Below, in pieces: positions 1 to 64,000 of a stretch of 64,000 nucleotides of DNA. Within the stretch, counting starts at the first letter, position 1; every line of letters begins with the position of its first letter. The DNA is taken from NCBI GenBank assembly GCA_025060105.1, contig JANXCS010000004.1, positions 62,001 through 126,000 on the forward strand, given 5' to 3'. Origin of the DNA: Pseudothermotoga sp. (GTDB lineage Bacteria; Thermotogota; Thermotogae; Thermotogales; DSM-5069). The notes below the pieces were generated by a model. That model had not been told where the DNA came from. It saw nothing but the letters and a program-made list of their open reading frames with translations, and searched no databases. Both the position numbers and the translations under genes were made by a program.

Positions 1-2
1 AG

Positions 3-110
3 CTCGTCTCCATGAAACCTGGAAGTTTGACGAAAGTCGTGATCAGAAAGCCAAACGGTGTAGGGGTGGTGTCACAAGTTGTTGATCTGGAAAGGAACAT
101 GGCTCAGTAA
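3..110 (+). CDS. 3' end of an unidentified gene (35 codons)
   Basis: An open frame enters from the left edge and stops with TAA at 108-110. The 35 visible residues end in DLERNMAQ and include the basic stretch KVVIRKPNGVG. They are too few to assign a family. The tail overlaps the next gene by about 32 bases and carries that gene's ribosome binding site, so the two are probably co-transcribed. It could be spurious, but the tight coupling fits the rest of the run. Confidence 0.45.
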   Translation, partial: LVSMKPGSLTKVVIRKPNGVGVVSQVVDLERNMAQ

Positions 111-912
111 GGATGAAGTTCAATTGAACATAGACGATCCAGGATTTCTGTACGGTGGGATTGCGTACGAAACTCTGCGAACCTACGATTTGAGGCTCTT
201 CGCCGCGCGTTACCACTATGAAAGATTGCTCACGACTCTTTCTCATCTTGGTCTTGAACTTTCCATGGATTATTCAACATTCAGAGAGATACTGCGAGAA
301 GGCGTCGAAAAATTGAAAAAAGAGTCTTCGATCAGAGTGATCGTTGTACCGAGGGGACGGTTCAGTGCCTTCGAATATGAACCAACCGGTTGCGAACTGA
401 TCGTCTATTTGCAGGAATTAAGATTACAACCTTTGAATTTTGTCAAAGTGAAAGTCAGCAACGTGAGGAAGATAGATCCATCCTCCACCCCTTCCGATCT
501 GAAGGTCGTTGGTAGGACAGACATACTTTTAGCCAAAAGAAGCAAAGGCGATGCGTACGATGTTGTGATGCTGGGGAGTCACGGTCAGGTGTGCGAAGGA
601 ACTTTCAGCAACGTCTTCATCGTTAAGAAAGGCAAGGTCATCACCCCAAGTCTCGACAGCGGTATATTGCCTGGCATAACGAGGCTCAATGCCATAAAAC
701 TTTGTGAAAATCTAGCTATAGACGTTGAAGAAAGATGGGTTGAACCATCGGAACTTTACGGGGCAGACGAGATGTTCTTGACACACACAAGTAGAGGCAT
801 CGTGCCTGTGAACGAACTCGATGGCTGGCGTCGTTTCAACACCGAGCTGGGTAAATTTCTGGCAAGTAAGTTCGAAGATTTCATAAAGACTGTCGAGGAA
901 AATTGGTTATGA
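79..912 (+). CDS. Class IV PLP-dependent aminotransferase (branched-chain aminotransferase / aminodeoxychorismate lyase type)
   Basis: A 277-residue fold-type IV PLP enzyme, the family of branched-chain aminotransferase, D-amino acid transaminase and 4-amino-4-deoxychorismate lyase. Family features are an N-terminal FLYG segment (about 23-26), the region around residues 150-160 with the candidate PLP lysine (LLAKRSKGDAYDVV), and the cofactor motif EGTFSNVF near residue 174. The TTG at 79 is chosen because AGGGGTGG lies about 9 bases upstream at 62-69; the next codon is also TTG. The stop overlaps the next ATG (ATGA). Substrate cannot be decided from sequence: an acidic-vitamin lyase role and an amino-acid transaminase role are both possible. 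Confidence 0.85.
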   Translation: MLIWKGTWLSKDEVQLNIDDPGFLYGGIAYETLRTYDLRLFAARYHYERLLTTLSHLGLELSMDYSTFREILREGVEKLKKESSIRVIVVPRGRFSAFEYEPTGCELIVYLQELRLQPLNFVKVKVSNVRKIDPSSTPSDLKVVGRTDILLAKRSKGDAYDVVMLGSHGQVCEGTFSNVFIVKKGKVITPSLDSGILPGITRLNAIKLCENLAIDVEERWVEPSELYGADEMFLTHTSRGIVPVNELDGWRRFNTELGKFLASKFEDFIKTVEENWL

Positions 913-1202
913 AGAGATTGAGTGATGTGTTCGAAAACCTCAGCAAGTCAGATCCGCTCTTCAAACAATTGAAATTGAGATTGGTGCTCTCCGATCTTCC
1001 GAGCGTTCTCGGTGAGTCTTTGGCACACCACTGCCGTTTTGCAGGGTTCACTAACGGTGTGGTCTTCTTCGAGTGTGACAACGATCTGTGGTTGACGGAA
1101 GCGCGTTTCATGTCTAAAAAAATCGCAGAGAAGTTGAACGAAAAACTCGGTGAGCGTCTCGTCACGAACGTGGTCTTCAGGAGGGGTCGACGTGGTCACT
1201 GA
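909..1202 (+). CDS. DUF721 (DciA-like) small protein
   Basis: A 97-residue protein translated from the ATG inside the ATGA overlap with the aminotransferase; a TTG two codons earlier is less likely. It has the DUF721 pattern: an N-terminal helix, then a central stretch with VVFFECDNDLWLTEARF and a C-terminal basic end. DUF721 proteins include DciA, the replicative-helicase loader that replaces DnaC in many bacteria, and they are often found beside gyrase genes as here. A role in helicase loading is inferred from family and context only. The last codons contain the Shine-Dalgarno sequence of gyrB. Confidence 0.7.
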   Translation: MKRLSDVFENLSKSDPLFKQLKLRLVLSDLPSVLGESLAHHCRFAGFTNGVVFFECDNDLWLTEARFMSKKIAEKLNEKLGERLVTNVVFRRGRRGH

Positions 1203-3093
1203 CTACAGACCGGAAGACATCAAAGTTCTCAAGGGATTAGAGGCGGTGCGTCTCAGACCTGGAATGTACATAGGATCCACTGGCAAGAGTGGATTACACC
1301 ATTTGCTGTATGAAATCATCGATAACAGTATAGACGAGGTGATGGCGGGAGCTTGCGACAGAATGAAGGTCATCCTCCACAGCGATGGTTCAGCAGAAGT
1401 CGAGGACAACGGTCGGGGTATCCCTGTGGAAATCCATCCAGACACGAACAAGAGCACGTTGGAAACGGTGATGACCACTTTGCATGCGGGTGGAAAATTT
1501 TCAAACTCCGCTTACAAAGTCAGTGGAGGGCTCCACGGAGTGGGAGCCTCCGTCGTGAATGCCCTCTCCGAGCTGATGGAGGTGTGGGTGAAGAGGAACG
1601 GGAAGATATATTATCAAAGCTATTCTAAGGGTCGACCACTGTGCGAAGTGAAGGAAATCGGTGAAACTAACGAGCGCGGAACGACGGTGAGGTTCAAACC
1701 TGATCCTGAGATTTTCTCCACCACGGAGTTCGACCCGGACATAATCGAGAGCCGACTCAGAGAGCTGGCGTTTCTGAATCCCGGACTGACGATAGAGTTC
1801 GAAGATAGGATCAACGATTACAAGACCAAGATGAGGTATTCTGGTGGAATCAAGGAGTACGTATCTTATGTGATTAAGAATCTGAACTCAAAGCCGATTC
1901 ACGACATCGTTTACATTTCGGACGTTCACGAAGACATCAAAGTGGAAATAGCGTTCGTTTACACCGCTTCTCAAGACGAAGAGATCCTCTATTCGTTCGT
2001 GAACAACATCCGCACGATAGATCACGGAACACACGTGACGGCTTTCAGAAACGTTTTAACGAGGTTGTTGAACGATTACGGTAGAAATTTGGGATTTTTG
2101 CGTAAAGACGATGTCTTCCAAGGGGAAGATGTGAGAGAAGGTCTAGTGGCTGTTGTGAGTGTTCTGATGCCCAATCCAGAATTTGAAGGTCAAACTAAAG
2201 GACGACTCGGAAGTGAAAGTGCGGGAACCGCAGTTTCCAAAGTCATGAGGGACCGTCTTGTGGAAATCTTTGAGGTCAACAAGAACCTTTTGAAAGCGAT
2301 ATTGGAGAGGGTCCAAGAGGCGAAGAGAGCAAGAGAAGCGGCGAGGAAGGTCAGAGAACTCGTGAAACGCAAAAGTGCCTTCGAAGGAGCTGCGTTGCCT
2401 GGAAAACTCGCCGACTGTGTCACAAACGATGTCGAAAAATCCGAACTTTTCATCGTTGAAGGTGATTCCGCCGGTGGATCAGCAAAACAAGCTAGAGACA
2501 GAGAATTTCAAGCGATATTGCCTTTGAGGGGAAAGATCCTCAACGTGGAAAAGTCGTCGATACAGAAGCTGTTGAGTAACGAACAAATAAAAGACATAAT
2601 CGTTGCTGTTGGAACTGGTATCGGCGAAAAATTCGATCGGACGAAATTGCGGTACGGCAAGATCATAATCATGACCGATGCAGACATCGATGGGGCACAC
2701 ATAAGAGTACTACTGTTGACTTTCTTCTTCAGATACATGAGACCGTTGATAGAGGACGGAAGGATATACATAGCGGTCGCTCCGCTCTATAGAGTCCAAA
2801 CTCCCAACAAAACACTGTATCTTTACAGTGATGATGAGTACCATACTTTGATGAAGCAGCTTGGCAGTTCAGATAAAGTCGAAGTGCAAAGGTACAAAGG
2901 TCTAGGTGAGATGAATCCTGAACAACTTTGGGAAACAACCATGAATCCAAATACGAGACGTTTAATTCGTGTTACGATAGAAAATGCGGAAGAAGCTGAC
3001 GCTTTGTTCGAGATACTGATGGGGGAGGACACCATCGAGCGAAAGAACTTCATCGAGAGGCACGCGTTGAAGGTGACTTACTTGGATGTATAA
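1192..3093 (+). CDS. gyrB: DNA gyrase subunit B
   Basis: ATPase subunit of DNA gyrase, 633 residues. In order: GHKL ATPase with DNSIDEVMAG, DNGRGIPVEIHP and the lid GGLHGVGASVVNALS; the transducer domain; Toprim with EGDSAGGSAKQARDR and the metal-binding DADIDGAHIR; and the C-terminal QRYKGLGEMNPEQLW tail. The length is as expected for a GyrB without inserts. The start is taken as GTG 1192 because GGAGGGG ends 5 bases upstream and this gives the family N-terminus (TDYRPEDIKVLKGLEAVR); an upstream GTG at 1150 would add 14 residues with no family counterpart. It overlaps DUF721 by 11 bases and the next gene by 8. No gyrA is in this window. Confidence 0.97.
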   Translation: MVTDYRPEDIKVLKGLEAVRLRPGMYIGSTGKSGLHHLLYEIIDNSIDEVMAGACDRMKVILHSDGSAEVEDNGRGIPVEIHPDTNKSTLETVMTTLHAGGKFSNSAYKVSGGLHGVGASVVNALSELMEVWVKRNGKIYYQSYSKGRPLCEVKEIGETNERGTTVRFKPDPEIFSTTEFDPDIIESRLRELAFLNPGLTIEFEDRINDYKTKMRYSGGIKEYVSYVIKNLNSKPIHDIVYISDVHEDIKVEIAFVYTASQDEEILYSFVNNIRTIDHGTHVTAFRNVLTRLLNDYGRNLGFLRKDDVFQGEDVREGLVAVVSVLMPNPEFEGQTKGRLGSESAGTAVSKVMRDRLVEIFEVNKNLLKAILERVQEAKRAREAARKVRELVKRKSAFEGAALPGKLADCVTNDVEKSELFIVEGDSAGGSAKQARDREFQAILPLRGKILNVEKSSIQKLLSNEQIKDIIVAVGTGIGEKFDRTKLRYGKIIIMTDADIDGAHIRVLLLTFFFRYMRPLIEDGRIYIAVAPLYRVQTPNKTLYLYSDDEYHTLMKQLGSSDKVEVQRYKGLGEMNPEQLWETTMNPNTRRLIRVTIENAEEADALFEILMGEDTIERKNFIERHALKVTYLDV

Positions 3094-3589
3094 TTGTAAA
3101 AAAGCGACGCTGTCGATCGTAATATTTTGTTTATTTTTTGTTCTCGCGTTCGTGGTGGGGTCAGTGAGGATCGGAAGGACACCGGTGCAAGAAAAAGGTC
3201 GCTTCTTGGTGGCTCACAAAGGAAGATTCTGGTGGGTAGGGGAGAGTGGAAGGTTGGTGGGGGTCGCGAGGAGCGAAGACGTTCTATCGAGGGCTTACGT
3301 GAGTGGCCTAAAGATAGAGAACGCGAAAATAGATGAAAATACGCTCAAGCTCATATGGAAGCTGGAATCGATCTTTGAAGATCCGCACGTAGTTGAAGTG
3401 ATCCTCGAGGAAAGAAAGGTTGTATTGCTCAAGGGTGTGACTGTGAAATTCAACGATTGGAACGATCTTCTGAAAAATTTACAGCTCTTACCTGAAGCGA
3501 TCAAGAAGATGGAGCCCAAAGGGGAGTATTTTTTATCTTCCCAAGGGCTCTTTTACAAGTTAAGAGGTGGGGACAATGAGGAGAGGTGA
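3086..3589 (+). CDS. Short FtsQ/DivIB-like division protein lacking POTRA
   Basis: A 167-residue bitopic protein: short basic cytoplasmic end, one membrane helix (about 7-26, LSIVIFCLFFVLAFVVG), then an extracytoplasmic beta-rich domain. The pattern from residue 38 (a GRFWWVGESGRLVGVA strand pair, then an EVILEERKVVLLKG strand and FNDWNDLLKNLQLLPEAI) resembles the C-terminal beta domain of FtsQ/DivIB. The POTRA domain that should follow the membrane helix has no room: only about ten residues separate them. Position directly before ftsA and ftsZ supports a divisome role. The assignment is by pattern and context, not by a search. It overlaps gyrB by 8 bases and ftsA by 14. Confidence 0.6.
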   Translation: MYNCKKATLSIVIFCLFFVLAFVVGSVRIGRTPVQEKGRFLVAHKGRFWWVGESGRLVGVARSEDVLSRAYVSGLKIENAKIDENTLKLIWKLESIFEDPHVVEVILEERKVVLLKGVTVKFNDWNDLLKNLQLLPEAIKKMEPKGEYFLSSQGLFYKLRGGDNEER

Positions 3590-4832
3590 AACTTATTGTC
3601 TGATCGATATTGGTAGTCATACGGTCAAAGGTGCGATTCTCGTTTACACACCACAAGGTCTGGAGGTGTTGGCGAAAGCTGCCATCAAGTCGAGGGGAAT
3701 AGAAAGCGGTGAAGTGAAGGACGTGACCGCGGTCAACGAAGTGATCGAAGCTCTGATCGACGAGCTCGAGAAAGAATCGAGGGTCAGAAGGGCTGATTTC
3801 ATAGTTTCGAGCAGTCACAGCAACGTCCAGCTGGTTGAACATCGAGCCGAGTTGGTCGTTTCGGAGAATGAGAAGAAGATCATCGATGAGTCGATCGTCG
3901 AATCACTCAGAACGTCCGTCGAAGAAGAACTGTCCACCAGCTACAGGGTGCTCCATTTCTATCCAAAGAGATACTTAGTCGATGGAACGAAACTCGTCAT
4001 CAATCCCGTCGGTATGACCGCCAACAAGGTCAAGTTCGAAGCGACAGCGATCGTCATGGAGAGGAACTCCAGCTCAGTTTTCGACTTTCTGGCTGAAACT
4101 TTACCAGAACCACTTTTGTATGGTCATTCGACCCTCTTCGCATCGGAGTGCGTGTTGAGCGATGTGGAAAAAGAAAACGGCGTTTGCATCATAGATCTCG
4201 GCCACAGTCACACCTTCGTCGTGATATATTTCTCCTCTGTGCCGGCAAAACTACACGTGATCCCACTCGGAGTCAAGCACGTTTTGAGGGACATCTCGAT
4301 AGTCCTAGGTACATCCACAGAAGAAGCGGAGAGACTGCTCAGATCAGAAGGCAGCGCGGTGTACGGTGATTCTTCTTACGCTCAACGCGCTGTGGAGTAC
4401 AGAGGCTTAGATGGTAGAACCTTGAAGACGACGACCAAGGAAGAACTCGCGCGCATAATACACGCTCGATTGAGAGAAATACTCACGAAAGCTAGAAGGA
4501 CTGTCAGGGAGTTCACGATACAAGCCCCAGTGAACATGGTTGGGAAGCTTCCGGGAGGCGTCGTGTTCGTGGGTGGTGGCGCCAAGATTCCGAGACTCAT
4601 AGATCTAGCTTTGGATGTTTTTGAAGGACCAGCACGCGTCGGGACCTTCAACGTTGCAAATCTTTCCATACTGAACGATGAAGAAATCTCAGAAGATCCA
4701 GCATTCTGTGCGGTGCTGGGTGGTGTAGCCCAGCTTCTCAAGCATACTCAACCTGTGGCTCCAGCGAAGCAGAGCTCTTCGAAACAGAGTTTCTTCAGAA
4801 AATTGATCGAAATGTTCAAAAGTCTTTGGTGA
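3576..4832 (+). CDS. ftsA: Cell division protein FtsA
   Basis: Actin-fold protein of 418 residues that tethers FtsZ to the inner membrane and recruits later divisome proteins. The N-terminal phosphate-1 motif LIDIGSHTVKGAIL, the phosphate-2 region IIDLGHSHTFVVIY and the adenosine motif VVFVGGGAKIPRL are all present. The C-terminus ends in a predicted amphipathic helix (SFFRKLIEMFKSLW), the membrane-targeting sequence of FtsA. ATG 3576 is preferred over GTG 3567 because GAGGTGGGG lies at the right distance before it. T. maritima FtsA, whose structure is known, has almost the same length. Confidence 0.95.
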   Translation: MRRGETYCLIDIGSHTVKGAILVYTPQGLEVLAKAAIKSRGIESGEVKDVTAVNEVIEALIDELEKESRVRRADFIVSSSHSNVQLVEHRAELVVSENEKKIIDESIVESLRTSVEEELSTSYRVLHFYPKRYLVDGTKLVINPVGMTANKVKFEATAIVMERNSSSVFDFLAETLPEPLLYGHSTLFASECVLSDVEKENGVCIIDLGHSHTFVVIYFSSVPAKLHVIPLGVKHVLRDISIVLGTSTEEAERLLRSEGSAVYGDSSYAQRAVEYRGLDGRTLKTTTKEELARIIHARLREILTKARRTVREFTIQAPVNMVGKLPGGVVFVGGGAKIPRLIDLALDVFEGPARVGTFNVANLSILNDEEISEDPAFCAVLGGVAQLLKHTQPVAPAKQSSSKQSFFRKLIEMFKSLW

Positions 4833-4850
4833 ACCTGAGGAGGCGATTCT

Positions 4851-5915
4851 ATGCCCTTCGAGTTGAGCAAGCAGAGCAGAAGTCAAGAAACAGAAAAACC
4901 TACCAGAAAGAGAATTCCCATCATAAAAGTTGTGGGTGTTGGGGGAGCCGGCAACAACGCAGTGAACCGTATGGCGAAAATGGGTCTGAAAAACGTCGTG
5001 CTCATAGCTGTGAACACGGACGTTCAGGTCCTGGAGGAAACGGATGCGGATCTGAAGATCCAGATAGGGGAGCGCAGAACGCGCGGATTGGGCGCTGGTG
5101 GTAATCCAAAGGTCGGCGAGGAAGCGGCGATCGAGAGTTTAGATAAAATAGAGCAAGTTTTGAAGGATACCGACATGCTCTTTTTGACGGCCGGCTTCGG
5201 TGGTGGTACAGGCACCGGTGCCACACCGATCATAGCTGAAGTTGCGAGGAAGATGGGTGTGTTGACGGTCGCGGTCGTTACGACCCCGTTCTACTTCGAG
5301 GGTAAAGAGCGATGGCAAACGGCAATGGAAGGTTTAAAGAGGCTCAAGCCGAGTGTGGACACACTCATCAAAGTGTCGAACAACAAGCTCCTTGAGGAAC
5401 TGCCTTCGGATGTGACAGCTGTTGAAGCGTTCGCGACGGCCGACGAAACGTTGCATCAAGGTGTGAGGGGTATATCGGAACTGATAACCAAGAGAGGTTA
5501 CATCAACCTCGATTTCGCCGATGTCGAGTCGGTGATGAGGAACGCCGGCGTTGCGATGCTCGGTATAGGCATCGGAAAAGGTACAAACAGAGCAGCCGAC
5601 GCTGCGAAGAGAGCGATGACGAGCAAATTGATGGAACAACCTGTAGAGAACGCAAAGGCGATCATATTGAACGTTTCTGCACCAAAAACGGTCCAACTCA
5701 GAGAACTGCACTTGGCGGCCTCGATCGTGAGACAGAGTTGCAGTGAAGATGCGGACGTCAAGTTCGGTCTGATCATCGATGACGAGTTGAAGGAAGACGA
5801 AATGAAGGTGACAGTCATAGCCACCGGTTTCGATCAAGAAGAACGGATACTCTTCCCAGAGAGCGATATCCCAGCCATATACAGGCTGGGTTTGGAGGAC
5901 ATACCGAATGCCTGA
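4851..5915 (+). CDS. ftsZ: Cell division GTPase FtsZ
   Basis: Tubulin-like GTPase of 354 residues that forms the cytokinetic Z ring. It carries VGVGGAGNNAVNRM near the N-terminus, the tubulin signature GGGTGTGATP (about 124-133), and the T7-type catalytic segment NLDFADVESVM. The C-terminal peptide DIPAIYRLG, which binds FtsA, sits almost at the end with a very short linker, typical of compact FtsZ. A strong GAGGAGGCG site precedes the ATG. The gene is 18 bases after ftsA and overlaps the next gene by 8. Confidence 0.97.
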   Translation: MPFELSKQSRSQETEKPTRKRIPIIKVVGVGGAGNNAVNRMAKMGLKNVVLIAVNTDVQVLEETDADLKIQIGERRTRGLGAGGNPKVGEEAAIESLDKIEQVLKDTDMLFLTAGFGGGTGTGATPIIAEVARKMGVLTVAVVTTPFYFEGKERWQTAMEGLKRLKPSVDTLIKVSNNKLLEELPSDVTAVEAFATADETLHQGVRGISELITKRGYINLDFADVESVMRNAGVAMLGIGIGKGTNRAADAAKRAMTSKLMEQPVENAKAIILNVSAPKTVQLRELHLAASIVRQSCSEDADVKFGLIIDDELKEDEMKVTVIATGFDQEERILFPESDIPAIYRLGLEDIPNA

Positions 5916-7605
5916 TAAGATCAGGTACAGAAGGATCGGTGAGATACTGCTGGAAAAGGGATTGATCACGAAAGAACAACTAAACAGAGCTTTAGAAAAC
6001 CAGAGACTGACAAAAAAAGCTCTGGGTGAGGTGTTGGTGGAGCTAGGTTACGTGACTTGGGAGGAACTGACGGAAGCGTTGGCTGAACAGTACAACATAC
6101 CGATGCTGAAAGATCCCCCAAGGATCATAGCGGCGGAAGTTTTGAACAGTTTGCCGAGGGCTCTATTGGAAGAATTGAGGATCGTTCCGATAGACAAACG
6201 TGACGGTCGGCTGATATTGGTGACAGACACGATTCACAACGTGAGCAGGATCAAAGGAGAAGTCAGATTCATAACCGGTCAAGAACCTGCGGTTTACCTA
6301 GTGACACCTTCCCTCTTCGCTCTGCTCCACAAGCAACACATTCAAGGAGGCATAGCAGAACTGGCACAGGAGGTCCCAACTGCGGAAGAACGAGAACCGG
6401 AGGTTCTGACGCTCGAAGAGGTCGAGGAAGTTGAAGAAGCCGAAGCACCCATAATCAAGATGGTGAACGCACTCATTCACAGAGCAGTTCAGATGGAAGC
6501 GAGCGATATACACATCGAACCGTTCAGAAACTACGTGAGGGTTCGATACAGAATAGACGGACTCCTTCGTAAGGTGATCGACTATCCCAAGGCTCAACAT
6601 GGAGCCGTTGTGACGAGAATAAAGATCATGTCTGGTTTGGACATTTCTGAAAAGCGTCTCCCTCAAGATGGAAAGTTCTACATGAACGTACACGGAGAAC
6701 AGTACGACTTCCGTGTTTCAACCATGCCGTCAGTCCACGGCGAAAAAGTCGTCATGAGGATTTTAAAGGTCTCTGCAGCTTACAAGCAACTCGAAGAACT
6801 GGGTTTCAGTGAGTACAATTATAAACTCATCTCCGCGCTTTTGAAGAGGCCAAACGGCATCATCCTCGTAACTGGACCGACCGGTAGTGGAAAGTCAACG
6901 ACACTGGTCGCCATGATAAACAAACTCAAAGACATCACTGTGAACATCGTGACAGCTGAAGACCCAGTCGAGTACACGATAGACGGCGTCACACAGTGCC
7001 AAGTGAGTCCCGAAATTGGGCTAACCTTTGCAAGGTTCCTCAGATCTTTCCTCAGGCAAGATCCAGATATCATAATGATCGGTGAGATGAGAGACAAAGA
7101 AACCGCGAACTTAGCCATTGAGGCGGCGCTGACGGGACATTTAGTCCTCAGTACCTTGCACACGAACAGTGCCGCCGCTGCCGTTGACAGGTTGGTCAAC
7201 CTCGGCGTGGACAGGCATCTGCTCTCCACGGCCCTGATCGGTGTGATAAGCCAAAGGCTGGTACGAAAGCTCTGCGAGAGCTGTAGAGTCAAAGTCAATT
7301 TGAGATCGGAATATTTACAGATGTGGAAGGAAGTTTTTCCAGAGTTGGAACCAGTCGAGTACACGGTGGGATCAGGTTGCATCGAGTGTAACGGAGTAGG
7401 TTACAAAGGAAGGGTCGCCATAGGCGAGGTACTGGTGTTGGATCGCGAACTCAAAGATTTGATCGTCGCTGGTGCTGGAGAGAGGGAGATATACGATTTG
7501 GCCTTGCGCAAAGGCATGCGTCCCATGTTCATAGATGGCTTTGAGAAGGTATTGAAAGGAACGACATCCTTCGAAGAAGTTCTCAGGGTGACCACCTCGG
7601 TATGA
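5908..7605 (+). CDS. Type II secretion / type IV pilus assembly ATPase (PilB/GspE)
   Basis: A 565-residue hexameric traffic ATPase. The N-terminus is an MshEN-type domain (IGEILLEKGLITKEQLNRAL, two repeats, residues about 8-70). The core has Walker A GPTGSGKSTT (about 322-331), the Asp box around ITVNIVTAEDPVEYTI, Walker B IIMIGEMRD (GEMRD rather than the usual GEIRD) and the His box STLHTNSA. A tetracysteine zinc site (CESC and CIEC, about 450-500) is intact. ATG overlaps the ftsZ stop by 8 bases. It powers pseudopilus or pilus assembly; no pilin or platform protein lies nearby, so the partner machine is elsewhere. Confidence 0.93.
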   Translation: MPDKIRYRRIGEILLEKGLITKEQLNRALENQRLTKKALGEVLVELGYVTWEELTEALAEQYNIPMLKDPPRIIAAEVLNSLPRALLEELRIVPIDKRDGRLILVTDTIHNVSRIKGEVRFITGQEPAVYLVTPSLFALLHKQHIQGGIAELAQEVPTAEEREPEVLTLEEVEEVEEAEAPIIKMVNALIHRAVQMEASDIHIEPFRNYVRVRYRIDGLLRKVIDYPKAQHGAVVTRIKIMSGLDISEKRLPQDGKFYMNVHGEQYDFRVSTMPSVHGEKVVMRILKVSAAYKQLEELGFSEYNYKLISALLKRPNGIILVTGPTGSGKSTTLVAMINKLKDITVNIVTAEDPVEYTIDGVTQCQVSPEIGLTFARFLRSFLRQDPDIIMIGEMRDKETANLAIEAALTGHLVLSTLHTNSAAAAVDRLVNLGVDRHLLSTALIGVISQRLVRKLCESCRVKVNLRSEYLQMWKEVFPELEPVEYTVGSGCIECNGVGYKGRVAIGEVLVLDRELKDLIVAGAGEREIYDLALRKGMRPMFIDGFEKVLKGTTSFEEVLRVTTSV

Positions 7606-8804
7606 AATATCTCTCCAAAGATCCCGATGAATGGAGAAAGAAGGAAAGTGAGATTCTCAAAAGAGAACAGGAGAGAACCCAGAAGCATCGCAAGCGTGGG
7701 TTTTATTTTTTAATTCTGAACCTCGTTGTGGTTTTCCTCTTCTTTTTTGGTATCAGAAATTATTACGCACAGTTGTCTATAGAGAAATCCCCAACGAACC
7801 AGATCCTGATCGTGTGTGAGGACGTCCATGCTTCCGGTACTCCACTCGATGTTCAGATCAGACTATACAACAATTCCGACAAGAAGCGTGAAGTTACGGT
7901 GTCCGAATTCACTTTTCAGATCTTCAACAATGAAAATCAACAGTTCTACAATTTCAAACAATCCCAGCCTGTGAAAGCGACCTTCGAACCGTTCACCAGC
8001 CGTTTGCTTTTCGATTTGAAGAGAGAAAGGGAAATAACACAGCTTCCATCCGGTGAATACACGATCCATGTGGAATTGAACATAAACGGCGAGAGAACCT
8101 CAGCACAAAAGAAGTTCAGAAGCGTAGAACGCTATCAACTGATCGTCGAGAACCTCAACGATTTTTATTTTGTGGGTGAACAGGCACAGCTGAAGGTGAG
8201 CCTGATCAATCAAACCGCTCGAACTCAAGATCTGAGGGTGGATTCTTTCACCGTCTCTTTGAAACACGACGACAGAACCATTTGGCAGAACGCAGTGAAG
8301 ACCAAGCCGATCTGGCAGGGAGTCAAAGTCGGAGAAATCATCGACTTAGTCGAAAAGATCTCGGTACCGTTCAACGAGGAAGGAATATACACACTCCAAA
8401 TCGATTGTGTGGTTAATGGTTCGACCAGCTCGTTGGTGATGCCGGTCGCCTGCATCAAGAATGCTGAAAAAAGTTTAAAGAAAATGAAAATCTACACAGA
8501 TGCTCCCAAAATTCACAGTTTGAGAAGCCCGCTCCAGTTCTCCGTTTACATCTTGAACGATTCAAAAGACCAAATCTTCATAGAAGTTGAGGAAATCATG
8601 GTTTCTCTCATCCCCTCTTCACTGAATTTCAAAAAAGGACCTGTACGCATGTGGCTCACGCCGTACTCTAAGTACGAAATATTCAAGTTTTATCCATACA
8701 GCATTTCAGCCATAACACAACCTGGTAGCTACAAGTTGTTGGTGAAAGTCACAACGAAGAACGATCGACTCGATTTTGAATCGATCCTTCAGGTGAACGA
8801 GTAG
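7602..8804 (+). CDS. Membrane-anchored protein with three beta-sandwich repeats
   Basis: Four hundred residues, start ATG overlapping the pilB stop. A highly charged cytoplasmic end of about 33 residues, rich in Lys, Arg and Glu, is followed by one hydrophobic helix (about 34-50, YFLILNLVVVFLFFFGI). The rest is extracytoplasmic and falls into three similar parts beginning near residues 62, 178 and 293, each with a VQIRLYNNSDKKREVTV or LKVSLINQTARTQDLRV type strand and ending in an IYTLQIDCVVNG or SYKLLVKVTTKN type strand. The pattern is of Ig-like/BsuPI-like sandwich domains. No enzyme motif is seen. Its place after pilB suggests an envelope or secretion role. Confidence 0.7.
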   Translation: MKYLSKDPDEWRKKESEILKREQERTQKHRKRGFYFLILNLVVVFLFFFGIRNYYAQLSIEKSPTNQILIVCEDVHASGTPLDVQIRLYNNSDKKREVTVSEFTFQIFNNENQQFYNFKQSQPVKATFEPFTSRLLFDLKREREITQLPSGEYTIHVELNINGERTSAQKKFRSVERYQLIVENLNDFYFVGEQAQLKVSLINQTARTQDLRVDSFTVSLKHDDRTIWQNAVKTKPIWQGVKVGEIIDLVEKISVPFNEEGIYTLQIDCVVNGSTSSLVMPVACIKNAEKSLKKMKIYTDAPKIHSLRSPLQFSVYILNDSKDQIFIEVEEIMVSLIPSSLNFKKGPVRMWLTPYSKYEIFKFYPYSISAITQPGSYKLLVKVTTKNDRLDFESILQVNE

Positions 8805-8815
8805 AATATTCAATT

Positions 8816-8832
8816 GGAGGTGCTCTTCCATA
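8816..8832 (+). promoter_or_regulatory. Shine-Dalgarno site and AUA start codon of mutS2
   Basis: GGAGGTG at 8816-8822 is a near-perfect ribosome binding site. Seven bases downstream is ATA 8830-8832, in frame with MutS2. There is no ATG, GTG or TTG in the frame between the upstream stop and GTG 8920, so the site points to initiation at AUA. Confidence 0.7.
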
Positions 8833-11133
8833 GAAGTTCATACTCTTGAGAGACTCGATTACGACAGGTTTCTTTCCCTGCTGGAGAGATATGCAACAAC
8901 TCAACTCGGTAAAAAGCGAGTGCGCTCGCTCAAACCCAAGAAAGATCCCGCTAGAGAACTGAAGTTCGTCGAAGAAGCCATTGAACTCGTAAAATCTTCT
9001 GAGTCTCTGTTGCCTTCTGGTTCCAACAGGATAGATATAGAAGGTATTCTAGAAAAACTCGTCGCCGGTTTCGTCTTGGAACCAGTTCAACTGTTGAGCG
9101 TGGCAGACGCGATCGTAGCGACGAGGATGACGAAGGAAAGGCTCGAGCGACTCGCTGACACCTTCACGCTGAAAGAGCTTGCTAGGCCAATAGAACCAGC
9201 CATGAGCTTGGTGGAAGAGATTCACAGATGTATCGATCCGAACGGATGGGTGAAGGACGAAGCATCCGAAAGATTGAAGCAGGTCAGACAAGAGATGAGG
9301 TCAACGCTCGAAGAGATAAAGAGAAAGAGTGATTCGTTCATAAAGTCGAACAGAACCTTCCTTCAAGAGCCCATATGTGTCCTCAGAGATGGGAGACATG
9401 TTTTCCCCGTCAGAGCCAGTTATAGAAGTCAGGTGAGGGGTATAGTGCATTCGATCTCATCATCCTCGGCGACCTGCTTCGTTGAACCAGATGAGCTCGT
9501 ACCATTGAACAACAAGCTCTACGAACTCAAAGAGGAAGAAGAGAAAGAGATCGGCAGAATTTTGAGGGAATTGACAGCACTCGTCAGACAGAATTTGAAG
9601 CGCGTCGAAGATGGACTAGATTTCGTCTCTGTTGTCGATGTGATTCAAGCAAAAGCTCTCTTTGCGATCGAATACAGAGCCATAGTCGTTTACCCGTCTT
9701 CGAAAAAAATCGTGAAATTGGTTCAAGCGAGACATCCTTTACTCGATCAGTCTACGGTCGTACCCATCGATTTGGTCATACCCGAAAACAAGTGTGGTTT
9801 GATCATGACGGGGCCAAACACGGGTGGCAAGACTGTCTCGTTGAAAACTGTTGGCCTTTTCTGCTGCATGATGATGTCGGCCATACCTCTACCTTGTGCA
9901 CAAGGCACAGAACTGTTCGGTTTCAACAGTGTATTCGTTGATGTCGGTGATGAACAAAGCATAGAACAGAATCTCAGCACTTTCTCATCACATTTGAAGA
10001 ACATAATCCTAGCTCTCAATTCGGCCAACGATGACAGCCTCGTGTTGCTCGACGAACTGGGTGCTGGGACAGATCCCGTCGAGGGTGCCGCACTCGGTCT
10101 CGCCATCATAGAAAGGTTGAAAAAGATCGAATGTAAGTTCATGGTCACCACGCACCTCACACCCATAAAACTGTACGCGGTGAACGATGAAAAACTCGTG
10201 AGCGCGTCGATGGAATTCGATCCTGAAACTCTCAAACCAACCTATCGTATATTGATGAACGTCCCGGGAGGTTCGCACGCACTCGAGATAGCCCAGAAAC
10301 TTGGGCTCGATGAGTCCATCCTCCATTTGGCCAGAAACTATCTTGGGAAAGACTATGCAGAGGTACAGAAGGTCATAGAAGAATACCAAAAACAGTTGAC
10401 GCTCATGAGGAAGAGGATCGAGGAGCTCGAGAACGAAAGGTTCCAACTCGAAAAAACGAAATTGGAGTACGAGAGGAAGTATCAAGAATTGAAACAGAAA
10501 AAGATAGAGGACATCGACAGGGAACTGAAACAGCTCTACGATTACATAAAACAGGCGAAAAGGGAAGTGGATGAGACGATAAGATCGATCAAGACTCAGC
10601 AGGATCTAGCGAGCCTGAAGGATGCCTCCAAGCATTTCGAAAGTCATGCGACCAAGGTCAGACAGATTCAATTGGATCAGAGAGCAAGCAGTGTGGAATC
10701 AGAAGTGGCAGTGGGCGATACCGTGAGATTGCGCAACGGCGATGCGGTTGGTAAGGTGGTTGAAAAGAGGGGCGATAGGTACATCGTCGATTTCAACGGT
10801 TTGAGGCTCGAGGCACGCGCCAAAAATCTTGTGAAAGTAGAACAAATGAAGGAACAAGAACGAGAGATCGCTCACGTGCCCAAGTTTGCTTTAGAAAGAC
10901 CCGAGATAGACGTACGTGGCTTAACGGTTGAAGAAGCCGAACCTTTGATCGAGAGATTCATAGACGATCTGCTCATGTCAGATTTCAAACAAGGTTACAT
11001 CATCCACGGTAAGGGAACCGGTAGACTCGCCGTCGGTATCTGGGAAATCCTGAGGAGAGATTCGAGGGTGAAGCGGTACAGATTTGGGACACCCAACGAA
11101 GGAGGAACGGGTGTTACGGTGGTAGAAGTATGA
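8830..11133 (+). CDS. mutS2: MutS2 with Smr domain, AUA start
   Basis: MutS2 binds branched DNA and collided ribosomes; it acts in recombination control and ribosome quality control, not mismatch repair. From AUA 8830 the protein has 767 residues: core/lever domains (1-300), ABC ATPase with TGPNTGGKTVSLK (Walker A) and LVLLDELGAGTDPVEG (Walker B), a long coiled coil (about 520-620), a KOW-like segment near VGDTVRLRNGDAVGKV and a C-terminal Smr nuclease domain with IDVRGLTVEEA and HGKGTGRL. Starting at the first standard codon, GTG 8920, would remove 30 residues (LERLDYDRFLSLLERYATTQ region) that are conserved at the MutS2 N-terminus. Stop overlaps the next ATG. Confidence 0.92.
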   Translation: MEVHTLERLDYDRFLSLLERYATTQLGKKRVRSLKPKKDPARELKFVEEAIELVKSSESLLPSGSNRIDIEGILEKLVAGFVLEPVQLLSVADAIVATRMTKERLERLADTFTLKELARPIEPAMSLVEEIHRCIDPNGWVKDEASERLKQVRQEMRSTLEEIKRKSDSFIKSNRTFLQEPICVLRDGRHVFPVRASYRSQVRGIVHSISSSSATCFVEPDELVPLNNKLYELKEEEEKEIGRILRELTALVRQNLKRVEDGLDFVSVVDVIQAKALFAIEYRAIVVYPSSKKIVKLVQARHPLLDQSTVVPIDLVIPENKCGLIMTGPNTGGKTVSLKTVGLFCCMMMSAIPLPCAQGTELFGFNSVFVDVGDEQSIEQNLSTFSSHLKNIILALNSANDDSLVLLDELGAGTDPVEGAALGLAIIERLKKIECKFMVTTHLTPIKLYAVNDEKLVSASMEFDPETLKPTYRILMNVPGGSHALEIAQKLGLDESILHLARNYLGKDYAEVQKVIEEYQKQLTLMRKRIEELENERFQLEKTKLEYERKYQELKQKKIEDIDRELKQLYDYIKQAKREVDETIRSIKTQQDLASLKDASKHFESHATKVRQIQLDQRASSVESEVAVGDTVRLRNGDAVGKVVEKRGDRYIVDFNGLRLEARAKNLVKVEQMKEQEREIAHVPKFALERPEIDVRGLTVEEAEPLIERFIDDLLMSDFKQGYIIHGKGTGRLAVGIWEILRRDSRVKRYRFGTPNEGGTGVTVVEV

Positions 11134-13223
11134 AAACTCTCTTCGCGCTCGATGTGGGAACAAGGAAAGTGGCTGGCCTACTGGCCATTTTCGATGAAGA
11201 AACGTTGACGGTGATGGATTTCGAGACCATAGAACATCCTGTACGTAGCATGCTGGATGGACAGATACACGACATCAAGAGCGTTGCGAGGATCGTGGAG
11301 AAAGTCAAGAGAAACCTTGAGAGTAGGAACGACGTATCACTTGACGACGTCGCCGTGGCAGTTGCAGGACGCTATTTGAAAACACAGATCGTTGAAGCCA
11401 GCTTGAAAATCCCAAGTAGAGCGATCGATGAAAGGATCGTTAGAGAGCTCGAAGCACAGGCCTTATCCAAAATTTCTTTTCTGGACGAATCTGGCACGAG
11501 ACTCTACTGCGCGGGATATTCCGCTCTGGAATACAAGCTGGATGGATTGTGGGTGAAGAATCCTATCGGTCATAGGGGAGAAGAATTGTATGCAAAATTG
11601 ATCGTGGCCATGTTGCCGAATCAAGTGATAGATGCGATGATGAGCGCCTTACATTTGGCCGGTTTGAGGTGCTCCTTCTTGACACTCGAACCCATGGCGG
11701 CCTTAGAGGTCGCGGTGCCAGACGAGCTGAGGTTTTTGAACATAGCTTTGGTGGACATCGGTGCGGGCACCAGCGACATCGCGATCGCCAAAGCTGGGAA
11801 CGTCATCGGTTACGACATGGTGGCGATGGCTGGCGATGAAATAACGGAAGCCATAGCTCAGTATTATCTACTCGACTTCAAGACGGCGGAGATGCTGAAG
11901 AGATCCATCGAGACACGACAAAGAATGGAAGTGAGAAACCTCACGGGAGAAACGATCGTCGTTGAGCGATCCGATCTCGAAAGAGTTGTGGAACCCATCG
12001 TCAGTCAGATCGCGGAAAACATAGCTCAACGCATAGAATCTTTGAACTTGGGTAAAACGAGCGCGGTTCTGCTGGTGGGTGGCGGTGCCAAGCTCTCTCT
12101 TTTGAGGCAAAAAATAGCCGAAGCTTTGCATTTGCCGAAAGAACGTGTCGCACTCAAATCGGTCGAAGAATGCGATAGGATCAAATCCGTCAAGGAAGGT
12201 TTCGTCGGAAGTGAGTACGTCACACTGGCCGGCATCGCGTACATGAAGGCGAAGGAGATTGGATCGGTCTACGATGTGGTCAAGCTGAATGGAGAGGAAG
12301 TACGCTTGCTCAAGTTGGATCGGTCTCCGACGGTACTTCAGTTGCTCACCCAGTGTGGTTACAGTGTTAGGGACTTGATAGGAAAGGTACAACCTTCGAT
12401 CAGCTACAGACTCAACGGTGAATTGAGGACCGTTTCAGGTTTCGTCGTGAAAAGATACAGAGTAAAACTGAACGGTAAAGAGTGTACCCTCCATCAAACA
12501 CTGAGGAACGGAGATGAGGTTGAGGTAGAACCACTTGGAGATGAAAACGTCAACACCTTGAAACTCAAAGATCTCGTTAAACCGATTCGAGTGTTCCTGA
12601 ACAATTCAGAGATCTTCAGCCTGCTTCCCACCGTGATACTCAACAACGAAGAGATTCAAGAGTTGGACAGAACCATCAACGACGGAGATGAGATAACCAT
12701 CCGCTGGCCGACGGAAGAGGAGATCTTGCAGTCTTTGAAAGAAAAGTTGGGTTTCATCAACTACTCTATGAACGGTGAAATGAAAAGAATTTCGAAATTC
12801 AAGTTGAACCTCAAGACCGTTGAGAAGAACGAACACGAAATACGCTATCTTTTCGAAGGTACCGAGCCTAAGATAAAAGATATCCTCCCCGAGCCACAAC
12901 ATGTGAACGTGAAGTTCAACGGAAGGGAGATCAGGATCTTTCAGAAGAACCACACCGTGCTCGTGAACGGTGAATACATCAGTTCAGATGCATCGCTTCA
13001 AGATGGTATGGAGATCTTTCTGCCAAAATTCGAACCCATCGTGGTTGACGTATTGGCGAGTGTGGAAATAGACACAAAGAATTTGAAGGACTACACGATA
13101 TTGCTGAACGGAAAACCAGCAAGTTTCATAGATCCAATCAAAGAAAACGATGAAGTGAACTTCATTCCGCGTTCAAAAGCTCTCGATGAAACCGAAGGAG
13201 CATCTCAATCTTCCTCCGAGTAG
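11130..13223 (+). CDS. FtsA-like actin-fold protein with beta-grasp-like repeats
   Basis: A 697-residue protein. Residues 1-345 are an FtsA-type ATPase: FALDVGTRKVAGLLA, VDIGAGTSDIAI and VLLVGGGAKLSLL. Residues from about 375 on are not FtsA: they contain several copies of a short pattern, a strand with LNG or FNG followed by a GDEV/GDEI/DGMEI/NDEV turn (for example LRNGDEVEVEP, INDGDEITIRWP, KENDEVNFIP), which looks like tandem beta-grasp (ThiS/ubiquitin-like) domains. Proteins of this layout occur in Gram-positive bacteria and Thermotogae and are annotated as cell division or pilus assembly (PilM-like) proteins; function unknown. It is translationally coupled to mutS2 and overlaps the convergent gene by 51 bases. 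Confidence 0.75.
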   Translation: MKTLFALDVGTRKVAGLLAIFDEETLTVMDFETIEHPVRSMLDGQIHDIKSVARIVEKVKRNLESRNDVSLDDVAVAVAGRYLKTQIVEASLKIPSRAIDERIVRELEAQALSKISFLDESGTRLYCAGYSALEYKLDGLWVKNPIGHRGEELYAKLIVAMLPNQVIDAMMSALHLAGLRCSFLTLEPMAALEVAVPDELRFLNIALVDIGAGTSDIAIAKAGNVIGYDMVAMAGDEITEAIAQYYLLDFKTAEMLKRSIETRQRMEVRNLTGETIVVERSDLERVVEPIVSQIAENIAQRIESLNLGKTSAVLLVGGGAKLSLLRQKIAEALHLPKERVALKSVEECDRIKSVKEGFVGSEYVTLAGIAYMKAKEIGSVYDVVKLNGEEVRLLKLDRSPTVLQLLTQCGYSVRDLIGKVQPSISYRLNGELRTVSGFVVKRYRVKLNGKECTLHQTLRNGDEVEVEPLGDENVNTLKLKDLVKPIRVFLNNSEIFSLLPTVILNNEEIQELDRTINDGDEITIRWPTEEEILQSLKEKLGFINYSMNGEMKRISKFKLNLKTVEKNEHEIRYLFEGTEPKIKDILPEPQHVNVKFNGREIRIFQKNHTVLVNGEYISSDASLQDGMEIFLPKFEPIVVDVLASVEIDTKNLKDYTILLNGKPASFIDPIKENDEVNFIPRSKALDETEGASQSSSE

Positions 13224-13730
13224 GTCCAGCCCAAAGAAGAACCTATCTGAAAAAGTCTTCCCCCGAGGTGGCGTGGGGAAGAACTTCGCCGACACGTGAA
13301 CCATCTCCACGAAATCGAGCTGGTTCGACAGTGGATACGTTAACCCTGCGGAAAGTTCAATGTTGCCCAGAACGTAATTGGTGTAGATACCAGCAAAGAT
13401 CTTCGAATTCCACGTCGGCGTGGCTTCTTCAGTTCCAAAATTGCCGAACATGATGCCCAACATGGGTCCGAGGTTGAAACTGTCCGAGCTGTAGAGGCTG
13501 AACTTCGTTAAAAATTCTAGATTGTAGAAGTCGAACTGAGACGCGCTGAATACTCCCCCCACATCGAAGCTCAAGCCAGCTTCAACTGAGAATCTTTCGT
13601 CCAGTACACCCATCGAAAGGTTCCACCCTTGAATCTTTCCGATCGATACCCCACCAGAGAACGAAAAATTCGATGAAAAAACACTCATCAAGCCCAAAGA
13701 CAGCAATGAAATGAGCAAGATCTTCCTCAT
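13173..13730 (-). CDS. Small exported beta-rich envelope protein
   Basis: A 185-residue protein with a clear signal peptide (LLISLLSLGLMSVFSS) followed by alternating hydrophobic and polar residues with many Gly, Phe and Tyr (FSFSGGVSIGKI, LGPMLGIMFGNFG, IELSAGLTYPLS) and a terminal aromatic residue. This is the look of a small outer-membrane beta barrel. It is the last gene of the nucleoside transporter run, 13 bases after the permease, so a role in passing the substrate through the toga is possible but unproven. Its last 51 bases overlap the convergent FtsA-like gene. Confidence 0.6.
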   Translation of the reverse strand: MRKILLISLLSLGLMSVFSSNFSFSGGVSIGKIQGWNLSMGVLDERFSVEAGLSFDVGGVFSASQFDFYNLEFLTKFSLYSSDSFNLGPMLGIMFGNFGTEEATPTWNSKIFAGIYTNYVLGNIELSAGLTYPLSNQLDFVEMVHVSAKFFPTPPRGKTFSDRFFFGLDLLGGRLRCSFGFIESF

Positions 13731-13743
13731 AGTTCAACACACC

Positions 13744-14697
13744 TCACTTTTCGTAAGGTACACCATCGGCTGCAGGAGGACGCGTCTTGCCGATGAAACC
13801 AGCGATGACGATCAGAGTCACGATGAATGGAAACATGTTGAAGAGAGGCTTCGTCGTCGAAGCGACCTTCAACAGGGGACTACTCTGCAACTGGTTTGCG
13901 AAGGCTTCGGAAAAACCAAAAAGCAAACTCGCCCACATGGCTCCAACGGGATTCCAATTACCAAGGATCATGGCGGCGAGCGCTATGAAACCTCGTCCGC
14001 CGGTCATCAGTTCTCTGAAATTACCCACTTCTCCCACGCTGAGGAACGCTCCACCCAGAGAGGCCATGACGCCACTCATGAGCACCCCAAAGTATCTGAC
14101 TGCATAAACGTTGACACCGAGTGTGTCCGCAGCTTTTGGATTCTCCCCAACGGCCCTCATCCTCAAACCGAGCTTAGTTTTGTATATGATGAACCATGCG
14201 ATGAAAACCGACGCGAAAGCCATGTATATCATCGGGCTCAGCTCGCCTATAGATTGAGCGAGGAATTTGTTCTTCATCAAGAAAGGTATGCGCACTTCAG
14301 GTATTCTACCGACGATGTCCGTTTGCCCAGGTCTACCGAATATGGGTTCCATGAGGAACCCCGTCACACCTTGAGCGAGGAGTATCAAAGCTGTGCCGGA
14401 AACGATCTGGTTGCCTCGCCACGTTATGCTGGCCCACGCGTGCAGCCAAGCCATACCCAGTCCTGTGAGAACCGCGAAGAGAACCCCCAACCACGCGTTC
14501 CCCGTCAACCAAGTGAACACCACAGAAACGAATGCACCCATCAGCATGATGCCTTCCAAGGCTATGTTGACGACCCCAGTCACTTCGCTGAACACTCCGC
14601 CGATCGAGGCGAAGATGAAAGGTGTTGCGGCCGTCAAAGTGAGTTTGTAAAACGAAGCGTTGGTGAAGATGTCCAACAGTGCGAGCAGTACTCTCAT
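13744..14697 (-). CDS. BMP-family (nucleoside/sugar) ABC transporter permease 2
   Basis: A 317-residue inner-membrane permease of the branched-chain-type superfamily, matching the YufQ/NupQ pattern of purine or pyrimidine nucleoside transporters. Hydrophobic helices run throughout, with a motif GVVNIALEGIMLMGAF near residue 37 and the EAA-like cytoplasmic loop LRMRAVGENPKAADTLGVNV (about 180-199). It overlaps the other permease by 4 bases and works with it as a heterodimer served by the upstream ATPase. Confidence 0.9.
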   Translation of the reverse strand: MRVLLALLDIFTNASFYKLTLTAATPFIFASIGGVFSEVTGVVNIALEGIMLMGAFVSVVFTWLTGNAWLGVLFAVLTGLGMAWLHAWASITWRGNQIVSGTALILLAQGVTGFLMEPIFGRPGQTDIVGRIPEVRIPFLMKNKFLAQSIGELSPMIYMAFASVFIAWFIIYKTKLGLRMRAVGENPKAADTLGVNVYAVRYFGVLMSGVMASLGGAFLSVGEVGNFRELMTGGRGFIALAAMILGNWNPVGAMWASLLFGFSEAFANQLQSSPLLKVASTTKPLFNMFPFIVTLIVIAGFIGKTRPPAADGVPYEK

Positions 14698-15728
14698 CTC
14701 AGCACCCTCTTTCGCAGAAAGATGGTCCTAACGATCCGGTCGGCCGCCACGAGGAATATGATTATCGCTTGAACGATCATTATGATGTGTTTCGGAACAC
14801 CCACGAATTGCATCTCGTTCGAACCATTGCGCAGTGCACCCATCAAGAACGCAGCGAAGATGATCCCTATCGGATTGTTCTGACCGATCAGAGCGATGGA
14901 AATACCGTCAAAACCCTTGCCACCAGAAAGTGTTCCTAAAAATCTGTGATGAACTCCCATAACCTCGAGGGTGCCGGCCAATCCAGCGAGGGCTCCGCTG
15001 ATTGCCATGGCGAGTACCACGTTCTGCGCCAATTTTATGCCACCGTATTCGGCGGCGTAGGGGTTGAAGCCTGCCGCCTTAAGCTCATAACCTTTGCTAG
15101 TTTCATCGAGCAGGATTTTGATCAAGATGGCAGCGATCACTGCGATGATGATACCGCTGGTCAACTCGGTCGCCTGAACCACCATCAAAGGGGGTAGTTT
15201 CGCGCTCGAAGCTATCTCAGGGCTTTTAGGTGTTCCGAATCCAACCCCCATCGGTACTGTCACCACATAGCTCGACAGATAGTCTGCGATCCAGTTCAGC
15301 ATGATCGTCGTGACAACTTCGTGTGCACCCGTTTTGGCCTTCAAAACACCGGCTATAGCCGCATACCCAGCCCCTGCGAGCATGCCCACAAGCATCGTCA
15401 GTGGAATCGCAAGCACGGCAGGCATCCATGCCACGTTGATCGCGAAGGCTGTCGCGGCCATCGCGCCGATGATCATCTGTCCTTCTGCACCTATATTGAA
15501 AAGTCCTGCCCTGAAACCAAAGCCTACCGCGAGCCCTGTGAGTATGAGTGGTGTGGTCTTAACGATCGTTGAGGCGATGGCCAACCTCGAGCCGAACGCC
15601 CCTTTCAACAAGGCGATGTACGCCTCCACAGGACTTTTACCTATGAGCATTATTATCACCGAGGCGATGAGCAAAGCCAACATCACGGATAGAACCGGAA
15701 CAAGGAACGACCAAAGCCTCTGGTTCAA
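14694..15728 (-). CDS. BMP-family (nucleoside/sugar) ABC transporter permease 1
   Basis: A 344-residue permease matching YufP/NupP. About nine or ten membrane helices; FNIGAEGQMIIGAM near residue 76 is the family signature, and the cytoplasmic loop YELKAAGFNPYAAEYGGI (about 213-230) is the coupling helix for the ATPase. Start ATG overlaps the ATPase stop (4 bases) and its own stop overlaps the next permease, showing translational coupling. Confidence 0.9.
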   Translation of the reverse strand: MNQRLWSFLVPVLSVMLALLIASVIIMLIGKSPVEAYIALLKGAFGSRLAIASTIVKTTPLILTGLAVGFGFRAGLFNIGAEGQMIIGAMAATAFAINVAWMPAVLAIPLTMLVGMLAGAGYAAIAGVLKAKTGAHEVVTTIMLNWIADYLSSYVVTVPMGVGFGTPKSPEIASSAKLPPLMVVQATELTSGIIIAVIAAILIKILLDETSKGYELKAAGFNPYAAEYGGIKLAQNVVLAMAISGALAGLAGTLEVMGVHHRFLGTLSGGKGFDGISIALIGQNNPIGIIFAAFLMGALRNGSNEMQFVGVPKHIIMIVQAIIIFLVAADRIVRTIFLRKRVLR

Positions 15729-17257
15729 GCCACGTGCCCCCTGATCTCTTCGAGTCTGTGCCCAGCCATCATGAGCCCTATTTCCTCGATCGTCACTGAG
15801 TTTGGAAGAACTTCTCCCATGATCTGTCCGTTGTACATGACCGCGATGCGGTCAGCCAAGGACAGAACCTCATCGAGTTCCATCGAAACCAACAATATGG
15901 CGACACCAGAATCGCGAAGTTCAATCAAAGTTCTATGGACGAACTCGGTTGCTCCAACATCCAATCCTCTGGTCGGCTGAGAAACCACCATGATTTTAGG
16001 TTGTAAACCTATCTCTCTTGCTACGACCATTTTTTGTTGATTGCCCCCAGAAAAGTTGGCTCCGAGCATCTTCGTATTGTTTGGGCGTATGTCGAACCTC
16101 TTGAACAGCTCCTCGGCGAAGTTGTTTATCGCAGCGTGGTTCAGAAACTCGCCGTTGGTGAAGGGATGTCTGTAGTGTCTCCCCAAAATGACGTTGTAGT
16201 AAGCGGGAAACTGAAGCACCAAACCATACTTATGCCTGTCTTCTGGGATGTGTCCCACACCCATTTCTCTGAGCTCTCGTGGGCCGAGGTGTGTAACATC
16301 CTTACCCAGCAAGAATATCCTTCCAAAGGTTGGTTTCCTCAAACCCGTCAGCGCTTCGACCAACTCTGTTTGACCATTACCGGCAACACCGGCAATAGCG
16401 TATATCTCACCAGCCCTAACTTCGAAAGAGACACCTTTCACTGCCTCTAAATTTCTGTAATCTTTCACATGGAGGTTCTCGACTTTCAAGATCACATCAC
16501 CAGGTTTGGCTGGTTTCTTCTCCACCGTGAAGACGACGTCCCTACCCACCATGAGACGAGCGATCTCTCTGGGATTGGTCTGGTCCTTGTTCAAAACGCC
16601 TGTGACCTTCCCTTGACGCATGACCGTTATTCTGTCACTGACGCGCATGACTTCATTCAATTTATGCGAAATGAAAATTATCGTCTTCCCATTCTCTTTC
16701 AACCTGAACATAGTTTCGAACAGCTCTTCCGTTTCCTGAGGTGTGAGCACAGCGGTGGGTTCATCCAAGATGAGGATTTCCGCACCCCTGTAGAGCACCT
16801 TGAGTATTTCTACCCTCTGTTGCATTCCCACAGGAAGATCTTCTATCTTCGCGTTGGGATCCACATAGAGTCCATACCTTTCGGAAAGGTCTTTCACTTT
16901 CTTTCGAGCAAGTTTCAGATCGAACATGGGACCGATGCCGATCTCCGAACCGAGGACCACGTTCTCAGCGACCGTGAGGTTGTTGACGAGCATGAAATGT
17001 TGATGAACCATGCCGATGCCTGCCGCGATGGCGTCGCGTGGCCCTTTGAAATCCACCTTCTTGTTGAAGATGCGTATTTCACCGGAGTCAGGTTTCAAAA
17101 GACCGTAAAGTTGGTTCATGAGCGTGGTCTTTCCTGCCCCATTTTCACCCACGATGGCGTGTATCTCGCCTTTGAACACAGTTAAATCGACATGATCGTT
17201 CGCAACCACTTGGGGAAACTTTTTCACAATTTGAATCATTTCTACCGCTTTCTCCAC
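15725..17257 (-). CDS. BMP-family (nucleoside/sugar) ABC transporter ATPase (duplicated)
   Basis: A 510-residue ATPase with two ABC domains in one chain, as in RbsA, XylG and YufO. Domain 1 (about 1-245) has Walker A GENGAGKTTL and Walker B EILILDEPTAVL with a weak signature (PVGMQQRVEIL). Domain 2 (about 255-500) has a replaced P-loop, GVAGNGQTEL, where the Lys is Gln, and an intact signature FSGGNQQK, with Walker B KIMVVSQPTRGLD. The degenerate second site is normal for this family. Start is GTG 17257. It lies 49 bases after the binding-protein gene, separated by a hairpin. Confidence 0.93.
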   Translation of the reverse strand: MEKAVEMIQIVKKFPQVVANDHVDLTVFKGEIHAIVGENGAGKTTLMNQLYGLLKPDSGEIRIFNKKVDFKGPRDAIAAGIGMVHQHFMLVNNLTVAENVVLGSEIGIGPMFDLKLARKKVKDLSERYGLYVDPNAKIEDLPVGMQQRVEILKVLYRGAEILILDEPTAVLTPQETEELFETMFRLKENGKTIIFISHKLNEVMRVSDRITVMRQGKVTGVLNKDQTNPREIARLMVGRDVVFTVEKKPAKPGDVILKVENLHVKDYRNLEAVKGVSFEVRAGEIYAIAGVAGNGQTELVEALTGLRKPTFGRIFLLGKDVTHLGPRELREMGVGHIPEDRHKYGLVLQFPAYYNVILGRHYRHPFTNGEFLNHAAINNFAEELFKRFDIRPNNTKMLGANFSGGNQQKMVVAREIGLQPKIMVVSQPTRGLDVGATEFVHRTLIELRDSGVAILLVSMELDEVLSLADRIAVMYNGQIMGEVLPNSVTIEEIGLMMAGHRLEEIRGHVA

Positions 17258-17278
17258 GCCGAAAGACCCCTTTTCAAA

Positions 17279-17301
17279 GAGGGGCGCAGAGCGCGCCCCT
17301 C
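17279..17301 (-). terminator. Intercistronic hairpin between binding protein and ABC ATPase genes
   Basis: A perfect 9-bp GC-rich stem (GAGGGGCGC / GCGCCCCTC) with a five-base loop lies just after the binding-protein stop. Only TTT follows in the transcript, so it is more likely a partial terminator or an RNA-stabilising end than a full stop. Such hairpins commonly allow more binding protein than ATPase to be made. Confidence 0.6.
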
Positions 17302-17306
17302 AAACT

Positions 17307-18389
17307 TCAGAACGGAAAGCTTATGGAAGGAACTTGGAAAGCTTTCAATGCATCTTCCGTGTCGGGTATGACGAGCTTACCATCTTTGATGAGTTTCGTC
17401 AGATATTCCAGCTCGGCTATGACTCTGTTTGGAATCATACCTTTGGTGTACTTCATCGGGCTGACGCCGGCGCCGTTCTCCTTCACACCCAAAATCTTCA
17501 AACCACCTTCGAAAGTACCTTCCCAAGCGCTCTTGACACCGTAATAACTGGCCATCGAGATACCCTTCATCGCACTGCACAGTACAACTCCAGGAGCCAT
17601 GTAGTCTTGGTCCACGTCAACACCTATGGCAAAGAAACCTTTACCGTTCTTCGTGACGTAGTCGATGATGTCGACCAGCTTGTCTGAACCTACGAGTGCC
17701 ACCATCTTCTCCCTCGCAGCCTCTATACCTCCGTTGCCACAAGCTCCGGCAGCCAAGAAAACTATGTCTGCTCCCTGTGCGTACTGCGCCATGGTCAAGT
17801 CCTTACCTTTCTTTGGATCCTCAAAATCGTTGGTGTAACCTCTCAAAATCTCGACTCTCTTCTTGTGGAGTGTGGAATAGATTTTCGCACCGGCTTCATA
17901 TCCATACCGGAACCTCTCGACCGGTGGTATCGGGATACCTCCAACGAAACCTATCTTGCCGGTGAACGTCATGGCTGCGGCGATGTAACCAGCGTAGAAG
18001 CCAGCGTGTTCCTCTTTGAACACGTAGCACAACACGTTCGGCAAACTCTGACCCTGAGGTGGCACGATGTCGATACCGACGAAGTATACCTTGGGGAACT
18101 GCTTGGCGACTTTGAACAGCGCATCGGTCATCATGAACCCAACCGCAAAGACCACGTCAGCTTCCTGTGCCGCACGGGTGAGGTTGGGGATGTAATCGGC
18201 TTGCTCGTACGACTGAATGACTTTACTTTCTGCGCCGATCTCTTTGGCAGCTCTCACGATACCCTCCCAAGTCCCGTCGTTGAAAGATTTGTCGCCGAGA
18301 CCTCCGATGTCTGTGACCATGATGACTTTGAATGCCATTGCGAAGACAGCGAGCACGACGACCAGCAACAATACCGTCAACTTTCTCAC
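17307..18389 (-). CDS. BMP/PnrA-family substrate-binding protein
   Basis: Extracytoplasmic binding protein of 360 residues, the receptor of the ABC transporter encoded downstream. It has a signal peptide (LTVLLLVVVLAVFAMA) without a lipobox Cys, so it is probably free or anchored otherwise; many relatives are lipoproteins. The PnrA/BMP pattern includes GLGDKSFNDGTWEG, QADYIPNLTRAAQ and GVDVDQDYMAPG. Members of this family bind purine or pyrimidine nucleosides, which fits the pyrimidine-nucleoside phosphorylase at the far end of the window. Start GTG 18389 with GGGGGAG upstream; it overlaps the previous gene by 4 bases. Confidence 0.9.
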   Translation of the reverse strand: MRKLTVLLLVVVLAVFAMAFKVIMVTDIGGLGDKSFNDGTWEGIVRAAKEIGAESKVIQSYEQADYIPNLTRAAQEADVVFAVGFMMTDALFKVAKQFPKVYFVGIDIVPPQGQSLPNVLCYVFKEEHAGFYAGYIAAAMTFTGKIGFVGGIPIPPVERFRYGYEAGAKIYSTLHKKRVEILRGYTNDFEDPKKGKDLTMAQYAQGADIVFLAAGACGNGGIEAAREKMVALVGSDKLVDIIDYVTKNGKGFFAIGVDVDQDYMAPGVVLCSAMKGISMASYYGVKSAWEGTFEGGLKILGVKENGAGVSPMKYTKGMIPNRVIAELEYLTKLIKDGKLVIPDTEDALKAFQVPSISFPF

Positions 18390-20317
18390 CGCAACTCCCC
18401 CTTTCTGAAGAGTTTCAAGAAGTTAACCACGGCGATGAAAATCCCACTCAGGAAGACCAACGGATTGACAAAAGAGTTCGTTTGGAATTCGATCAAAGGA
18501 GCTGTTTGCTCGACTATCAAAATCAAATCGCGACTGTTCGACCAACCAAAGATCGACACAGCTAAAAGTACGACGGCTGGTCCAATTGATATTTTAGGAC
18601 CCAAAAAGAAACTTGTCAAAAATACGAACATGGAGATCAGCAGGATCGAGAGCGAACGTTTATTCCTCACAACAGAGACGTGCGGTGCTTTCACTTCCTT
18701 CGAGTTGTTGAAAACTCGGTCCAAAAACGAAGTTTGCAGATCTGAAAGTATAGGATATTTGACGCTGAAGAGATCTTCTAGATGATTTTTGAACTCTTCT
18801 TTCAATTTGAAGGCCGCATAACTCACCAGCTTCGTGCTGTATTTCGTCAATGATGTTAGATCCCTCTCGAACGCCTTTTTCCTCGATCTTTCGTCCAGAA
18901 GGTAGAATCTCAAGCTGTTGGAAAGCGACTGAAACGTTTCAATCCTCGCTTTTGAACCAGTATAGCTGAAAAAGTTGGATCGATCGTCGAAGAAAGCACC
19001 GTAATTTCTTGAAATGATCACATCGGTTATGATACCTTGTGTCCGCAAACCAGACAGCGTTTCAACCAAATCGTTCAAGATCGCTTTCGTATCTTCTGAA
19101 GAAGTGTACATATTTGAAGACAATCTCCTCACATGAAAGGACAACTTGGACAGTTCGTCCATATAGAGTTCCTGCTTGAGTAAGTCATAATATTTCGACT
19201 CCAAGAACCGTTCGTGCCTGTCCATGGCCAATTCCGCACAATTGTATACAAACGGCAGAAAAGCTGTGAAAACTATCGCGGTGACAGACAAAACATCGAG
19301 CCAAACTGAACGCAGAGATTTTCTCAGCAACCTGAAGATCGAGAAAGTAAAACCCAGCACCAACACGAGTCCGTAAAACAGCGACTCGTACTTCGAAGTG
19401 GGATCGAAGAGAAAGAACAGATAGATCGTCTCGAACACGAACACGCAGTTCAGCGCGAAGAGTCGCGCTTTGAGTGATTTGAAGGACACGAGCAAAACCA
19501 CACCGTACAGAACGAACCTCATCCACCAGTAGTTTCTACGAACTGGTGTCGAACTCTGCACCAACTGCGCCACCTTCGACTGCAAATTCGTGATGGGCTT
19601 GACTATGTCCCTAGCGACGAAGGCGGCTTCTCTGTTTATGTGCGCCAAGATTCTTGTAGGATCTTTTTTAGCATTTTCAAACGCTCTCTGTACAGCTTGA
19701 GACAAAACCTCTTGAATGGCAGGGTCTGAATAAAACAACGCCAGATCGTGGAGGTGCTGCAAACTGGTCGGGGGATTGAAAACGTAGTCGGCTATTTCCA
19801 ATTGAAACCTCTGTTCAACGTCTACAGGAGGTTTTTCAGCAACAAGGCCAAGCTGATAAGAAATGACCCAAGCGAAAAAAGCTCTGGCCTCTTTAGTGAC
19901 GATGTCCCTATAACGTGTGAAGAAATCTATGAAAGAACTGTTTTTCATCACCTCGTCCGCGGTGAGATGTGTTCTTGTGAGCTTGCTGGAGAGATAAGAC
20001 AGAAATAATGCCGCTGCGAGCTGTTCTTCTTCTTTCTCGAAATTGTAGGATGAATAAATGAAATTGAGGTAATGTCCGAGATCGGGTGTAGCTTCCCTTT
20101 TATCCACGCTACCAGCAATGAGGAACCTGTAAAAGCGATAGAGCGAGAAATGTTCGAGTGATTCAACTGTTTGAAGCAAAAATGGATGTTGAATTGATCC
20201 AGATTCGTACTCTTGAACCAAATTCAAATACAACTTCAGAGCGTTCTCTGTTTCCAAAGCAAGACATGTTGTTAAAAAGAGAAGAACAACCACAATCAGA
20301 ATGATCGCTCTTTGCAC
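18386..20317 (-). CDS. Unknown polytopic membrane protein upstream of the nucleoside transporter
   Basis: A 643-residue protein I do not recognise. An N-terminal signal or first helix (IILIVVVLLFLTTCLA) leads into an alpha-helical extracytoplasmic region of about 240 residues; then four or five membrane helices (about 265-385, including FVLYGVVLLVSFKSL and SVTAIVFTAFLPFVY), a second helical soluble part (about 385-555) and two or three C-terminal helices (ILLISMFVFLTSFFLG, LVFLSGIFIAVVNFL). No catalytic motif is evident. GTG start with GGAGGATGA upstream. It is the first gene of the transporter run and overlaps the binding-protein start by 4 bases, so a sensory or accessory transport role is a guess. 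Confidence 0.65.
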   Translation of the reverse strand: MQRAIILIVVVLLFLTTCLALETENALKLYLNLVQEYESGSIQHPFLLQTVESLEHFSLYRFYRFLIAGSVDKREATPDLGHYLNFIYSSYNFEKEEEQLAAALFLSYLSSKLTRTHLTADEVMKNSSFIDFFTRYRDIVTKEARAFFAWVISYQLGLVAEKPPVDVEQRFQLEIADYVFNPPTSLQHLHDLALFYSDPAIQEVLSQAVQRAFENAKKDPTRILAHINREAAFVARDIVKPITNLQSKVAQLVQSSTPVRRNYWWMRFVLYGVVLLVSFKSLKARLFALNCVFVFETIYLFFLFDPTSKYESLFYGLVLVLGFTFSIFRLLRKSLRSVWLDVLSVTAIVFTAFLPFVYNCAELAMDRHERFLESKYYDLLKQELYMDELSKLSFHVRRLSSNMYTSSEDTKAILNDLVETLSGLRTQGIITDVIISRNYGAFFDDRSNFFSYTGSKARIETFQSLSNSLRFYLLDERSRKKAFERDLTSLTKYSTKLVSYAAFKLKEEFKNHLEDLFSVKYPILSDLQTSFLDRVFNNSKEVKAPHVSVVRNKRSLSILLISMFVFLTSFFLGPKISIGPAVVLLAVSIFGWSNSRDLILIVEQTAPLIEFQTNSFVNPLVFLSGIFIAVVNFLKLFRKGELR

Positions 20318-20339
20318 CGCTCATCCTCCGTACGTTTCA

Positions 20340-20381
20340 ATATTACCATAATCGAATGGCTTCCCAGAAAGGTGATATAAT
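20340..20381. promoter_or_regulatory. Divergent promoter region, transporter run / BTAD regulator
   Basis: For the plus-strand regulator there is a TATAAT at 20376-20381, about 25 bases before the ATG, with no good -35. For the minus-strand transporter run there is an extended -10 element, TGG followed by TAATAT, with the hexamer at 20340-20345. The two lie back to back in an 88-base spacer, so the regulator may act here. Confidence 0.4.
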
Positions 20382-20405
20382 AAGATGCAAACCAGGGGGT
20401 AACGA

Positions 20406-21371
20406 ATGCAGATATCCATATTTGGACAATTTAAAATCACGGACAACGAGGGTGAGGTACACGATCTTAAAGTTTTGAAATCGAGAAAGGCACGCGATCT
20501 ACTACGCTACTTTGTCGTGTTTCACCGAAGAAAAATTCCTGCAGAGCTTTTGTGTGAAATTTTCTGGCCTGGCATGGAAGAAAAGTACGCCCGAAGAAGC
20601 TTGCAAACGGCCGTGAGCTCGATCAGACGTTTTCTCAAGGAAGATCTACTGAGCTATCAAGATGGAACTTACTGCTTCGATGAAGAAGGTAGTGTGACCA
20701 TCGATGCTGAACAGTTTGAGAATTCAATTTTGAGAGCGAAATCCAGCAAAAACGATGAAAAAAGGTTCGTATCGCTCAAAGAAGCTGTTCAAAAGTACAC
20801 GAACGACGTGATGCCAGATTGTGTCTATCAAGATTGGATCGCACAGGCGAGGGAACATTACAAAGACTTGTTCATCGATGCTCTAATTGAATTGATAGAG
20901 TTGTACGAAAGAAAAGGAGATCGAGTTGAAGTTCGAAACCTTTCGAAAAAAGTCTTGAGCGAAGATCCCTTCAACGAAACGGCATGCTTGAGTTACATGA
21001 AAGCCACATCTGAGCTCGGCCACGAAATTGAAGCATTACAATTTTATGAGCGCTTCTCCAACAGAATGGAAAAAGAACTCGGTATACTCCCAAGTCAGGA
21101 ATTGAAGAGCTTTCATGACGAACTTGCTCTACTTCATAAACGGCCCGTCTGGATCATCACTATCAAAGTAAAGAAAATCAACGAAGCTGTAGAAGCGATC
21201 AAGAATCTTGTTAGAGAGAAAGACGAGATAAAAATCTTTTCGACCGAGAACGTCGGTGTCTTCGTAAAAGATGTCGATGGAAACACGGCAGAATCGATAC
21301 AGAAAAGGCTCGAGCAAATTCTAAAAGAACATTCCCTCGAAGCGAAAACTTCCCTCAGGCTGGCACGCTGA
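20406..21371 (+). CDS. BTAD/SARP-type transcriptional regulator
   Basis: A 321-residue protein with an OmpR-like winged-helix domain (about 1-95; KSRKARDLLRYFVVFHRR and EIFWPGMEEKYARRSLQTAV) followed by a bacterial transcriptional activator domain made of TPR-like helices (about 100-245; VYQDWIAQAREHYKDLFIDA, GHEIEALQFYERFSNRME). The last 75 residues are an added alpha/beta part of unknown role. This is the DNA-binding plus BTAD unit of AfsR/SARP and related regulators, without a nucleotide-binding or sensor domain. It is divergent from the unknown membrane protein and nucleoside transporter, which are its likely targets. RBS AGGGGG before ATG. Confidence 0.8.
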   Translation: MQISIFGQFKITDNEGEVHDLKVLKSRKARDLLRYFVVFHRRKIPAELLCEIFWPGMEEKYARRSLQTAVSSIRRFLKEDLLSYQDGTYCFDEEGSVTIDAEQFENSILRAKSSKNDEKRFVSLKEAVQKYTNDVMPDCVYQDWIAQAREHYKDLFIDALIELIELYERKGDRVEVRNLSKKVLSEDPFNETACLSYMKATSELGHEIEALQFYERFSNRMEKELGILPSQELKSFHDELALLHKRPVWIITIKVKKINEAVEAIKNLVREKDEIKIFSTENVGVFVKDVDGNTAESIQKRLEQILKEHSLEAKTSLRLAR

Positions 21372-21465
21372 AGGTTTCTGTTTTATTCTAAGCAATTTTT
21401 CAGTTTGAAATCAGCATTTTTTGAGTGCCACGTTTACGCTTTTTTGTGAAAGCGAGGTAAATTTC

Positions 21466-21798
21466 GTGGCTTACAAGTTCAAATGTATCGATTGTGGTAC
21501 CGTCAGTTATTCCACCGCCATGTTGAGGGGAAGAAAGTTGCCGAGGTGTAAAAAGTGTGGAGGTAAATTACTCCGAATCCAACCACCAATGAAGCTGGGG
21601 GAAATTCTCATAGAACTGGGGTTCATAACACGCAAAGATCTCGTTCGCGTTTTGAAAATTCAAAGAAAACTGACGAATCGATTGTCGCTTGGAAAGTTAC
21701 TCACAAAATTGAGACTTGTGAGCCAGAACGAACTTGAAAGAGCTCTGAAGATTCAAAAAGGTATGATGAGTGGAGAATCAGTACAAGACGTAGAGTGA
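21466..21798 (+). CDS. Zinc-ribbon protein with MshEN-like (PilB N-terminal) repeats
   Basis: A 110-residue protein. Residues 5-33 are a zinc ribbon with CIDC and CKKC pairs. Residues about 42-105 hold two copies of the helical motif found at the N-terminus of PilB/GspE ATPases: LGEILIELGFITRKDLVRVL and LGKLLTKLRLVSQNELERAL; compare LLEKGLITKEQLNRALENQ in the ATPase at 5908-7605. In some relatives this domain binds cyclic di-GMP. GTG 21466 is chosen over TTG 21421 because GAGGT precedes it and the zinc ribbon then starts at once. It overlaps btuD tail to tail by 21 bases. Function unknown. Confidence 0.7.
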   Translation: MAYKFKCIDCGTVSYSTAMLRGRKLPRCKKCGGKLLRIQPPMKLGEILIELGFITRKDLVRVLKIQRKLTNRLSLGKLLTKLRLVSQNELERALKIQKGMMSGESVQDVE

Positions 21799-22548
21799 AC
21801 CCGTCTCTGAGTCCACCACCAATTTGAAACGAGTGTTGTAAACTTGCTCTAAAAGCTTTTCTGTAAGAACTTCTTCTGGTTTACCGTCGGCTACGATCCT
21901 ACCTTCTTTCATCACCACGAGCCTGTCTGAGATCCGCACAGCGAAGTTTATTTCGTGAAACGCTGCGAGTATGGTTCTTCCTTCCTCATGTAAACGCTTA
22001 AGGATCTCAACGACCTCCACGGCGTGTCCTGGATCGAGGTGCGCGGTGGGTTCATCGAAGAGAATTATAGGGGTGTCTTGTGCCAAGATCCTGGCGATCG
22101 AAACTCTCCGTTTTTCCCCCGCGCTCAAACTGTTGAAATTCCTGTTCAAATATTGAAGTGCATCCACTTTCTGAAGCGCTTCCCTCACCTTCCGTAGATC
22201 GAATTCATCCCAAGAGGTAAAGAAACCCCTTTTGTGAGGGAGCCTACCGGTGAGTACAATCTGGCTGACGAGGAAGGGATAGACTGGATTCAAATCTTCC
22301 GTGACGAAACCAACGATCCTTGCGAGCTTTTTTCGACTCACCCGTGTTGGATCGATGCCAGCCACGGTCACAGTACCAAAAATCGGTCTCAACAATCCCG
22401 CAACGAGCCTCAGGAGGGTCGTTTTTCCAGAACCGTTGGGACCTATGAGGGAAACGAATTCTCCTTTCTTTACGTGTAGATCTATCGATTTTAGAATCAA
22501 TTGATCTGTGTAACCAAAATCCACTTTACTCAGTGATATTTCGATCAT
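21778..22548 (-). CDS. btuD: Cobalamin ABC transporter ATPase (BtuD-like)
   Basis: A 256-residue FecE/BtuD-type ATPase: Walker A GPNGSGKTTLL, Q-loop region near VGFVTEDLNPV, signature LSAGEKRRVSIA (LSAGE where LSGGE is usual), Walker B PIILFDEPTAHLD and H-loop AFHE. ATG 22548 is preferred to GTG 22557 because AAGGGTGA is at proper distance. It overlaps the permease gene by 23 bases and forms the third gene behind the cobalamin riboswitch. Confidence 0.9.
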   Translation of the reverse strand: MIEISLSKVDFGYTDQLILKSIDLHVKKGEFVSLIGPNGSGKTTLLRLVAGLLRPIFGTVTVAGIDPTRVSRKKLARIVGFVTEDLNPVYPFLVSQIVLTGRLPHKRGFFTSWDEFDLRKVREALQKVDALQYLNRNFNSLSAGEKRRVSIARILAQDTPIILFDEPTAHLDPGHAVEVVEILKRLHEEGRTILAAFHEINFAVRISDRLVVMKEGRIVADGKPEEVLTEKLLEQVYNTRFKLVVDSETGSLYVLY

Positions 22549-23527
22549 TCTGTTCACCCTTCTTGAGTAGCACCAGCATCACTGGTACCCCAACGAAGGC
22601 TGTGATCACTCCAATGGGCATTTCGGTGGGACTCACAATGGTCCGTGCGATCGCATCACACACGCACAAAAAAATGGAACCGATGATAGCACTCGAGACG
22701 AACAGAACCCTGTGGTCATTCCCAAAGACCCTACGGGCCATGTGCGGTGTGATCAAGCCAACGAAACCTATGACTCCCGTGTTCGACACCACGGAAGCGG
22801 TCGCAAAGCTACCGAGAACGTAGACGATGACCTTCACGAGTTCGGTGTTCACACCGCTCATCTTCGCTTCGATTTCACCGATGGCCATGGCGTTCAGCTG
22901 GTTCGACAAACCCATCGCAACGAAGAAAAAGATCGCAAAACTGACGGAAGGACTGATTAGATCTTCCCATCCCACACCAGAGAGACTTCCAAACAACCAA
23001 ACGTAAGCGTGGGTTATGTTCCTTCTGAACAGCATGAGCAGTGTGATCGTTGCCGAACTGAACAGCACACTCACCATGACCCCACTGAGCACCAACTCCA
23101 CGATGGGTATCGTACCATTCCTTCTGGCGAGGAACATGGCTGAAAGTGAAGCGAACATGGCGAATGCGAAACTCAGTAGAGGCAATCTGTACAGATACTG
23201 AAAACTGCTCACCGTGGCAAGGTATATAGACAAAACCGCGCCAAAAGAGGCGCCGGAGGAGACGCCAAGGAGGTAAGGATCGACCAAAGGGTTTCGCAGC
23301 AATCCTTGAAACGATGCACCGACGGTCGCCAAACTCGCACCGGCCACCAGAGCCATCAGTACACGCGGAAGTCTCAAGTTCCAAACGATGTTTCTGTATC
23401 GAGAATTGCGATCGAAAATGGCCAAGATGACCTCCAAAAATTTCGTCTTGACAGTTCCGACCGATAGACACACCAAAACGATCAGTGTGAAAACGATGAT
23501 CAGAGCGAGCCAACTGAAAAGTTTCAT
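22526..23527 (-). CDS. btuC: Cobalamin ABC transporter permease (BtuC/FecCD family)
   Basis: A 333-residue permease with about ten helices. Family signatures are LRLPRVLMALVAGASLATVG and GLLRNPLVDPYLLGVSSGA near the N-terminus and GLITPHMARRVFGNDHR, the ATPase-coupling loop, in the C-terminal third. The family includes siderophore and B12 permeases; the riboswitch upstream points to B12 or cobinamide. Start ATG overlaps the binding-protein stop. Confidence 0.92.
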   Translation of the reverse strand: MKLFSWLALIIVFTLIVLVCLSVGTVKTKFLEVILAIFDRNSRYRNIVWNLRLPRVLMALVAGASLATVGASFQGLLRNPLVDPYLLGVSSGASFGAVLSIYLATVSSFQYLYRLPLLSFAFAMFASLSAMFLARRNGTIPIVELVLSGVMVSVLFSSATITLLMLFRRNITHAYVWLFGSLSGVGWEDLISPSVSFAIFFFVAMGLSNQLNAMAIGEIEAKMSGVNTELVKVIVYVLGSFATASVVSNTGVIGFVGLITPHMARRVFGNDHRVLFVSSAIIGSIFLCVCDAIARTIVSPTEMPIGVITAFVGVPVMLVLLKKGEQNDRNITE

Positions 23528-24417
23528 TTCCCGCCACCGTAGAAATCGCTGTAGAATTTTTCAACGAACTTCACCACTTGGGGAACTGGGAGAGTCAACA
23601 GATAGCCATCGTACACGTACACGCGTTTATTTTTCACAGCCTTCACAGCCTTCAAAGTTGGATGGTTCAAGATCTTTTCTTTTATCTGCTCCTCCGTAGC
23701 GGGTGCATAGTGAGTCACTATTATCACATCCGGATTCTGCGAGACGATGTACTCCATCGATAGTGGCAGAAAACCGTTCGGGCCTGTGAACATCGCCGCC
23801 ACGTTCGCACCACCAGCCAGTGTGATGAGTTCGTTGAGATAAGAACCCTGTCCACAAGTCCAGATTTCTCTCACGTCTGATCCAGGAACGTCCAGCATGC
23901 ATAGAACTTTGACTCTCTTATCGAGTGGTATGTTGTAGGCCTCTTTCGCGACCTTCAGGTAGTATTCTTCAAGCTCCTTAGCCAATTTTTTAGCTTTGTC
24001 TGGTACACCCATGATGGTTCCGACCAAGATCAGATCGTTCAAAATCTGTTGAACCGTGTTGGCATTCAGAACAACCACTGTGAGCTTCTGCTCTTCAAGT
24101 TTCGCAACCTCGGGAAGTTGAAAACCACCGAAAATCAAGACCAAGTCCGGGTTGAGGCTGACGATCTTTTCCACGTTCAATGGAAACAGATCTCCTATCT
24201 TTTCGGCTTTGAAATCGTCCCAGTTCGTGACTGCGATTATTCTGTTCTCTAGACCTAAATATTGGAGAAACTTCGTGGTGGATGGTGCTGCGCAGATGAC
24301 CCTCTCTGGCCGTTTCGAGATCGTGACCAATCTGCCCGCATCGTCGATGATGGTTATCGGATAGGCCAAGAGCAGAGTTACCAGTAGAACGAAAAGAACA
24401 GTCAAAAACCTCTTCAC
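23524..24417 (-). CDS. btuF: Cobalamin-binding periplasmic protein (BtuF-like)
   Basis: A 297-residue class III binding protein: signal peptide (LTVLFVLLVTLLLAY, no lipobox Cys), then DDAGRLVTISKRPERVICAA and NPDLVLIFGGFQLPEV, typical of BtuF/FhuD-type receptors joined by one long helix. GTG 24417 is the start, with AGGAGGTG upstream; the open frame runs further up through the riboswitch but that part is not coding. It is first in the btuFCD run and is the gene whose leader carries the riboswitch. Confidence 0.9.
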   Translation of the reverse strand: MKRFLTVLFVLLVTLLLAYPITIIDDAGRLVTISKRPERVICAAPSTTKFLQYLGLENRIIAVTNWDDFKAEKIGDLFPLNVEKIVSLNPDLVLIFGGFQLPEVAKLEEQKLTVVVLNANTVQQILNDLILVGTIMGVPDKAKKLAKELEEYYLKVAKEAYNIPLDKRVKVLCMLDVPGSDVREIWTCGQGSYLNELITLAGGANVAAMFTGPNGFLPLSMEYIVSQNPDVIIVTHYAPATEEQIKEKILNHPTLKAVKAVKNKRVYVYDGYLLTLPVPQVVKFVEKFYSDFYGGGK

Positions 24418-24444
24418 GAAAAACACCTCCTCGGCAAAATTTTT

Positions 24445-24475
24445 CACCACCCTCTCGGTTCCGGAGAGAGTGGTG
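24445..24475 (-). terminator. Hairpin of the riboswitch expression platform
   Basis: CACCACTCTCTC pairs with GAGAGGGTGGTG over 12 positions with one G-U, loop of seven bases, followed in the transcript by AAAAATTTT. It sits between the B12 box and the btuF ribosome binding site. The short U run is weak, so control could be at termination or through the hairpin loop acting as L13. Confidence 0.55.
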
Positions 24476-24655
24476 CTCTCGTCGAAGGGCAGGTCTCCCG
24501 GCTTCCGGATCGCCCTACTCCCCACGCCTTCCCAGCTTTCCGCCAGTGGCACGTGTGGGTTTCGTCCCCGGTTACGGTGGCGCCCCCGCGCCGGATTTTC
24601 ACCGGCTTCCCTTTTGAACCTCCTCGGTACCCTCCGACGCCTCCATTCACTTTTC
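24445..24655 (-). promoter_or_regulatory. Cobalamin riboswitch of btuFCD
   Basis: Read on the minus strand, the leader holds the conserved blocks of an adenosylcobalamin riboswitch: AAAAGGGAAGCCGGTG with AATCCGGC, then GCGCCACCGTAACCGGGG, GGGAAGGCG and the B12 box AGCCGGGAGACCTGCC (24487-24503). A 12-bp hairpin follows at 24445-24475, then AAAAATTTT, then the AGGAGGTG of btuF. The hairpin may be the P13 element or an intrinsic terminator; both are compatible. Binding of cobalamin would lower btuFCD expression. Confidence 0.92.
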
Positions 24656-25888
24656 CGTTGTATTATACAACGACCTCACACCTTTCAAGAAAACAGGAAG
24701 AAGATAAGCAAAAGCAGGCAAAAACAAACGAATTTCTCTCAAGACTCCAACGGTGGCGTTCAAGATGAAGAAAGGTATCAACCAAGGCCAAGTCCTGCGG
24801 AAAAATTCATCTGACTTCATGTGATTGATAAAAACTAAGATCAAGGCAAAGAAGATCGCTGGGTACACCAAAGACCAAGGATCTGTAAAGTTGTCGATCC
24901 TGAAAAAAGCTGTGTAATACTCACTGCTTGGGAAAATGACTTTACTCCAAAGATACGTCATCAAAATTGGTGGTGCGGAATGAAGGAGTATCCTTATCAG
25001 ACTGGATAATCTTTTCTCAAAACGTGCCAGTCCGTAGAGTAGAGCGACGAAGAGCGCATGGTCTGTCCTGACAAAACACATCGCAACGATCGTTAAAAAG
25101 ATGCTCCACCAAGGTTTGTTTCGACGTATCAACCACATGGAAAAGACGAACAAAAAAACGGAGATCATGAACTCTTGCTGAGTGAAATCCGCATAGGAAA
25201 AAATGAGAAACACCGCGAAGCAGAAGAGCCCAAAATATGCCAGCATTTCGTTCTCAAAAGATCTCAACCAGAGGTACAACACGAAGAACAACAGAAAAGC
25301 GAAGACGAACTTCATCGTCGCATAACCGTTGATCAGTTTCGTTAGTTCGCTGTCGCTGTAGAAAACCTGCCTGACCTCGTAAGGCAAACTCTCCACGAGA
25401 CTGTGCGCAAAAGTGAAGGGATCGTAGAACCATTCTTTCCAACCGATTTGATTCGCGAAATTCATAACAAGACCGGTGACGATAGGATTTTTGGTCAACT
25501 CTGTCATTCTCTCTCTGATGAAAGATTCCAAACTCTTCACGAATTTCTCTCTTTCTCGAGTGGGAAAATGCGATTCAAGGTTGAGCTCGTTGTCGAGATT
25601 TGCAAGGGGACTTTCATCATAACCACACCATCTTTTCAAATGTCTGTAGGTGTTACAGTACCAACGCACAGGAGAGTATTTAAAGACATATTCGACGAGG
25701 AAATACGGTGCCACCCTGTACTGATTTGGGGCTGGTCCTTCGCCTCTAATGAATTTCAAATGATTGTAGTAAACCATGAATCTACCTGCGATCGCGTACA
25801 TGTTTTCAACCAACCAGAAGTTCACAGCGGTGACCACGTAAGCTATCACAAAAACTGTTAAAAGTAAAAAGAGCGTCTTTTTTCGCAC
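24647..25888 (-). CDS. Polytopic membrane protein, possible GT-C type glycosyltransferase
   Basis: A 413-residue protein with an N-terminal helix (LFLLLTVFVIAYVVTAV), a large extracytoplasmic loop of about 150 residues (NQYRVAPYFLVEYVF near residue 55), and then eight or nine membrane helices ending in a short basic tail. A big first loop followed by a helix bundle, and a QYR-type motif in that loop, recall GT-C lipid-linked sugar transferases, but I find no acidic pair that would settle it. Last gene of the UbiA-SMR-DUF362 set; GTG start with GAAGGGAGA upstream. Treat as an unknown membrane protein. Confidence 0.6.
   Translation of the reverse strand: MRKKTLFLLLTVFVIAYVVTAVNFWLVENMYAIAGRFMVYYNHLKFIRGEGPAPNQYRVAPYFLVEYVFKYSPVRWYCNTYRHLKRWCGYDESPLANLDNELNLESHFPTREREKFVKSLESFIRERMTELTKNPIVTGLVMNFANQIGWKEWFYDPFTFAHSLVESLPYEVRQVFYSDSELTKLINGYATMKFVFAFLLFFVLYLWLRSFENEMLAYFGLFCFAVFLIFSYADFTQQEFMISVFLFVFSMWLIRRNKPWWSIFLTIVAMCFVRTDHALFVALLYGLARFEKRLSSLIRILLHSAPPILMTYLWSKVIFPSSEYYTAFFRIDNFTDPWSLVYPAIFFALILVFINHMKSDEFFRRTWPWLIPFFILNATVGVLREIRLFLPAFAYLLPVFLKGVRSLYNTTEK
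24662..24688 (-). promoter_or_regulatory. Putative promoter of the riboswitch leader
   Basis: TATAAT on the minus strand at 24662-24667 with TTGAAA 15 bases upstream (24683-24688), a slightly short spacer. The expected transcript start near 24655 is just before the first riboswitch block. The promoter lies inside the 3' end of the preceding gene. Confidence 0.55.
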
Positions 25889-25907
25889 GGTTCTCCCTTC
25901 TCACTGT

Positions 25908-26990
25908 TCAGTATTTTTCCCACAGCTGCCCCCAAGGGCTAGTCTTCCTCCAGTTCCGAAAGATCCTTCGTCCTTTCAAACCCCACCAAAAGACATCGTG
26001 ATAGAATTCCGAAGCCAGCACGAACAGATACACCAGTGGGGTTCTGAAAAACAATTTTTGAAACCTCTTGAATGGTCCATACCAAAGAAAATCACCAACT
26101 TTACTTGCAAGGTTATCACCCACATCGAAGTGATAATCCAAATGCGATATGTCATACCCAACGATCTCAATGTTCTCGAGTTTTCCGTTGCCAAGGCCTT
26201 GCTCATCCGCCAATCTTATGTAACCTATCTCCAATGGGTCAAAGCCCATTATCTTCGCCGCCACCGCATCGATCGCCACTTGATCCGCGCTGGCCAGTAT
26301 CAGATCGGTTCGAACCGGCTTCAACGTTCTCGGTCCAGGGCCGTTCCCCGCCGTGGTTCCATCCATGACCGCAAAGATTCCGCTGTGGATCTCTTTCTGT
26401 ATCTTCAGCAGATCCACAAGGGTTTCGTGTATCCAACTGTGTGCATAATGGCGTTTCGTGTTCAACAACCCACCGAAGGCGTTTTTCATGGCTCCGGTGG
26501 TCGTCGTGTAGATGTGGCACTTCATCGTTGGTAGATGAACGATATTCTTTCCCATGAAGAATTCCGGGATTCTTATGCCTTCTGGAAAGATCTTGTCGAG
26601 CACGTTGAGCTTGACCTTAGGTTCATAATTGATCCAGCGCATATGTTCATGTTCAAAGTTGTAGAGTATCGGTACGCTGTATTTTTCATAAACGGAGAGC
26701 AACTTGTTCAGCTTTGCACCTTTTTGGGGTTTCGTCACAACGGTTTTGTTCTCGACAGCCACTATCTGTTCGAAACCCTGTTGCTTCAAACCGAGTATGG
26801 TAGCTTCGAGTTGCCAAGGGGTGGTGTTGGACGAAGGCATCGGAAGATGCCAAGATATGTTATCTTTCAAGATGACCGGACGTGAAAGGTCCAAAACTTT
26901 TCTCACCTCAGCCATTTCGAACACGTGTACGATGTCTCTGAGCACACTTTCTACACTCGTCTTCACCACAAACACTTTCGATTTTTGCAT
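25908..26990 (-). CDS. DUF362 domain protein
   Basis: A 360-residue protein with the DUF362 pattern: VILKDNISWHLPMP near residue 40, an IVHLPTMKCHIYTTTTGAMK segment (about 150-169) with NAFGG shortly after, and TDLILASADQVAIDAVAAK (about 228-246). Many relatives carry ferredoxin-type Cys clusters; this one has a single Cys here and no cluster. The biochemical function of the family is largely unknown. It follows the small transporter gene by 12 bases; ATG with GAGGT upstream. Confidence 0.8.
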   Translation of the reverse strand: MQKSKVFVVKTSVESVLRDIVHVFEMAEVRKVLDLSRPVILKDNISWHLPMPSSNTTPWQLEATILGLKQQGFEQIVAVENKTVVTKPQKGAKLNKLLSVYEKYSVPILYNFEHEHMRWINYEPKVKLNVLDKIFPEGIRIPEFFMGKNIVHLPTMKCHIYTTTTGAMKNAFGGLLNTKRHYAHSWIHETLVDLLKIQKEIHSGIFAVMDGTTAGNGPGPRTLKPVRTDLILASADQVAIDAVAAKIMGFDPLEIGYIRLADEQGLGNGKLENIEIVGYDISHLDYHFDVGDNLASKVGDFLWYGPFKRFQKLFFRTPLVYLFVLASEFYHDVFWWGLKGRRIFRNWRKTSPWGQLWEKY

Positions 26991-27002
26991 CGCAAACCTC
27001 CC

Positions 27003-27356
27003 TCAGAGCGAAACCAGCCATATACCGACAGCTATCACCATCACACCGATGATCTTCAACAATGTGAGATTTTCTTTGAACAAGAAATGAGAAAAGAGTG
27101 ATACTATGACAAAACCAGCACTGGTCATGATGGGATAAGCGATGCTCAACTTGAACTTGGTCAAGCTGAACGTGTACAACACGAACGCGATGCCGAAACA
27201 GACAAGTCCCACCCAAACGTATACGTTCTTCACCGCGTTGAGTATGAACTGTACGAGTCCTTCATCACGCAGCGACTTGGCGACAGACAATTTTACAAAA
27301 ACGTTGGCGAGCGCATTCATGAAGAGTGCAACGATCAGCATGAACAATTGTTTCAC
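27003..27356 (-). CDS. Small EamA/SMR-type transporter (four helices)
   Basis: A 117-residue protein with four membrane helices (LFMLIVALFMNALANVF, VWVGLVCFGIAFVLYTF, AYPIMTSAGFVIVSLF, IIGVMVIAVGIWLV). The size and the AYPIMTS motif match half-size DMT proteins such as EmrE and the ArnE/ArnF subunits that flip undecaprenyl-phosphate-aminoarabinose. Here it sits between a prenyltransferase and a possible glycosyltransferase, so a lipid-sugar flippase role is an attractive inference. GTG start with GGGAGGT inside the end of the ubiA-like gene. Confidence 0.8.
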   Translation of the reverse strand: MKQLFMLIVALFMNALANVFVKLSVAKSLRDEGLVQFILNAVKNVYVWVGLVCFGIAFVLYTFSLTKFKLSIAYPIMTSAGFVIVSLFSHFLFKENLTLLKIIGVMVIAVGIWLVSL

Positions 27357-27360
27357 GTTA

Positions 27361-28218
27361 CTACCTCCCAGTGTAGAGAACGAGCATAACGGTTAAAAAC
27401 CAAAGCCCGATCGCTATCCAAAGGCCTTTGTCTTTCACCAAAATGTCCGTGGGATCTTCCTGACCACTGAGCATCGAGAGGAGCATGTATCTGAACACAC
27501 CGTAACAGACAAACGGTACAGTCAGATAAAGCTTGTCGGTGCCGAATTGTTGAACCGTTCTGTTATCCAAAGTGTAGAGTGCATAGAAAACGATCGACGC
27601 AGTTCCTGTGGAAACTATCACGCTGGTGAGGAGGTTGGCATCGTAAAGCCGGAGCAGAGGTCTTTGACCGTGGTTGTTCTCGCCAGAGACCGTCAATTCA
27701 GCTTTCCTCTTGCTGAATCCTAGGAATAAGGAAAGGAAAAACGTGCTGATGATCAACCACGCAGAGGGTGAAAGGTTCAAAACATAACTTCCAGCCATGA
27801 CTCTCATCGCAAAACCAGCAGCTATGCAAAAGACATCCACAAGGATCATTTTCTTACCCCTGAACGTGTAGAAAACGTTCAAAAGAACGTAGATCAGAAA
27901 GCAAATGAAAACGTACCACGATAAAAGCAAAGAACCAACGAAAGAGACTATCAACAAAGTGAAAAAGAGAAAATAGCTCAACCGAACACTCACCTGACCA
28001 CTCGCTATTGGACGTTTTTTCTTGGTCGGATGCAGTTTGTCCAACGGCGCATCTTCTATGTCGTTCAGTATGTACACCGCGCTGGACACACAACAAAAAA
28101 GTACGAAGACGGCGAAAGAACGTGAAAAATCTCGTAAGAAGAAAAGCTTTCTTGAAAACAACAGAGGAACTATCACGAACAAATTCTTGACCCACTGCTT
28201 TGGCCTCAACAGTATCAA
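27361..28218 (-). CDS. UbiA-family prenyltransferase, decaprenyl-phosphate phosphoribosyltransferase-like
   Basis: A 285-residue membrane enzyme of the UbiA superfamily. It carries the first aspartate motif NDIEDAPLDKLHPTKKKRP and the second motif region DVFCIAAGFAMRVMAG. LRPKQWVKN at the N-terminus and the HPTKKKRPIASG run are typical of the DPPR-synthase branch (Rv3806c type), which moves phosphoribose from PRPP onto polyprenyl phosphate. The start is uncertain: TGA and TAA close the frame just upstream, and between them and the body only CTG 28227 and TTG 28218 or 28209 remain. GGGGTGA lies 6 bases before the CTG but 15 before the TTG. Confidence 0.85.
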   Translation of the reverse strand: MILLRPKQWVKNLFVIVPLLFSRKLFFLRDFSRSFAVFVLFCCVSSAVYILNDIEDAPLDKLHPTKKKRPIASGQVSVRLSYFLFFTLLIVSFVGSLLLSWYVFICFLIYVLLNVFYTFRGKKMILVDVFCIAAGFAMRVMAGSYVLNLSPSAWLIISTFFLSLFLGFSKRKAELTVSGENNHGQRPLLRLYDANLLTSVIVSTGTASIVFYALYTLDNRTVQQFGTDKLYLTVPFVCYGVFRYMLLSMLSGQEDPTDILVKDKGLWIAIGLWFLTVMLVLYTGR

Positions 28219-28267
28219 AAGATCCAGTTTTTATCACCCCAAGATGCTTCTGTCTCGTGTTTCTGTG

Positions 28268-28276
28268 ATTATACCA
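28268..28276 (-). promoter_or_regulatory. Extended -10 promoter of the UbiA-SMR-DUF362 set
   Basis: Minus-strand TGGTATAAT, an extended -10 element, lies about 40 bases before the ubiA-like gene and just past the terminator of the msmK gene. No good -35 is seen, as is usual with the extended form. Confidence 0.55.
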
Positions 28277-28303
28277 AAAATGTTGGGGGCCTTTCGCCCC
28301 CAA
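28275..28303 (-). terminator. Intrinsic terminator after the sugar ABC ATPase
   Basis: TTGGGGGC / GCCCCCAA, an 8-bp stem with a five-base loop (28283-28303), followed by CATTTTTGG in the minus-strand transcript. It ends the antitoxin-ATPase unit and separates it from the UbiA set. Confidence 0.8.
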
Positions 28304-28331
28304 TTCGATGGAAAGGATGTTTCTATTTAGC

Positions 28332-29435
28332 TCACAGTATCGCTTTTTGTGTTTCTTTGTCGAACACGTGTATCATGTTCATATCGAAGACCAAATCTAT
28401 CCTTTCACCTTCCTTAGCTTTCGTCCTTGGATCCACCCTCGCAACGAGCGTGTCTTCACCGCAGGTGACGTGTAGAAGCGTTTCGCTACCGAGCGGTTCG
28501 ACGACGTCCACCATGCCCGTTATCGTGTTTTCTGGTTGTGGAGCGATGGCGAAGAGTTTATCAAAGATGTTCTCCGGCCTTATCCCGAACACGACCTCTT
28601 TATCGATCCATTTCTCCAAAATGGGCTCATGCTCTTTGACAACTTTCACTTTGAAACCGCTCGTTTTGATCCATATACCACCGCGTTCAGCGATTATCAA
28701 GGCGTTCAAGAAATTCATCGCTGGGCTTCCGATGAATCCAGCAACGAACATGTTCGCTGGTTTGTTGTAAACCTCGTAGGGAGAACCTATCTGCTGGACC
28801 ATGCCATCCTTCATGACGACGATCTTATCAGCCATCGTCATCGCTTCGACTTGGTCGTGCGTGACGTATATGATCGTCGCACCCAACCTGTGGTGCAGCT
28901 TTTTCAACTCGCTCCTCATCTGCACCCTCAGTTTAGCGTCCAAGTTCGACAGTGGCTCGTCGAACAAAAAGACCTTCGGATTCCTCACGATGGCTCTACC
29001 AACGGCGACACGCTGTCTCTGACCTCCAGAGAGTTGCCTAGGTTTTCTATCCAAAAGATCTTCAATCCCCAGAATTCTCGCAGCTTCTCTCACTCTTCTA
29101 TCGATCTCATCCTTCGGAAATTTCCTCAGTTTCAATCCGAACGCCATGTTCTCATAGACAGACATATGTGGATAGAGCGCGTAGTTCTGAAAAACCATGG
29201 CGATGTCCCTATCCTTCGGTTCAACATCGTTCACCACTTTACCATCGATCTTGATGACGCCTTTCGTGATCTCTTCCAAACCGGCGATCATCCTCAGTGT
29301 GGTCGTCTTTCCACAACCTGACGGTCCCAAGAGCACGGTGAATTCCTTGTCCTCAACCGTCAAAGTCACATCCTTCACCGCCACAACTTTGTTGTCGAAG
29401 ATCTTCGTAACATTCTCTAGCTCCACCTTCGCCAT
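28332..29435 (-). CDS. Sugar ABC transporter ATPase (MsmK/UgpC/MalK family)
   Basis: A 367-residue ATPase of carbohydrate importers. Walker A GPSGCGKTTTLR, signature LSGGQRQRVAVGRA, Walker B KVFLFDEPLSNLD and H-loop YVTHD are intact; the C-terminal MalK-type regulatory OB domain follows (FGIRPENIFDK near residue 290). It has no permease or binding protein beside it, so it probably energises several sugar transporters encoded elsewhere, as MsmK does. ATG 29435 with TGAGGAGGTG upstream; that site overlaps the stop of the antitoxin gene, which couples the two. Confidence 0.92.
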   Translation of the reverse strand: MAKVELENVTKIFDNKVVAVKDVTLTVEDKEFTVLLGPSGCGKTTTLRMIAGLEEITKGVIKIDGKVVNDVEPKDRDIAMVFQNYALYPHMSVYENMAFGLKLRKFPKDEIDRRVREAARILGIEDLLDRKPRQLSGGQRQRVAVGRAIVRNPKVFLFDEPLSNLDAKLRVQMRSELKKLHHRLGATIIYVTHDQVEAMTMADKIVVMKDGMVQQIGSPYEVYNKPANMFVAGFIGSPAMNFLNALIIAERGGIWIKTSGFKVKVVKEHEPILEKWIDKEVVFGIRPENIFDKLFAIAPQPENTITGMVDVVEPLGSETLLHVTCGEDTLVARVDPRTKAKEGERIDLVFDMNMIHVFDKETQKAIL

Positions 29436-29439
29436 CGAT

Positions 29440-29703
29440 TCACACCTCCTCAATATCTTCTTGCAAAAGTTCTTTCTGGCTCACTTCACCATGGAGCGAT
29501 GGATCACCCACTTCGAGCAGGTACAGATCGTAAACCTGATCGAGAAAGTTCATGATCTTTCTGTAACGTTCGTAGTCGATGAGGACGGCGTGTGGGACAC
29601 CATTTTTGGTTATCACGACATCCGTTTTTCGCGCCTTCTTTAAAACTTCCGAGAACTTCGCCTTGGCACCAGCAAGACTGAAGAACTCGAGTTGTCCTCG
29701 CAC
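29440..29703 (-). CDS. Phd/YefM-family antitoxin-like protein, no partner toxin
   Basis: An 87-residue protein with the Phd/YefM fold pattern: FFSLAGAKAKFSEVLKKAR, then VVITKNGVPHAVLIDYERY, and an acidic C-terminal half that in toxin-antitoxin pairs binds the toxin. No RelE/ParE- or Doc-like gene is next to it on either side; the following gene is the sugar ABC ATPase, whose ribosome binding site lies on this gene's stop codon. GTG start with AAGGAGGA upstream. It may act as a stand-alone autorepressor of this unit, or its toxin may be elsewhere. Confidence 0.8.
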   Translation of the reverse strand: MRGQLEFFSLAGAKAKFSEVLKKARKTDVVITKNGVPHAVLIDYERYRKIMNFLDQVYDLYLLEVGDPSLHGEVSQKELLQEDIEEV

Positions 29704-29723
29704 ATCATTCCTCCTTGACCAAA

Positions 29724-29752
29724 ATTATAGTCAAGTTAACAGAAAATTTCAA
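29724..29752 (-). promoter_or_regulatory. Promoter of the antitoxin-ATPase unit
   Basis: TTGAAA (29747-29752) and TATAAT (29724-29729) on the minus strand with exactly 17 bases between them. The start would be near 29717, giving a leader of about 14 bases with AAGGAGGA. This is the best-matched promoter in the window together with that of the tRNA. Confidence 0.75.
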
Positions 29753-29791
29753 GCCTTTCGCAACGCTGATCCAGGGGCGATCCCATCGGGT

Positions 29792-29797
29792 TATAAT
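29792..29797 (+). promoter_or_regulatory. Putative -10 element of the histidine kinase run
   Basis: TATAAT about 40 bases before the histidine kinase ATG; no convincing -35. It is back to back with the antitoxin promoter. Confidence 0.4.
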
Positions 29798-29836
29798 ACT
29801 AAGGAAAAAACGCCTTTCGAAGGAGAAGTGCGCGAA

Positions 29837-31309
29837 ATGCCAGGTCAAGTTGCTTCACACAAGCTTTATTCACTACTTTCAAGCTTTATAAGAGAAATAA
29901 CGAACGCTAAGGAACCTGAACTTTTACTGGATGCCTTGATGAGAATATTTCAAAGATTTGTCGATTGCGATCGCATCGTTGTTCTAGATAAAAATCTTGA
30001 GAGTAAAAAAGGAAATCTCCAAGGCTTAGAACTGAACAAAGATTTGAAGTCAATGATAGAGTGGTCTCTGAACAACCACTCTCCCATTTCGCTACCTTCG
30101 AACGATCGGGTCGTTCACATTTTTCCACTGGTGAAATCAAACAACGTGCTCGGAGTTTTACTCGCATGGAGCAAGGATGAAATCGTCGTGGAGACAGCTG
30201 AACTGCTCCGTACTTTCGCTTTCCTCTCCGCCGTGGTTCTAGAGAACCTCGAGCTCTATTCATCATTGCAACTTCAGCACAGGATGGTCGAAGAAACCAA
30301 GAATTACATGCACAGGATTTTGGACTCCTTTCCTCAATACATCGCCGTCTTCGATCAAGGAACGAATATCGTGTTCGCAAACTCTGGCTATATTCAGTTT
30401 TCGCTCAACAACAAACTATTGAACCAAATCACGGAATTGGTTCAAAGAACTTTTCTCAAAGAATCGCGCCAGACGCTCGAAGTTGAAGATACCGGCAGTT
30501 TCTATTCTCTCGTGGCAGAACCGATAGAATACGAAGGACAACCACAAGTTCTATTGACTATAACGGACGTGACGAACACGAAAGAGGTGGAAAAACTCAA
30601 AGCCATAGATCAACTGAAAACGGAGTTCGTTGCGAACATTTCTCACGAATTGAAAACGCCACTCGCAGCGATCAAAGCTTACGCGGAAACCATCTTGACC
30701 AGCCTAGATGCTTTGGATCAATCGACGTTGGTTGAATTCGTGCAGATCATCCACAAAGAGAGCGAGCATTTGGAGTCGATACTCGAGGAATTACTCGATT
30801 TCTCCAGACTCGAGCAAAGAAGTTTCACACTTGAGAAGAGTACGTTCGATCTGACCGGTTTGATCAGAGAATCGATCAGATCGATGGATGAACTGGCCAG
30901 ATCGAAAGGTGTTCGGATAGAGTTGCTCACCAAAGAACCCATACTGGTGAGGGCTGATCAGAGACGTTTGAAACAAGTCATTACGAATTTATTGAACAAC
31001 GGTGTGAAGTACGCAAAAGAAAGCGCGATCGACAAGTACGTGAAAGTTAAAGTGAGCAAACTGCATGAAAAAGTTTTACTGGAAGTGTCAGACAACGGCA
31101 TAGGTATACCGAAGGAATATCATCAAAAGGTGTTCGAAAGATTCTTCAGAGTGGGAACGATCATGGACCACAGAGTAGAAGGTACTGGTCTCGGTTTGAC
31201 CATCGCAAAACAGATAGTCGAATTGCATGGAGGACGCATATGGTTAGAGAGTGAACCGAACGTTGGAACGACCGTTTTCGTTGAACTTCCTCTGGAGGTC
31301 GAAAAATGA
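29837..31309 (+). CDS. Soluble sensor histidine kinase (GAF-like, PAS, HisKA, HATPase)
   Basis: A 490-residue kinase without membrane helices. A GAF-like region (about 1-170) is followed by a helix and a PAS domain (about 190-300), then the dimerisation domain with the phosphoacceptor H in NISHELKTPLAAIKAYAE, and the ATP-binding domain with NGVKYAKES (N box), SDNGIGIPKEYHQKVFERFF and GTGLGLTIAKQI. The open frame extends back to 29579 but the stretch before 29837 lies across two promoters; ATG 29837, or GTG 29828 in the same frame, follows AAGGAGA. No response regulator is adjacent; the next gene is an HDOD protein. The ligand and partner are unknown. Confidence 0.88.
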   Translation: MPGQVASHKLYSLLSSFIREITNAKEPELLLDALMRIFQRFVDCDRIVVLDKNLESKKGNLQGLELNKDLKSMIEWSLNNHSPISLPSNDRVVHIFPLVKSNNVLGVLLAWSKDEIVVETAELLRTFAFLSAVVLENLELYSSLQLQHRMVEETKNYMHRILDSFPQYIAVFDQGTNIVFANSGYIQFSLNNKLLNQITELVQRTFLKESRQTLEVEDTGSFYSLVAEPIEYEGQPQVLLTITDVTNTKEVEKLKAIDQLKTEFVANISHELKTPLAAIKAYAETILTSLDALDQSTLVEFVQIIHKESEHLESILEELLDFSRLEQRSFTLEKSTFDLTGLIRESIRSMDELARSKGVRIELLTKEPILVRADQRRLKQVITNLLNNGVKYAKESAIDKYVKVKVSKLHEKVLLEVSDNGIGIPKEYHQKVFERFFRVGTIMDHRVEGTGLGLTIAKQIVELHGGRIWLESEPNVGTTVFVELPLEVEK

Positions 31310-32169
31310 AGCTTGAAGAAATAATCAGCAGGATAGAGGAATTACCAACACCAGACCCAGTTGTTCAAAAAATCATAGCGGTTGCGTCTGATCCCAACGC
31401 ATCGGCGAAAGATCTTGCAAACGTGATAAGGCTCGATCCAAGCTTGACGGTGCGCGTACTGAGGCTTGTGAATTCTGCCTACTATGGTTTACCAAGAAAA
31501 ATAGCTGAACTGAGTGAAGCGGTCATGATTCTTGGGTTCAAAACCGTCAGAAACATAGCATTGAGCGTTTTCACTTACAGCTCCGTGGTGAGGAGGAAAA
31601 AATCGTCGATCGATCATGTGGGACTGTGGAAGCATTTCGTCGGTGTTGCCGTTGCTTCCGAGCTGATCGCACAGTTGGTGGGGTATCCCAACAAAGAAGA
31701 ACTCTTCGTAGCAGGACTTTTGCACGACGTGGGAAAGGTGACGCTGGAATTCGTCTCCCCTGAGATGTTCATGGCTGTGGCTAAACTTACAAAAACGTTG
31801 AAGATCTCTTTCTTCGAAGCAGAGAAAAAGTTGGACCTTCCCAACCACGCGTTGATAAGTATGAAAACCATAGAAAGATGGGGACTGCCAGAACTCGTAT
31901 CTCAATCCTGCGGGGGTCATCACACGCCGAACACTTTCTCCGAAAGCCTGTACTCCGATGTGATTTGCATGGTTCACGTGAGCGATTTTTTCGTGAACGC
32001 CATTGGTTACGGTGAGTCATATTCTTATGGAGGTTTGGAACTTTCACCTTACGCATTGAACCTTCTGGGATTGAAGCCGAAGATGCTGACCAATTATCTG
32101 GGAAAATTGAAAGAAAAACTTGCAACCGCTGAAGAGTTCCTCAAAATAGAGCAGGAGGCGGTAGTATGA
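31306..32169 (+). CDS. HDOD domain protein
   Basis: A 287-residue single-domain HDOD protein: LPTPDPVVQKIIAVASDP, then NVIRLDPSLTVRVLRLVNSA and a conserved YYGLP. The HD-like motif LLHDVGKV is present (about 144-150), so unlike many HDOD proteins it keeps part of an HD site. HDOD proteins act in signalling and regulation, often downstream of kinases. ATG overlaps the kinase stop by 4 bases and its own stop overlaps rbfA, so a sensory pair is fused to a translation and cofactor run. Confidence 0.85.
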   Translation: MKLEEIISRIEELPTPDPVVQKIIAVASDPNASAKDLANVIRLDPSLTVRVLRLVNSAYYGLPRKIAELSEAVMILGFKTVRNIALSVFTYSSVVRRKKSSIDHVGLWKHFVGVAVASELIAQLVGYPNKEELFVAGLLHDVGKVTLEFVSPEMFMAVAKLTKTLKISFFEAEKKLDLPNHALISMKTIERWGLPELVSQSCGGHHTPNTFSESLYSDVICMVHVSDFFVNAIGYGESYSYGGLELSPYALNLLGLKPKMLTNYLGKLKEKLATAEEFLKIEQEAVV

Positions 32170-32525
32170 AACCCGATTACAGGAAAGCGATGTTGGAATC
32201 TGAAATCGTCAAGTTAGTTTCAGAAGCTTTGAGAGAAGCGAAAGATCCGAAGCTGAAAGACCGCATAATCACAGTCTCGAGGGCAGAACTTTCAGCCGAC
32301 AAGAGGTTTGTTGATGTCTACATCAGCTCGATGGGAGACGAAAAGGAAAGAAAAGATCTCGTGGAACATTTGAACAAGATCAAAGGTTATTTCAGGACTT
32401 ACTTGGCGAACAATCTCGATCTGTTCGCAGTGCCTCAAGTTCGTTTCAAAGAAGATCCCGGTATAGAAGCGAGTGTAAGGGTCCAAGAATTGCTCAACAA
32501 GCTCAAGGAGGAGAAAAAGCAGTGA
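32166..32525 (+). CDS. rbfA: Ribosome-binding factor A
   Basis: A 119-residue KH-type factor for maturation of the 30S subunit. The N-terminal helix VKLVSEALREAKDPKL and the segment ITVSRAELSADKRFVDVYIS are the family signature, with PQVRFKEDPGIE towards the end. ATG overlaps the HDOD stop; the stop overlaps truB by 4 bases. RbfA-TruB-RibF order is common across bacteria. Confidence 0.94.
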   Translation: MKPDYRKAMLESEIVKLVSEALREAKDPKLKDRIITVSRAELSADKRFVDVYISSMGDEKERKDLVEHLNKIKGYFRTYLANNLDLFAVPQVRFKEDPGIEASVRVQELLNKLKEEKKQ

Positions 32526-33448
32526 GTCTTTCCGGCATACTGCTCGTCGATAAACCCAAAGGTCCCACATCCCACGATGTCGTCGAAGTGGTTAGGAAGA
32601 AAATGAATCTGAGACGTGTGGGACACGCTGGCACACTCGATCCTTTTGCGACTGGATTGCTCGTGATCGGGATCGGTAATGCTACGAGAATTTTGGAATA
32701 CCTCATGCAGCACCGCAAAGTTTACAGAGTCAAGATGAAGCTCGGTCTCATCACCGATACTTTCGACATAACTGGGAGAGTTGAAGAAGAAAGACCATGC
32801 ATCGCAACGAAGGAAGAAATAATACAAGCAGTCAACAGCTTCGTTGGAACTTACGTTCAAATACCACCGGCCTATTCCGCCAAAAAATACAAAGGAGAGA
32901 GATTGTACGAGCTGGCGAGACAAGGAAAGATCATCAGGTTACCACCGAGACAGGTGACGATCTACAAGATAGAAGATATAGTTGTGGAAGATCTCACGGT
33001 GTCTTTCATCGTTGAAACCAGTCCCGGCACTTACGTGAGATCGCTGTGCATGGACATCGGCTACAAACTAGGTTGTGGTGCCACGGCTTTGGAACTCAGA
33101 AGGCTTCGTGTTGGACCGTTCCAAGTTGAGCACGCCGTGGATGTTTACACCGCCAGCGCCGAAGAGTTGTCAAAACGTCTGATTCCCATGTCGAAAGTTC
33201 TCGATTTTCCAAAAGTGTGGATAAAGAACGAAGCTCGTGAAAAGGTGCTCAATGGTGTGAAACTCCAAGTGGATGACTTGTTGAACTATGAACATTTCGA
33301 GAAGGAAGATGTGGTACAAGTCTTCAGTGGAGAAGAGTTGGTCTGCCTGGCACGTGCCGAAAGACGTTCGAATTTCATAGAAACGCTCCTTAGGCAACAA
33401 AGAAACGAAATCGTTCTGAAACCACTCAAAGTCTTCAAGGAGAACTGA
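32522..33448 (+). CDS. truB: tRNA pseudouridine-55 synthase TruB
   Basis: Makes pseudouridine 55 in the T loop of tRNAs. 308 residues with GILLVDKPKGPTSHDVV, the catalytic aspartate in GHAGTLDPFATGLL and the YSAKKYKGERLYELAR segment, plus a C-terminal PUA-like domain (about 230-308). GTG start overlaps the rbfA stop. T. maritima TruB has been crystallised and is similar in size. Confidence 0.96.
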   Translation: MSLSGILLVDKPKGPTSHDVVEVVRKKMNLRRVGHAGTLDPFATGLLVIGIGNATRILEYLMQHRKVYRVKMKLGLITDTFDITGRVEEERPCIATKEEIIQAVNSFVGTYVQIPPAYSAKKYKGERLYELARQGKIIRLPPRQVTIYKIEDIVVEDLTVSFIVETSPGTYVRSLCMDIGYKLGCGATALELRRLRVGPFQVEHAVDVYTASAEELSKRLIPMSKVLDFPKVWIKNEAREKVLNGVKLQVDDLLNYEHFEKEDVVQVFSGEELVCLARAERRSNFIETLLRQQRNEIVLKPLKVFKEN

Positions 33449-33451
33449 GCT

Positions 33452-34189
33452 ATGTATGTGGTGACGATCGGCGTCTTCGATGGAGTTCACCTTGGCCATA
33501 AGGAGCTACTCAGAAGGGTCGAAGAGCTGGCCGAGGGCAGAAAATACCGTTCGAGAGTGATCGTTGTTTCACATCCTTTCGAGCATTTGAGTGGCGATTT
33601 CGAAGGATTGATAACGAGTCATGAGCGAAGAATTTTGCTTTTGTCGAACTACGCCGACGAAGTGATCATGTTGGATCTCAAAGGCATCAAGGACATGTCA
33701 GCAGAAGATTTCTTCGAGCGATTCATAGCCAAAGATACGGCTATACTCGTCGTCGGAAAGGACTTCAGATTCGGAAAGAACGCCGAAGGAGATCTACGAC
33801 TCCTTGAGAATCTATGCTCGAGGAAAAACATAGAACTGATAGCCCTTCCAGACATCCTAGATGGCCAAAACTTGCGCATAAGCAGTTCACGGATAAGAAA
33901 ATTGATCAGGGAGGGAAAGATAAAAGAAGCTGAGGAGCTGCTCGGTCATGACTATCTGCTCGAAGCTGTAGTCTCGAGCGTTGAAAACTTCGACTCTCAG
34001 GACGTTGCTGTACTTGAACCATTCAAGGACCTCGTCGTACCTGCGTATGGAAGATTTCAAGTGGAGGAAAAACGCTTTGGGCTGAGAGGAACGGTGGCGT
34101 TCGAACGCGAAGTGAAACTGTTCAGTGAAGAGTTGAAATTGGCGATTGGAAGTTGTGTACATTTGAAACTGGTGGGGGGTGTTGCATGA
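33452..34189 (+). CDS. ribF: RibF-type FAD synthetase lacking a recognisable riboflavin kinase domain
   Basis: A 245-residue protein. The N-terminal nucleotidyltransferase domain (1-165) is complete: TIGVFDGVHLGHKELLRR with the HxGH site and the ISSSRIRKLI motif. Bifunctional RibF proteins then carry a flavokinase beta barrel of about 120 residues with a PTAN-type motif. Here only about 75 residues remain after residue 170, and neither a PTAN motif nor a GxY-type site is visible. FAD synthesis from FMN should be possible; riboflavin phosphorylation probably is not. Three bases separate it from truB. Confidence 0.85.
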   Translation: MYVVTIGVFDGVHLGHKELLRRVEELAEGRKYRSRVIVVSHPFEHLSGDFEGLITSHERRILLLSNYADEVIMLDLKGIKDMSAEDFFERFIAKDTAILVVGKDFRFGKNAEGDLRLLENLCSRKNIELIALPDILDGQNLRISSSRIRKLIREGKIKEAEELLGHDYLLEAVVSSVENFDSQDVAVLEPFKDLVVPAYGRFQVEEKRFGLRGTVAFEREVKLFSEELKLAIGSCVHLKLVGGVA

Positions 34190-36051
34190 GGATCGGTGTC
34201 GTTACAGGCATAAACAGCTCAAACCCTTACATTTTCTACGTAAGGCTCGAGCAGAAAGATGGTAAACCACATCACATGCTCCAGATAGACGATGTGGTCA
34301 AGGTGAGGTTCAATTATGAACCTCAAGGAGCCCTCGTTTATTACGGCATCGTGGTGGAGATCAAGGCGAAATGGGACTTCGGACCGATATCGGGCTACGA
34401 GGAAGAACTCGCTCTGAAGGGGCTTTCACCTGCCAACCCCATTTTCCTGGCCACCGTGATGACCACAAGGATGCTGAAGATGGAAGGGGAAAAGATCCTT
34501 CCAGACGCCCCACAGGTACCCCCACCGCCAGGCGCAGAAGTCAGCTTGGCCAGCGAAGAAGAAATCAATGCGGCGATGGGTTTCGATGAACTGCTGCAGA
34601 AAGACTACGCGATACCAGTGGGTGTGTTCAAAAACAACAAGCCAGCCTATGTGGACATCAGATACATCCTGGGTGAAAACGGTGCCCACATAAACATCTC
34701 TGGTCAATCTGGAGTTGCGGCAAAAACTTCCTACGCGACTTTTCTGGTGAAATCCTTCCTCGACACTGGGAACAGGTTGAAGGACAAAAACGAACTCATG
34801 GCTGCTCTTTCAAGATCGCGCTTCATCATCTTCAACGTGAAAGGGGAAGGTCTCCTCTTTCTGGACAAATGGTCAAAGGACTGGAAAGAAAAGGAGAAAA
34901 CAGATTCGGCAAAACTGTGGCAAGAGATGTACGATACTTTGAAAGTGCGCGCCGAGCCGTTTTCGAAGGTGAAATTCTTCGCAACGAGAAAGCCCAATCG
35001 GGATGAACCGTGGGTCAACAAGAGATTCGAAGGTGTTCAATCCTACGGCTGGGACATAGTGGACATAATGAAGCTAGGTTTGTTTGAGTTAATGTTCGAT
35101 CAGGAAGAACTCGAAAAGAATCAGAATTTACAGTTAGCCGTCATGGTCGTACAAGAAGCCCTTCAAGAAAGATTCGAAGAGGCTATAAGAAAAGCTAGAG
35201 AGTTCTGTCTGAGGAATCAAATAAAAGTGTCGAACGAGCCAGAAATAATCATCAGAACGGCCATTGCGAATGGTTTCGATGTGAGGGCCCAAGCAGGTCT
35301 ACCAGACGGTTTGGACGAGCTGATCGAAATGTTCGAAGAGGACGAAGAATTCAAAACAAAGATCATGCAGGAAATTCAAGGAAAGGCAACGATAGCGGCC
35401 TTAGTGAGGAGACTCAAAGCTGCAAAAGCAACCGGTTTCGATCTGATATGGGTCAAAACCAACTTCTTACAGTTCGATACCACAACGAGTAGAAGGATCG
35501 ATTGGGACAGACCTGGACAGGTGACGGTCGTGGATATTTCGAAACTGAGAGCTCGACCACAATCGTTCGTCGTCGGTGCCGTTCTGATCGAAGTGATGAA
35601 ATCGAGAGAGGAAAAGACCAATCAAGACCCAGTGTTCATCTTCTTGGATGAGTTGAACAAATATGCGCCACGTCACGGTGGAGGACCTCTATCGAACATA
35701 TTCAGAGACATCGCCGAGCGTGGGAGATCTTTCAGAGTGATACTGATCGGTGCCGAACAAACGGCTTCCGAAGTGGACTACAGAATCATCACACAATCTT
35801 CCACAACCGTAGTTGGTCGTCAAAAAGGTGCAGAACTGATGAAACCTGAGTATGCCCATCTGACCGATGAACAAAAGGCAAGGGCAGCGTTGCTTCAACA
35901 AGGTGAAGTGATCATCGACCAACCTTTCATGAGAATTCCCATCACTGTTAGGTTCCCCCTTCCTGTCTGGTGCACCCGTGAGGATGGTGTTTACACCATG
36001 GGGCCAGAGGAAAGGAAGATGGTGGAAAAAAGGCTGTACGGGGGCGATTGA
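34186..36051 (+). CDS. HerA-type (DUF87) hexameric ATPase
   Basis: A 621-residue protein of the HerA/FtsK superfamily. An N-terminal HAS-barrel-like part (1-150) precedes the ATPase. The P-loop is unusual: GQSGVAAKTS, with Ala in place of the last Gly before Lys. Walker B is VFIFLDELNKYAPR and an arginine-finger segment RDIAERGRSFRVILIG follows; the C-terminal clasp is present. HerA normally works with the nuclease NurA in end resection; no nurA is nearby. ATG 34186 overlaps the ribF stop; the longer frame from 34153 is not needed. Confidence 0.8.
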   Translation: MRIGVVTGINSSNPYIFYVRLEQKDGKPHHMLQIDDVVKVRFNYEPQGALVYYGIVVEIKAKWDFGPISGYEEELALKGLSPANPIFLATVMTTRMLKMEGEKILPDAPQVPPPPGAEVSLASEEEINAAMGFDELLQKDYAIPVGVFKNNKPAYVDIRYILGENGAHINISGQSGVAAKTSYATFLVKSFLDTGNRLKDKNELMAALSRSRFIIFNVKGEGLLFLDKWSKDWKEKEKTDSAKLWQEMYDTLKVRAEPFSKVKFFATRKPNRDEPWVNKRFEGVQSYGWDIVDIMKLGLFELMFDQEELEKNQNLQLAVMVVQEALQERFEEAIRKAREFCLRNQIKVSNEPEIIIRTAIANGFDVRAQAGLPDGLDELIEMFEEDEEFKTKIMQEIQGKATIAALVRRLKAAKATGFDLIWVKTNFLQFDTTTSRRIDWDRPGQVTVVDISKLRARPQSFVVGAVLIEVMKSREEKTNQDPVFIFLDELNKYAPRHGGGPLSNIFRDIAERGRSFRVILIGAEQTASEVDYRIITQSSTTVVGRQKGAELMKPEYAHLTDEQKARAALLQQGEVIIDQPFMRIPITVRFPLPVWCTREDGVYTMGPEERKMVEKRLYGGD

Positions 36052-36052
36052 A

Positions 36053-37399
36053 TTGACGCTCAAAGATTGCTTGGTGTACTGTGATGGCAAATTCGTTGAG
36101 ATGGACTTGTTCATCGAGAACGGCATTTTCACGAACGATCCCACAGGACCGATCGTGGATTTGAAAGGATACTATGTCATGCCCGGTTTTGTAGATTCTC
36201 ACGCGCACGTGATAGGAACTGGACACAAGTATGGCCTTTTGAATTTGGAGAACGTGACTTCCTTGGATCAACTGTTAGAGCTCCTTGAACATCAACCGCA
36301 AAACCTTTTGATTGGCAGGGGCTGGAATGAAGAAAAACTCGGTGGAAGGCCCACCAGACAGTTACTAGATCGTATACAAAAACCCGTCTTGCTCGTGAGA
36401 CGTTGTGGTCACGTTGGAGTGGCCAACTCTGCGCTCATGAGATCGGTTGGAATTTGGAAAGAAGACGGATTTTTCAGAGAGAAAGAACTTGAAGATGTGA
36501 AAAAGAAGATACCTCTGGAAGGAGAAAGGTTCTATAGAATCGGCGAAGAACGTTTTTTGATGCACGGAGTCACCTTCGTTCATTCGGACGATCTTCACGG
36601 TATGGAATGGGACAAATTGAAAGGTATATTGAGGGGTTCAAAGATCAGGTTGTTCGAGAAAATTCACTTCGAATCACCGTCTAAACTGGAACGATTCGAT
36701 GATTTTGGCCACATCTCCGATCGTGTCTTCGCGAAGGCTGTGAAGATCTTTGCGGACGGCTCAGTGGGTGGAAGAACTGCGTGGCTCAGTGTACCCTACG
36801 CGGACGACCCGAACAACTTTGGAATGAAGCTGCTCAGCGAGGAAGACATCGAAAAATTCGCAAGCTTGTGCGATGAGAAGAACGTTCAACTTTGTGTTCA
36901 TGCCATCGGTGATGAAGCTGTTCACACGGTTGCCAAAGTTTTGAGCAAACATCCTGGGCATCGTATCATACACGCCCAACTGGTTCGAGAAGAAGACTTA
37001 CCACTTTTAAGAAATACACTGTTTTCCGTACAACCACACTTCGCGATAGAGGATGAACGGCTGATGGAATCCGCGTTGCCTAAAGAGCTCAAGGCGTTGA
37101 AGTATCCATTTTCGTTCCTGTTCAACCTCGGTTTCAAGATCGCTTTTTCGAGTGATGCTCCCGTTTCTCCAGAAGATCCAAAGTACGTGATAGAGAAAGC
37201 TCTGAAAATAGGCTTTACGAAGCAACAAGCAATTGAGCTTTACACGATCGCGGGGGCAAAATTGGCAGGCTTGAACAATTTAGGAAAGATCGAGGCAGGC
37301 TACTTGGCAGATTTCTGCATTTATGAAAGAGAGCCATTGAAATTCGATGAAGATCCAGTTGCGGTCTACGTAGCCGGGGAACTCGTCTACACAAAATAA
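36053..37399 (+). CDS. YtcJ-like amidohydrolase (metal-dependent hydrolase)
   Basis: A 448-residue member of the amidohydrolase 3 family. Metal-site motifs are VDSHAHV (near residue 52), HAIGDEAV, HAQLV and SSDAPVS, with KIFADGSVGGRTA where the family has its lysine-containing strand. The final IEAGYLADFCIY is typical of these enzymes. The start is TTG 36053, two bases after the herA stop, with a GGGGG site ending about 8 bases before it. Substrate unknown: relatives act on formamides, cyclic amides and similar compounds. Confidence 0.85.
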   Translation: MTLKDCLVYCDGKFVEMDLFIENGIFTNDPTGPIVDLKGYYVMPGFVDSHAHVIGTGHKYGLLNLENVTSLDQLLELLEHQPQNLLIGRGWNEEKLGGRPTRQLLDRIQKPVLLVRRCGHVGVANSALMRSVGIWKEDGFFREKELEDVKKKIPLEGERFYRIGEERFLMHGVTFVHSDDLHGMEWDKLKGILRGSKIRLFEKIHFESPSKLERFDDFGHISDRVFAKAVKIFADGSVGGRTAWLSVPYADDPNNFGMKLLSEEDIEKFASLCDEKNVQLCVHAIGDEAVHTVAKVLSKHPGHRIIHAQLVREEDLPLLRNTLFSVQPHFAIEDERLMESALPKELKALKYPFSFLFNLGFKIAFSSDAPVSPEDPKYVIEKALKIGFTKQQAIELYTIAGAKLAGLNNLGKIEAGYLADFCIYEREPLKFDEDPVAVYVAGELVYTK

Positions 37400-37400
37400 C

Positions 37401-37477
37401 TGGAGCAGGCGGTGGGACTCGAACCCACACCCTCCGCCTTACCAAGGCGGCGCTCCACCGCTTGAAGCTACGCCTGC
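37401..37477 (-). tRNA. tRNA-Thr (GGT)
   Basis: 77 bases on the minus strand fold into a cloverleaf: acceptor GCAGGCG/CGCCTGC, D arm, anticodon stem CCGCC/GGCGG with loop TTGGTAA giving anticodon GGT, and T arm GTGGGTTCGAGTCCCAC. The 3' CCA is encoded. It reads ACC and ACU threonine codons. It is flanked by protein genes on the opposite strand and has its own promoter. Confidence 0.95.
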
Positions 37478-37487
37478 CTCCTTTTGG

Positions 37488-37516
37488 AGTATACCAGAAA
37501 AAAATCTTGCTTTCAA
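37488..37516 (-). promoter_or_regulatory. Promoter of tRNA-Thr
   Basis: TTGAAA (37511-37516), a 17-base spacer and TATACT (37488-37493) on the minus strand, with TGG before the -10. The first transcribed base would be only a few bases ahead of the mature 5' end. Confidence 0.75.
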
Positions 37517-37732
37517 GTGCTTCACTTCAACCCGTTTGGATTTGAGAACTGTTTGAACGCGACAGCATTTTAGTTTTCTAAAATAAAATTGAATATGATG
37601 GTAAATCTTTACCTTCAGAACTTGTATAGATTTTTAACTAATATTACACAAATTCGAAAGAGAAATTCGATTTAATTTTGCCTAGAAAATTCTTACTATC
37701 TGGCTCTTCTAAGTTATATTTCTAAAAAACAT
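37517..37732. other. AT-rich spacer without a gene
   Basis: About 215 bases clearly richer in A and T than the surroundings. I find no open frame of note, no repeat array and no tRNA. A TATATT at 37715-37720 stands 12 bases before the next ATG and could be a -10 element. The rest holds only short runs such as TTTTCTAAAATAAAATT. Confidence 0.5.
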
Positions 37733-38677
37733 ATGAGCGTTAAAAAACTTGTTCTATCACAACGGATTGGATCAAATCTTTTCGGAATTGTGGTAACACT
37801 TTTGGGAGACTCTCTAGACGTGGCGCACGATTTTCACAGCGCATGGAGATTGATAGAGAGAAACCCAACGCTCTATGAAATGGTGCTCGTTGACTGTCAT
37901 GGTTTTGATCACAAAGACATTCTCACGTTCGTCCGCTCGGTTCGAGAGAACGTTTCACCGTTGTTTCCAAGAATTTTTCTGTCTTACGCCCCCTTCGACG
38001 TGGACTTGATCAAAGCGGGTGTGGATGAATTCATCAATGAGGAAAGATTGATTGAACCTTTAATTTTCGATTTTGGCAATGTTGGATATCTCACCAGTTT
38101 CACCGGTTTCATGAGTGATTTGTTCAAATTCAAAGATTCATACTTATTCGAACATTCGATCCGCGTGAAAACCTTCACTCGCCTTTTCACTATGCTCTGC
38201 GTCGAAGCTGGTTTGATAGATTCAGTTTTTGCGACGAACATCACTCTCGCCAGTTTCTTTCACGATCTAGGAAAACTGGTCATACCAGATTCGATACTGA
38301 ACAAACCTTCCAGTCTGAGCGAGGATGAATTCTCTGTCGTTAAAATGCACACGACTTTCGGCGCCAAGATGCTGGAAAAGCTCATCAGGACTTTTCGCGA
38401 AGAAAAATTTCTAACCATCTTGTTCAACGTGGTGAAGTATCACCACGAGAGATACGATGGGGGAGGTTACCCTGAAGGCCTCAAAGAAAAGCAAATACCG
38501 TTGGAAGCGAGGATCGTTGCGATAATGGATGTGTTCGAAGCGCTGATGTCTGACAGACCTTATCGAACGGCATACACCTTTGAAGAAGCTCTTCGAATCG
38601 TGAAAAACGACGAAGATCATTTCGATCCGGAGATTCTTCAGATTTTTCTAGCGAACAGTGAATACTTTCGTTGTTAA
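37733..38677 (+). CDS. HD-GYP domain protein with degenerate receiver-like N-terminus
   Basis: A 314-residue protein. Residues 1-125 resemble a response-regulator receiver fold (MVLVDCHGFDHKDILTFVRS contains one Asp) but the acidic pocket is incomplete. Residues 130-314 are an HD-GYP phosphodiesterase: EHSIRVKTFTRLF, FFHDLGKLVIPDSILNKP, HHERYDGGGYPEGLK and ARIVAIMDVFEAL. The HD pair and GYP motif are intact, so cyclic di-GMP hydrolysis is likely. ATG 37733 has no Shine-Dalgarno sequence; with the TATATT just upstream the message may be nearly leaderless. Its end overlaps dnaE tail to tail by 4 bases. Confidence 0.85.
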   Translation: MSVKKLVLSQRIGSNLFGIVVTLLGDSLDVAHDFHSAWRLIERNPTLYEMVLVDCHGFDHKDILTFVRSVRENVSPLFPRIFLSYAPFDVDLIKAGVDEFINEERLIEPLIFDFGNVGYLTSFTGFMSDLFKFKDSYLFEHSIRVKTFTRLFTMLCVEAGLIDSVFATNITLASFFHDLGKLVIPDSILNKPSSLSEDEFSVVKMHTTFGAKMLEKLIRTFREEKFLTILFNVVKYHHERYDGGGYPEGLKEKQIPLEARIVAIMDVFEALMSDRPYRTAYTFEEALRIVKNDEDHFDPEILQIFLANSEYFRC

Positions 38678-41208
38678 ACTTCCCACGAAATTTCGTACCA
38701 ATCAACGAGTGGTCTCAACTGGGCCATTTCAACCTTTTTTCCACACAAACTTGTTTCCACAAATTCATGTTCGGACGCTTCTTCCAAATCGTTTTCATCA
38801 AAGCAACCGTAGAGTTCATAAACAACACGCTTGACTTTCTCTGCCTTCTCCTGCCTCAAAACGCGACCGTCTGGCGTCAAAGCGAGCACAAAATATCCAT
38901 CTGCAACGCGTTCCTTCAACCGTACTATGGTTGAACCATCGCTCGCAAAGTTTTTCGAAACTTTAACAACAACTGGGAGCGTCCGTCCCGTGGCGAAGAT
39001 CTCAGACAGCGGAGCGAATCTGTTTGAAAAATCAAATTTAAAGGGTGTGAGTGGAAAACCGTAAGCTTTCTCTTCCAAGCTTGCGAGGTCGGCTTCGTTG
39101 TAGTCAAGCTTTTTTCTCGACTCGCTCTGCTTGCCAAAAACTTTCGCTGCCAACTGACTCAACGTTTCATCGAAGCCTTTCTGAAGTGTTTCAAAAGCCT
39201 CCAATGCTTCCACGCGACCAGAGTGAAGCTCATCGAACACCCCAGCCCAAACCAGCTTTTGAAGGATTGACAATGGAAGCTTCGTCCTTTCGTAGAATTC
39301 TTTGAGATTCGAAAATGGGCCCAACTTTTGGCACAACTGTGTCACTGTTTTTCCAACACCGCTCACCACTTCCAACGGTAGTCGGAACGTCTTTTCCTCG
39401 TCTAAGGTGTGGTTAACGGATGGAGGTAGGACACGAAATCCCATGGAACGGAGTTCCTGCACAGCATGAAAAATTTTATTTTGATCAGAGGCGTTCTCTC
39501 TCATGTACAGTTCGAAGAACTGCTTTGGCCAGTGTGCTTTCAAGTATGCCAGTTCAAAGCTCAAAAGAGAATACGCAACACTGTGAGATTTATTGAAAGC
39601 ATACAGAGCGAATTTTTTCAAAACACCACACACATCCTGAACAAATCGTGGTTTGTAACCTTTCTCAATGAGCTTACTTTTGAAATCGACCAAGGTTCGT
39701 TCGATGATGCTTTCATCTTTCTCTGAAATGGCTTTTCTGAAGAGATCTGCTTCGGCAGGTGAAAAACCAGCCAAATCCATCGCCAGTTTCATCACTTGTT
39801 CTTGATAAACTATCACTCCAAAAGTTTCTGGAAACAAAGTTTGCTCGATATCGATACAACCGCGTTTTCGTTCCGCGTAGAGTTTGTCCATCTTCGCCCT
39901 GAGTGGTCCTGGCCTGTTCAAAGCTAAGAGTGTGGACAGTTCTTCCAAATTTGAAGGCCTGACAGTTCTACACAACCTCCTTGCACCCTGAGCTTCCAAC
40001 TGAAAAATGCCAGATGTTTTTCCATTCGAGATGAGTTTGTAAGTGCGCACGTCGTTCAAATCTACACTTTCGATTCCGACCTTTCTTCGAATTTCGTCCA
40101 GTGCGGTCAACGTCCTAAGGCCGAGTAAGTCTATTTTCACAACGCCGATCTGCTCGATCGAATCCATGTCGTATTCTATGATCTTCTGATCCTCGAAAGG
40201 TACCAAAGGAAGGTTCAACGGTTCTTGAGACACGACGATCCCAGCTGCGTGAACACTCCTTCGGTAGGGTAACCCAACGATCCGTTTCACCACGTCACCC
40301 TTCAAATCGATGTTGAGCCTCTTGACTTCGTTCATCAAAGCTTTTTCTGTCAACGTTGAAAACGTCGAAATCTGCGCAAAGTAGGGGAAGACATTTCTGA
40401 GCAAATACAACAACTTCGAGCGTTGTTCGTCAGCGACATCTATATCTATGTCTGGAGGTTCTCGCCGTTGCTCGTGTAAAAATCGTTCGAACATCAACCC
40501 ATATCGAACAGGATCAACAGACGTGATGCCGAGAAGGTGGGCTAAAAGGCTACCAACGGCACTTCCACGCCCCGGACCAATGATGATCCCATTCTGTCTT
40601 GCCACGTCGACGATGCACTTCACCGTGTAGAAATACGGTTCGAATCCAAGCTTTCTCACGATGTCTATCTCATTCATCAATCTTTTTTTGTACTCTAGAG
40701 GAGATCTTCGAACGATATCGTCGAGCCAGTTTTCCGGAGGATCCGGCAATCGATGAACAACTCTGAGATCATAGTCATGAACCTTCAAAAGGCTCGCCAC
40801 ATCATCAAACTTTCCAGACGGTCCATCGTTCACCTGCGGTTCAATTCTAAGCAATTGACACATCACTCTGTGCGCTTCTAGATCATCTTTTTGAAGATAG
40901 TAGATGAGTTCGACATCGTTTAAACTCAAGCGGTTCAACTTCGGTTCTCTCCGTTCGTTGTAAGAACGTACCAACTCTTCGTATTCTTCCCTATTTCGCG
41001 CGTAGTAAATACTGTTCCCTTTCCTCAAACCGAGCACTGGAACAAGACCAAGTTTTCTACAGAACGTGTGAAAATGAACCGCACCGTGGAGGTTCACGTC
41101 CGCGAGCAGGAGTGATCTGAGCTTATTTTCTTTCACAAAAATTGCAAGATCTTCGAATCTGACGATGGATCCTTCGAAGGAATAGGGCGAAACGATGCAA
41201 GCGATCAT
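38674..41208 (-). CDS. dnaE: Compact DNA polymerase III alpha subunit (DnaE type) with degenerate PHP domain
   Basis: An 844-residue C-family polymerase, near the size of the short DnaE of T. maritima. The palm keeps the catalytic aspartates in PPDIDIDVADEQR and the segment GPGRGSAVGSLLAHLLG; the fingers have NRPGPLRAKMDKL and YQEQVMKLAMDLAGFSPAEA. The PHP domain is shortened and its metal ligands are gone: the N-terminus reads IACIVSPYSFEGS where HVHSEYSLLDG-type sequence is expected. So no PHP-based proofreading. Thermotogales also have PolC; this enzyme may be the initiator or repair polymerase. ATG overlaps the rluD stop. Confidence 0.93.
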   Translation of the reverse strand: MIACIVSPYSFEGSIVRFEDLAIFVKENKLRSLLLADVNLHGAVHFHTFCRKLGLVPVLGLRKGNSIYYARNREEYEELVRSYNERREPKLNRLSLNDVELIYYLQKDDLEAHRVMCQLLRIEPQVNDGPSGKFDDVASLLKVHDYDLRVVHRLPDPPENWLDDIVRRSPLEYKKRLMNEIDIVRKLGFEPYFYTVKCIVDVARQNGIIIGPGRGSAVGSLLAHLLGITSVDPVRYGLMFERFLHEQRREPPDIDIDVADEQRSKLLYLLRNVFPYFAQISTFSTLTEKALMNEVKRLNIDLKGDVVKRIVGLPYRRSVHAAGIVVSQEPLNLPLVPFEDQKIIEYDMDSIEQIGVVKIDLLGLRTLTALDEIRRKVGIESVDLNDVRTYKLISNGKTSGIFQLEAQGARRLCRTVRPSNLEELSTLLALNRPGPLRAKMDKLYAERKRGCIDIEQTLFPETFGVIVYQEQVMKLAMDLAGFSPAEADLFRKAISEKDESIIERTLVDFKSKLIEKGYKPRFVQDVCGVLKKFALYAFNKSHSVAYSLLSFELAYLKAHWPKQFFELYMRENASDQNKIFHAVQELRSMGFRVLPPSVNHTLDEEKTFRLPLEVVSGVGKTVTQLCQKLGPFSNLKEFYERTKLPLSILQKLVWAGVFDELHSGRVEALEAFETLQKGFDETLSQLAAKVFGKQSESRKKLDYNEADLASLEEKAYGFPLTPFKFDFSNRFAPLSEIFATGRTLPVVVKVSKNFASDGSTIVRLKERVADGYFVLALTPDGRVLRQEKAEKVKRVVYELYGCFDENDLEEASEHEFVETSLCGKKVEMAQLRPLVDWYEISWEV

Positions 41209-42122
41209 TTCGTTGACTCCTCATGCAAGCGCCTGATGATCGATTTGAAATCTTCTGGAAGCGGTGCCACGAATCTCATCTTTTCGTTGCTCCTTGGATG
41301 TTTGAATTCCAAAACGGCTGCATGCAATAACTGCCTTTCGACGTGGACAGGATCAGCTTTTCCGTAGAGTCTATCACCCAAGATCGGATGACCGATGTAC
41401 TTCATGTGTACCCTTATCTGGTGCGTTCGACCAGTTTTCGGATACACTGCAGCCAAAGATGCCAAATTGCCGAACCTTTTCAAGATCTTGTACAGAGTGA
41501 CGGCCGATCTTCCTTCCCTCGCCACAGTCATCTTGACTCGAACTGTCGGATGCCTCGCGAGGTTGATCTGTATTTCACCTTCAAGTTCATCGGGACATCC
41601 GTGTATCACGGCGAAGTACATTTTGAAGACCTCTCTGTTTTTGAATTGCGCCGAGAGCGATCTGTGAGAAAAATCGTTCTTCGCAACCACGATCACACCA
41701 GAGGTTTCCTTGTCCAACCGATGTACAATACCAGGTCTGAGCTCTCCACCTATACCTTGTAGATCTTTACAGTGATACAAGAGTGCGTTCACCAACGTAC
41801 CACTCGTGTGTGACGGGATGGGATGGACTATCATGCCGGCAGGTTTGTTGACGACTATGAGGTCAGGATCTTCGTACAGAATTTGAAGTTCTATGGGTTC
41901 CGCAACGATTTCTACTTGTTGAGGTGTTGGACGGTCTGGTAGTGAAATCTCATCGTTTGGCTTGACCCTGTAGCTGGCTTTCTCCACTCTGTTGTTGACT
42001 TTTATTTGTCCTTCCTTTATGAGTTTCTGCAAAAAAGAGCGAGAGACAATCTTGGGCAATTTTGAAAGGACGTACAAGTCGAGCCTCTGTCCAGCCTCAT
42101 TCTTGCCCACCTTTATCGTCAA
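41205..42122 (-). CDS. rluD: RluD-family 23S rRNA pseudouridine synthase
   Basis: A 305-residue enzyme: S4 domain (about 1-70, GQRLDLYVLSKLPKIVSRSF) followed by the RluA/RluD catalytic domain with the aspartate in GIVHRLDKETSGVIVVAKN and KTGRTHQIRVHMKYIGHPI. Start is taken as TTG 42122 with GAGAGGTG nine bases before; GTG 42134 in the same frame is too near that site. The gene overlaps lspA by 26 bases. RluA-type enzymes vary in target, so the exact uridines are inferred. Confidence 0.93.
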   Translation of the reverse strand: MTIKVGKNEAGQRLDLYVLSKLPKIVSRSFLQKLIKEGQIKVNNRVEKASYRVKPNDEISLPDRPTPQQVEIVAEPIELQILYEDPDLIVVNKPAGMIVHPIPSHTSGTLVNALLYHCKDLQGIGGELRPGIVHRLDKETSGVIVVAKNDFSHRSLSAQFKNREVFKMYFAVIHGCPDELEGEIQINLARHPTVRVKMTVAREGRSAVTLYKILKRFGNLASLAAVYPKTGRTHQIRVHMKYIGHPILGDRLYGKADPVHVERQLLHAAVLEFKHPRSNEKMRFVAPLPEDFKSIIRRLHEESTK

Positions 42123-42540
42123 GAGGCTTTTCACCTCTCAACAAGCTGACAAGGATGAGCACTCCACCGATCGTGATGAAAAGATCCGCGATGTTGAAAA
42201 CGGCAGGGAAGTATTTGACATTTATGAAGTCCACCACATAACCCAACCTGAATCTATCGACCACGTTGCCCATGGCACCACCCACGATCATTCCGAGGCC
42301 AGCTTTCGTCAATTTCGAGCAACCCACGAAAGCCGGCACTAGCGCGAGCAGGAATGTGGCAAAGAAAGTCACCCACAGTATCCACGGGGACCTCGCAAAC
42401 ATACCGAAAGCGATGCCCGTGTTTTTCGTGTAGGTCAACCAGACGAAACCTGGTACGATGGAAGTGGGAACCACCAAGAACCGTTCGATGAGCATTTTGG
42501 TGAGCTGATCCATCAGCAAGACGAAGGTCACCCAAAACAT
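42097..42540 (-). CDS. lspA: Lipoprotein signal peptidase II
   Basis: A 147-residue integral membrane aspartic protease that removes the signal peptide of prolipoproteins. Four membrane helices; the conserved TYTKNTGIAFG, VGGAMGNVVDRFRLGYVVDFI (both residues of the catalytic pair: the D in NVVDR and the D in VNVADIFI-type sequence, here FNIADLFI) are present. It starts directly after the cheR stop. LspA-RluD order is widespread. Confidence 0.95.
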   Translation of the reverse strand: MFWVTFVLLMDQLTKMLIERFLVVPTSIVPGFVWLTYTKNTGIAFGMFARSPWILWVTFFATFLLALVPAFVGCSKLTKAGLGMIVGGAMGNVVDRFRLGYVVDFINVKYFPAVFNIADLFITIGGVLILVSLLRGEKPLDDKGGQE

Positions 42541-43356
42541 TCAATTCACCCTCTGGTAGAAGAATGGACTGAGTAGTTTCAAACCCAAACTGGTATGATC
42601 GAAGATTCTTTCCGTGCTACCAACGAACAGTACACCACCGATTCTGAGAGCCTTAGCAAAATTTTGATACAACTGCGTCTTTGCGTGTTCTTCGAAATAG
42701 ATGACAACGTTGCGACACACAATCAAATCGAGGCCTTGTGGAAACGGATCTTGGAGCATGTTGTGCTTTTGGAACGTCACGCGCTTTTTCACAGAATCTT
42801 TGATCTTGTACATACCATCCACGATCTCAAAGTAACGATCTATGTAACTTTTAGGTGTACTGATCATCGATCGCGACTCGTAAATTCCGCGCTTAGCTTC
42901 TTCTATCGCTTTTTCATCTATGTCCGTTGCGAGAACACCAGCACCCACAGGAGCTTTCAGTTCTTCCAACAAGATGGCGAGAGAATAAGGTTCCTCTCCA
43001 CTCGCGCAACCCGCACTCCAAGCTTTGAACCGAGACCTAGAAAGCGACAACAACTCTGGTAAGTATTTGTCTCTCAACTCCCACCATTTTTCTGGATTTC
43101 TGAAAAATTCGGTCACATTTATCGTTAGCTTGTCGAGAAATTCATCCCTAACGGCACTGTTACTCAGCAAGAGACGCAAGTACTCTTGATAAGAGGAAAG
43201 CTTGTATTTCCTTATCAATATTTCTATCCTGCGTTTCATGCGGTGTGGTTTGTAACCGCTCAAATCCAAGCCGAAATGTCTGTGCACTTCTTTGACGAAC
43301 CATTGGAAATCTTCCATGGGCAAGTCACCAGAGAATTGGGAAAGAAAGTCCTGCAT
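42541..43356 (-). CDS. cheR: Chemotaxis protein methyltransferase CheR
   Basis: SAM-dependent methyltransferase of chemoreceptor glutamates, 271 residues. The N-terminal helical CheR domain (about 10-75, FGLDLSGYKPHRMKRRIE) precedes the methyltransferase with AGCASGEEPYSLAILL and DLIVCRNVVIYFEE. It is alone here: no receptor, CheA or CheB is near. Start ATG lies inside the end of the preceding envelope-protein gene (32-base overlap). Confidence 0.94.
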   Translation of the reverse strand: MQDFLSQFSGDLPMEDFQWFVKEVHRHFGLDLSGYKPHRMKRRIEILIRKYKLSSYQEYLRLLLSNSAVRDEFLDKLTINVTEFFRNPEKWWELRDKYLPELLSLSRSRFKAWSAGCASGEEPYSLAILLEELKAPVGAGVLATDIDEKAIEEAKRGIYESRSMISTPKSYIDRYFEIVDGMYKIKDSVKKRVTFQKHNMLQDPFPQGLDLIVCRNVVIYFEEHAKTQLYQNFAKALRIGGVLFVGSTERIFDHTSLGLKLLSPFFYQRVN

Positions 43357-44092
43357 ACCACCGCTCCTTCTGCAATTTCAGCGTAATAGCGATATCTCTC
43401 AGCTTCATTCTCATTTCAAGACCGTTCGTACCGAGAAAGAACCACTCTTCACCTTTCAACCAGCCCAAAGCGATCGACGTGTTCCCGTCGAGAAACTGTG
43501 CAGACAGATATATGTTCCTTTCCACCATCGCGAAACGGAATCCGTTCTCCGGTAAAATCAAGAACACGAACGGGCCTACGACCGTACTGAAACCGTAACC
43601 GCGACTCGAAATGAAACCTCCCACTTCGAACCATTCGGTGGGGAGTGTTAAACCCACATGGTACTGTCCATCTACATCGATGCAAACGTTGAAGAAAGAA
43701 GTTTTGAAAAAGAGAGCACTCTCCGGACCCAACGTTGCTCCGATGGATCCATCAAAACTCCATGCGACGAGTGAATGCGCATGAAAGTCGATGTTTGAAA
43801 AACTCACCTGAACTTTTTGGGGTGCGTTGAACTTGACCCCTCCACTGCCTAGATCAAGATCGAGGCGTTTCAAACTCTCCAAGGGAGATAACGCCGGTGT
43901 CAACCAGTTTCCATCGAGATTGAATACGAAAGGAAAGTCCAAGACGGCTTGAACGCGCCAAAATTCGATGCGCGGTATCACCCTCAAACCAAAATTGGCG
44001 CCATCACCAACGGCATAATCTAGATTCACAGTCGCTGAGAAACAAACGATTGAAATCAAAAGCAGTGCTGTGATTATGTGCTCCAGCTTCAT
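43325..44092 (-). CDS. Exported beta-rich envelope protein
   Basis: A 255-residue protein with a signal peptide ([15 protein letters not shown]) and then alternating strands with many Gly, Phe and Trp ([51 protein letters not shown]), ending in a strand with terminal Trp. This is the look of an outer-membrane barrel or a toga-associated protein. No family recognised. It lies between the YebC-type gene (4-base overlap) and cheR (32-base overlap). Confidence 0.6.
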
Positions 44093-44850
44093 TGCCCGAG
44101 TTGTGCCAAGATAGCCTCCATCTCGGCATCGTCCATCTCGAAGTTCGAGAAGACTTCTTGAACATCGTCCATGTCTTCCAACGCGTTCAAAAGGGTCAGC
44201 AGTCTCTCGGCATCTTTTCCAGTAACACGGACTGTGCTCTTCGGCACATATCCAATGCTAGCTTCAACTTTGTAACCATTGGCTTCGAGAGCATCTTTGA
44301 TCTTCATCACGTCCTCAGGGCTCGCGATGATCCTGATGGGATCTTCTTGCTCCTTTATGTCCTCCGCACCAGCATCGATGGCGATCATCATGACTTCCTC
44401 AATGTTGGCAACTTGTTCTTTTGGCATTTGCACGATGCCTTTCCTTTCAAACACCCAACTTACCGATCCCGGTTCGGCGAGGCTACCTCCGTGCCTACTC
44501 AAAACGTGTCTCAACTCTTGAGCAGTCCTGTTTTTGTTGTCTGTGAGTGCTCGTATGTACAGAGCTACTCCACCTGGTGCGTAAGCCTCGTAGATGATCT
44601 CTTGAAATTCGGCGCCCTCGATTTCTCCCGTGCCACGTTTGATGGCTCTCTCGATGTTTTCCTTTGGCATGCTCGCCTCTTTCGCTCTTTCGATGGCTGC
44701 CCTGAGACGTGGGTTCGTGTCGGGGTTTCCGCCCCCTTCACGCGCTGCAACGATCAACTCGCGGATCAATTTCGTGAACAACTGCGACCTCTTCGCATCT
44801 TGGGCCATTTTTCTGTGCTTTATATTCGCCCATTTGTTGTGACCAGACAT
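44089..44850 (-). CDS. YebC/PmpR-family protein
   Basis: A 253-residue protein starting with the invariant [14 protein letters not shown]; further signatures are [20 protein letters not shown] and [18 protein letters not shown]. The family was long called transcriptional regulator; recent work on YebC2 and TACO1 relatives places it at translation of proline-rich stretches. Which branch this is I cannot tell by eye. The open frame extends 7 codons further up, but ATG 44850 with GAGGTTGG is clear. Confidence 0.93.
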
Positions 44851-44867
44851 GATCCAACCTCCCGTCC

Positions 44868-46226
44868 TCAACTTTCAGTTTTTCCCAAATATTTTACCAC
44901 TACCAACGTAGAATCGTCATGCTGAGCAGCTTCACCGCAGAAACGCTTCAGCTCTTCTTCGGCATTTTTGACCATAGTTTGAGCACTTTCATTCGCACAA
45001 CTTTGAAGAACTTCCACAAACCTTTGTAAACCAAACTCTTCGCCGTGTTCATTCCTCGCTTCAGTAACACCGTCGGTGTAGATCACCAAAGCTTCACCAG
45101 GGTGCATCCTGAACTGGGATTCTTCGTAATCCAATTCTTTCACGATGCCCATCGGAAGGGCTTGAGCTTCCATCAACACGGAACCGTCAGCGTGCACGCG
45201 GATGATGGGGTTGTGCCCCGCATTTATCAATCGAACTGTACCGTCCGCATGGAAACACATCAGCGCGATCGTGACGAACCTATCTTCTTCCAAATCTTCA
45301 CACAAAGCGTTGTTCAACTCTTTGGCCAAATGCGAAAGATCAAGTTCACTCTTAACTAGAGTCCTCAAGGTACTCCTCAGAGAAGTCATGAGCAGTGCGG
45401 CAGGAATGCCTTTCCCAGACACGTCCGCAACGGCTACAAGGAGGTTCCCTCTCATCATGATCAGATCGTAATAATCTCCCCCAACTTGTATCGCTGGAAC
45501 CGTTCTCGCCGCTATTTGGAGGTGATCCAATTGAGGCAGGCGCTTGGGAAGTAAGCTCAACTGAATTTGCCTTGCAATTTCAAGTTGTTCTCTCATTCTC
45601 TGTCTTTCGATTTCTCTCCAAAGCCTGGTGTATCTTTCGCACGATGCAGCCAACTGGAAAGCTACAGCCTCGAGTATCTTTCTGTCAGCTGCGGTGAATA
45701 TTCCATGTTCTTTCTCGATCAAGGTTATACGACCCCACTTCGTCTCACTGTTCCCTATCGGTATCGAAAGAAGATTTTTCAGCTTCATCCCATGCTCTGG
45801 CTCGATCAACACCACACCTTTGAAATCTTGAAGGATCTTCTTTGCGATCGAGGTCAGATCCGCCTCGAACTGGTTTTTCTCGTACACCAGATTCTTGCCA
45901 AGCACGTTGAGCTCTATGAAGATCGATTTGAATGGTATAGTCTGCCTGAGCGTTTGGGTCAACGGTTCAAAAACTTCCGAGGGATCCACCACGTTGGCGA
46001 ACAGATTGTTCAGCTCGAAAAGGGTCGATATTTCCTGATACGTTTTGGACAGTTCCTCCAAATGCTCTTCTAAAAGTTTTGTGTATTCTTCACGCAGCTT
46101 GCCCATCTGGTCCAGAAATTCGTTCAACAACTTGAACAGCTCGTTTCGGTTCACAACACCGTCTTGCGACAACATCTTGGCGAAGTTCATCAACTTTTCG
46201 TGAACGCCCTCGAAATCATTTAACAC
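44868..46226 (-). CDS. GAF-SpoIIE type protein serine/threonine phosphatase (RsbU-like)
   Basis: A 452-residue PPM-type phosphatase. An N-terminal coiled-coil region (about 1-75) is followed by a GAF domain (about 75-215), a helix [18 protein letters not shown] and the SpoIIE domain with metal-site motifs [33 protein letters not shown] and HDDSTLVVV. RsbU-type phosphatases act on anti-anti-sigma STAS proteins; no STAS or RsbW gene is here. The receiver protein encoded just upstream (11-base overlap) probably controls it. GTG start. Confidence 0.92.
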
Positions 46227-46590
46227 ACTTCGTCACCCTTCGCACTTCCTCAATGAGCTTGAGCGGGCTGAACGGTTTGGTCAAAAACCCATTTGCTCCA
46301 TACTGTAACGCTGTTTTCGCGTCGTCTTCGCCACCCTTCGCTGTCAGGATGATCACCGGTATGTTAGAAGTCTCTTGGTCAGATCGAATACGCTTTAGAA
46401 CCTCAAAACCGTTGAGGTGTGGCATCATGATGTCTAGTACGATGAGGTCTGGTTTGTTAGATTTGATTTTCTCCAGAGCCTCAACACCATCCTTAGCTTC
46501 TTCCACAGTGAAACCTTCTTTGGTCAAATTGAAATTGACGATCTTCCTCAGCACTTCTGAATCATCGACAACTAATACTCTACAGCCCAA
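46216..46590 (-). CDS. Single-domain response regulator (CheY-like)
   Basis: A 124-residue receiver: VLVVDDSEVLRKIV, phosphoacceptor Asp in PDLIVLDIMMPHLNG, IILTAKGG and the Lys in GFLTKPFSPLKLIEEV. No output domain. TTG 46590 is chosen because GGAGGCGAAAGC lies directly before it and the receiver then begins at once; the longer frame from 46632 adds residues without family support. It overlaps the DUF2344 gene by 19 bases and the phosphatase gene by 11. Confidence 0.9.
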   Translation of the reverse strand: MGCRVLVVDDSEVLRKIVNFNLTKEGFTVEEAKDGVEALEKIKSNKPDLIVLDIMMPHLNGFEVLKRIRSDQETSNIPVIILTAKGGEDDAKTALQYGANGFLTKPFSPLKLIEEVRRVTKCVK

Positions 46591-47240
46591 GCTTTCGCCT
46601 CCAACACATCGTCTAAGTTGTTTTGACCGCACAAAGCTCGAAGTCTCTGTACCAAAACAAATTCACACGACTCCACTGACAAAGGTTCGTAAAGGTATCT
46701 CGCCCTCACGACATTGTTCCTATTTTGAGAATATACTATAACAATGAACTTTCCAACCTTTTCAAAATGAATTTCGTTGAAAAACTCTCTCATCTTTCCT
46801 TTTTTTCCTTTTTCCTCCAAATTCACTTCATATTCCGGATCAAACCGTGACAGGTCCACACACTTCGAAGGGAGAATCACCCTGAAGAGATACCCACTGA
46901 CCAGTTTGTTTGGATCTTCTTCGGTCCACCAGATTCGAACTGGTTCCAAATTCCTGACCGATGTCAATTTTAACCTCTTTAAAAGATCAGGTTCATGCCC
47001 TTTCACCTCGACCCTCACGTACAGAGCGAGGTTGAAAACACCCGTTGGGGTCGGATCTAGGAAGGAGATCTTAGGTTTTCTGTGAAAACCTTGGCTGAAC
47101 ACCATGTGCGCACCGGCTCTTCTGAAATTCCTTTCTATGGCATTCGCAGTTTCTATAGCCGATAGGAAGCGCAAGAGCCCAACCTTTTTGTATTTCACCA
47201 CCGCATGCACTCGCACCACATCCGCATCGAAAACTTTCAC
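46572..47240 (-). CDS. DUF2344 / radical-SAM-linked protein (TIGR03936-like)
   Basis: A 222-residue protein with the DUF2344 pattern: VGLLRFLSAIETANAIERNFRRAGAH split around residues 20-45, FSQGFHRKPKISFLDPTP, then LALYVRVEVKG. In many bacteria this domain is fused to or next to a B12-binding radical SAM protein; here it stands alone and no radical SAM gene is in view. The start is uncertain: GTG 47240 has no ribosome binding site and lies at the predicted transcript start, and GTG 47219 is another option. Confidence 0.78.
   Translation of the reverse strand: MKVFDADVVRVHAVVKYKKVGLLRFLSAIETANAIERNFRRAGAHMVFSQGFHRKPKISFLDPTPTGVFNLALYVRVEVKGHEPDLLKRLKLTSVRNLEPVRIWWTEEDPNKLVSGYLFRVILPSKCVDLSRFDPEYEVNLEEKGKKGKMREFFNEIHFEKVGKFIVIVYSQNRNNVVRARYLYEPLSVESCEFVLVQRLRALCGQNNLDDVLEAKAWAVEY
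46588..46604 (-). repeat. 17-base inverted repeat, left copy
   Basis: TTGGAGGCGAAAGCTTG, read on the minus strand, is identical to 47261-47277 on the plus strand. Each copy holds a Shine-Dalgarno sequence and ends on the TTG start codon of a gene (response regulator here, HD protein there). The pair flanks the DUF2344 gene in inverted orientation. Confidence 0.6.
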
Positions 47241-47255
47241 TCGCTCGATTATACT
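47227..47255 (+). promoter_or_regulatory. Promoter of the HD phosphohydrolase gene
   Basis: TCGAAA (47227-47232), a 17-base spacer and TATACT (47250-47255). The transcript would start near 47262, leaving a leader of about 13 bases. It lies within the first codons of the divergent DUF2344 gene. Confidence 0.55.
47248..47253 (-). promoter_or_regulatory. Overlapping divergent -10 of the nine-gene minus-strand run
   Basis: TATAAT on the minus strand, sharing four bases with the plus-strand TATACT at 47250-47255. Transcription would begin at about 47241, one base before GTG 47240. No good -35 is visible. Confidence 0.45.
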
Positions 47256-47260
47256 ATGTT

Positions 47261-47277
47261 TTGGAGGCGAAAGCTTG
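47261..47277 (+). repeat. 17-base inverted repeat, right copy
   Basis: Same 17 bases as the left copy but on the plus strand. It is the ribosome binding site and TTG start codon of the HD phosphohydrolase gene. Confidence 0.6.
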
Positions 47278-48771
47278 TACTACAAAGTATCACGAGATCC
47301 AATACATTCAGAGATATTCCTCTATCCTCTCGAAATCCTCGCAGCGGACACTCGACCCGTACAGAGATTGAGACAACTTTCTCAACTCGTTGGAGCTGAG
47401 CTCGTTTATCCCGGTGCGAGCCATACGCGCTTTGCACACTCACTCGGTGTCATGCACATCGCTGGGCTCTATGCTGATAGATTGTTTCCAGAACATTCCA
47501 AAAGGCGCATAATACGTCTCGCTGGCATGTTGCACGATGTTGGACACGGTCCGTTCAGCCACCAGTTCGACGACGTTGTTTATCGACGCATGGGTGTGCA
47601 AGATGGACACGATGGACACAGGGAAAAAATCTTGCTCGAGCTGATGCCCGGTGAGATGTTCAAAGCTTACCAAAGGATTTCCGATCCCAAGAAAAAAAGT
47701 GCCATCGTTGAAGATATGAAACGAACCGTGGGCTTTGAAGAAATCACGCTCCAAAGCCTGAGGGTGCTCATGGAAGAAGTCAACAACATATTCAAAGGTG
47801 AAGAGGTGGGTAGCGTCGAGTACAACGTAGTGCAAGGGCCACTCGGTGCGGATAGAATGGATTTCTTGCTCAGGGATGCGTACTACAGTGGCACAACTCA
47901 CTTCGGAGTCGGGGCGGTGGACAGGATCATCAGGAATGCCTATACGAAAGTGAAGAGTTCCAAATCCATACTGTGTTACCATGTGAAGATCTTGGATCAG
48001 ATATACACCAGTCTGTTTGGAAGATTCATGATGTACAAGAACGTTTATTTCCACAAAACGTCTAGGGCAGCTGATCTCATGATACAGGAAATACTCTCTT
48101 TGGTCTATAAACCACTCAAGCTCGCAGAGAGAGTGAACGATCTAGAGAAATTCTTAGATCTGACTGATCAAGCTTTGCTCGCAGAGATAAAACTCGAAGT
48201 TAGAAAAATCTTTGAAAAATACGGTGTGAGTGATGAAAACCAGCTCGAAACCGTGGATCTAACTGAGGATGAGTACAACTTGATAGAGGCCTACAAGATA
48301 TTGAAAAGGTTGGAAAGCAGAGACCTTTGGAAGTTGATCGTCGAGATCGCGTTCACAGCGGAGGGTGTGGACCCCTACATCATGAGCATCGGTGTCGTCG
48401 CAGACACACTGCAGAAGATCAGGTTGAGGCTTGAGAAGCTCGTTGAACAAGAGAACGTCCCAGACGATGACAGAAAGCATATAAAAAAGATCCTGGATGA
48501 TTTCGAAACCATATTCAAATCCGATACGCCATACAAGTTATCTCTGGTACATCCACAGGAATTTCTGAACAGCAATGTGTTCCTTTACAACCCCCAAACT
48601 GACGAAGTCATCTCTCTTGAAGATTACGTCAAAAACTATCCAGCTTACCGATTGCTGGCGAGCAATCTGGTGCAGATCGTGAGAATCTATGTGACAGAAG
48701 ACGTGCGTGACATTCTAACGAAATACAACGTTGTGCCGAGCGTGAAACTCCAATTGACCACGAAGTGGTGA
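47275..48771 (+). CDS. HD-domain phosphohydrolase (dGTPase/SAMHD1-like)
   Basis: A 498-residue protein of the YdhJ/SAMHD1-like HD family. It starts with a SRDPIHSEIFLYPLE segment and RPVQRLRQLSQL, then GASHTRFAHSLGVMHIA and the HD pair in LAGMLHDVGHGPFSHQFD; the QGPLGADRMDFLLRD segment completes the metal site. Relatives cleave dNTPs or other nucleotides; the substrate here is unknown. TTG 47275 follows GGAGGCGAAAGC; the frame is open further upstream but that part is antisense to DUF2344. It abuts the convergent DUF1385 gene with no gap. Confidence 0.85.
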   Translation: MYYKVSRDPIHSEIFLYPLEILAADTRPVQRLRQLSQLVGAELVYPGASHTRFAHSLGVMHIAGLYADRLFPEHSKRRIIRLAGMLHDVGHGPFSHQFDDVVYRRMGVQDGHDGHREKILLELMPGEMFKAYQRISDPKKKSAIVEDMKRTVGFEEITLQSLRVLMEEVNNIFKGEEVGSVEYNVVQGPLGADRMDFLLRDAYYSGTTHFGVGAVDRIIRNAYTKVKSSKSILCYHVKILDQIYTSLFGRFMMYKNVYFHKTSRAADLMIQEILSLVYKPLKLAERVNDLEKFLDLTDQALLAEIKLEVRKIFEKYGVSDENQLETVDLTEDEYNLIEAYKILKRLESRDLWKLIVEIAFTAEGVDPYIMSIGVVADTLQKIRLRLEKLVEQENVPDDDRKHIKKILDDFETIFKSDTPYKLSLVHPQEFLNSNVFLYNPQTDEVISLEDYVKNYPAYRLLASNLVQIVRIYVTEDVRDILTKYNVVPSVKLQLTTKW

Positions 48772-49644
48772 TCAACCGAAATATTCTGGACCCTCCACCT
48801 TCGAAGCCTGTGGTAGGACTCTCTTCAAAGCAACTATTGCGACTTCGATCTGAGAATCGTCTGGTTTCGCTGTCGTGATCTTTTGAAAGAATAAACCCGG
48901 ATAGAACAGTACCTTCAACAACTTAGCATTCTTAGCAGAAACTCTGAGTAACTCGTATGAAAAACCAGCCGTCACTGGGAGAAACAGAATCCTGCTGAGC
49001 AACCTCCAAGCGAAGTTTCTCGAAGCCAATGGATTGACCAAAGACAAAATCACGATCGAAAGGATCAAAAATATCATGATGAAACTCGTACCACACCTGG
49101 GGTGTATCGTTCCGTATTTTTTCACATTCTCTACACTCAATTCCTCTCCGTGTTCATAAGCATTTATAGCCATGTGTTCAGCACCGTGGTATTGGAACAG
49201 CCTCTTGACATCTGGAAAGAAAGATATCATCCACACATAGAGTACGAAGAGGAAAAGCCTGAAGGCTCCTTCGACTACTGCGAAGAGTATCTCATTGTGT
49301 TTGAGCACTTGGAACAAACTGGTGATGAACATCGGTAAAAGAACGAAAAGCCCCACAGCCAACCCGATGGCAAACAGCGTGGACCAGAACAATTCGGATT
49401 TTTTGAATTTCTCACCGCTGCTCAACTCTGCAGATCTATTCAACGCCTTTATCCCGAAGTACAGAGAATAGTACAAACTTGCAAAACCTCTCACAATCGG
49501 TATTTTGAACAGCTTCCCTTTGATCGGGGTGTCCTGTGAAAGATCTTCAAGTACGATCTCACCATCTTTGTTTCTAACGGCCATAGATGCTTTACTTCCA
49601 AGCATCAACACACCTTCGATGATCGCTTGACCACCTATCCTCAC
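48772..49644 (-). CDS. DUF1385 (YqhQ-like) membrane protein
   Basis: A 290-residue protein. The N-terminus has GGQAIIEGVLMLGSKASMAV, which defines the family, and then four or five membrane helices (IGLAVGLFVLLPMFI, FRLFLFVLYVWMISFF, FIMIFLILSIVILSLV). YHGAEHMAINAYEHGEELS and HPRCGTSFIM form a conserved His/Glu/Cys patch that suggests metal binding. Biochemical function unknown. GTG start with GAGGAGGTAG upstream. Confidence 0.88.
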   Translation of the reverse strand: MRIGGQAIIEGVLMLGSKASMAVRNKDGEIVLEDLSQDTPIKGKLFKIPIVRGFASLYYSLYFGIKALNRSAELSSGEKFKKSELFWSTLFAIGLAVGLFVLLPMFITSLFQVLKHNEILFAVVEGAFRLFLFVLYVWMISFFPDVKRLFQYHGAEHMAINAYEHGEELSVENVKKYGTIHPRCGTSFIMIFLILSIVILSLVNPLASRNFAWRLLSRILFLPVTAGFSYELLRVSAKNAKLLKVLFYPGLFFQKITTAKPDDSQIEVAIVALKRVLPQASKVEGPEYFG

Positions 49645-49656
49645 GTCGCTACCTCC

Positions 49657-50952
49657 TCAGCATTTTGGAAGTCTCACGATGAACTCGCTACCTTTCCCAA
49701 CTTCGCTTAAAACTTCTATATCACCGTTCATCGCCTTTACGAGCTTGTCGACCAGAGCCAAGCCCAAACCATAACCCGGTGTGGAACGAGATCTGTCGGA
49801 TTTGTAGAACTTCTGGAATATCTTCTTCTTCTCTGATTCCTCTATACCAACTCCGAAGTCTTTGACGCTGATCCATCCCTCTCCACAACGTAAGATAACC
49901 TTCTTCTCCTGAGTCGAAAATTTCACTGCGTTCTCCACCAAAGCTTTGAGAATGAGCTGTAGAGCTCTCACATCGGCACAACCGTATCCTTCACCTTCAA
50001 CTTGAAAGTTGAAGTCTCTGAACTGCTTGGAGAAATCTTCACTAGCTTCTTGAAGAAATCTTCTAAGATCCAACTTCACCAGTTCGATTTTCGCTACAGG
50101 TTTAGATAAAGTCAACAAATCTTCCGTCAGATTTATGACCTGCTGAACGGTCTCTCTTATCGTTCTAGCCGACTCCACAACGATGCCGCTGTTCGTCGAG
50201 AACTTTTCGACCAACTCGGCGTAACCTTGAATGCTCGTGAGCGGTGTCCTCAACTCGTGAGAAACGTCGTTCAAGAAATCGTTCTGCATCTCAAAACCAA
50301 GTTGCAATCTGTTGAGCATGTCGTTGATCGTCCTTGCAAGTTGAGAAACTTCATCTTCCTTACCAGGATCGTACACACGCTTGCTCAAATCCGAGGCACT
50401 TATGCTCCTCAATTCCTCAGTGATGCGCCTCATGGGAGCGAGGGATTTGTTAACAAAATAGTGCCCTAGCAAAAAGGAAATGAGGGTGAAGATGATCCAG
50501 AGGATCAAAAACATGCGAGAAAGCAATCTAAGGAAATCTCCGATTCCTCCTGCGGGGGAAAGTAGGAACAACTCACTTTGACCTAAAATGGTTTGCGCGA
50601 TGATTCTCACAACGAAGTACTCATTGTTACCGAGTTTGAGGTAAGTGGGCCTTCTTGTGGCAAGAACGTGTGACAAAAACCGTCTGAAATTTTCATTTTC
50701 CGTGTCTATAGTTCCAAAGATCACCTCACCGGAGGAATTGATGATGACCAAACCCGGAGGCAACCTATGTCTGAGTATATTCCTCATTGGTGCACTGAGG
50801 TAGGAAGATACTGCCTGTCTGAGAGCGTCAACCGAGCGTGCTATGTGGACCTGTTTTGTGACGTTGTAGGCCAGAAGCAAACCCAATCCGAGTATCAGCG
50901 AAAAAAGGATCGTTTGCATTATGCTGAGCTTCCACTTAAGCGTCGAGAACAT
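49657..50952 (-). CDS. Membrane sensor histidine kinase
   Basis: About 431 residues. Two membrane helices (TILFSLILGLGLLLAYNV near 13-30 and MFLILWIIFTLISFLLG near 145-161) enclose an extracytoplasmic sensor of about 110 residues. A HAMP domain (RRITEELRSISASDLSKRV), the phosphoacceptor H in DVSHELRTPLTSIQGYAELV, an N box (LVENAVKFS) and GYGLGLALVDKLV follow. ATG 50952 is favoured over TTG 50958 for spacing to GAGAGG. It overlaps the response regulator gene by 17 bases, so the two form one system; signal unknown. Confidence 0.92.
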   Translation of the reverse strand: MFSTLKWKLSIMQTILFSLILGLGLLLAYNVTKQVHIARSVDALRQAVSSYLSAPMRNILRHRLPPGLVIINSSGEVIFGTIDTENENFRRFLSHVLATRRPTYLKLGNNEYFVVRIIAQTILGQSELFLLSPAGGIGDFLRLLSRMFLILWIIFTLISFLLGHYFVNKSLAPMRRITEELRSISASDLSKRVYDPGKEDEVSQLARTINDMLNRLQLGFEMQNDFLNDVSHELRTPLTSIQGYAELVEKFSTNSGIVVESARTIRETVQQVINLTEDLLTLSKPVAKIELVKLDLRRFLQEASEDFSKQFRDFNFQVEGEGYGCADVRALQLILKALVENAVKFSTQEKKVILRCGEGWISVKDFGVGIEESEKKKIFQKFYKSDRSRSTPGYGLGLALVDKLVKAMNGDIEVLSEVGKGSEFIVRLPKC

Positions 50953-51589
50953 ACCCAATCCCTCTCACAGTCTTGAGAAACTTCGCAACATCACCGAGTT
51001 TATTCCTCAGGTATTTCACATACACGTCTACTACGTTCCGACTTATGTTTTCAGAATCACCCCAGACTTTCTCCAAGATTTGTTCTCTGCTCACCACCTC
51101 ACCTCGATGTTCACAGAGCATCTCCAATATGGCAGCTTCCCTGTCTGAGAGACTGGTCTCACTCCCATCCTCAAAATAAAGCTTTCTCATCTTTGGAACG
51201 AACGTTACTGAACCTATGCGGAAGGTTTCCTTCTTTCTGACTCTCCTCGCCACACTTTCTACACGCGCTAAAAGCTCATCCAAGTGAAACGGCTTTGGAA
51301 CGTAATCGTCCGCACCTTTCTTGAGACCACGGATCCTGTTCTCCACTTCGCTCCGTGCAGTCAGCACGACTACTCCAACCTCTTCATCAACGGACCTGAT
51401 CTTCTCTAAAACTTCGAATCCATCCATACCGGGTAGCATCAAATCCAAAACGACCACTGCTGGATCGAACAATTGAAAGAGTTGCCAGCCTTCTTCCCCG
51501 TCTTTGGCGATCTTCACTTCATAACCATGACCTTCGAAGAGGATCTGCAGCAATCGTGAAATTTTCTGATCATCTTCCACTATCAGCAA
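50936..51589 (-). CDS. OmpR-family response regulator
   Basis: A receiver (LIVEDDQKISRLL, phosphoacceptor Asp in AVVVLDLMLPGMDGFEV, VLTAR, VPKPFHLDELLAR) joined to a winged-helix DNA-binding domain (SDREAAILEMLCEHRGEVV, VDVYVKYLRNKLG, VRGIGYVLDA). Partner of the kinase that follows. From TTG 51589 it has 217 residues. An ATT at 51595 in the same frame lies 10 bases after AAGGAG and would give MRLLIVEDD, the usual receiver start, while the TTG is 16 bases from that site; TGA closes the frame just before. It overlaps the transglycosylase gene by 20 bases. Confidence 0.92.
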   Translation of the reverse strand: MLIVEDDQKISRLLQILFEGHGYEVKIAKDGEEGWQLFQLFDPAVVVLDLMLPGMDGFEVLEKIRSVDEEVGVVVLTARSEVENRIRGLKKGADDYVPKPFHLDELLARVESVARRVRKKETFRIGSVTFVPKMRKLYFEDGSETSLSDREAAILEMLCEHRGEVVSREQILEKVWGDSENISRNVVDVYVKYLRNKLGDVAKFLKTVRGIGYVLDA

Positions 51590-52115
51590 GCGAATAGTTC
51601 ATCAGCTCCTTATAACGATCCAGCACCTTCACTGCGTAAGAACTTCTGGAGTTACCACCATTGTAAGCTTCCAACGCTTTGAGGATGTTTCCTGAAAACC
51701 TTTCAAGCTGGTACTTCAAATACAACGTACCCATCTCCACGTTGAGCTTGTGATCCCACAACAATCGTGCCCAGCCGTCCTCAGGCTCCTTCAAACCAAA
51801 AATGCGACAAACAAACCGCGCCGTCTCAGGTTTTATCTGCATTAAACCCAGTTCACCGTGAAGTCCAACAACGTTTCTGAACTCGCTCTCCACCGAAATC
51901 AAAGAGATTATGAGCACGTGATCCACATCGAATTTCTCACTGACTTCAAGTATAGTTCTGTAAAGATTTTCAATGTACGTGTTGTCCGTAACCAAGCCGT
52001 GCTTCGAACGTGTTTCGAAGACGAGTTTGAAGAACCAAGCTGGTATCTCCACGGCCATCAAAAGGATCGATTGAAAAAACACCACCAAAATTGTTAACAA
52101 TCTCACAGTTTTCAT
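51570..52115 (-). CDS. Lytic transglycosylase (SLT domain), exported
   Basis: A 181-residue cell-wall enzyme. An N-terminal helix (LLTILVVFFQSILLMAV) acts as signal or anchor. The SLT domain has the catalytic Glu in IISLISVESEFRN, then GELGLMQIKPETA and ALEAYNGGNSR, the three classic motifs. It cleaves the glycan strand of peptidoglycan to anhydromuropeptides. ATG 52115 gives the signal peptide at the right place; the upstream frame overlaps the dnaX promoter. It begins the transglycosylase-OmpR-kinase run. Confidence 0.88.
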   Translation of the reverse strand: MKTVRLLTILVVFFQSILLMAVEIPAWFFKLVFETRSKHGLVTDNTYIENLYRTILEVSEKFDVDHVLIISLISVESEFRNVVGLHGELGLMQIKPETARFVCRIFGLKEPEDGWARLLWDHKLNVEMGTLYLKYQLERFSGNILKALEAYNGGNSRSSYAVKVLDRYKELMNYSLADSGR

Positions 52116-52136
52116 CCTTTCTGTATCCTCCGTTTC

Positions 52137-52145
52137 TGTTATAAT
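52137..52145 (+). promoter_or_regulatory. Extended -10 promoter of dnaX
   Basis: TGTTATAAT: a TGn element directly before TATAAT (52140-52145). Start expected near 52152, about 12 bases before ATG 52164. Confidence 0.55.
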
Positions 52146-52163
52146 GTGAAATTGGTGAACAGT

Positions 52164-53585
52164 ATGGAAGCTTTGTACCGTAAGTACAGACCCAAGAGCT
52201 TCTCCCAAGTAGTAGACCAGATTCAGGCTAAGTTGGTTCTTCAAAATGCTATTTTAACCGATCGTGTATCGCATGCGTACATCTTTTCAGGTCCGCGTGG
52301 GAGCGGGAAAACGACACTCGCAAGGATTCTCGCCAAAGCTCTCAACTGTCCCAACAGAAAAGATTTTGAGCCCTGTTGCAGTTGCGATAGCTGTCTGTCC
52401 ATAGATAAAGGAAATCATCCAGACGTTCTGGAACTCGATGCTGCATCGAACAGGGGTATAGACGAGATCAGAAGGATCAGGGACGCCGTCGTTTTCAAGC
52501 CGATGATGGGACAGTACAAAATTTACATAATCGATGAGTTCCACATGTTGACCAGAGAGGCTTTCAACGCCCTACTGAAAACCCTCGAAGAACCACCCGA
52601 ACGCGTCGTGTTCGTACTTGCCACCACAAATTTGGAGAAAGTACCTGCAACGATAATCTCGAGATGTCAACTGATAGAATTCAAGAGCTTCAAAGAATCA
52701 GACATTCTGCAACAGCTCAAACATGTCACTTTGAACGAGAACATCGACGCAGATGAGGAAGCCTTGAAGCTCATCGCCAAACGTGCATCGGGTGGTATGA
52801 GGGATGCTTTGACATTGCTCGAGCAAGTTTCGAATTACACGCTAGGCGGAAGAATAACGTTGGAAACCGTTGAACGAGCTTTGGGATTGGCACCAGCGAA
52901 GGTTGTGGATCAATACCTTGAGGCCCTGTTGAACGGGGATACAAAAGCTGTGAGCGAGTTGGTGGACAAGGTTTATCAAGAAGGTTTCGATATAGATCAA
53001 TTCATTCAAGCGAGCCTAGAGAGGCTGGAAGAAAAAATAACCGTCGATCCTGCCAACGAAACGATCGCACTCGCCAAGGACTTGATATCCATAGCTGGTG
53101 AGATGAGACTGTTTGAGAATAAACGTGTTGCATGTAAGCTACTTTCCATCGAAGTTGCCGCTAAAAGACCCTACCGAACTTCAGTGAAACCACAACGGGA
53201 TGAATCCTCTACAGAGAAGGTACAGACGAGTATTCAGGAAATCCAGAAAGATTCAACTTTGGAAGAGCAACCGAAACAACATGAGATGCTGGACATAGGC
53301 AAAGTACTCGAATACTTGAGAGAGCATGGAGACATGGCCATGTACGTTGCTCTCGTGCAAGCGAAAGTGATCAAGAAAGATGGGACGATCGAGATCTCCT
53401 TTCTTCCGTCTCAAAGGCTTCAGTACGAATATCTCAGAGAAAAACTTTTTGAGTTGGAATACCTGTTCAAGACGCAACTCAAATCGAACGTGGGAGTCGA
53501 ACTGAAGCTCGATGAAGAACGCGAGAGACAACTTCTAGAAAAACTTCAAAAGTTGTTTCCCGGAAGGATCAAGATAGAGGAGTGA
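52164..53585 (+). CDS. dnaX: DNA polymerase III subunit gamma/tau
   Basis: Clamp-loader ATPase of 473 residues. EALYRKYRPKSFSQVVDQ at the N-terminus, Walker A GPRGSGKTTLARIL, a zinc site with four Cys (CPN, CCSC, C near 57-75), Walker B IYIIDEFHMLT and sensor LKTLEEPPERVVFVLATT. A C-terminal helical domain with a basic end closes the chain. ATG 52164 is chosen; frame upstream (52146) lacks a ribosome site. I see no A-rich slip site of the Thermus kind that would yield a short gamma form. Confidence 0.95.
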   Translation: MEALYRKYRPKSFSQVVDQIQAKLVLQNAILTDRVSHAYIFSGPRGSGKTTLARILAKALNCPNRKDFEPCCSCDSCLSIDKGNHPDVLELDAASNRGIDEIRRIRDAVVFKPMMGQYKIYIIDEFHMLTREAFNALLKTLEEPPERVVFVLATTNLEKVPATIISRCQLIEFKSFKESDILQQLKHVTLNENIDADEEALKLIAKRASGGMRDALTLLEQVSNYTLGGRITLETVERALGLAPAKVVDQYLEALLNGDTKAVSELVDKVYQEGFDIDQFIQASLERLEEKITVDPANETIALAKDLISIAGEMRLFENKRVACKLLSIEVAAKRPYRTSVKPQRDESSTEKVQTSIQEIQKDSTLEEQPKQHEMLDIGKVLEYLREHGDMAMYVALVQAKVIKKDGTIEISFLPSQRLQYEYLREKLFELEYLFKTQLKSNVGVELKLDEERERQLLEKLQKLFPGRIKIEE

Positions 53586-53947
53586 TGAGCTTGAAAAAGA
53601 TCAAAGGGTTCGGAGGCAGAAGTTATGGTCCCAGCAAAGGAGAAGCGAAAGGGATCGATTTGGGCTCGATCCAAAAAGTTCAAGAGGAAATGGCGAAGAA
53701 GCTGGAACAGCTTGAAGAATCTTTCAGTCAGATGGAGATCGTCAGCACGGCTGGCGGAGGGGCGATCAAAGTTAAAGCTACTTGTGACTATAGAATCGCG
53801 TCGATAGAATTCGACGATGATTTGCTCCAAGACAAAGAGATGCTGAGCGATCTGATCGTTGCGGCGGTGAACGAGGTTCTCCAGGAGATAAAGAAACGCA
53901 GAGATGAAGAGATGTTGAAGCTGACTCAAGGTGCGATCAGTTTGTGA
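53585..53947 (+). CDS. YbaB/EbfC nucleoid-associated protein
   Basis: A 120-residue protein; the start ATG shares its A with the dnaX stop (TGATG). KVQEEMAKKLEQLEESFSQM is the first helix and GGGAIKVKATCDYRIASIEF the characteristic sheet. YbaB proteins bind DNA as dimers and are nearly always next to dnaX. The N-terminal 30 residues with GFGGRSYGPSKG are a little longer than usual. Confidence 0.92.
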   Translation: MSLKKIKGFGGRSYGPSKGEAKGIDLGSIQKVQEEMAKKLEQLEESFSQMEIVSTAGGGAIKVKATCDYRIASIEFDDDLLQDKEMLSDLIVAAVNEVLQEIKKRRDEEMLKLTQGAISL

Positions 53948-54027
53948 ATTTTTACACAATCTTGTCGTTCGTTCAAAATGAAGAAGGTATCATCTAGATG
54001 AAGCTCTTAAACTGAAGGGAGGTCTAG

Positions 54028-55048
<1,021 letters not shown>

Positions 55049-55067
55049 TTCTTGAGGGGGTGAAACG

Positions 55068-56255
55068 ATGAAGAAAATGACCATAAGAGACGTCGATTTG
55101 AGCAAGAAGACTGTGATCATGCGCGTAGATTTCAACGTGCCAGTTGAGAATGGAAAGGTAACCGACGATACCCGCATCGTTGCAGCGTTACCAACTATAA
55201 AGTACGCCGTAGAACATAACGCCAAAGTCATTCTGCTCTCGCATTTGGGAAGGCCGAAAGGGATCGATCCTAAATACAGCATGAAACCAGTTGCTGAGCA
55301 TTTGAAGCAAATATCTGGATTGAACGTCATTTTCGTGCCACATTTGATCGGTGAAGAGGTGAAAAAGGCTGTCAAAGATGCAAAATTTGGTGATGTCATC
55401 GTGTTGGAAAATACGAGGTTTCACCCCGGAGAAGAGAAAAATGACTTGGAACTGGCAAGGGCTTGGGCAGAACTTGCCGATATACACGTGAACGACGCCT
55501 TCGGTACGGCCCACAGAGCGCATGCATCCAACGTTGGTATCGCTTCCTTCATACCGAGCGTTGCTGGTTTCCTCATGGAGAAAGAGATAGAATTCCTCAG
55601 CAAGGTGACTTACGAACCCGATCATCCATACGTGGTCGTTCTGGGCGGGGCAAAGGTGTCCGACAAAATAGGAGTCATCACGAATTTGATGAACAAAGCG
55701 GACAAAATTCTCATAGGTGGAGCCATGATGTTCACGTTCCTGAAAGTGCAGAACTTCAAAGTTGGCTCATCCTTAGTCGAAGACGATAAGCTCGAACTGG
55801 CAAAGCAGATCTTGGAGCAAGCATCACAGAAAAAGGTGAAAATAGTGTTGCCCATCGACAGCGTCATCGCGCAGAAGATCGAAGCCGGAGTCGAGAAGAA
55901 GATTGTAGATCTAAAAGACGGAATCCCAGACGGATGGATGGGACTGGACATTGGTCCTAAAACCGTTCAAATGTTTGAAAAAGAGCTCGCCGATGCGAAG
56001 ACGGTCGTCTGGAATGGGCCAATGGGTGTGTTCGAAGTGGACGATTTCGCTGAGGGAACGAAAGGGGTCGCATTGGCGATCAGCAAGGTGAAAGGAACGA
56101 CCGTGGTTGGAGGCGGAGATACCGCCGCAGCCGTCGCTAAATTCGGTCTCGAATCTGCCTATTCTCACGTTTCGACTGGCGGTGGAGCTTCACTGGAATT
56201 CCTCGAAGGTCGGGAGTTGCCTGGCATAAAGAGCATAGCTGACAAAAAAAAATAG
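55068..56255 (+). CDS. pgk: Phosphoglycerate kinase (also N-terminal half of a PGK-TIM fusion)
   Basis: Makes ATP from 1,3-bisphosphoglycerate; 395 residues. [54 protein letters not shown] and GGGDTAAAV are all in place. The chain ends in ADKKK, encoded by GAC and nine A, then TAG. The triosephosphate isomerase frame is open across this point in the -1 register, so slipping on the A9 run would give a continuous PGK-TIM of about 648 residues as found in T. maritima. Strong GAGGGGG site before ATG. Confidence 0.97.
56244..56252 (+). other. A9 slippery run joining pgk to tpi (-1 frameshift site)
   Basis: Nine A right before the pgk stop TAG (56253-56255). In the -1 frame the codons run AAA ATA GAT AGA TTG ATC CTC with no stop and lead straight into triosephosphate isomerase. 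Either ribosomal -1 slipping or slipping of RNA polymerase on the A run would work. Confidence 0.8.
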
Positions 56256-56260
56256 ATAGA

Positions 56261-57013
56261 TTGATCCTCGCCGGTAACTGGAAAATGCATAAAACCAATT
56301 TTGAAGCGAAGATTTTTGTCAATCAATTGATCAACGAGTTGGCGGGCAAGCAGTTCAAGATAGTTGTTTGCCCGCCTTTCGTTTCGATAATGGACGTGAT
56401 AGAGCTTACCCGTGGTACTAACCTCTGTGTGGGCGCTCAGAATTGTCACTTTGAGCGCAGTGGGGCCTTCACAGGTGAAATCTCACCTGCGATGCTGAAA
56501 GCCATCGGTGTGGAATTCGTGATCGTTGGTCACTCAGAACGTCGGAGATATTTCAATGAAACGGACGAGATGGTGAACAAGAAAGTGAAAGCTGTAATAG
56601 CGGAAGGGATGAGACCGATAGTGTGCATCGGTGAAACCAAAGAGGAGCGAGAAAAGGGGCTCACATTCTGTGTTGTGGAATCCCAGCTGAGACAGGCTCT
56701 CTACGGTTTGTCAGAGAGAGAGGTCGAAAGAGTTGTGATCGCTTATGAACCCGTGTGGGCCATTGGAACAGGTATCGTCGCCAGACCGGAACAAGCTCAG
56801 GAAGTTCACAAATTCATAAGAAAGCTGATCTCAGACTTGTACGGAGCTGAGCTTGCCCAAATGATTCCGATCCTCTACGGAGGGAGCATAAAACCGGACA
56901 ACTTTTTCGCCATCATGGCTCAACCGGATGTGGATGGCGGGTTAGTCGGTGGTGCAAGCCTCGATGATCAGTTCGTACAACTCGCCACGATTGTCCAGTC
57001 ATTCGTCGAGTGA
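56261..57013 (+). CDS. tpiA: Triosephosphate isomerase (probably made as PGK-TIM fusion)
   Basis: Interconverts dihydroxyacetone phosphate and glyceraldehyde 3-phosphate. 250 residues if begun at TTG 56261. Catalytic Lys in LAGNWKMH, His in VIVGHSERRRYF, Glu in VIAYEPVWAIGTG and the phosphate loop YGGSIKPDN are intact. There is no ribosome binding site before the TTG, only AAAAAAAAATAGATAGA, and the frame is open through the pgk stop in -1. So the domain is most likely translated as the C-terminal half of PGK-TIM. Its end overlaps the convergent ComB-like gene by 15 bases. Confidence 0.95.
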   Translation: MILAGNWKMHKTNFEAKIFVNQLINELAGKQFKIVVCPPFVSIMDVIELTRGTNLCVGAQNCHFERSGAFTGEISPAMLKAIGVEFVIVGHSERRRYFNETDEMVNKKVKAVIAEGMRPIVCIGETKEEREKGLTFCVVESQLRQALYGLSEREVERVVIAYEPVWAIGTGIVARPEQAQEVHKFIRKLISDLYGAELAQMIPILYGGSIKPDNFFAIMAQPDVDGGLVGGASLDDQFVQLATIVQSFVE

Positions 57014-57673
57014 GAAAGCACCATCTTTGAAAACCGGTACGAGATGATAAAGATCGATTTTCGAACAGAACTCGACATCTTTTGAGAAACCTTTCTCGAT
57101 GAGTTCTTTTCCATGTTGACATTCCGATAAGGCTTTGAAGATCGATCCTACAGATTTCCAAACAGACTCAGCCATGAGCGCTGAGTCTGTTTTTCTCTCT
57201 GCACGACTCATCGACACTATGGCACCGGCACACAGAACATCTTCCAGCGCAACGCGACCCTTTTGACCTGCACAAACGATCGTCACTCGATCGTGAAGTT
57301 CGAGTTTCCGAACCACTGCAGAAAGATTCAAGAAACTGGCAGCGTAAAGTCTTTTACACTTTATTTTTCCAATGGCTCTGGTACCGTTCGTCGTCGTTAA
57401 GACTATGTTCTTACCTTCAACTGCTCGTTTTGAATACTCCAAAGGAGAATTTCCTAAATCGAATCCTTTTGGTTTCACGCTCTTTCTTTCACCACAGATG
57501 AGCACGTCAGCATCTTTCTGCTTCAAAGCTTGCTGCACCGTCAAGACTGGTTTGACTCGAACAGCGCCATTCGCCAAAGCGGTCACGATAACGCTCGTTG
57601 CCCTGAGAACATCTATTAGGACACAAGTATCCTCGCTGATCTTTCGCTGCGGTACGAACACTACATCGATCAA
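56999..57673 (-). CDS. ComB-family 2-phosphosulfolactate phosphatase-like protein
   Basis: A 224-residue protein matching the ComB family: CVLIDVLRATSVIVTALANG near the N-terminus, then VLICGERKSVKPKGFDLGNSP and LTTTNGTRAI. ComB removes phosphate from 2-phosphosulfolactate in coenzyme M synthesis, but bacteria of this kind do not make coenzyme M, so the true substrate is unknown; sulfolactate formation is one option. Last gene of the minus-strand run from the right edge, five bases after the glutaredoxin gene. Confidence 0.85.
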   Translation of the reverse strand: MIDVVFVPQRKISEDTCVLIDVLRATSVIVTALANGAVRVKPVLTVQQALKQKDADVLICGERKSVKPKGFDLGNSPLEYSKRAVEGKNIVLTTTNGTRAIGKIKCKRLYAASFLNLSAVVRKLELHDRVTIVCAGQKGRVALEDVLCAGAIVSMSRAERKTDSALMAESVWKSVGSIFKALSECQHGKELIEKGFSKDVEFCSKIDLYHLVPVFKDGAFSLDE

Positions 57674-57678
57674 GGTTT

Positions 57679-57924
57679 CTATCTCACCCCAAGCAACTTG
57701 TCGATCTTTTCCTTATCGAAACCTACGATTATGTGGTTACCAATCTCGATCACAGGTACACCAGTTTGCCCAGTCTTCTTGACCAGACGTTCAGCGGCCA
57801 GAGGGTCTCTAGAGACATCCACTTCTGAAAACTTCAACCCGAGTTGTCTGAAATAATTCTTCGCCCTCGCACAGTAAGGACAGGTGGGCGTGGTGTATAT
57901 GGTTATTTTGACGTGTTGCACCAT
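57679..57924 (-). CDS. Glutaredoxin-like protein (CPYC)
   Basis: An 81-residue thioredoxin-fold protein: ITIYTTPTCPYCARAKNYF with the CPYC active site, the cis-Pro in TGVPVIEIG and a closing GFDKEKIDKLL helix. NrdH/YruB-type glutaredoxins of this size reduce protein disulfides, often with thioredoxin reductase. AGGAGGTG before ATG. It starts one base after the stop of the upstream gene. Confidence 0.93.
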   Translation of the reverse strand: MVQHVKITIYTTPTCPYCARAKNYFRQLGLKFSEVDVSRDPLAAERLVKKTGQTGVPVIEIGNHIIVGFDKEKIDKLLGVR

Positions 57925-57925
57925 G

Positions 57926-58609
57926 TCACCTCCTCATGTCCTGTTTGATCGCTTCGATGCTTTTTGCGTCCAGATAGAGCCTTTGATATTTTTTCCCATC
58001 AACCGTTATAATCAAAGGTTTTTCAAGCATTCCACTAACGGTGTAGAATCTCAGTGCGTTTCTGTTAGATTCATATATCAATTTGTACAGGGCGGCAACA
58101 CTCATAGTGTTCTCATTCCTGAGAGCTTTTAACCAACTTCGAACAAGCAGATGGTCAAAGAACTTACTTTTTCTGACCGACAGGCTTTTCAAAAAGTTCT
58201 CGAAACTCTCAATACCGTTGCCCAGCAAACTCTTGGCAAGCTTTTTGATTTGCTCCGAATCCACAACCGCATAGTATCTGAAACTTGATGAAAATTCGAT
58301 CATAGATTCTGCGAAACTGAACACGTCCAAAGGATTCTGAACATCGAGAGATCTATTGTTGAGAGGATTGAAGGCGTACTGTGGGAGCTCAATCACATAC
58401 ATCATCCTCTTGCCATTGTCTATGCGTACGAAATACGCTCTTTGTTGATCTTTCAGTATGAACACGTAGTGTACCACCGGCGATGAAAACTCGGGAGACT
58501 TCCTGAGGTTGTTCAAAGAGAGCAGGAACCATGAACCAAAAACCGCCATTGCCAAAATGATACCCAGTATCATCCAGAATAAACCTGTTTTTCTCCTCTT
58601 AACGGCCAT
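57926..58609 (-). CDS. Membrane-anchored protein, possibly a degenerate LytR/CpsA/Psr-type protein
   Basis: A 227-residue protein: basic start (AVKRRKTG), one helix (LFWMILGIILAMAVFGSWFLL), then an extracytoplasmic domain. The order of elements (YFVRIDNGKRMMYVIELP strands, then YAVVDSEQIKKLAKSLLG) recalls the LCP fold, and LytR-like genes often follow yqeK. The conserved LCP arginine and aspartate sites are not seen, so it would be inactive or is something else. I do not recognise it with confidence. Confidence 0.55.
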   Translation of the reverse strand: MAVKRRKTGLFWMILGIILAMAVFGSWFLLSLNNLRKSPEFSSPVVHYVFILKDQQRAYFVRIDNGKRMMYVIELPQYAFNPLNNRSLDVQNPLDVFSFAESMIEFSSSFRYYAVVDSEQIKKLAKSLLGNGIESFENFLKSLSVRKSKFFDHLLVRSWLKALRNENTMSVAALYKLIYESNRNALRFYTVSGMLEKPLIITVDGKKYQRLYLDAKSIEAIKQDMRR

Positions 58610-58612
58610 GTT

Positions 58613-59230
58613 TCATCCTCCTCTGAACCCGTTGTGATCGTTCTCTGTGAGAAATCTTTTTCTCTTGTTTCTCAGTAACCAGTTCCACATTTCGATCGTT
58701 TCTGGAAGCAAAAGATATTCTTTTTTCATCGCATAGCAAACTTTACTCCGAAGTGTTCGGATCAGAGCTTCGTCCAAATCGTGCTCCGCCAATTTCCTCA
58801 ATTCCTCCACCTCTTCGTAGACCCTGTTTTCTTCGAGTGCATCTGCAAGAAAAACGATCTTCGCAACCGAACTCACACCTGCTCTACCACTCGTATGGTA
58901 TGCGACGGCTTCCAAAACTTCCACATCTTCTATCTTGAACCTTCTCTTCAAATACTCTGCTGCGATTTTTCCATGCAACAGAACAGGATGCTTCAGCTCT
59001 AGTTCACTAGGTTCGATGTTGTATGCCTCCGCCATTCGCAACAACTTCGGCGCAGGTGTATCTCTGAACATGTCGTGAGACAAACATGCGAGCAACACTT
59101 TTTGTTCGTCGATCTTGTGTATCTTCGCAAGTTTCCTTGCGAATTCACTGCACGAAAGTATATGACGAAGGCGTTTAGGACCAACCAAGAGATTGAGAAA
59201 CTGTGACAGTTTTTCAACGATTTGCTGCAC
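58613..59230 (-). CDS. yqeK: YqeK-family HD hydrolase (diadenosine tetraphosphatase)
   Basis: A 205-residue HD protein: HILSCSEFARKLAKIH (first His), LLACLSHDMFRD (HD pair), HGKIAAEYLKRRF and VAYHTSGRAGVSSVAKIVFLADALE (HTxG and the last Asp). YqeK enzymes split Ap4A symmetrically into two ADP. GTG start with GGATGGTG upstream; three bases after the ylxP-like gene. Confidence 0.9.
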   Translation of the reverse strand: MQQIVEKLSQFLNLLVGPKRLRHILSCSEFARKLAKIHKIDEQKVLLACLSHDMFRDTPAPKLLRMAEAYNIEPSELELKHPVLLHGKIAAEYLKRRFKIEDVEVLEAVAYHTSGRAGVSSVAKIVFLADALEENRVYEEVEELRKLAEHDLDEALIRTLRSKVCYAMKKEYLLLPETIEMWNWLLRNKRKRFLTENDHNGFRGG

Positions 59231-59233
59231 CTT

Positions 59234-59515
59234 TCACCATCCTTCTCGCTCGAGTTCGACAACTTCCACACCGTAGGTCGATTCTAAGATGTTGCTTATC
59301 TGTTCGATCGTACTGTCGACGACCTCTTTGGCAGAGTTGACCACGGCAACACCTATTTCAGCCCATCCTTTGGAGTCACACATACCCACTTCCGAGACAG
59401 ACACGTTGAACTTGTTCCTTATGTCGTTGATCAGTCTTTTTACAAGGCTTCGCTTCTCTTTCAAGCTGTTGATACCGAACAGTTTTATTTTGAAGCTGGC
59501 GACACCAACGTGCAT
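59234..59515 (-). CDS. DUF503 (YlxP-like) protein
   Basis: A 93-residue ferredoxin-fold protein with the family pattern FGINSLKEKRSLVKRLINDI and the VSVSEVGMCDSKGWAEIGVA strand pair. Found near translation genes in many bacteria and thought to bind the ribosome or rRNA; function not settled. It lies 15 bases after the EF-G-like gene. Confidence 0.9.
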   Translation of the reverse strand: MHVGVASFKIKLFGINSLKEKRSLVKRLINDIRNKFNVSVSEVGMCDSKGWAEIGVAVVNSAKEVVDSTIEQISNILESTYGVEVVELEREGW

Positions 59516-59530
59516 CGTCGTCGTTTCACC

Positions 59531-61591
59531 TCATGTGCCTTGATGTGCCTGTTTCCTTTCTTGGATTATCTTTTCTTGAATGTTCGGCGGTACTTCTTGA
59601 TATCTGAGAAATTTCATCGTGAAATAACCGCGCCCACTCGTGATTCCAGAGAGTCTACCGGAGAAATCCAGCATCTCCGCGAGTGGAACCTCCGCCTTCA
59701 CTCTGGACATACCACGGCCTGCAGGTTCCATCCCTTGAGGTCTTCCCCTCCTGCTCGTCACTTCTCCAATGACGTCTCCCGCAACTTCGTCGGGGCAGTA
59801 TATCTCGACCTCCATGATCGGTTCGAGTATGACTGGCCTAGCTTCCTCCATTCCCTTCCTGAAAGCCTGAATTGCAGCGATTTGGAAGGCGATGTCCGAG
59901 GAATCCACTTCGTGGTATGAACCGTCGAACAGTGTTACGCGCACATCTACAACGGGATAACCTGCAAGGGAACCGCGTTTCATGGCTTCCAACACACCTT
60001 TTTCAACGGATGGGATGAAGTTCTTCGGTATGGCTCCGCCAAAGATTTTATCAACAAACTCAAAACCTGCGCCTCTTGGCAAGGGTTCGAGCTCTATCTT
60101 CACGTGTCCATACTGACCATGACCACCCGTCTGCTTTTTGTGCTTGTACTCAGCTATGGCTTTCTTGGTTATCGTTTCTCTGTAAGCGATCTTGGGTTTT
60201 CCAACGTCTACTTCAACACCGAAGATGTTCTTCAATTTTTCGATCATGACATCCAAATGTATCGTTCCCAAACCAGACACGACAGTTTCACCAGTCTCGG
60301 GGTCATATTCCCACTCGAACGTTGGGTCGCTCTCGGCGAGTCTGGACAAACCGTTGCTTATTTTGTCAATATCCGTTTTGCTTTTCGGATTCACAGAGCG
60401 TGAGAACATCGGCTCGGGGAAATTCGGAGGAACGATCTTCAACTTTCTATCTCTGTGCGCTAGTGTCTCGCGAATACCTCCTTCTTTGAGCTTTGGAAGT
60501 ACGATTATCTCACCACAGGAGGCCTCTTCAACTTCAACTTGCTCTTTACCACGTGCCCAGTACAACTTACTGAATCGATCTGTGGAACCACGATCGACGT
60601 TCACAAAAACGTCTCCCGACCTTGCAAGACCCGAGATGATCTTTATGTAGCTCACCCTACCAACGAACGGGTCAACAACGTTTTTGAAGATATAAGCGCA
60701 GAATGGTTCCGTTTCACTGAAAGTGATCGTTGCTTCTTCACCGCTGTCTAGAACTGCTTTTAAGGGTTTCCCCTCTTTAGGATTAGTACCGAGTTGAACG
60801 AGCACATCCAGTAACAAGTCCACACCGATATTCTTTTCGGCAGAACCACACAACGCTGGGACTACCAAGCCAGATTTGTAAGCCTTGACGAGGGCTCTCT
60901 TCAGCTCTTCTTCGCTGACCTCCTGGCCTTCTAGGTATTTTTCCATCAGAGCATCGTCACTCTCAACTATGTCCTCTAGCAACTTGAACCTGGTATCTTG
61001 AGCCGTTTTGACCAAATCTGAAGGAATTTCCACGGCCTTGGCCTTGCCATCTTCGTAAACGTACGCCTTCATGCTCACAAGATCTATCAATCCTTTGAAA
61101 TTCGATTCAGAACCGATGGGCATAACGAGTGGCACAACCTTGCATTCGAATGCAGATTTCACTGATTCGAGCGTGGCGAAGAAATTCGCCCTCTCTTTGT
61201 CCATTTGATTCACGAAGATCAAGATCGGCTTGGACATCTCTTGAGCCATCTGCCACGTCCTTTCAGTTTGTATCTCAACACCAGCCACAGCGTTGATCAC
61301 GCTCACGACGTTTTCACAGACGAAGATCGCGTTGATCACTTCGGCTATGAAATCGCCAAAACCAGGTGTATCTATAGCGGTCAAAAGGTGATCTTTCCAC
61401 TTGAAAGTGAACACGTGAGAAGTTATACTCGATCCTTTGGCCTCCTCTATGGGGTCAGTGTCGATGAGTTTGTTCGAGACGCGGTCGACCAACCCCACTG
61501 TTTTAAGCATGGAACAGGTCAAAAGGGATTTGCCTGAACCGTTGTGACCAACTAAAACAAAATTTCTTTTCTTTTCAACAGCAACCGCCAT
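59531..61591 (-). CDS. EF-G-like translational GTPase (not canonical EF-G)
   Basis: A 686-residue GTPase of the EF-G-like group. G1 is VGHNGSGKS rather than AHIDAGKT, G3 is DTPGFGDF and G4 is NQMD in place of NKMD. Domains II to V follow, with a KTGGHGQYGHVKIELEPL segment of domain IV and RRGRPQGMEPAGRGMS near the end. Such paralogues occur beside a normal EF-G and their role is not well defined. ATG 61591 is taken since GGAGGT is 8 bases before it; an earlier ATG at 61597 is too close. Confidence 0.92.
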   Translation of the reverse strand: MAVAVEKKRNFVLVGHNGSGKSLLTCSMLKTVGLVDRVSNKLIDTDPIEEAKGSSITSHVFTFKWKDHLLTAIDTPGFGDFIAEVINAIFVCENVVSVINAVAGVEIQTERTWQMAQEMSKPILIFVNQMDKERANFFATLESVKSAFECKVVPLVMPIGSESNFKGLIDLVSMKAYVYEDGKAKAVEIPSDLVKTAQDTRFKLLEDIVESDDALMEKYLEGQEVSEEELKRALVKAYKSGLVVPALCGSAEKNIGVDLLLDVLVQLGTNPKEGKPLKAVLDSGEEATITFSETEPFCAYIFKNVVDPFVGRVSYIKIISGLARSGDVFVNVDRGSTDRFSKLYWARGKEQVEVEEASCGEIIVLPKLKEGGIRETLAHRDRKLKIVPPNFPEPMFSRSVNPKSKTDIDKISNGLSRLAESDPTFEWEYDPETGETVVSGLGTIHLDVMIEKLKNIFGVEVDVGKPKIAYRETITKKAIAEYKHKKQTGGHGQYGHVKIELEPLPRGAGFEFVDKIFGGAIPKNFIPSVEKGVLEAMKRGSLAGYPVVDVRVTLFDGSYHEVDSSDIAFQIAAIQAFRKGMEEARPVILEPIMEVEIYCPDEVAGDVIGEVTSRRGRPQGMEPAGRGMSRVKAEVPLAEMLDFSGRLSGITSGRGYFTMKFLRYQEVPPNIQEKIIQERKQAHQGT

Positions 61592-61618
61592 CGTCATACA
61601 CCTCCGTCCTTCTCGTCG

Positions 61619-63268
61619 TCAATCTGACTTAGTCATTACAAGCAGTGAAACGGGAACGGCTCTGGTCCAGCCGGTTGGAGTCCTACTCACTATCTTATCT
61701 TTGATGACCATAACAGAAGAACTGCCCCCGTCGAAGTTCATGGCCGAGTAGAATCCTTTACTCATGCAGAAATCAACCAATTCGTCGTAGTTGACACCTC
61801 CAGAGTTGCTTTGATCGTTGATGACCACGACTGCGACCTTTCCGTCACGAGTCGTAGCTATGAGCGTCCTGGTTGCGTTCGCCCTCGCAATGTTACCTCC
61901 GTAACGGTTTTTCTCTTGATTTCGATCTGGTATGGGTGCTCCTTGGTAGAGCAACAAAGGCCCGGCCTCAATCGCATGTTTTATCCTGTAAGGAAAGTTT
62001 GTATTGATAACGTATTCAACAGGATCGCCGGCTTTCACCTCCTGCAAGTACCTTTCGTACTTGGAAGAAATGGCCAGCACGAATCCCTTCTCTGGTGCCT
62101 TCCCAACCCACCCTCTCGATATAACTTTGCCGTTCTCGACCACAAAATAGAGAGTGTCGTCTCTCCTGGGTATTTGGAGACCAAATTCCCTCGTGAATAT
62201 CAACACCTCGCCTTGAGCTACGGTGTTGACACCCTTCACGATGAACAGGAGCTGACCTACTCGCACGTTCAGATCAAAATAGAACCTTTCTATATGTACA
62301 GTCCCAGCGTAAGTGTAAACGAAGATTGGTCTCTCACCGTACGGAGTTTGCAAGATCTTACCATCGATGATCAGTAACCCGATTGGAATTCCAGTTCCAG
62401 GGTCAAAGTAGCTCGCATTCACACCCGCCACTGCGCTGTTCTTGGCAACCATGATTTCCACGCTCTCCATGGTACCGATGCCTGAGGAACTTATGGCTGG
62501 CTTAAGTTCAACGATACTTGGATCTATCCAAAGGTAATTCACCAAAACCTCTTTGTTGCCAATACGTTCAGTTGTCTGCTGCCAATACACACCGTTCGCG
62601 AGCCATTCTCTCCCAAGCATTGGCATTCTCAGCTCAAAAACCAGCACACTCGGCTCCAGTTTTGTGACTATCACAGGCTCGACATCGACGGCCAAATCGA
62701 GTTCCACCTTGACTGAATTTTCACCACTCGTTATCTTCACAGGTTCTACACTGATTGCAGAGCTCACGCAAGGCGCGATCTCGACCGTTAGTCTCCCCTT
62801 CGAAGTACGTACTGCGATCATGTGTTCCGACACGAAACCTACAAAATTCAATTTGAGTTGATTTTTCTCAAAGGTGACGGACCTGAGGATCGGTACAGCG
62901 TCCAACAGTGCCATGTAGCCCGGAGCCGTTCTGTAGAGTTTTAGGTCGAGGATCTTCTGCAGAGTTTCTATTTTGATGAGAACTTTTTTTCCATCGAATC
63001 GTGCGGATTTCTCATATAAGTCCAGAAAATCCACCGTGACGTTCCCATCGCTGGTGATGAGGATGATCTTCTTTTCGAAAATCAAATAAGCTCGACCAGA
63101 CCTTTCCGATAGAACGAAAGTCAACCCCAACTTCTCAAGCTCTTTCACCTCAACAAATCCACCTGATTCCTCCAAAGAAACAAACTTCCCTTGAAACCCC
63201 ACTAAAACTTGCGCCACAACTAAACAAGAAACAGATAAGAGAATTGATAGAAGCAACGTAACCTTCAT
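61619..63268 (-). CDS. Exported protein with phosphodiester glycosidase (NAGPA) domain
   Basis: A 549-residue secreted protein. Signal peptide (LLLSILLSVSCLVVA); residues 20-110 look like a copper-amine-oxidase-N type repeat module (VEVKELEKLGLTFVLSERSG); an AMIN-like beta region lies about 120-215; and the C-terminal 300 residues form a NAGPA/DUF2233 domain with NASYFDPGTGIPIGLLI, ARANATRTLIATT and the end motif MNFDGGSSSVMVI. Related domains act on sugar phosphodiesters of the cell wall or surface polymers. It overlaps the phosphorylase gene by 4 bases. Confidence 0.85.
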   Translation of the reverse strand: MKVTLLLSILLSVSCLVVAQVLVGFQGKFVSLEESGGFVEVKELEKLGLTFVLSERSGRAYLIFEKKIILITSDGNVTVDFLDLYEKSARFDGKKVLIKIETLQKILDLKLYRTAPGYMALLDAVPILRSVTFEKNQLKLNFVGFVSEHMIAVRTSKGRLTVEIAPCVSSAISVEPVKITSGENSVKVELDLAVDVEPVIVTKLEPSVLVFELRMPMLGREWLANGVYWQQTTERIGNKEVLVNYLWIDPSIVELKPAISSSGIGTMESVEIMVAKNSAVAGVNASYFDPGTGIPIGLLIIDGKILQTPYGERPIFVYTYAGTVHIERFYFDLNVRVGQLLFIVKGVNTVAQGEVLIFTREFGLQIPRRDDTLYFVVENGKVISRGWVGKAPEKGFVLAISSKYERYLQEVKAGDPVEYVINTNFPYRIKHAIEAGPLLLYQGAPIPDRNQEKNRYGGNIARANATRTLIATTRDGKVAVVVINDQSNSGGVNYDELVDFCMSKGFYSAMNFDGGSSSVMVIKDKIVSRTPTGWTRAVPVSLLVMTKSD

Positions 63269-64000
63269 TCGATCACCTCTAAAACGACCGGTGGTATTTC
63301 TGAAGATCGCTCTGAAAACTCGTACGCGGACTTGACGAGTTCTAGAGCGGTCATCAAATCACTCTTGTTCGAGTAATACAGTCTCGCTATCACGTCACCA
63401 GCGTTGACCCAATCTGACACTTTCTTCACCAGTTCTATACCAACTGAATGGTCTATATCGTCCTCCTTCTTCGTCCTTCCCCCACCCAGCATCACACAAG
63501 CTCTTCCAATGGCCTCGGCATCCAGTTGTACGATGTAACCAGCACGCTCAGCTTTCAGATCGATAATTCTCTCGCTAACAGGCAATCGGTCTGGTTCATC
63601 CACAACTTTGGGATCACCACCTTGATACTCAATGAACTTTTTGAACAACATCAATGGTTTGCCAGAGCAAACCATCCGTTCGATGTCATCCTCAGTAACT
63701 TTGATCCCAGCCAAGTCCAGCATCTCTTTGACAATAACATAGGAGAGTTTCATTACATCGGTTGGACCGTTCCCTTTCAAACACTCGATGGCTTCGATCA
63801 CTTCTAGAGAATTCCCAACCATCCGTCCCAGAGGCTGATCCATGTTGGAGATGACCGCTTTCGCTTTTCTACCACTTCGTTTGATTATATCTATCATCAG
63901 ACGAGCGAGGGCTTCAGCCTGCTGTAGATTCTTCATGAACGCTCCCCGCCCGACCTTAACGTCGAACAATATCGCGTCCGCTCCCGCCGCAAGTTTCTTA
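63265..64000 (-). CDS. Pyrimidine-nucleoside (thymidine) phosphorylase, 5' end beyond window
   Basis: The C-terminal 244 residues of a class II nucleoside phosphorylase; the frame is still open at the right edge (KKLAAGADAILFDVKVGRGA). Visible signatures are NMDQPLGRMVGNSLEV, then LDAEAIGRACVMLGGGRTKKEDDIDHSVG and AGDVIARLYY near the end. It breaks uridine, thymidine or deoxyuridine into base and pentose 1-phosphate. Together with the BMP-type transporter this suggests nucleoside salvage. The phosphoribosyl-binding N-terminal part is not in view. Confidence 0.95.
   Translation of the reverse strand, partial: KKLAAGADAILFDVKVGRGAFMKNLQQAEALARLMIDIIKRSGRKAKAVISNMDQPLGRMVGNSLEVIEAIECLKGNGPTDVMKLSYVIVKEMLDLAGIKVTEDDIERMVCSGKPLMLFKKFIEYQGGDPKVVDEPDRLPVSERIIDLKAERAGYIVQLDAEAIGRACVMLGGGRTKKEDDIDHSVGIELVKKVSDWVNAGDVIARLYYSNKSDLMTALELVKSAYEFSERSSEIPPVVLEVIE

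Follow-up and report, generated by a model that had tools for sequence, protein, structure and literature searches.

A conserved putative AUA start codon behind an extended Shine-Dalgarno sequence in mutS2 of Pseudothermotoga and its relatives

The window analyzed here is a 64,000-nucleotide stretch of the genome (1.92 Mb, 21 contigs) of a heat-loving Pseudothermotoga sp. In it mutS2 lies between a gene for a 400-residue protein without an NCBIfam family and a gene (11130-13223) that shares ATGA with the mutS2 stop and encodes a 697-residue FtsA/PilM-like actin-fold protein with ThiS-like stretches, scoring below the FtsA cut-off (Table 1). A sequence-only reading of this DNA had placed GGAGGTG 7 bases before an ATA codon at 8830 and had found the frame free of canonical start codons up to a GTG at 8920. 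Both statements are borne out: the spacer is CTCTTCC (sequence from 8810: TCAATTGGAGGTGCTCTTCCATAGAAGTTCATACTCTTGAGAGACTCGATTAC), and a search of the mutS2 frame from 8797 to GTG 8920 yields no ATG, GTG or TTG. The protein read from 8830 matches the NCBIfam mutS2 profile TIGR01069 with 795 bits (cut-off 400), residues 4-766 aligning to profile positions 3-789, and its MutS domain V ATPase (PF00488), Smr (PF01713) and SH3/KOW-like (PF20297) domains all score above gathering. MutS2 is a ribosome-rescue or DNA-repair protein. The Bacillus subtilis member of this protein family shares the MutS ATPase, KOW/SH3 and Smr domains and has been shown in vitro to split collided ribosomes (PMC10897456). 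That paper discusses no unusual start codon, and Thermotogota MutS2, in contrast, is known here from sequence.

Table 1. Features of the mutS2 start region and of the TPR-repeat protein gene (window positions unless a contig is given)
Feature	Position	Strand	Remarks
In-frame TGA stop upstream of mutS2	8794..8796	+	mutS2 frame opens at 8797
TAG stop of the gene preceding mutS2	8802..8804	+	frame differs from mutS2 frame
Extended Shine-Dalgarno GGAGGTG	8816..8822	+	full complement of the 16S tail (CACCTCC); -15.3 kcal/mol; kept in 11/11 family genomes
Putative AUA start codon of mutS2	8830..8832	+	same aligned codon: ATA 10/11, ATT 1/11 family genomes
mutS2 coding sequence, 767 aa	8830..11133	+	MutS domain V, SH3/KOW-like and Smr domains
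Earliest canonical in-frame codon, GTG	8920..8922	+	30 codons into mutS2; without Shine-Dalgarno
TPR gene, sister genome G002	C1:104011-105666 (L214)	+	AGGAGGTGGATCAAG-ATA-AAG start
TPR gene, genome of the window	G000:C1:9151-10806 (L218)	-	outside the window

The 3' end of the 16S rRNA of this genome is GGATCACCTCCTTTCT, so that all seven bases of GGAGGTG pair with it. The resulting duplex energy at ATA 8830 is reached by 0.15% of random window sites, compared with -3.1 kcal/mol at GTG 8920. Because a strong Shine-Dalgarno (SD) is usual in the window (median -11.3), with -15.3 attained by 6 of 55 other genes, the mutS2 SD is not diagnostic by itself. Across a family sample of 11 genomes from 4 genera, five of them single-contig, in which identity to the window MutS2 falls as low as 50%, the start lies at one aligned codon behind GGAGGTG in every genome, the exception to ATA being the ATT of G005. 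The motif stands 6-8 nt before this codon with duplex energies of -13.0 to -17.4 kcal/mol, while the next canonical codon and the two after it in each genome pair weakly (-0.8 to -9.1 kcal/mol). Single-sequence folds were used to look for an RNA structure conserved over the mutS2 start, and these folds vary among genomes.

The alignment of homologues that the sequence-only reading had proposed thus gives AUA in ten genomes and AUU in one at the aligned position, with SD and N-terminal helix conserved in all 11, and supports its proposal that initiation at AUA restores this helix. It also disposes of the rival raised in that reading, that a sequencing or assembly error conceals an ATG: although one G-to-A transition would be enough, ATA recurs in ten separate genomes, including the five single-contig ones and the nearest named relative, Pseudothermotoga sp. 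RSWP20 (TTTGGAGGTGCTTTCAT-ATA-GAA-GTT), leaving an error with practically no chance of being the explanation. In two genomes an in-frame stop almost adjoins the AUA (TAA-GAA-ATA in G009, one codon before; TGA-CCC-GAG-ATA in G006, two codons before), so that neither has a possible start upstream of it. The nearest canonical codon downstream falls, depending on the genome, at codon 5, 13, 14, 16, 17, 22, 30, 33 or 66 (the last in G009), which are non-homologous positions. In G003 and G004 codon 6, within the helix, is a TTG that lacks an SD, and G005 has an in-frame GTG within its SD and two further canonical codons more upstream.

A start at GTG 8920, with the upstream homology left untranslated, is the choice of standard gene finders and of the open reading frame listing, and would yield a 737-residue MutS2 that lacks the first helix and loses 30 conserved residues. 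However, the protein stretch encoded by codons 2-30 stays conserved even where identity drops to 50%, and most of the variation falls at third positions: pairwise differences at codon positions 1/2/3 are 0.36/0.25/0.61, similar to the 0.48/0.29/0.67 of the 60 codons after codon 30. Since the differences fall by codon position as they do in those next 60 codons, codons 2-30 appear to be translated. Profile position 3 of TIGR01069 is covered only when residues upstream of 8920 are counted in, and GTG 8920 lacks an SD, its counterpart being a different codon of the gene in most lineages. Initiation there is accordingly extremely improbable. Scarcely more probable is a supply of MutS2 by ribosomes of the upstream gene, through readthrough, frameshifting or reinitiation, in place of de novo initiation at AUA. 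The upstream stop lies 25 nt before the AUA, a distance at which reinitiation coupling is possible, but that gene ends in another frame (8802 against 8830) with no slippery site seen, readthrough would be blocked by the near-adjoining stops of G009 and G006, and reinitiation would use the AUA anyway. Translation of mutS2 almost certainly begins at AUA 8830, judging from these comparisons.

Conservation of the start codon itself exceeds that of ATA codons elsewhere in the gene. The start column holds nine ATA and one ATT in the ten other genomes, whereas the 22 internal ATA columns of the window mutS2 all fall short of nine, with ATA in 75 of their 220 cells; the family genomes are kin, so these are not independent trials, but the tree behind the internal columns is no different. 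As the start column outconserves the internal ones, its third base appears to be kept at A, though one transition to G would make it AUG. Comparison within the family shows the putative AUA start to be under selection and inherited in common. mutS2 therein combines an aligned AUA, AUU or AUC (AUH) codon and no usable canonical codon with a strong SD at the right spacing and an excess of start-codon conservation. When the window was compared with the syntenic stretches of five relatives (57 ORFs with orthologues), mutS2 was the sole ORF of the 57 to show, at a place free of gene overlap, homology to distant genera that sets in well ahead of the first canonical codon, the two distant genera providing orthologues for part of the 57.

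Beyond what the sequence-only reading had claimed, the start is conserved, and such starts are found again in other families and in one more gene. Among the mutS2 starts read across the class, that of genus g12 of family f2 (2 genomes), a second Thermotogales clade, is ATA with no canonical alternative. In family f9, 11 of 20 genomes have ATT, frequently straight after a stop, three have an ambiguous ATT-TTG, and ATG is found in genus g20 (six genomes). A TTG leaves the mutS2 start ambiguous in the f2 genera g7 and g13. In the Thermotoga-like genus g5 the aligned codon is GTG or ATG (G025 offers GTG or TTG), f3 has ATG, and canonical codons are available in f4-f8 and f11. Because g5, f3 and several outer families use AUG, GUG or UUG, the weak start appears dispensable for MutS2 function in general. 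On a MutS2 tree built with the start region left out, at least three changes between AUH and canonical starts are needed; three gains and a smaller number of gains with several losses are not distinguished by the tree.

Initiation factor 3 (IF3) is encoded by infC, and the infC start is ATC in 7 and ATA in 4 (genus g4) of the 11 family genomes. Across the order (loci L033-L062) infC apparently starts at AUC, AUU or AUA, and most genomes have no canonical start at the SD. A scan for SD-plus-AUH frames without a canonical start covered the 64 kb window and 467 kb of the sister genome G002, and in the latter returned mutS2 and a gene for a 552-residue TPR-repeat protein. The other matches were dropped by eye, being by look antisense or out-of-frame ORFs or having better canonical starts. 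Homology of the TPR protein begins at the AUH codon, (M)KAIVYLPL..., in most genomes of the order, and AUA or AUC stands at the start in 9 of the 10 family genomes read. The AUH start is clear in G000, G001, G002, G004, G006 and G008; in G007, G009 and G010 a canonical codon lies 2-3 codons ahead of it, G005 has GTG, and the aligned codon of G029 (f2) is ATG. Since the TPR gene also starts at AUA, mutS2 would not be alone but part of a small set of genes with conserved AUH starts.

In E. coli the AUU start of infC mediates autoregulation, and control by IF3 is proven there. A comparable mechanism can be outlined for mutS2. The strongly complementary SD GGAGGUG would position the 30S subunit, and fMet-tRNA (anticodon CAU) would pair with A1 and U2 but face an A-C mismatch at position 3. 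At codon bases 1 and 2 IF3 accepts nothing but Watson-Crick pairs, and it excludes weak pairs at the third (PMC10158994). By analogy, IF3 would destabilize the mismatched complexes, limiting initiation to about a tenth of that at AUG, and more IF3 would mean less mutS2 initiation. MutS2 would then be made at a low, IF3-sensitive rate, following the same logic as infC self-regulation. The mechanism of PMC10158994 further predicts that some MutS2 would lack the initiator Met, through drop-off and restart at codon 2. Given the AUC and AUA starts of infC and the precedents of E. coli infC and Streptomyces sigR, start-codon discrimination is likely present here.

Known non-canonical starts resemble that of mutS2 in several respects. 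As in infC (AUU/AUC/AUA), an AUH codon stands behind a strong SD with a third-base mismatch to the initiator tRNA and is conserved across species; infC, however, feeds back on IF3 itself, whereas mutS2 would be a downstream target. Staphylococcus aureus ccpN (AUA) and cvfC1 (AUU), like infC (AUA) there, have extended SDs, and reporters with non-canonical starts give about 10-30% of AUG; ccpN and cvfC1 also share with mutS2 a conserved non-canonical start in a gene that does not encode an initiation factor, but they are other genes of another phylum and were established by Ribo-Ret and reporters, mutS2 by comparison alone (PMC13009471). Streptomyces sigR likewise keeps its protein low through a non-canonical start and is misannotated by gene finders, but its start is GTC rather than AUA, it encodes a sigma factor, and repression of the start by IF3 was shown experimentally (PMC5472188).

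The mutS2 AUA is likely a weak start, by analogy with these cases, and probably serves as a deliberate brake on the amount of MutS2. That such a start is genuine but plays no part in sensing IF3, being a weak start retained since little MutS2 is needed, is a serious possibility if short of probable. AUA and AUU both occur, AUG or GUG serves in other clades, and no condition-dependent response is known for mutS2. On the other side, none of the 11 genomes has AUG, GUG or UUG although a single transition would suffice, while internal AUA columns change freely. The missing replacement indicates that a strong start is selected against, as expected equally under this possibility and under a role for IF3. 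Taken as a whole, genuine initiation at AUA, low and IF3-sensitive, with a strong SD compensating, is quite likely the explanation. Physiologically meaningful control of mutS2 by IF3, which the sequence-only reading had also suggested, is a more tentative proposal, somewhat below an even chance. Its purpose, speculatively, may be to keep MutS2 scarce or to couple it to initiation capacity. Further still from the data, and rather unlikely, is that Thermotogota possess a small IF3-sensed regulon on AUH starts that ties IF3 supply to MutS2 and the uncharacterized TPR protein and so sets the level of ribosome rescue.

Conserved AUH starts are already known as a kind, although to our knowledge very few bacterial genes start at AUA, AUU or AUC. 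Literature searches for non-canonical starts of MutS2 and for Pseudothermotoga start codons returned nothing relevant, and mutS2 as a carrier of an AUH start, its spread in Thermotogota and its TPR companion appear unreported in the literature searched. A widely conserved protein here keeps an AUH start family-wide, and gene finders limited to ATG, GTG and TTG would cut 5 to 66 residues from it. If control by IF3 holds, MutS2 supply would be tied to the initiation fidelity factor, a link not known to us for any earlier ribosome-rescue factor.

Three further sites were seen in the window. An OmpR/PhoB-type response regulator (50939-51595, minus strand) has the N-terminus (M)RLLIVEDD, which places its start on ATT 51595-51593; the codon is ATT in all four genomes of the genus and ATG in G006, a TTG two codons on is an alternative start, and the upstream gene extends over the start. 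At 56243-56260 the pgk stop overlaps tpiA at CAAAAAAAAATAG, where four genomes of the genus keep an A9 run. A good start is missing from tpiA, and the arrangement fits a PGK-TIM frameshift fusion of the kind known from Thermotoga maritima. Finally, a Cobalamin riboswitch (Rfam RF00174, 105 bits) at 24471-24649 on the minus strand overlaps the start of the ORF frame 23524-24675.
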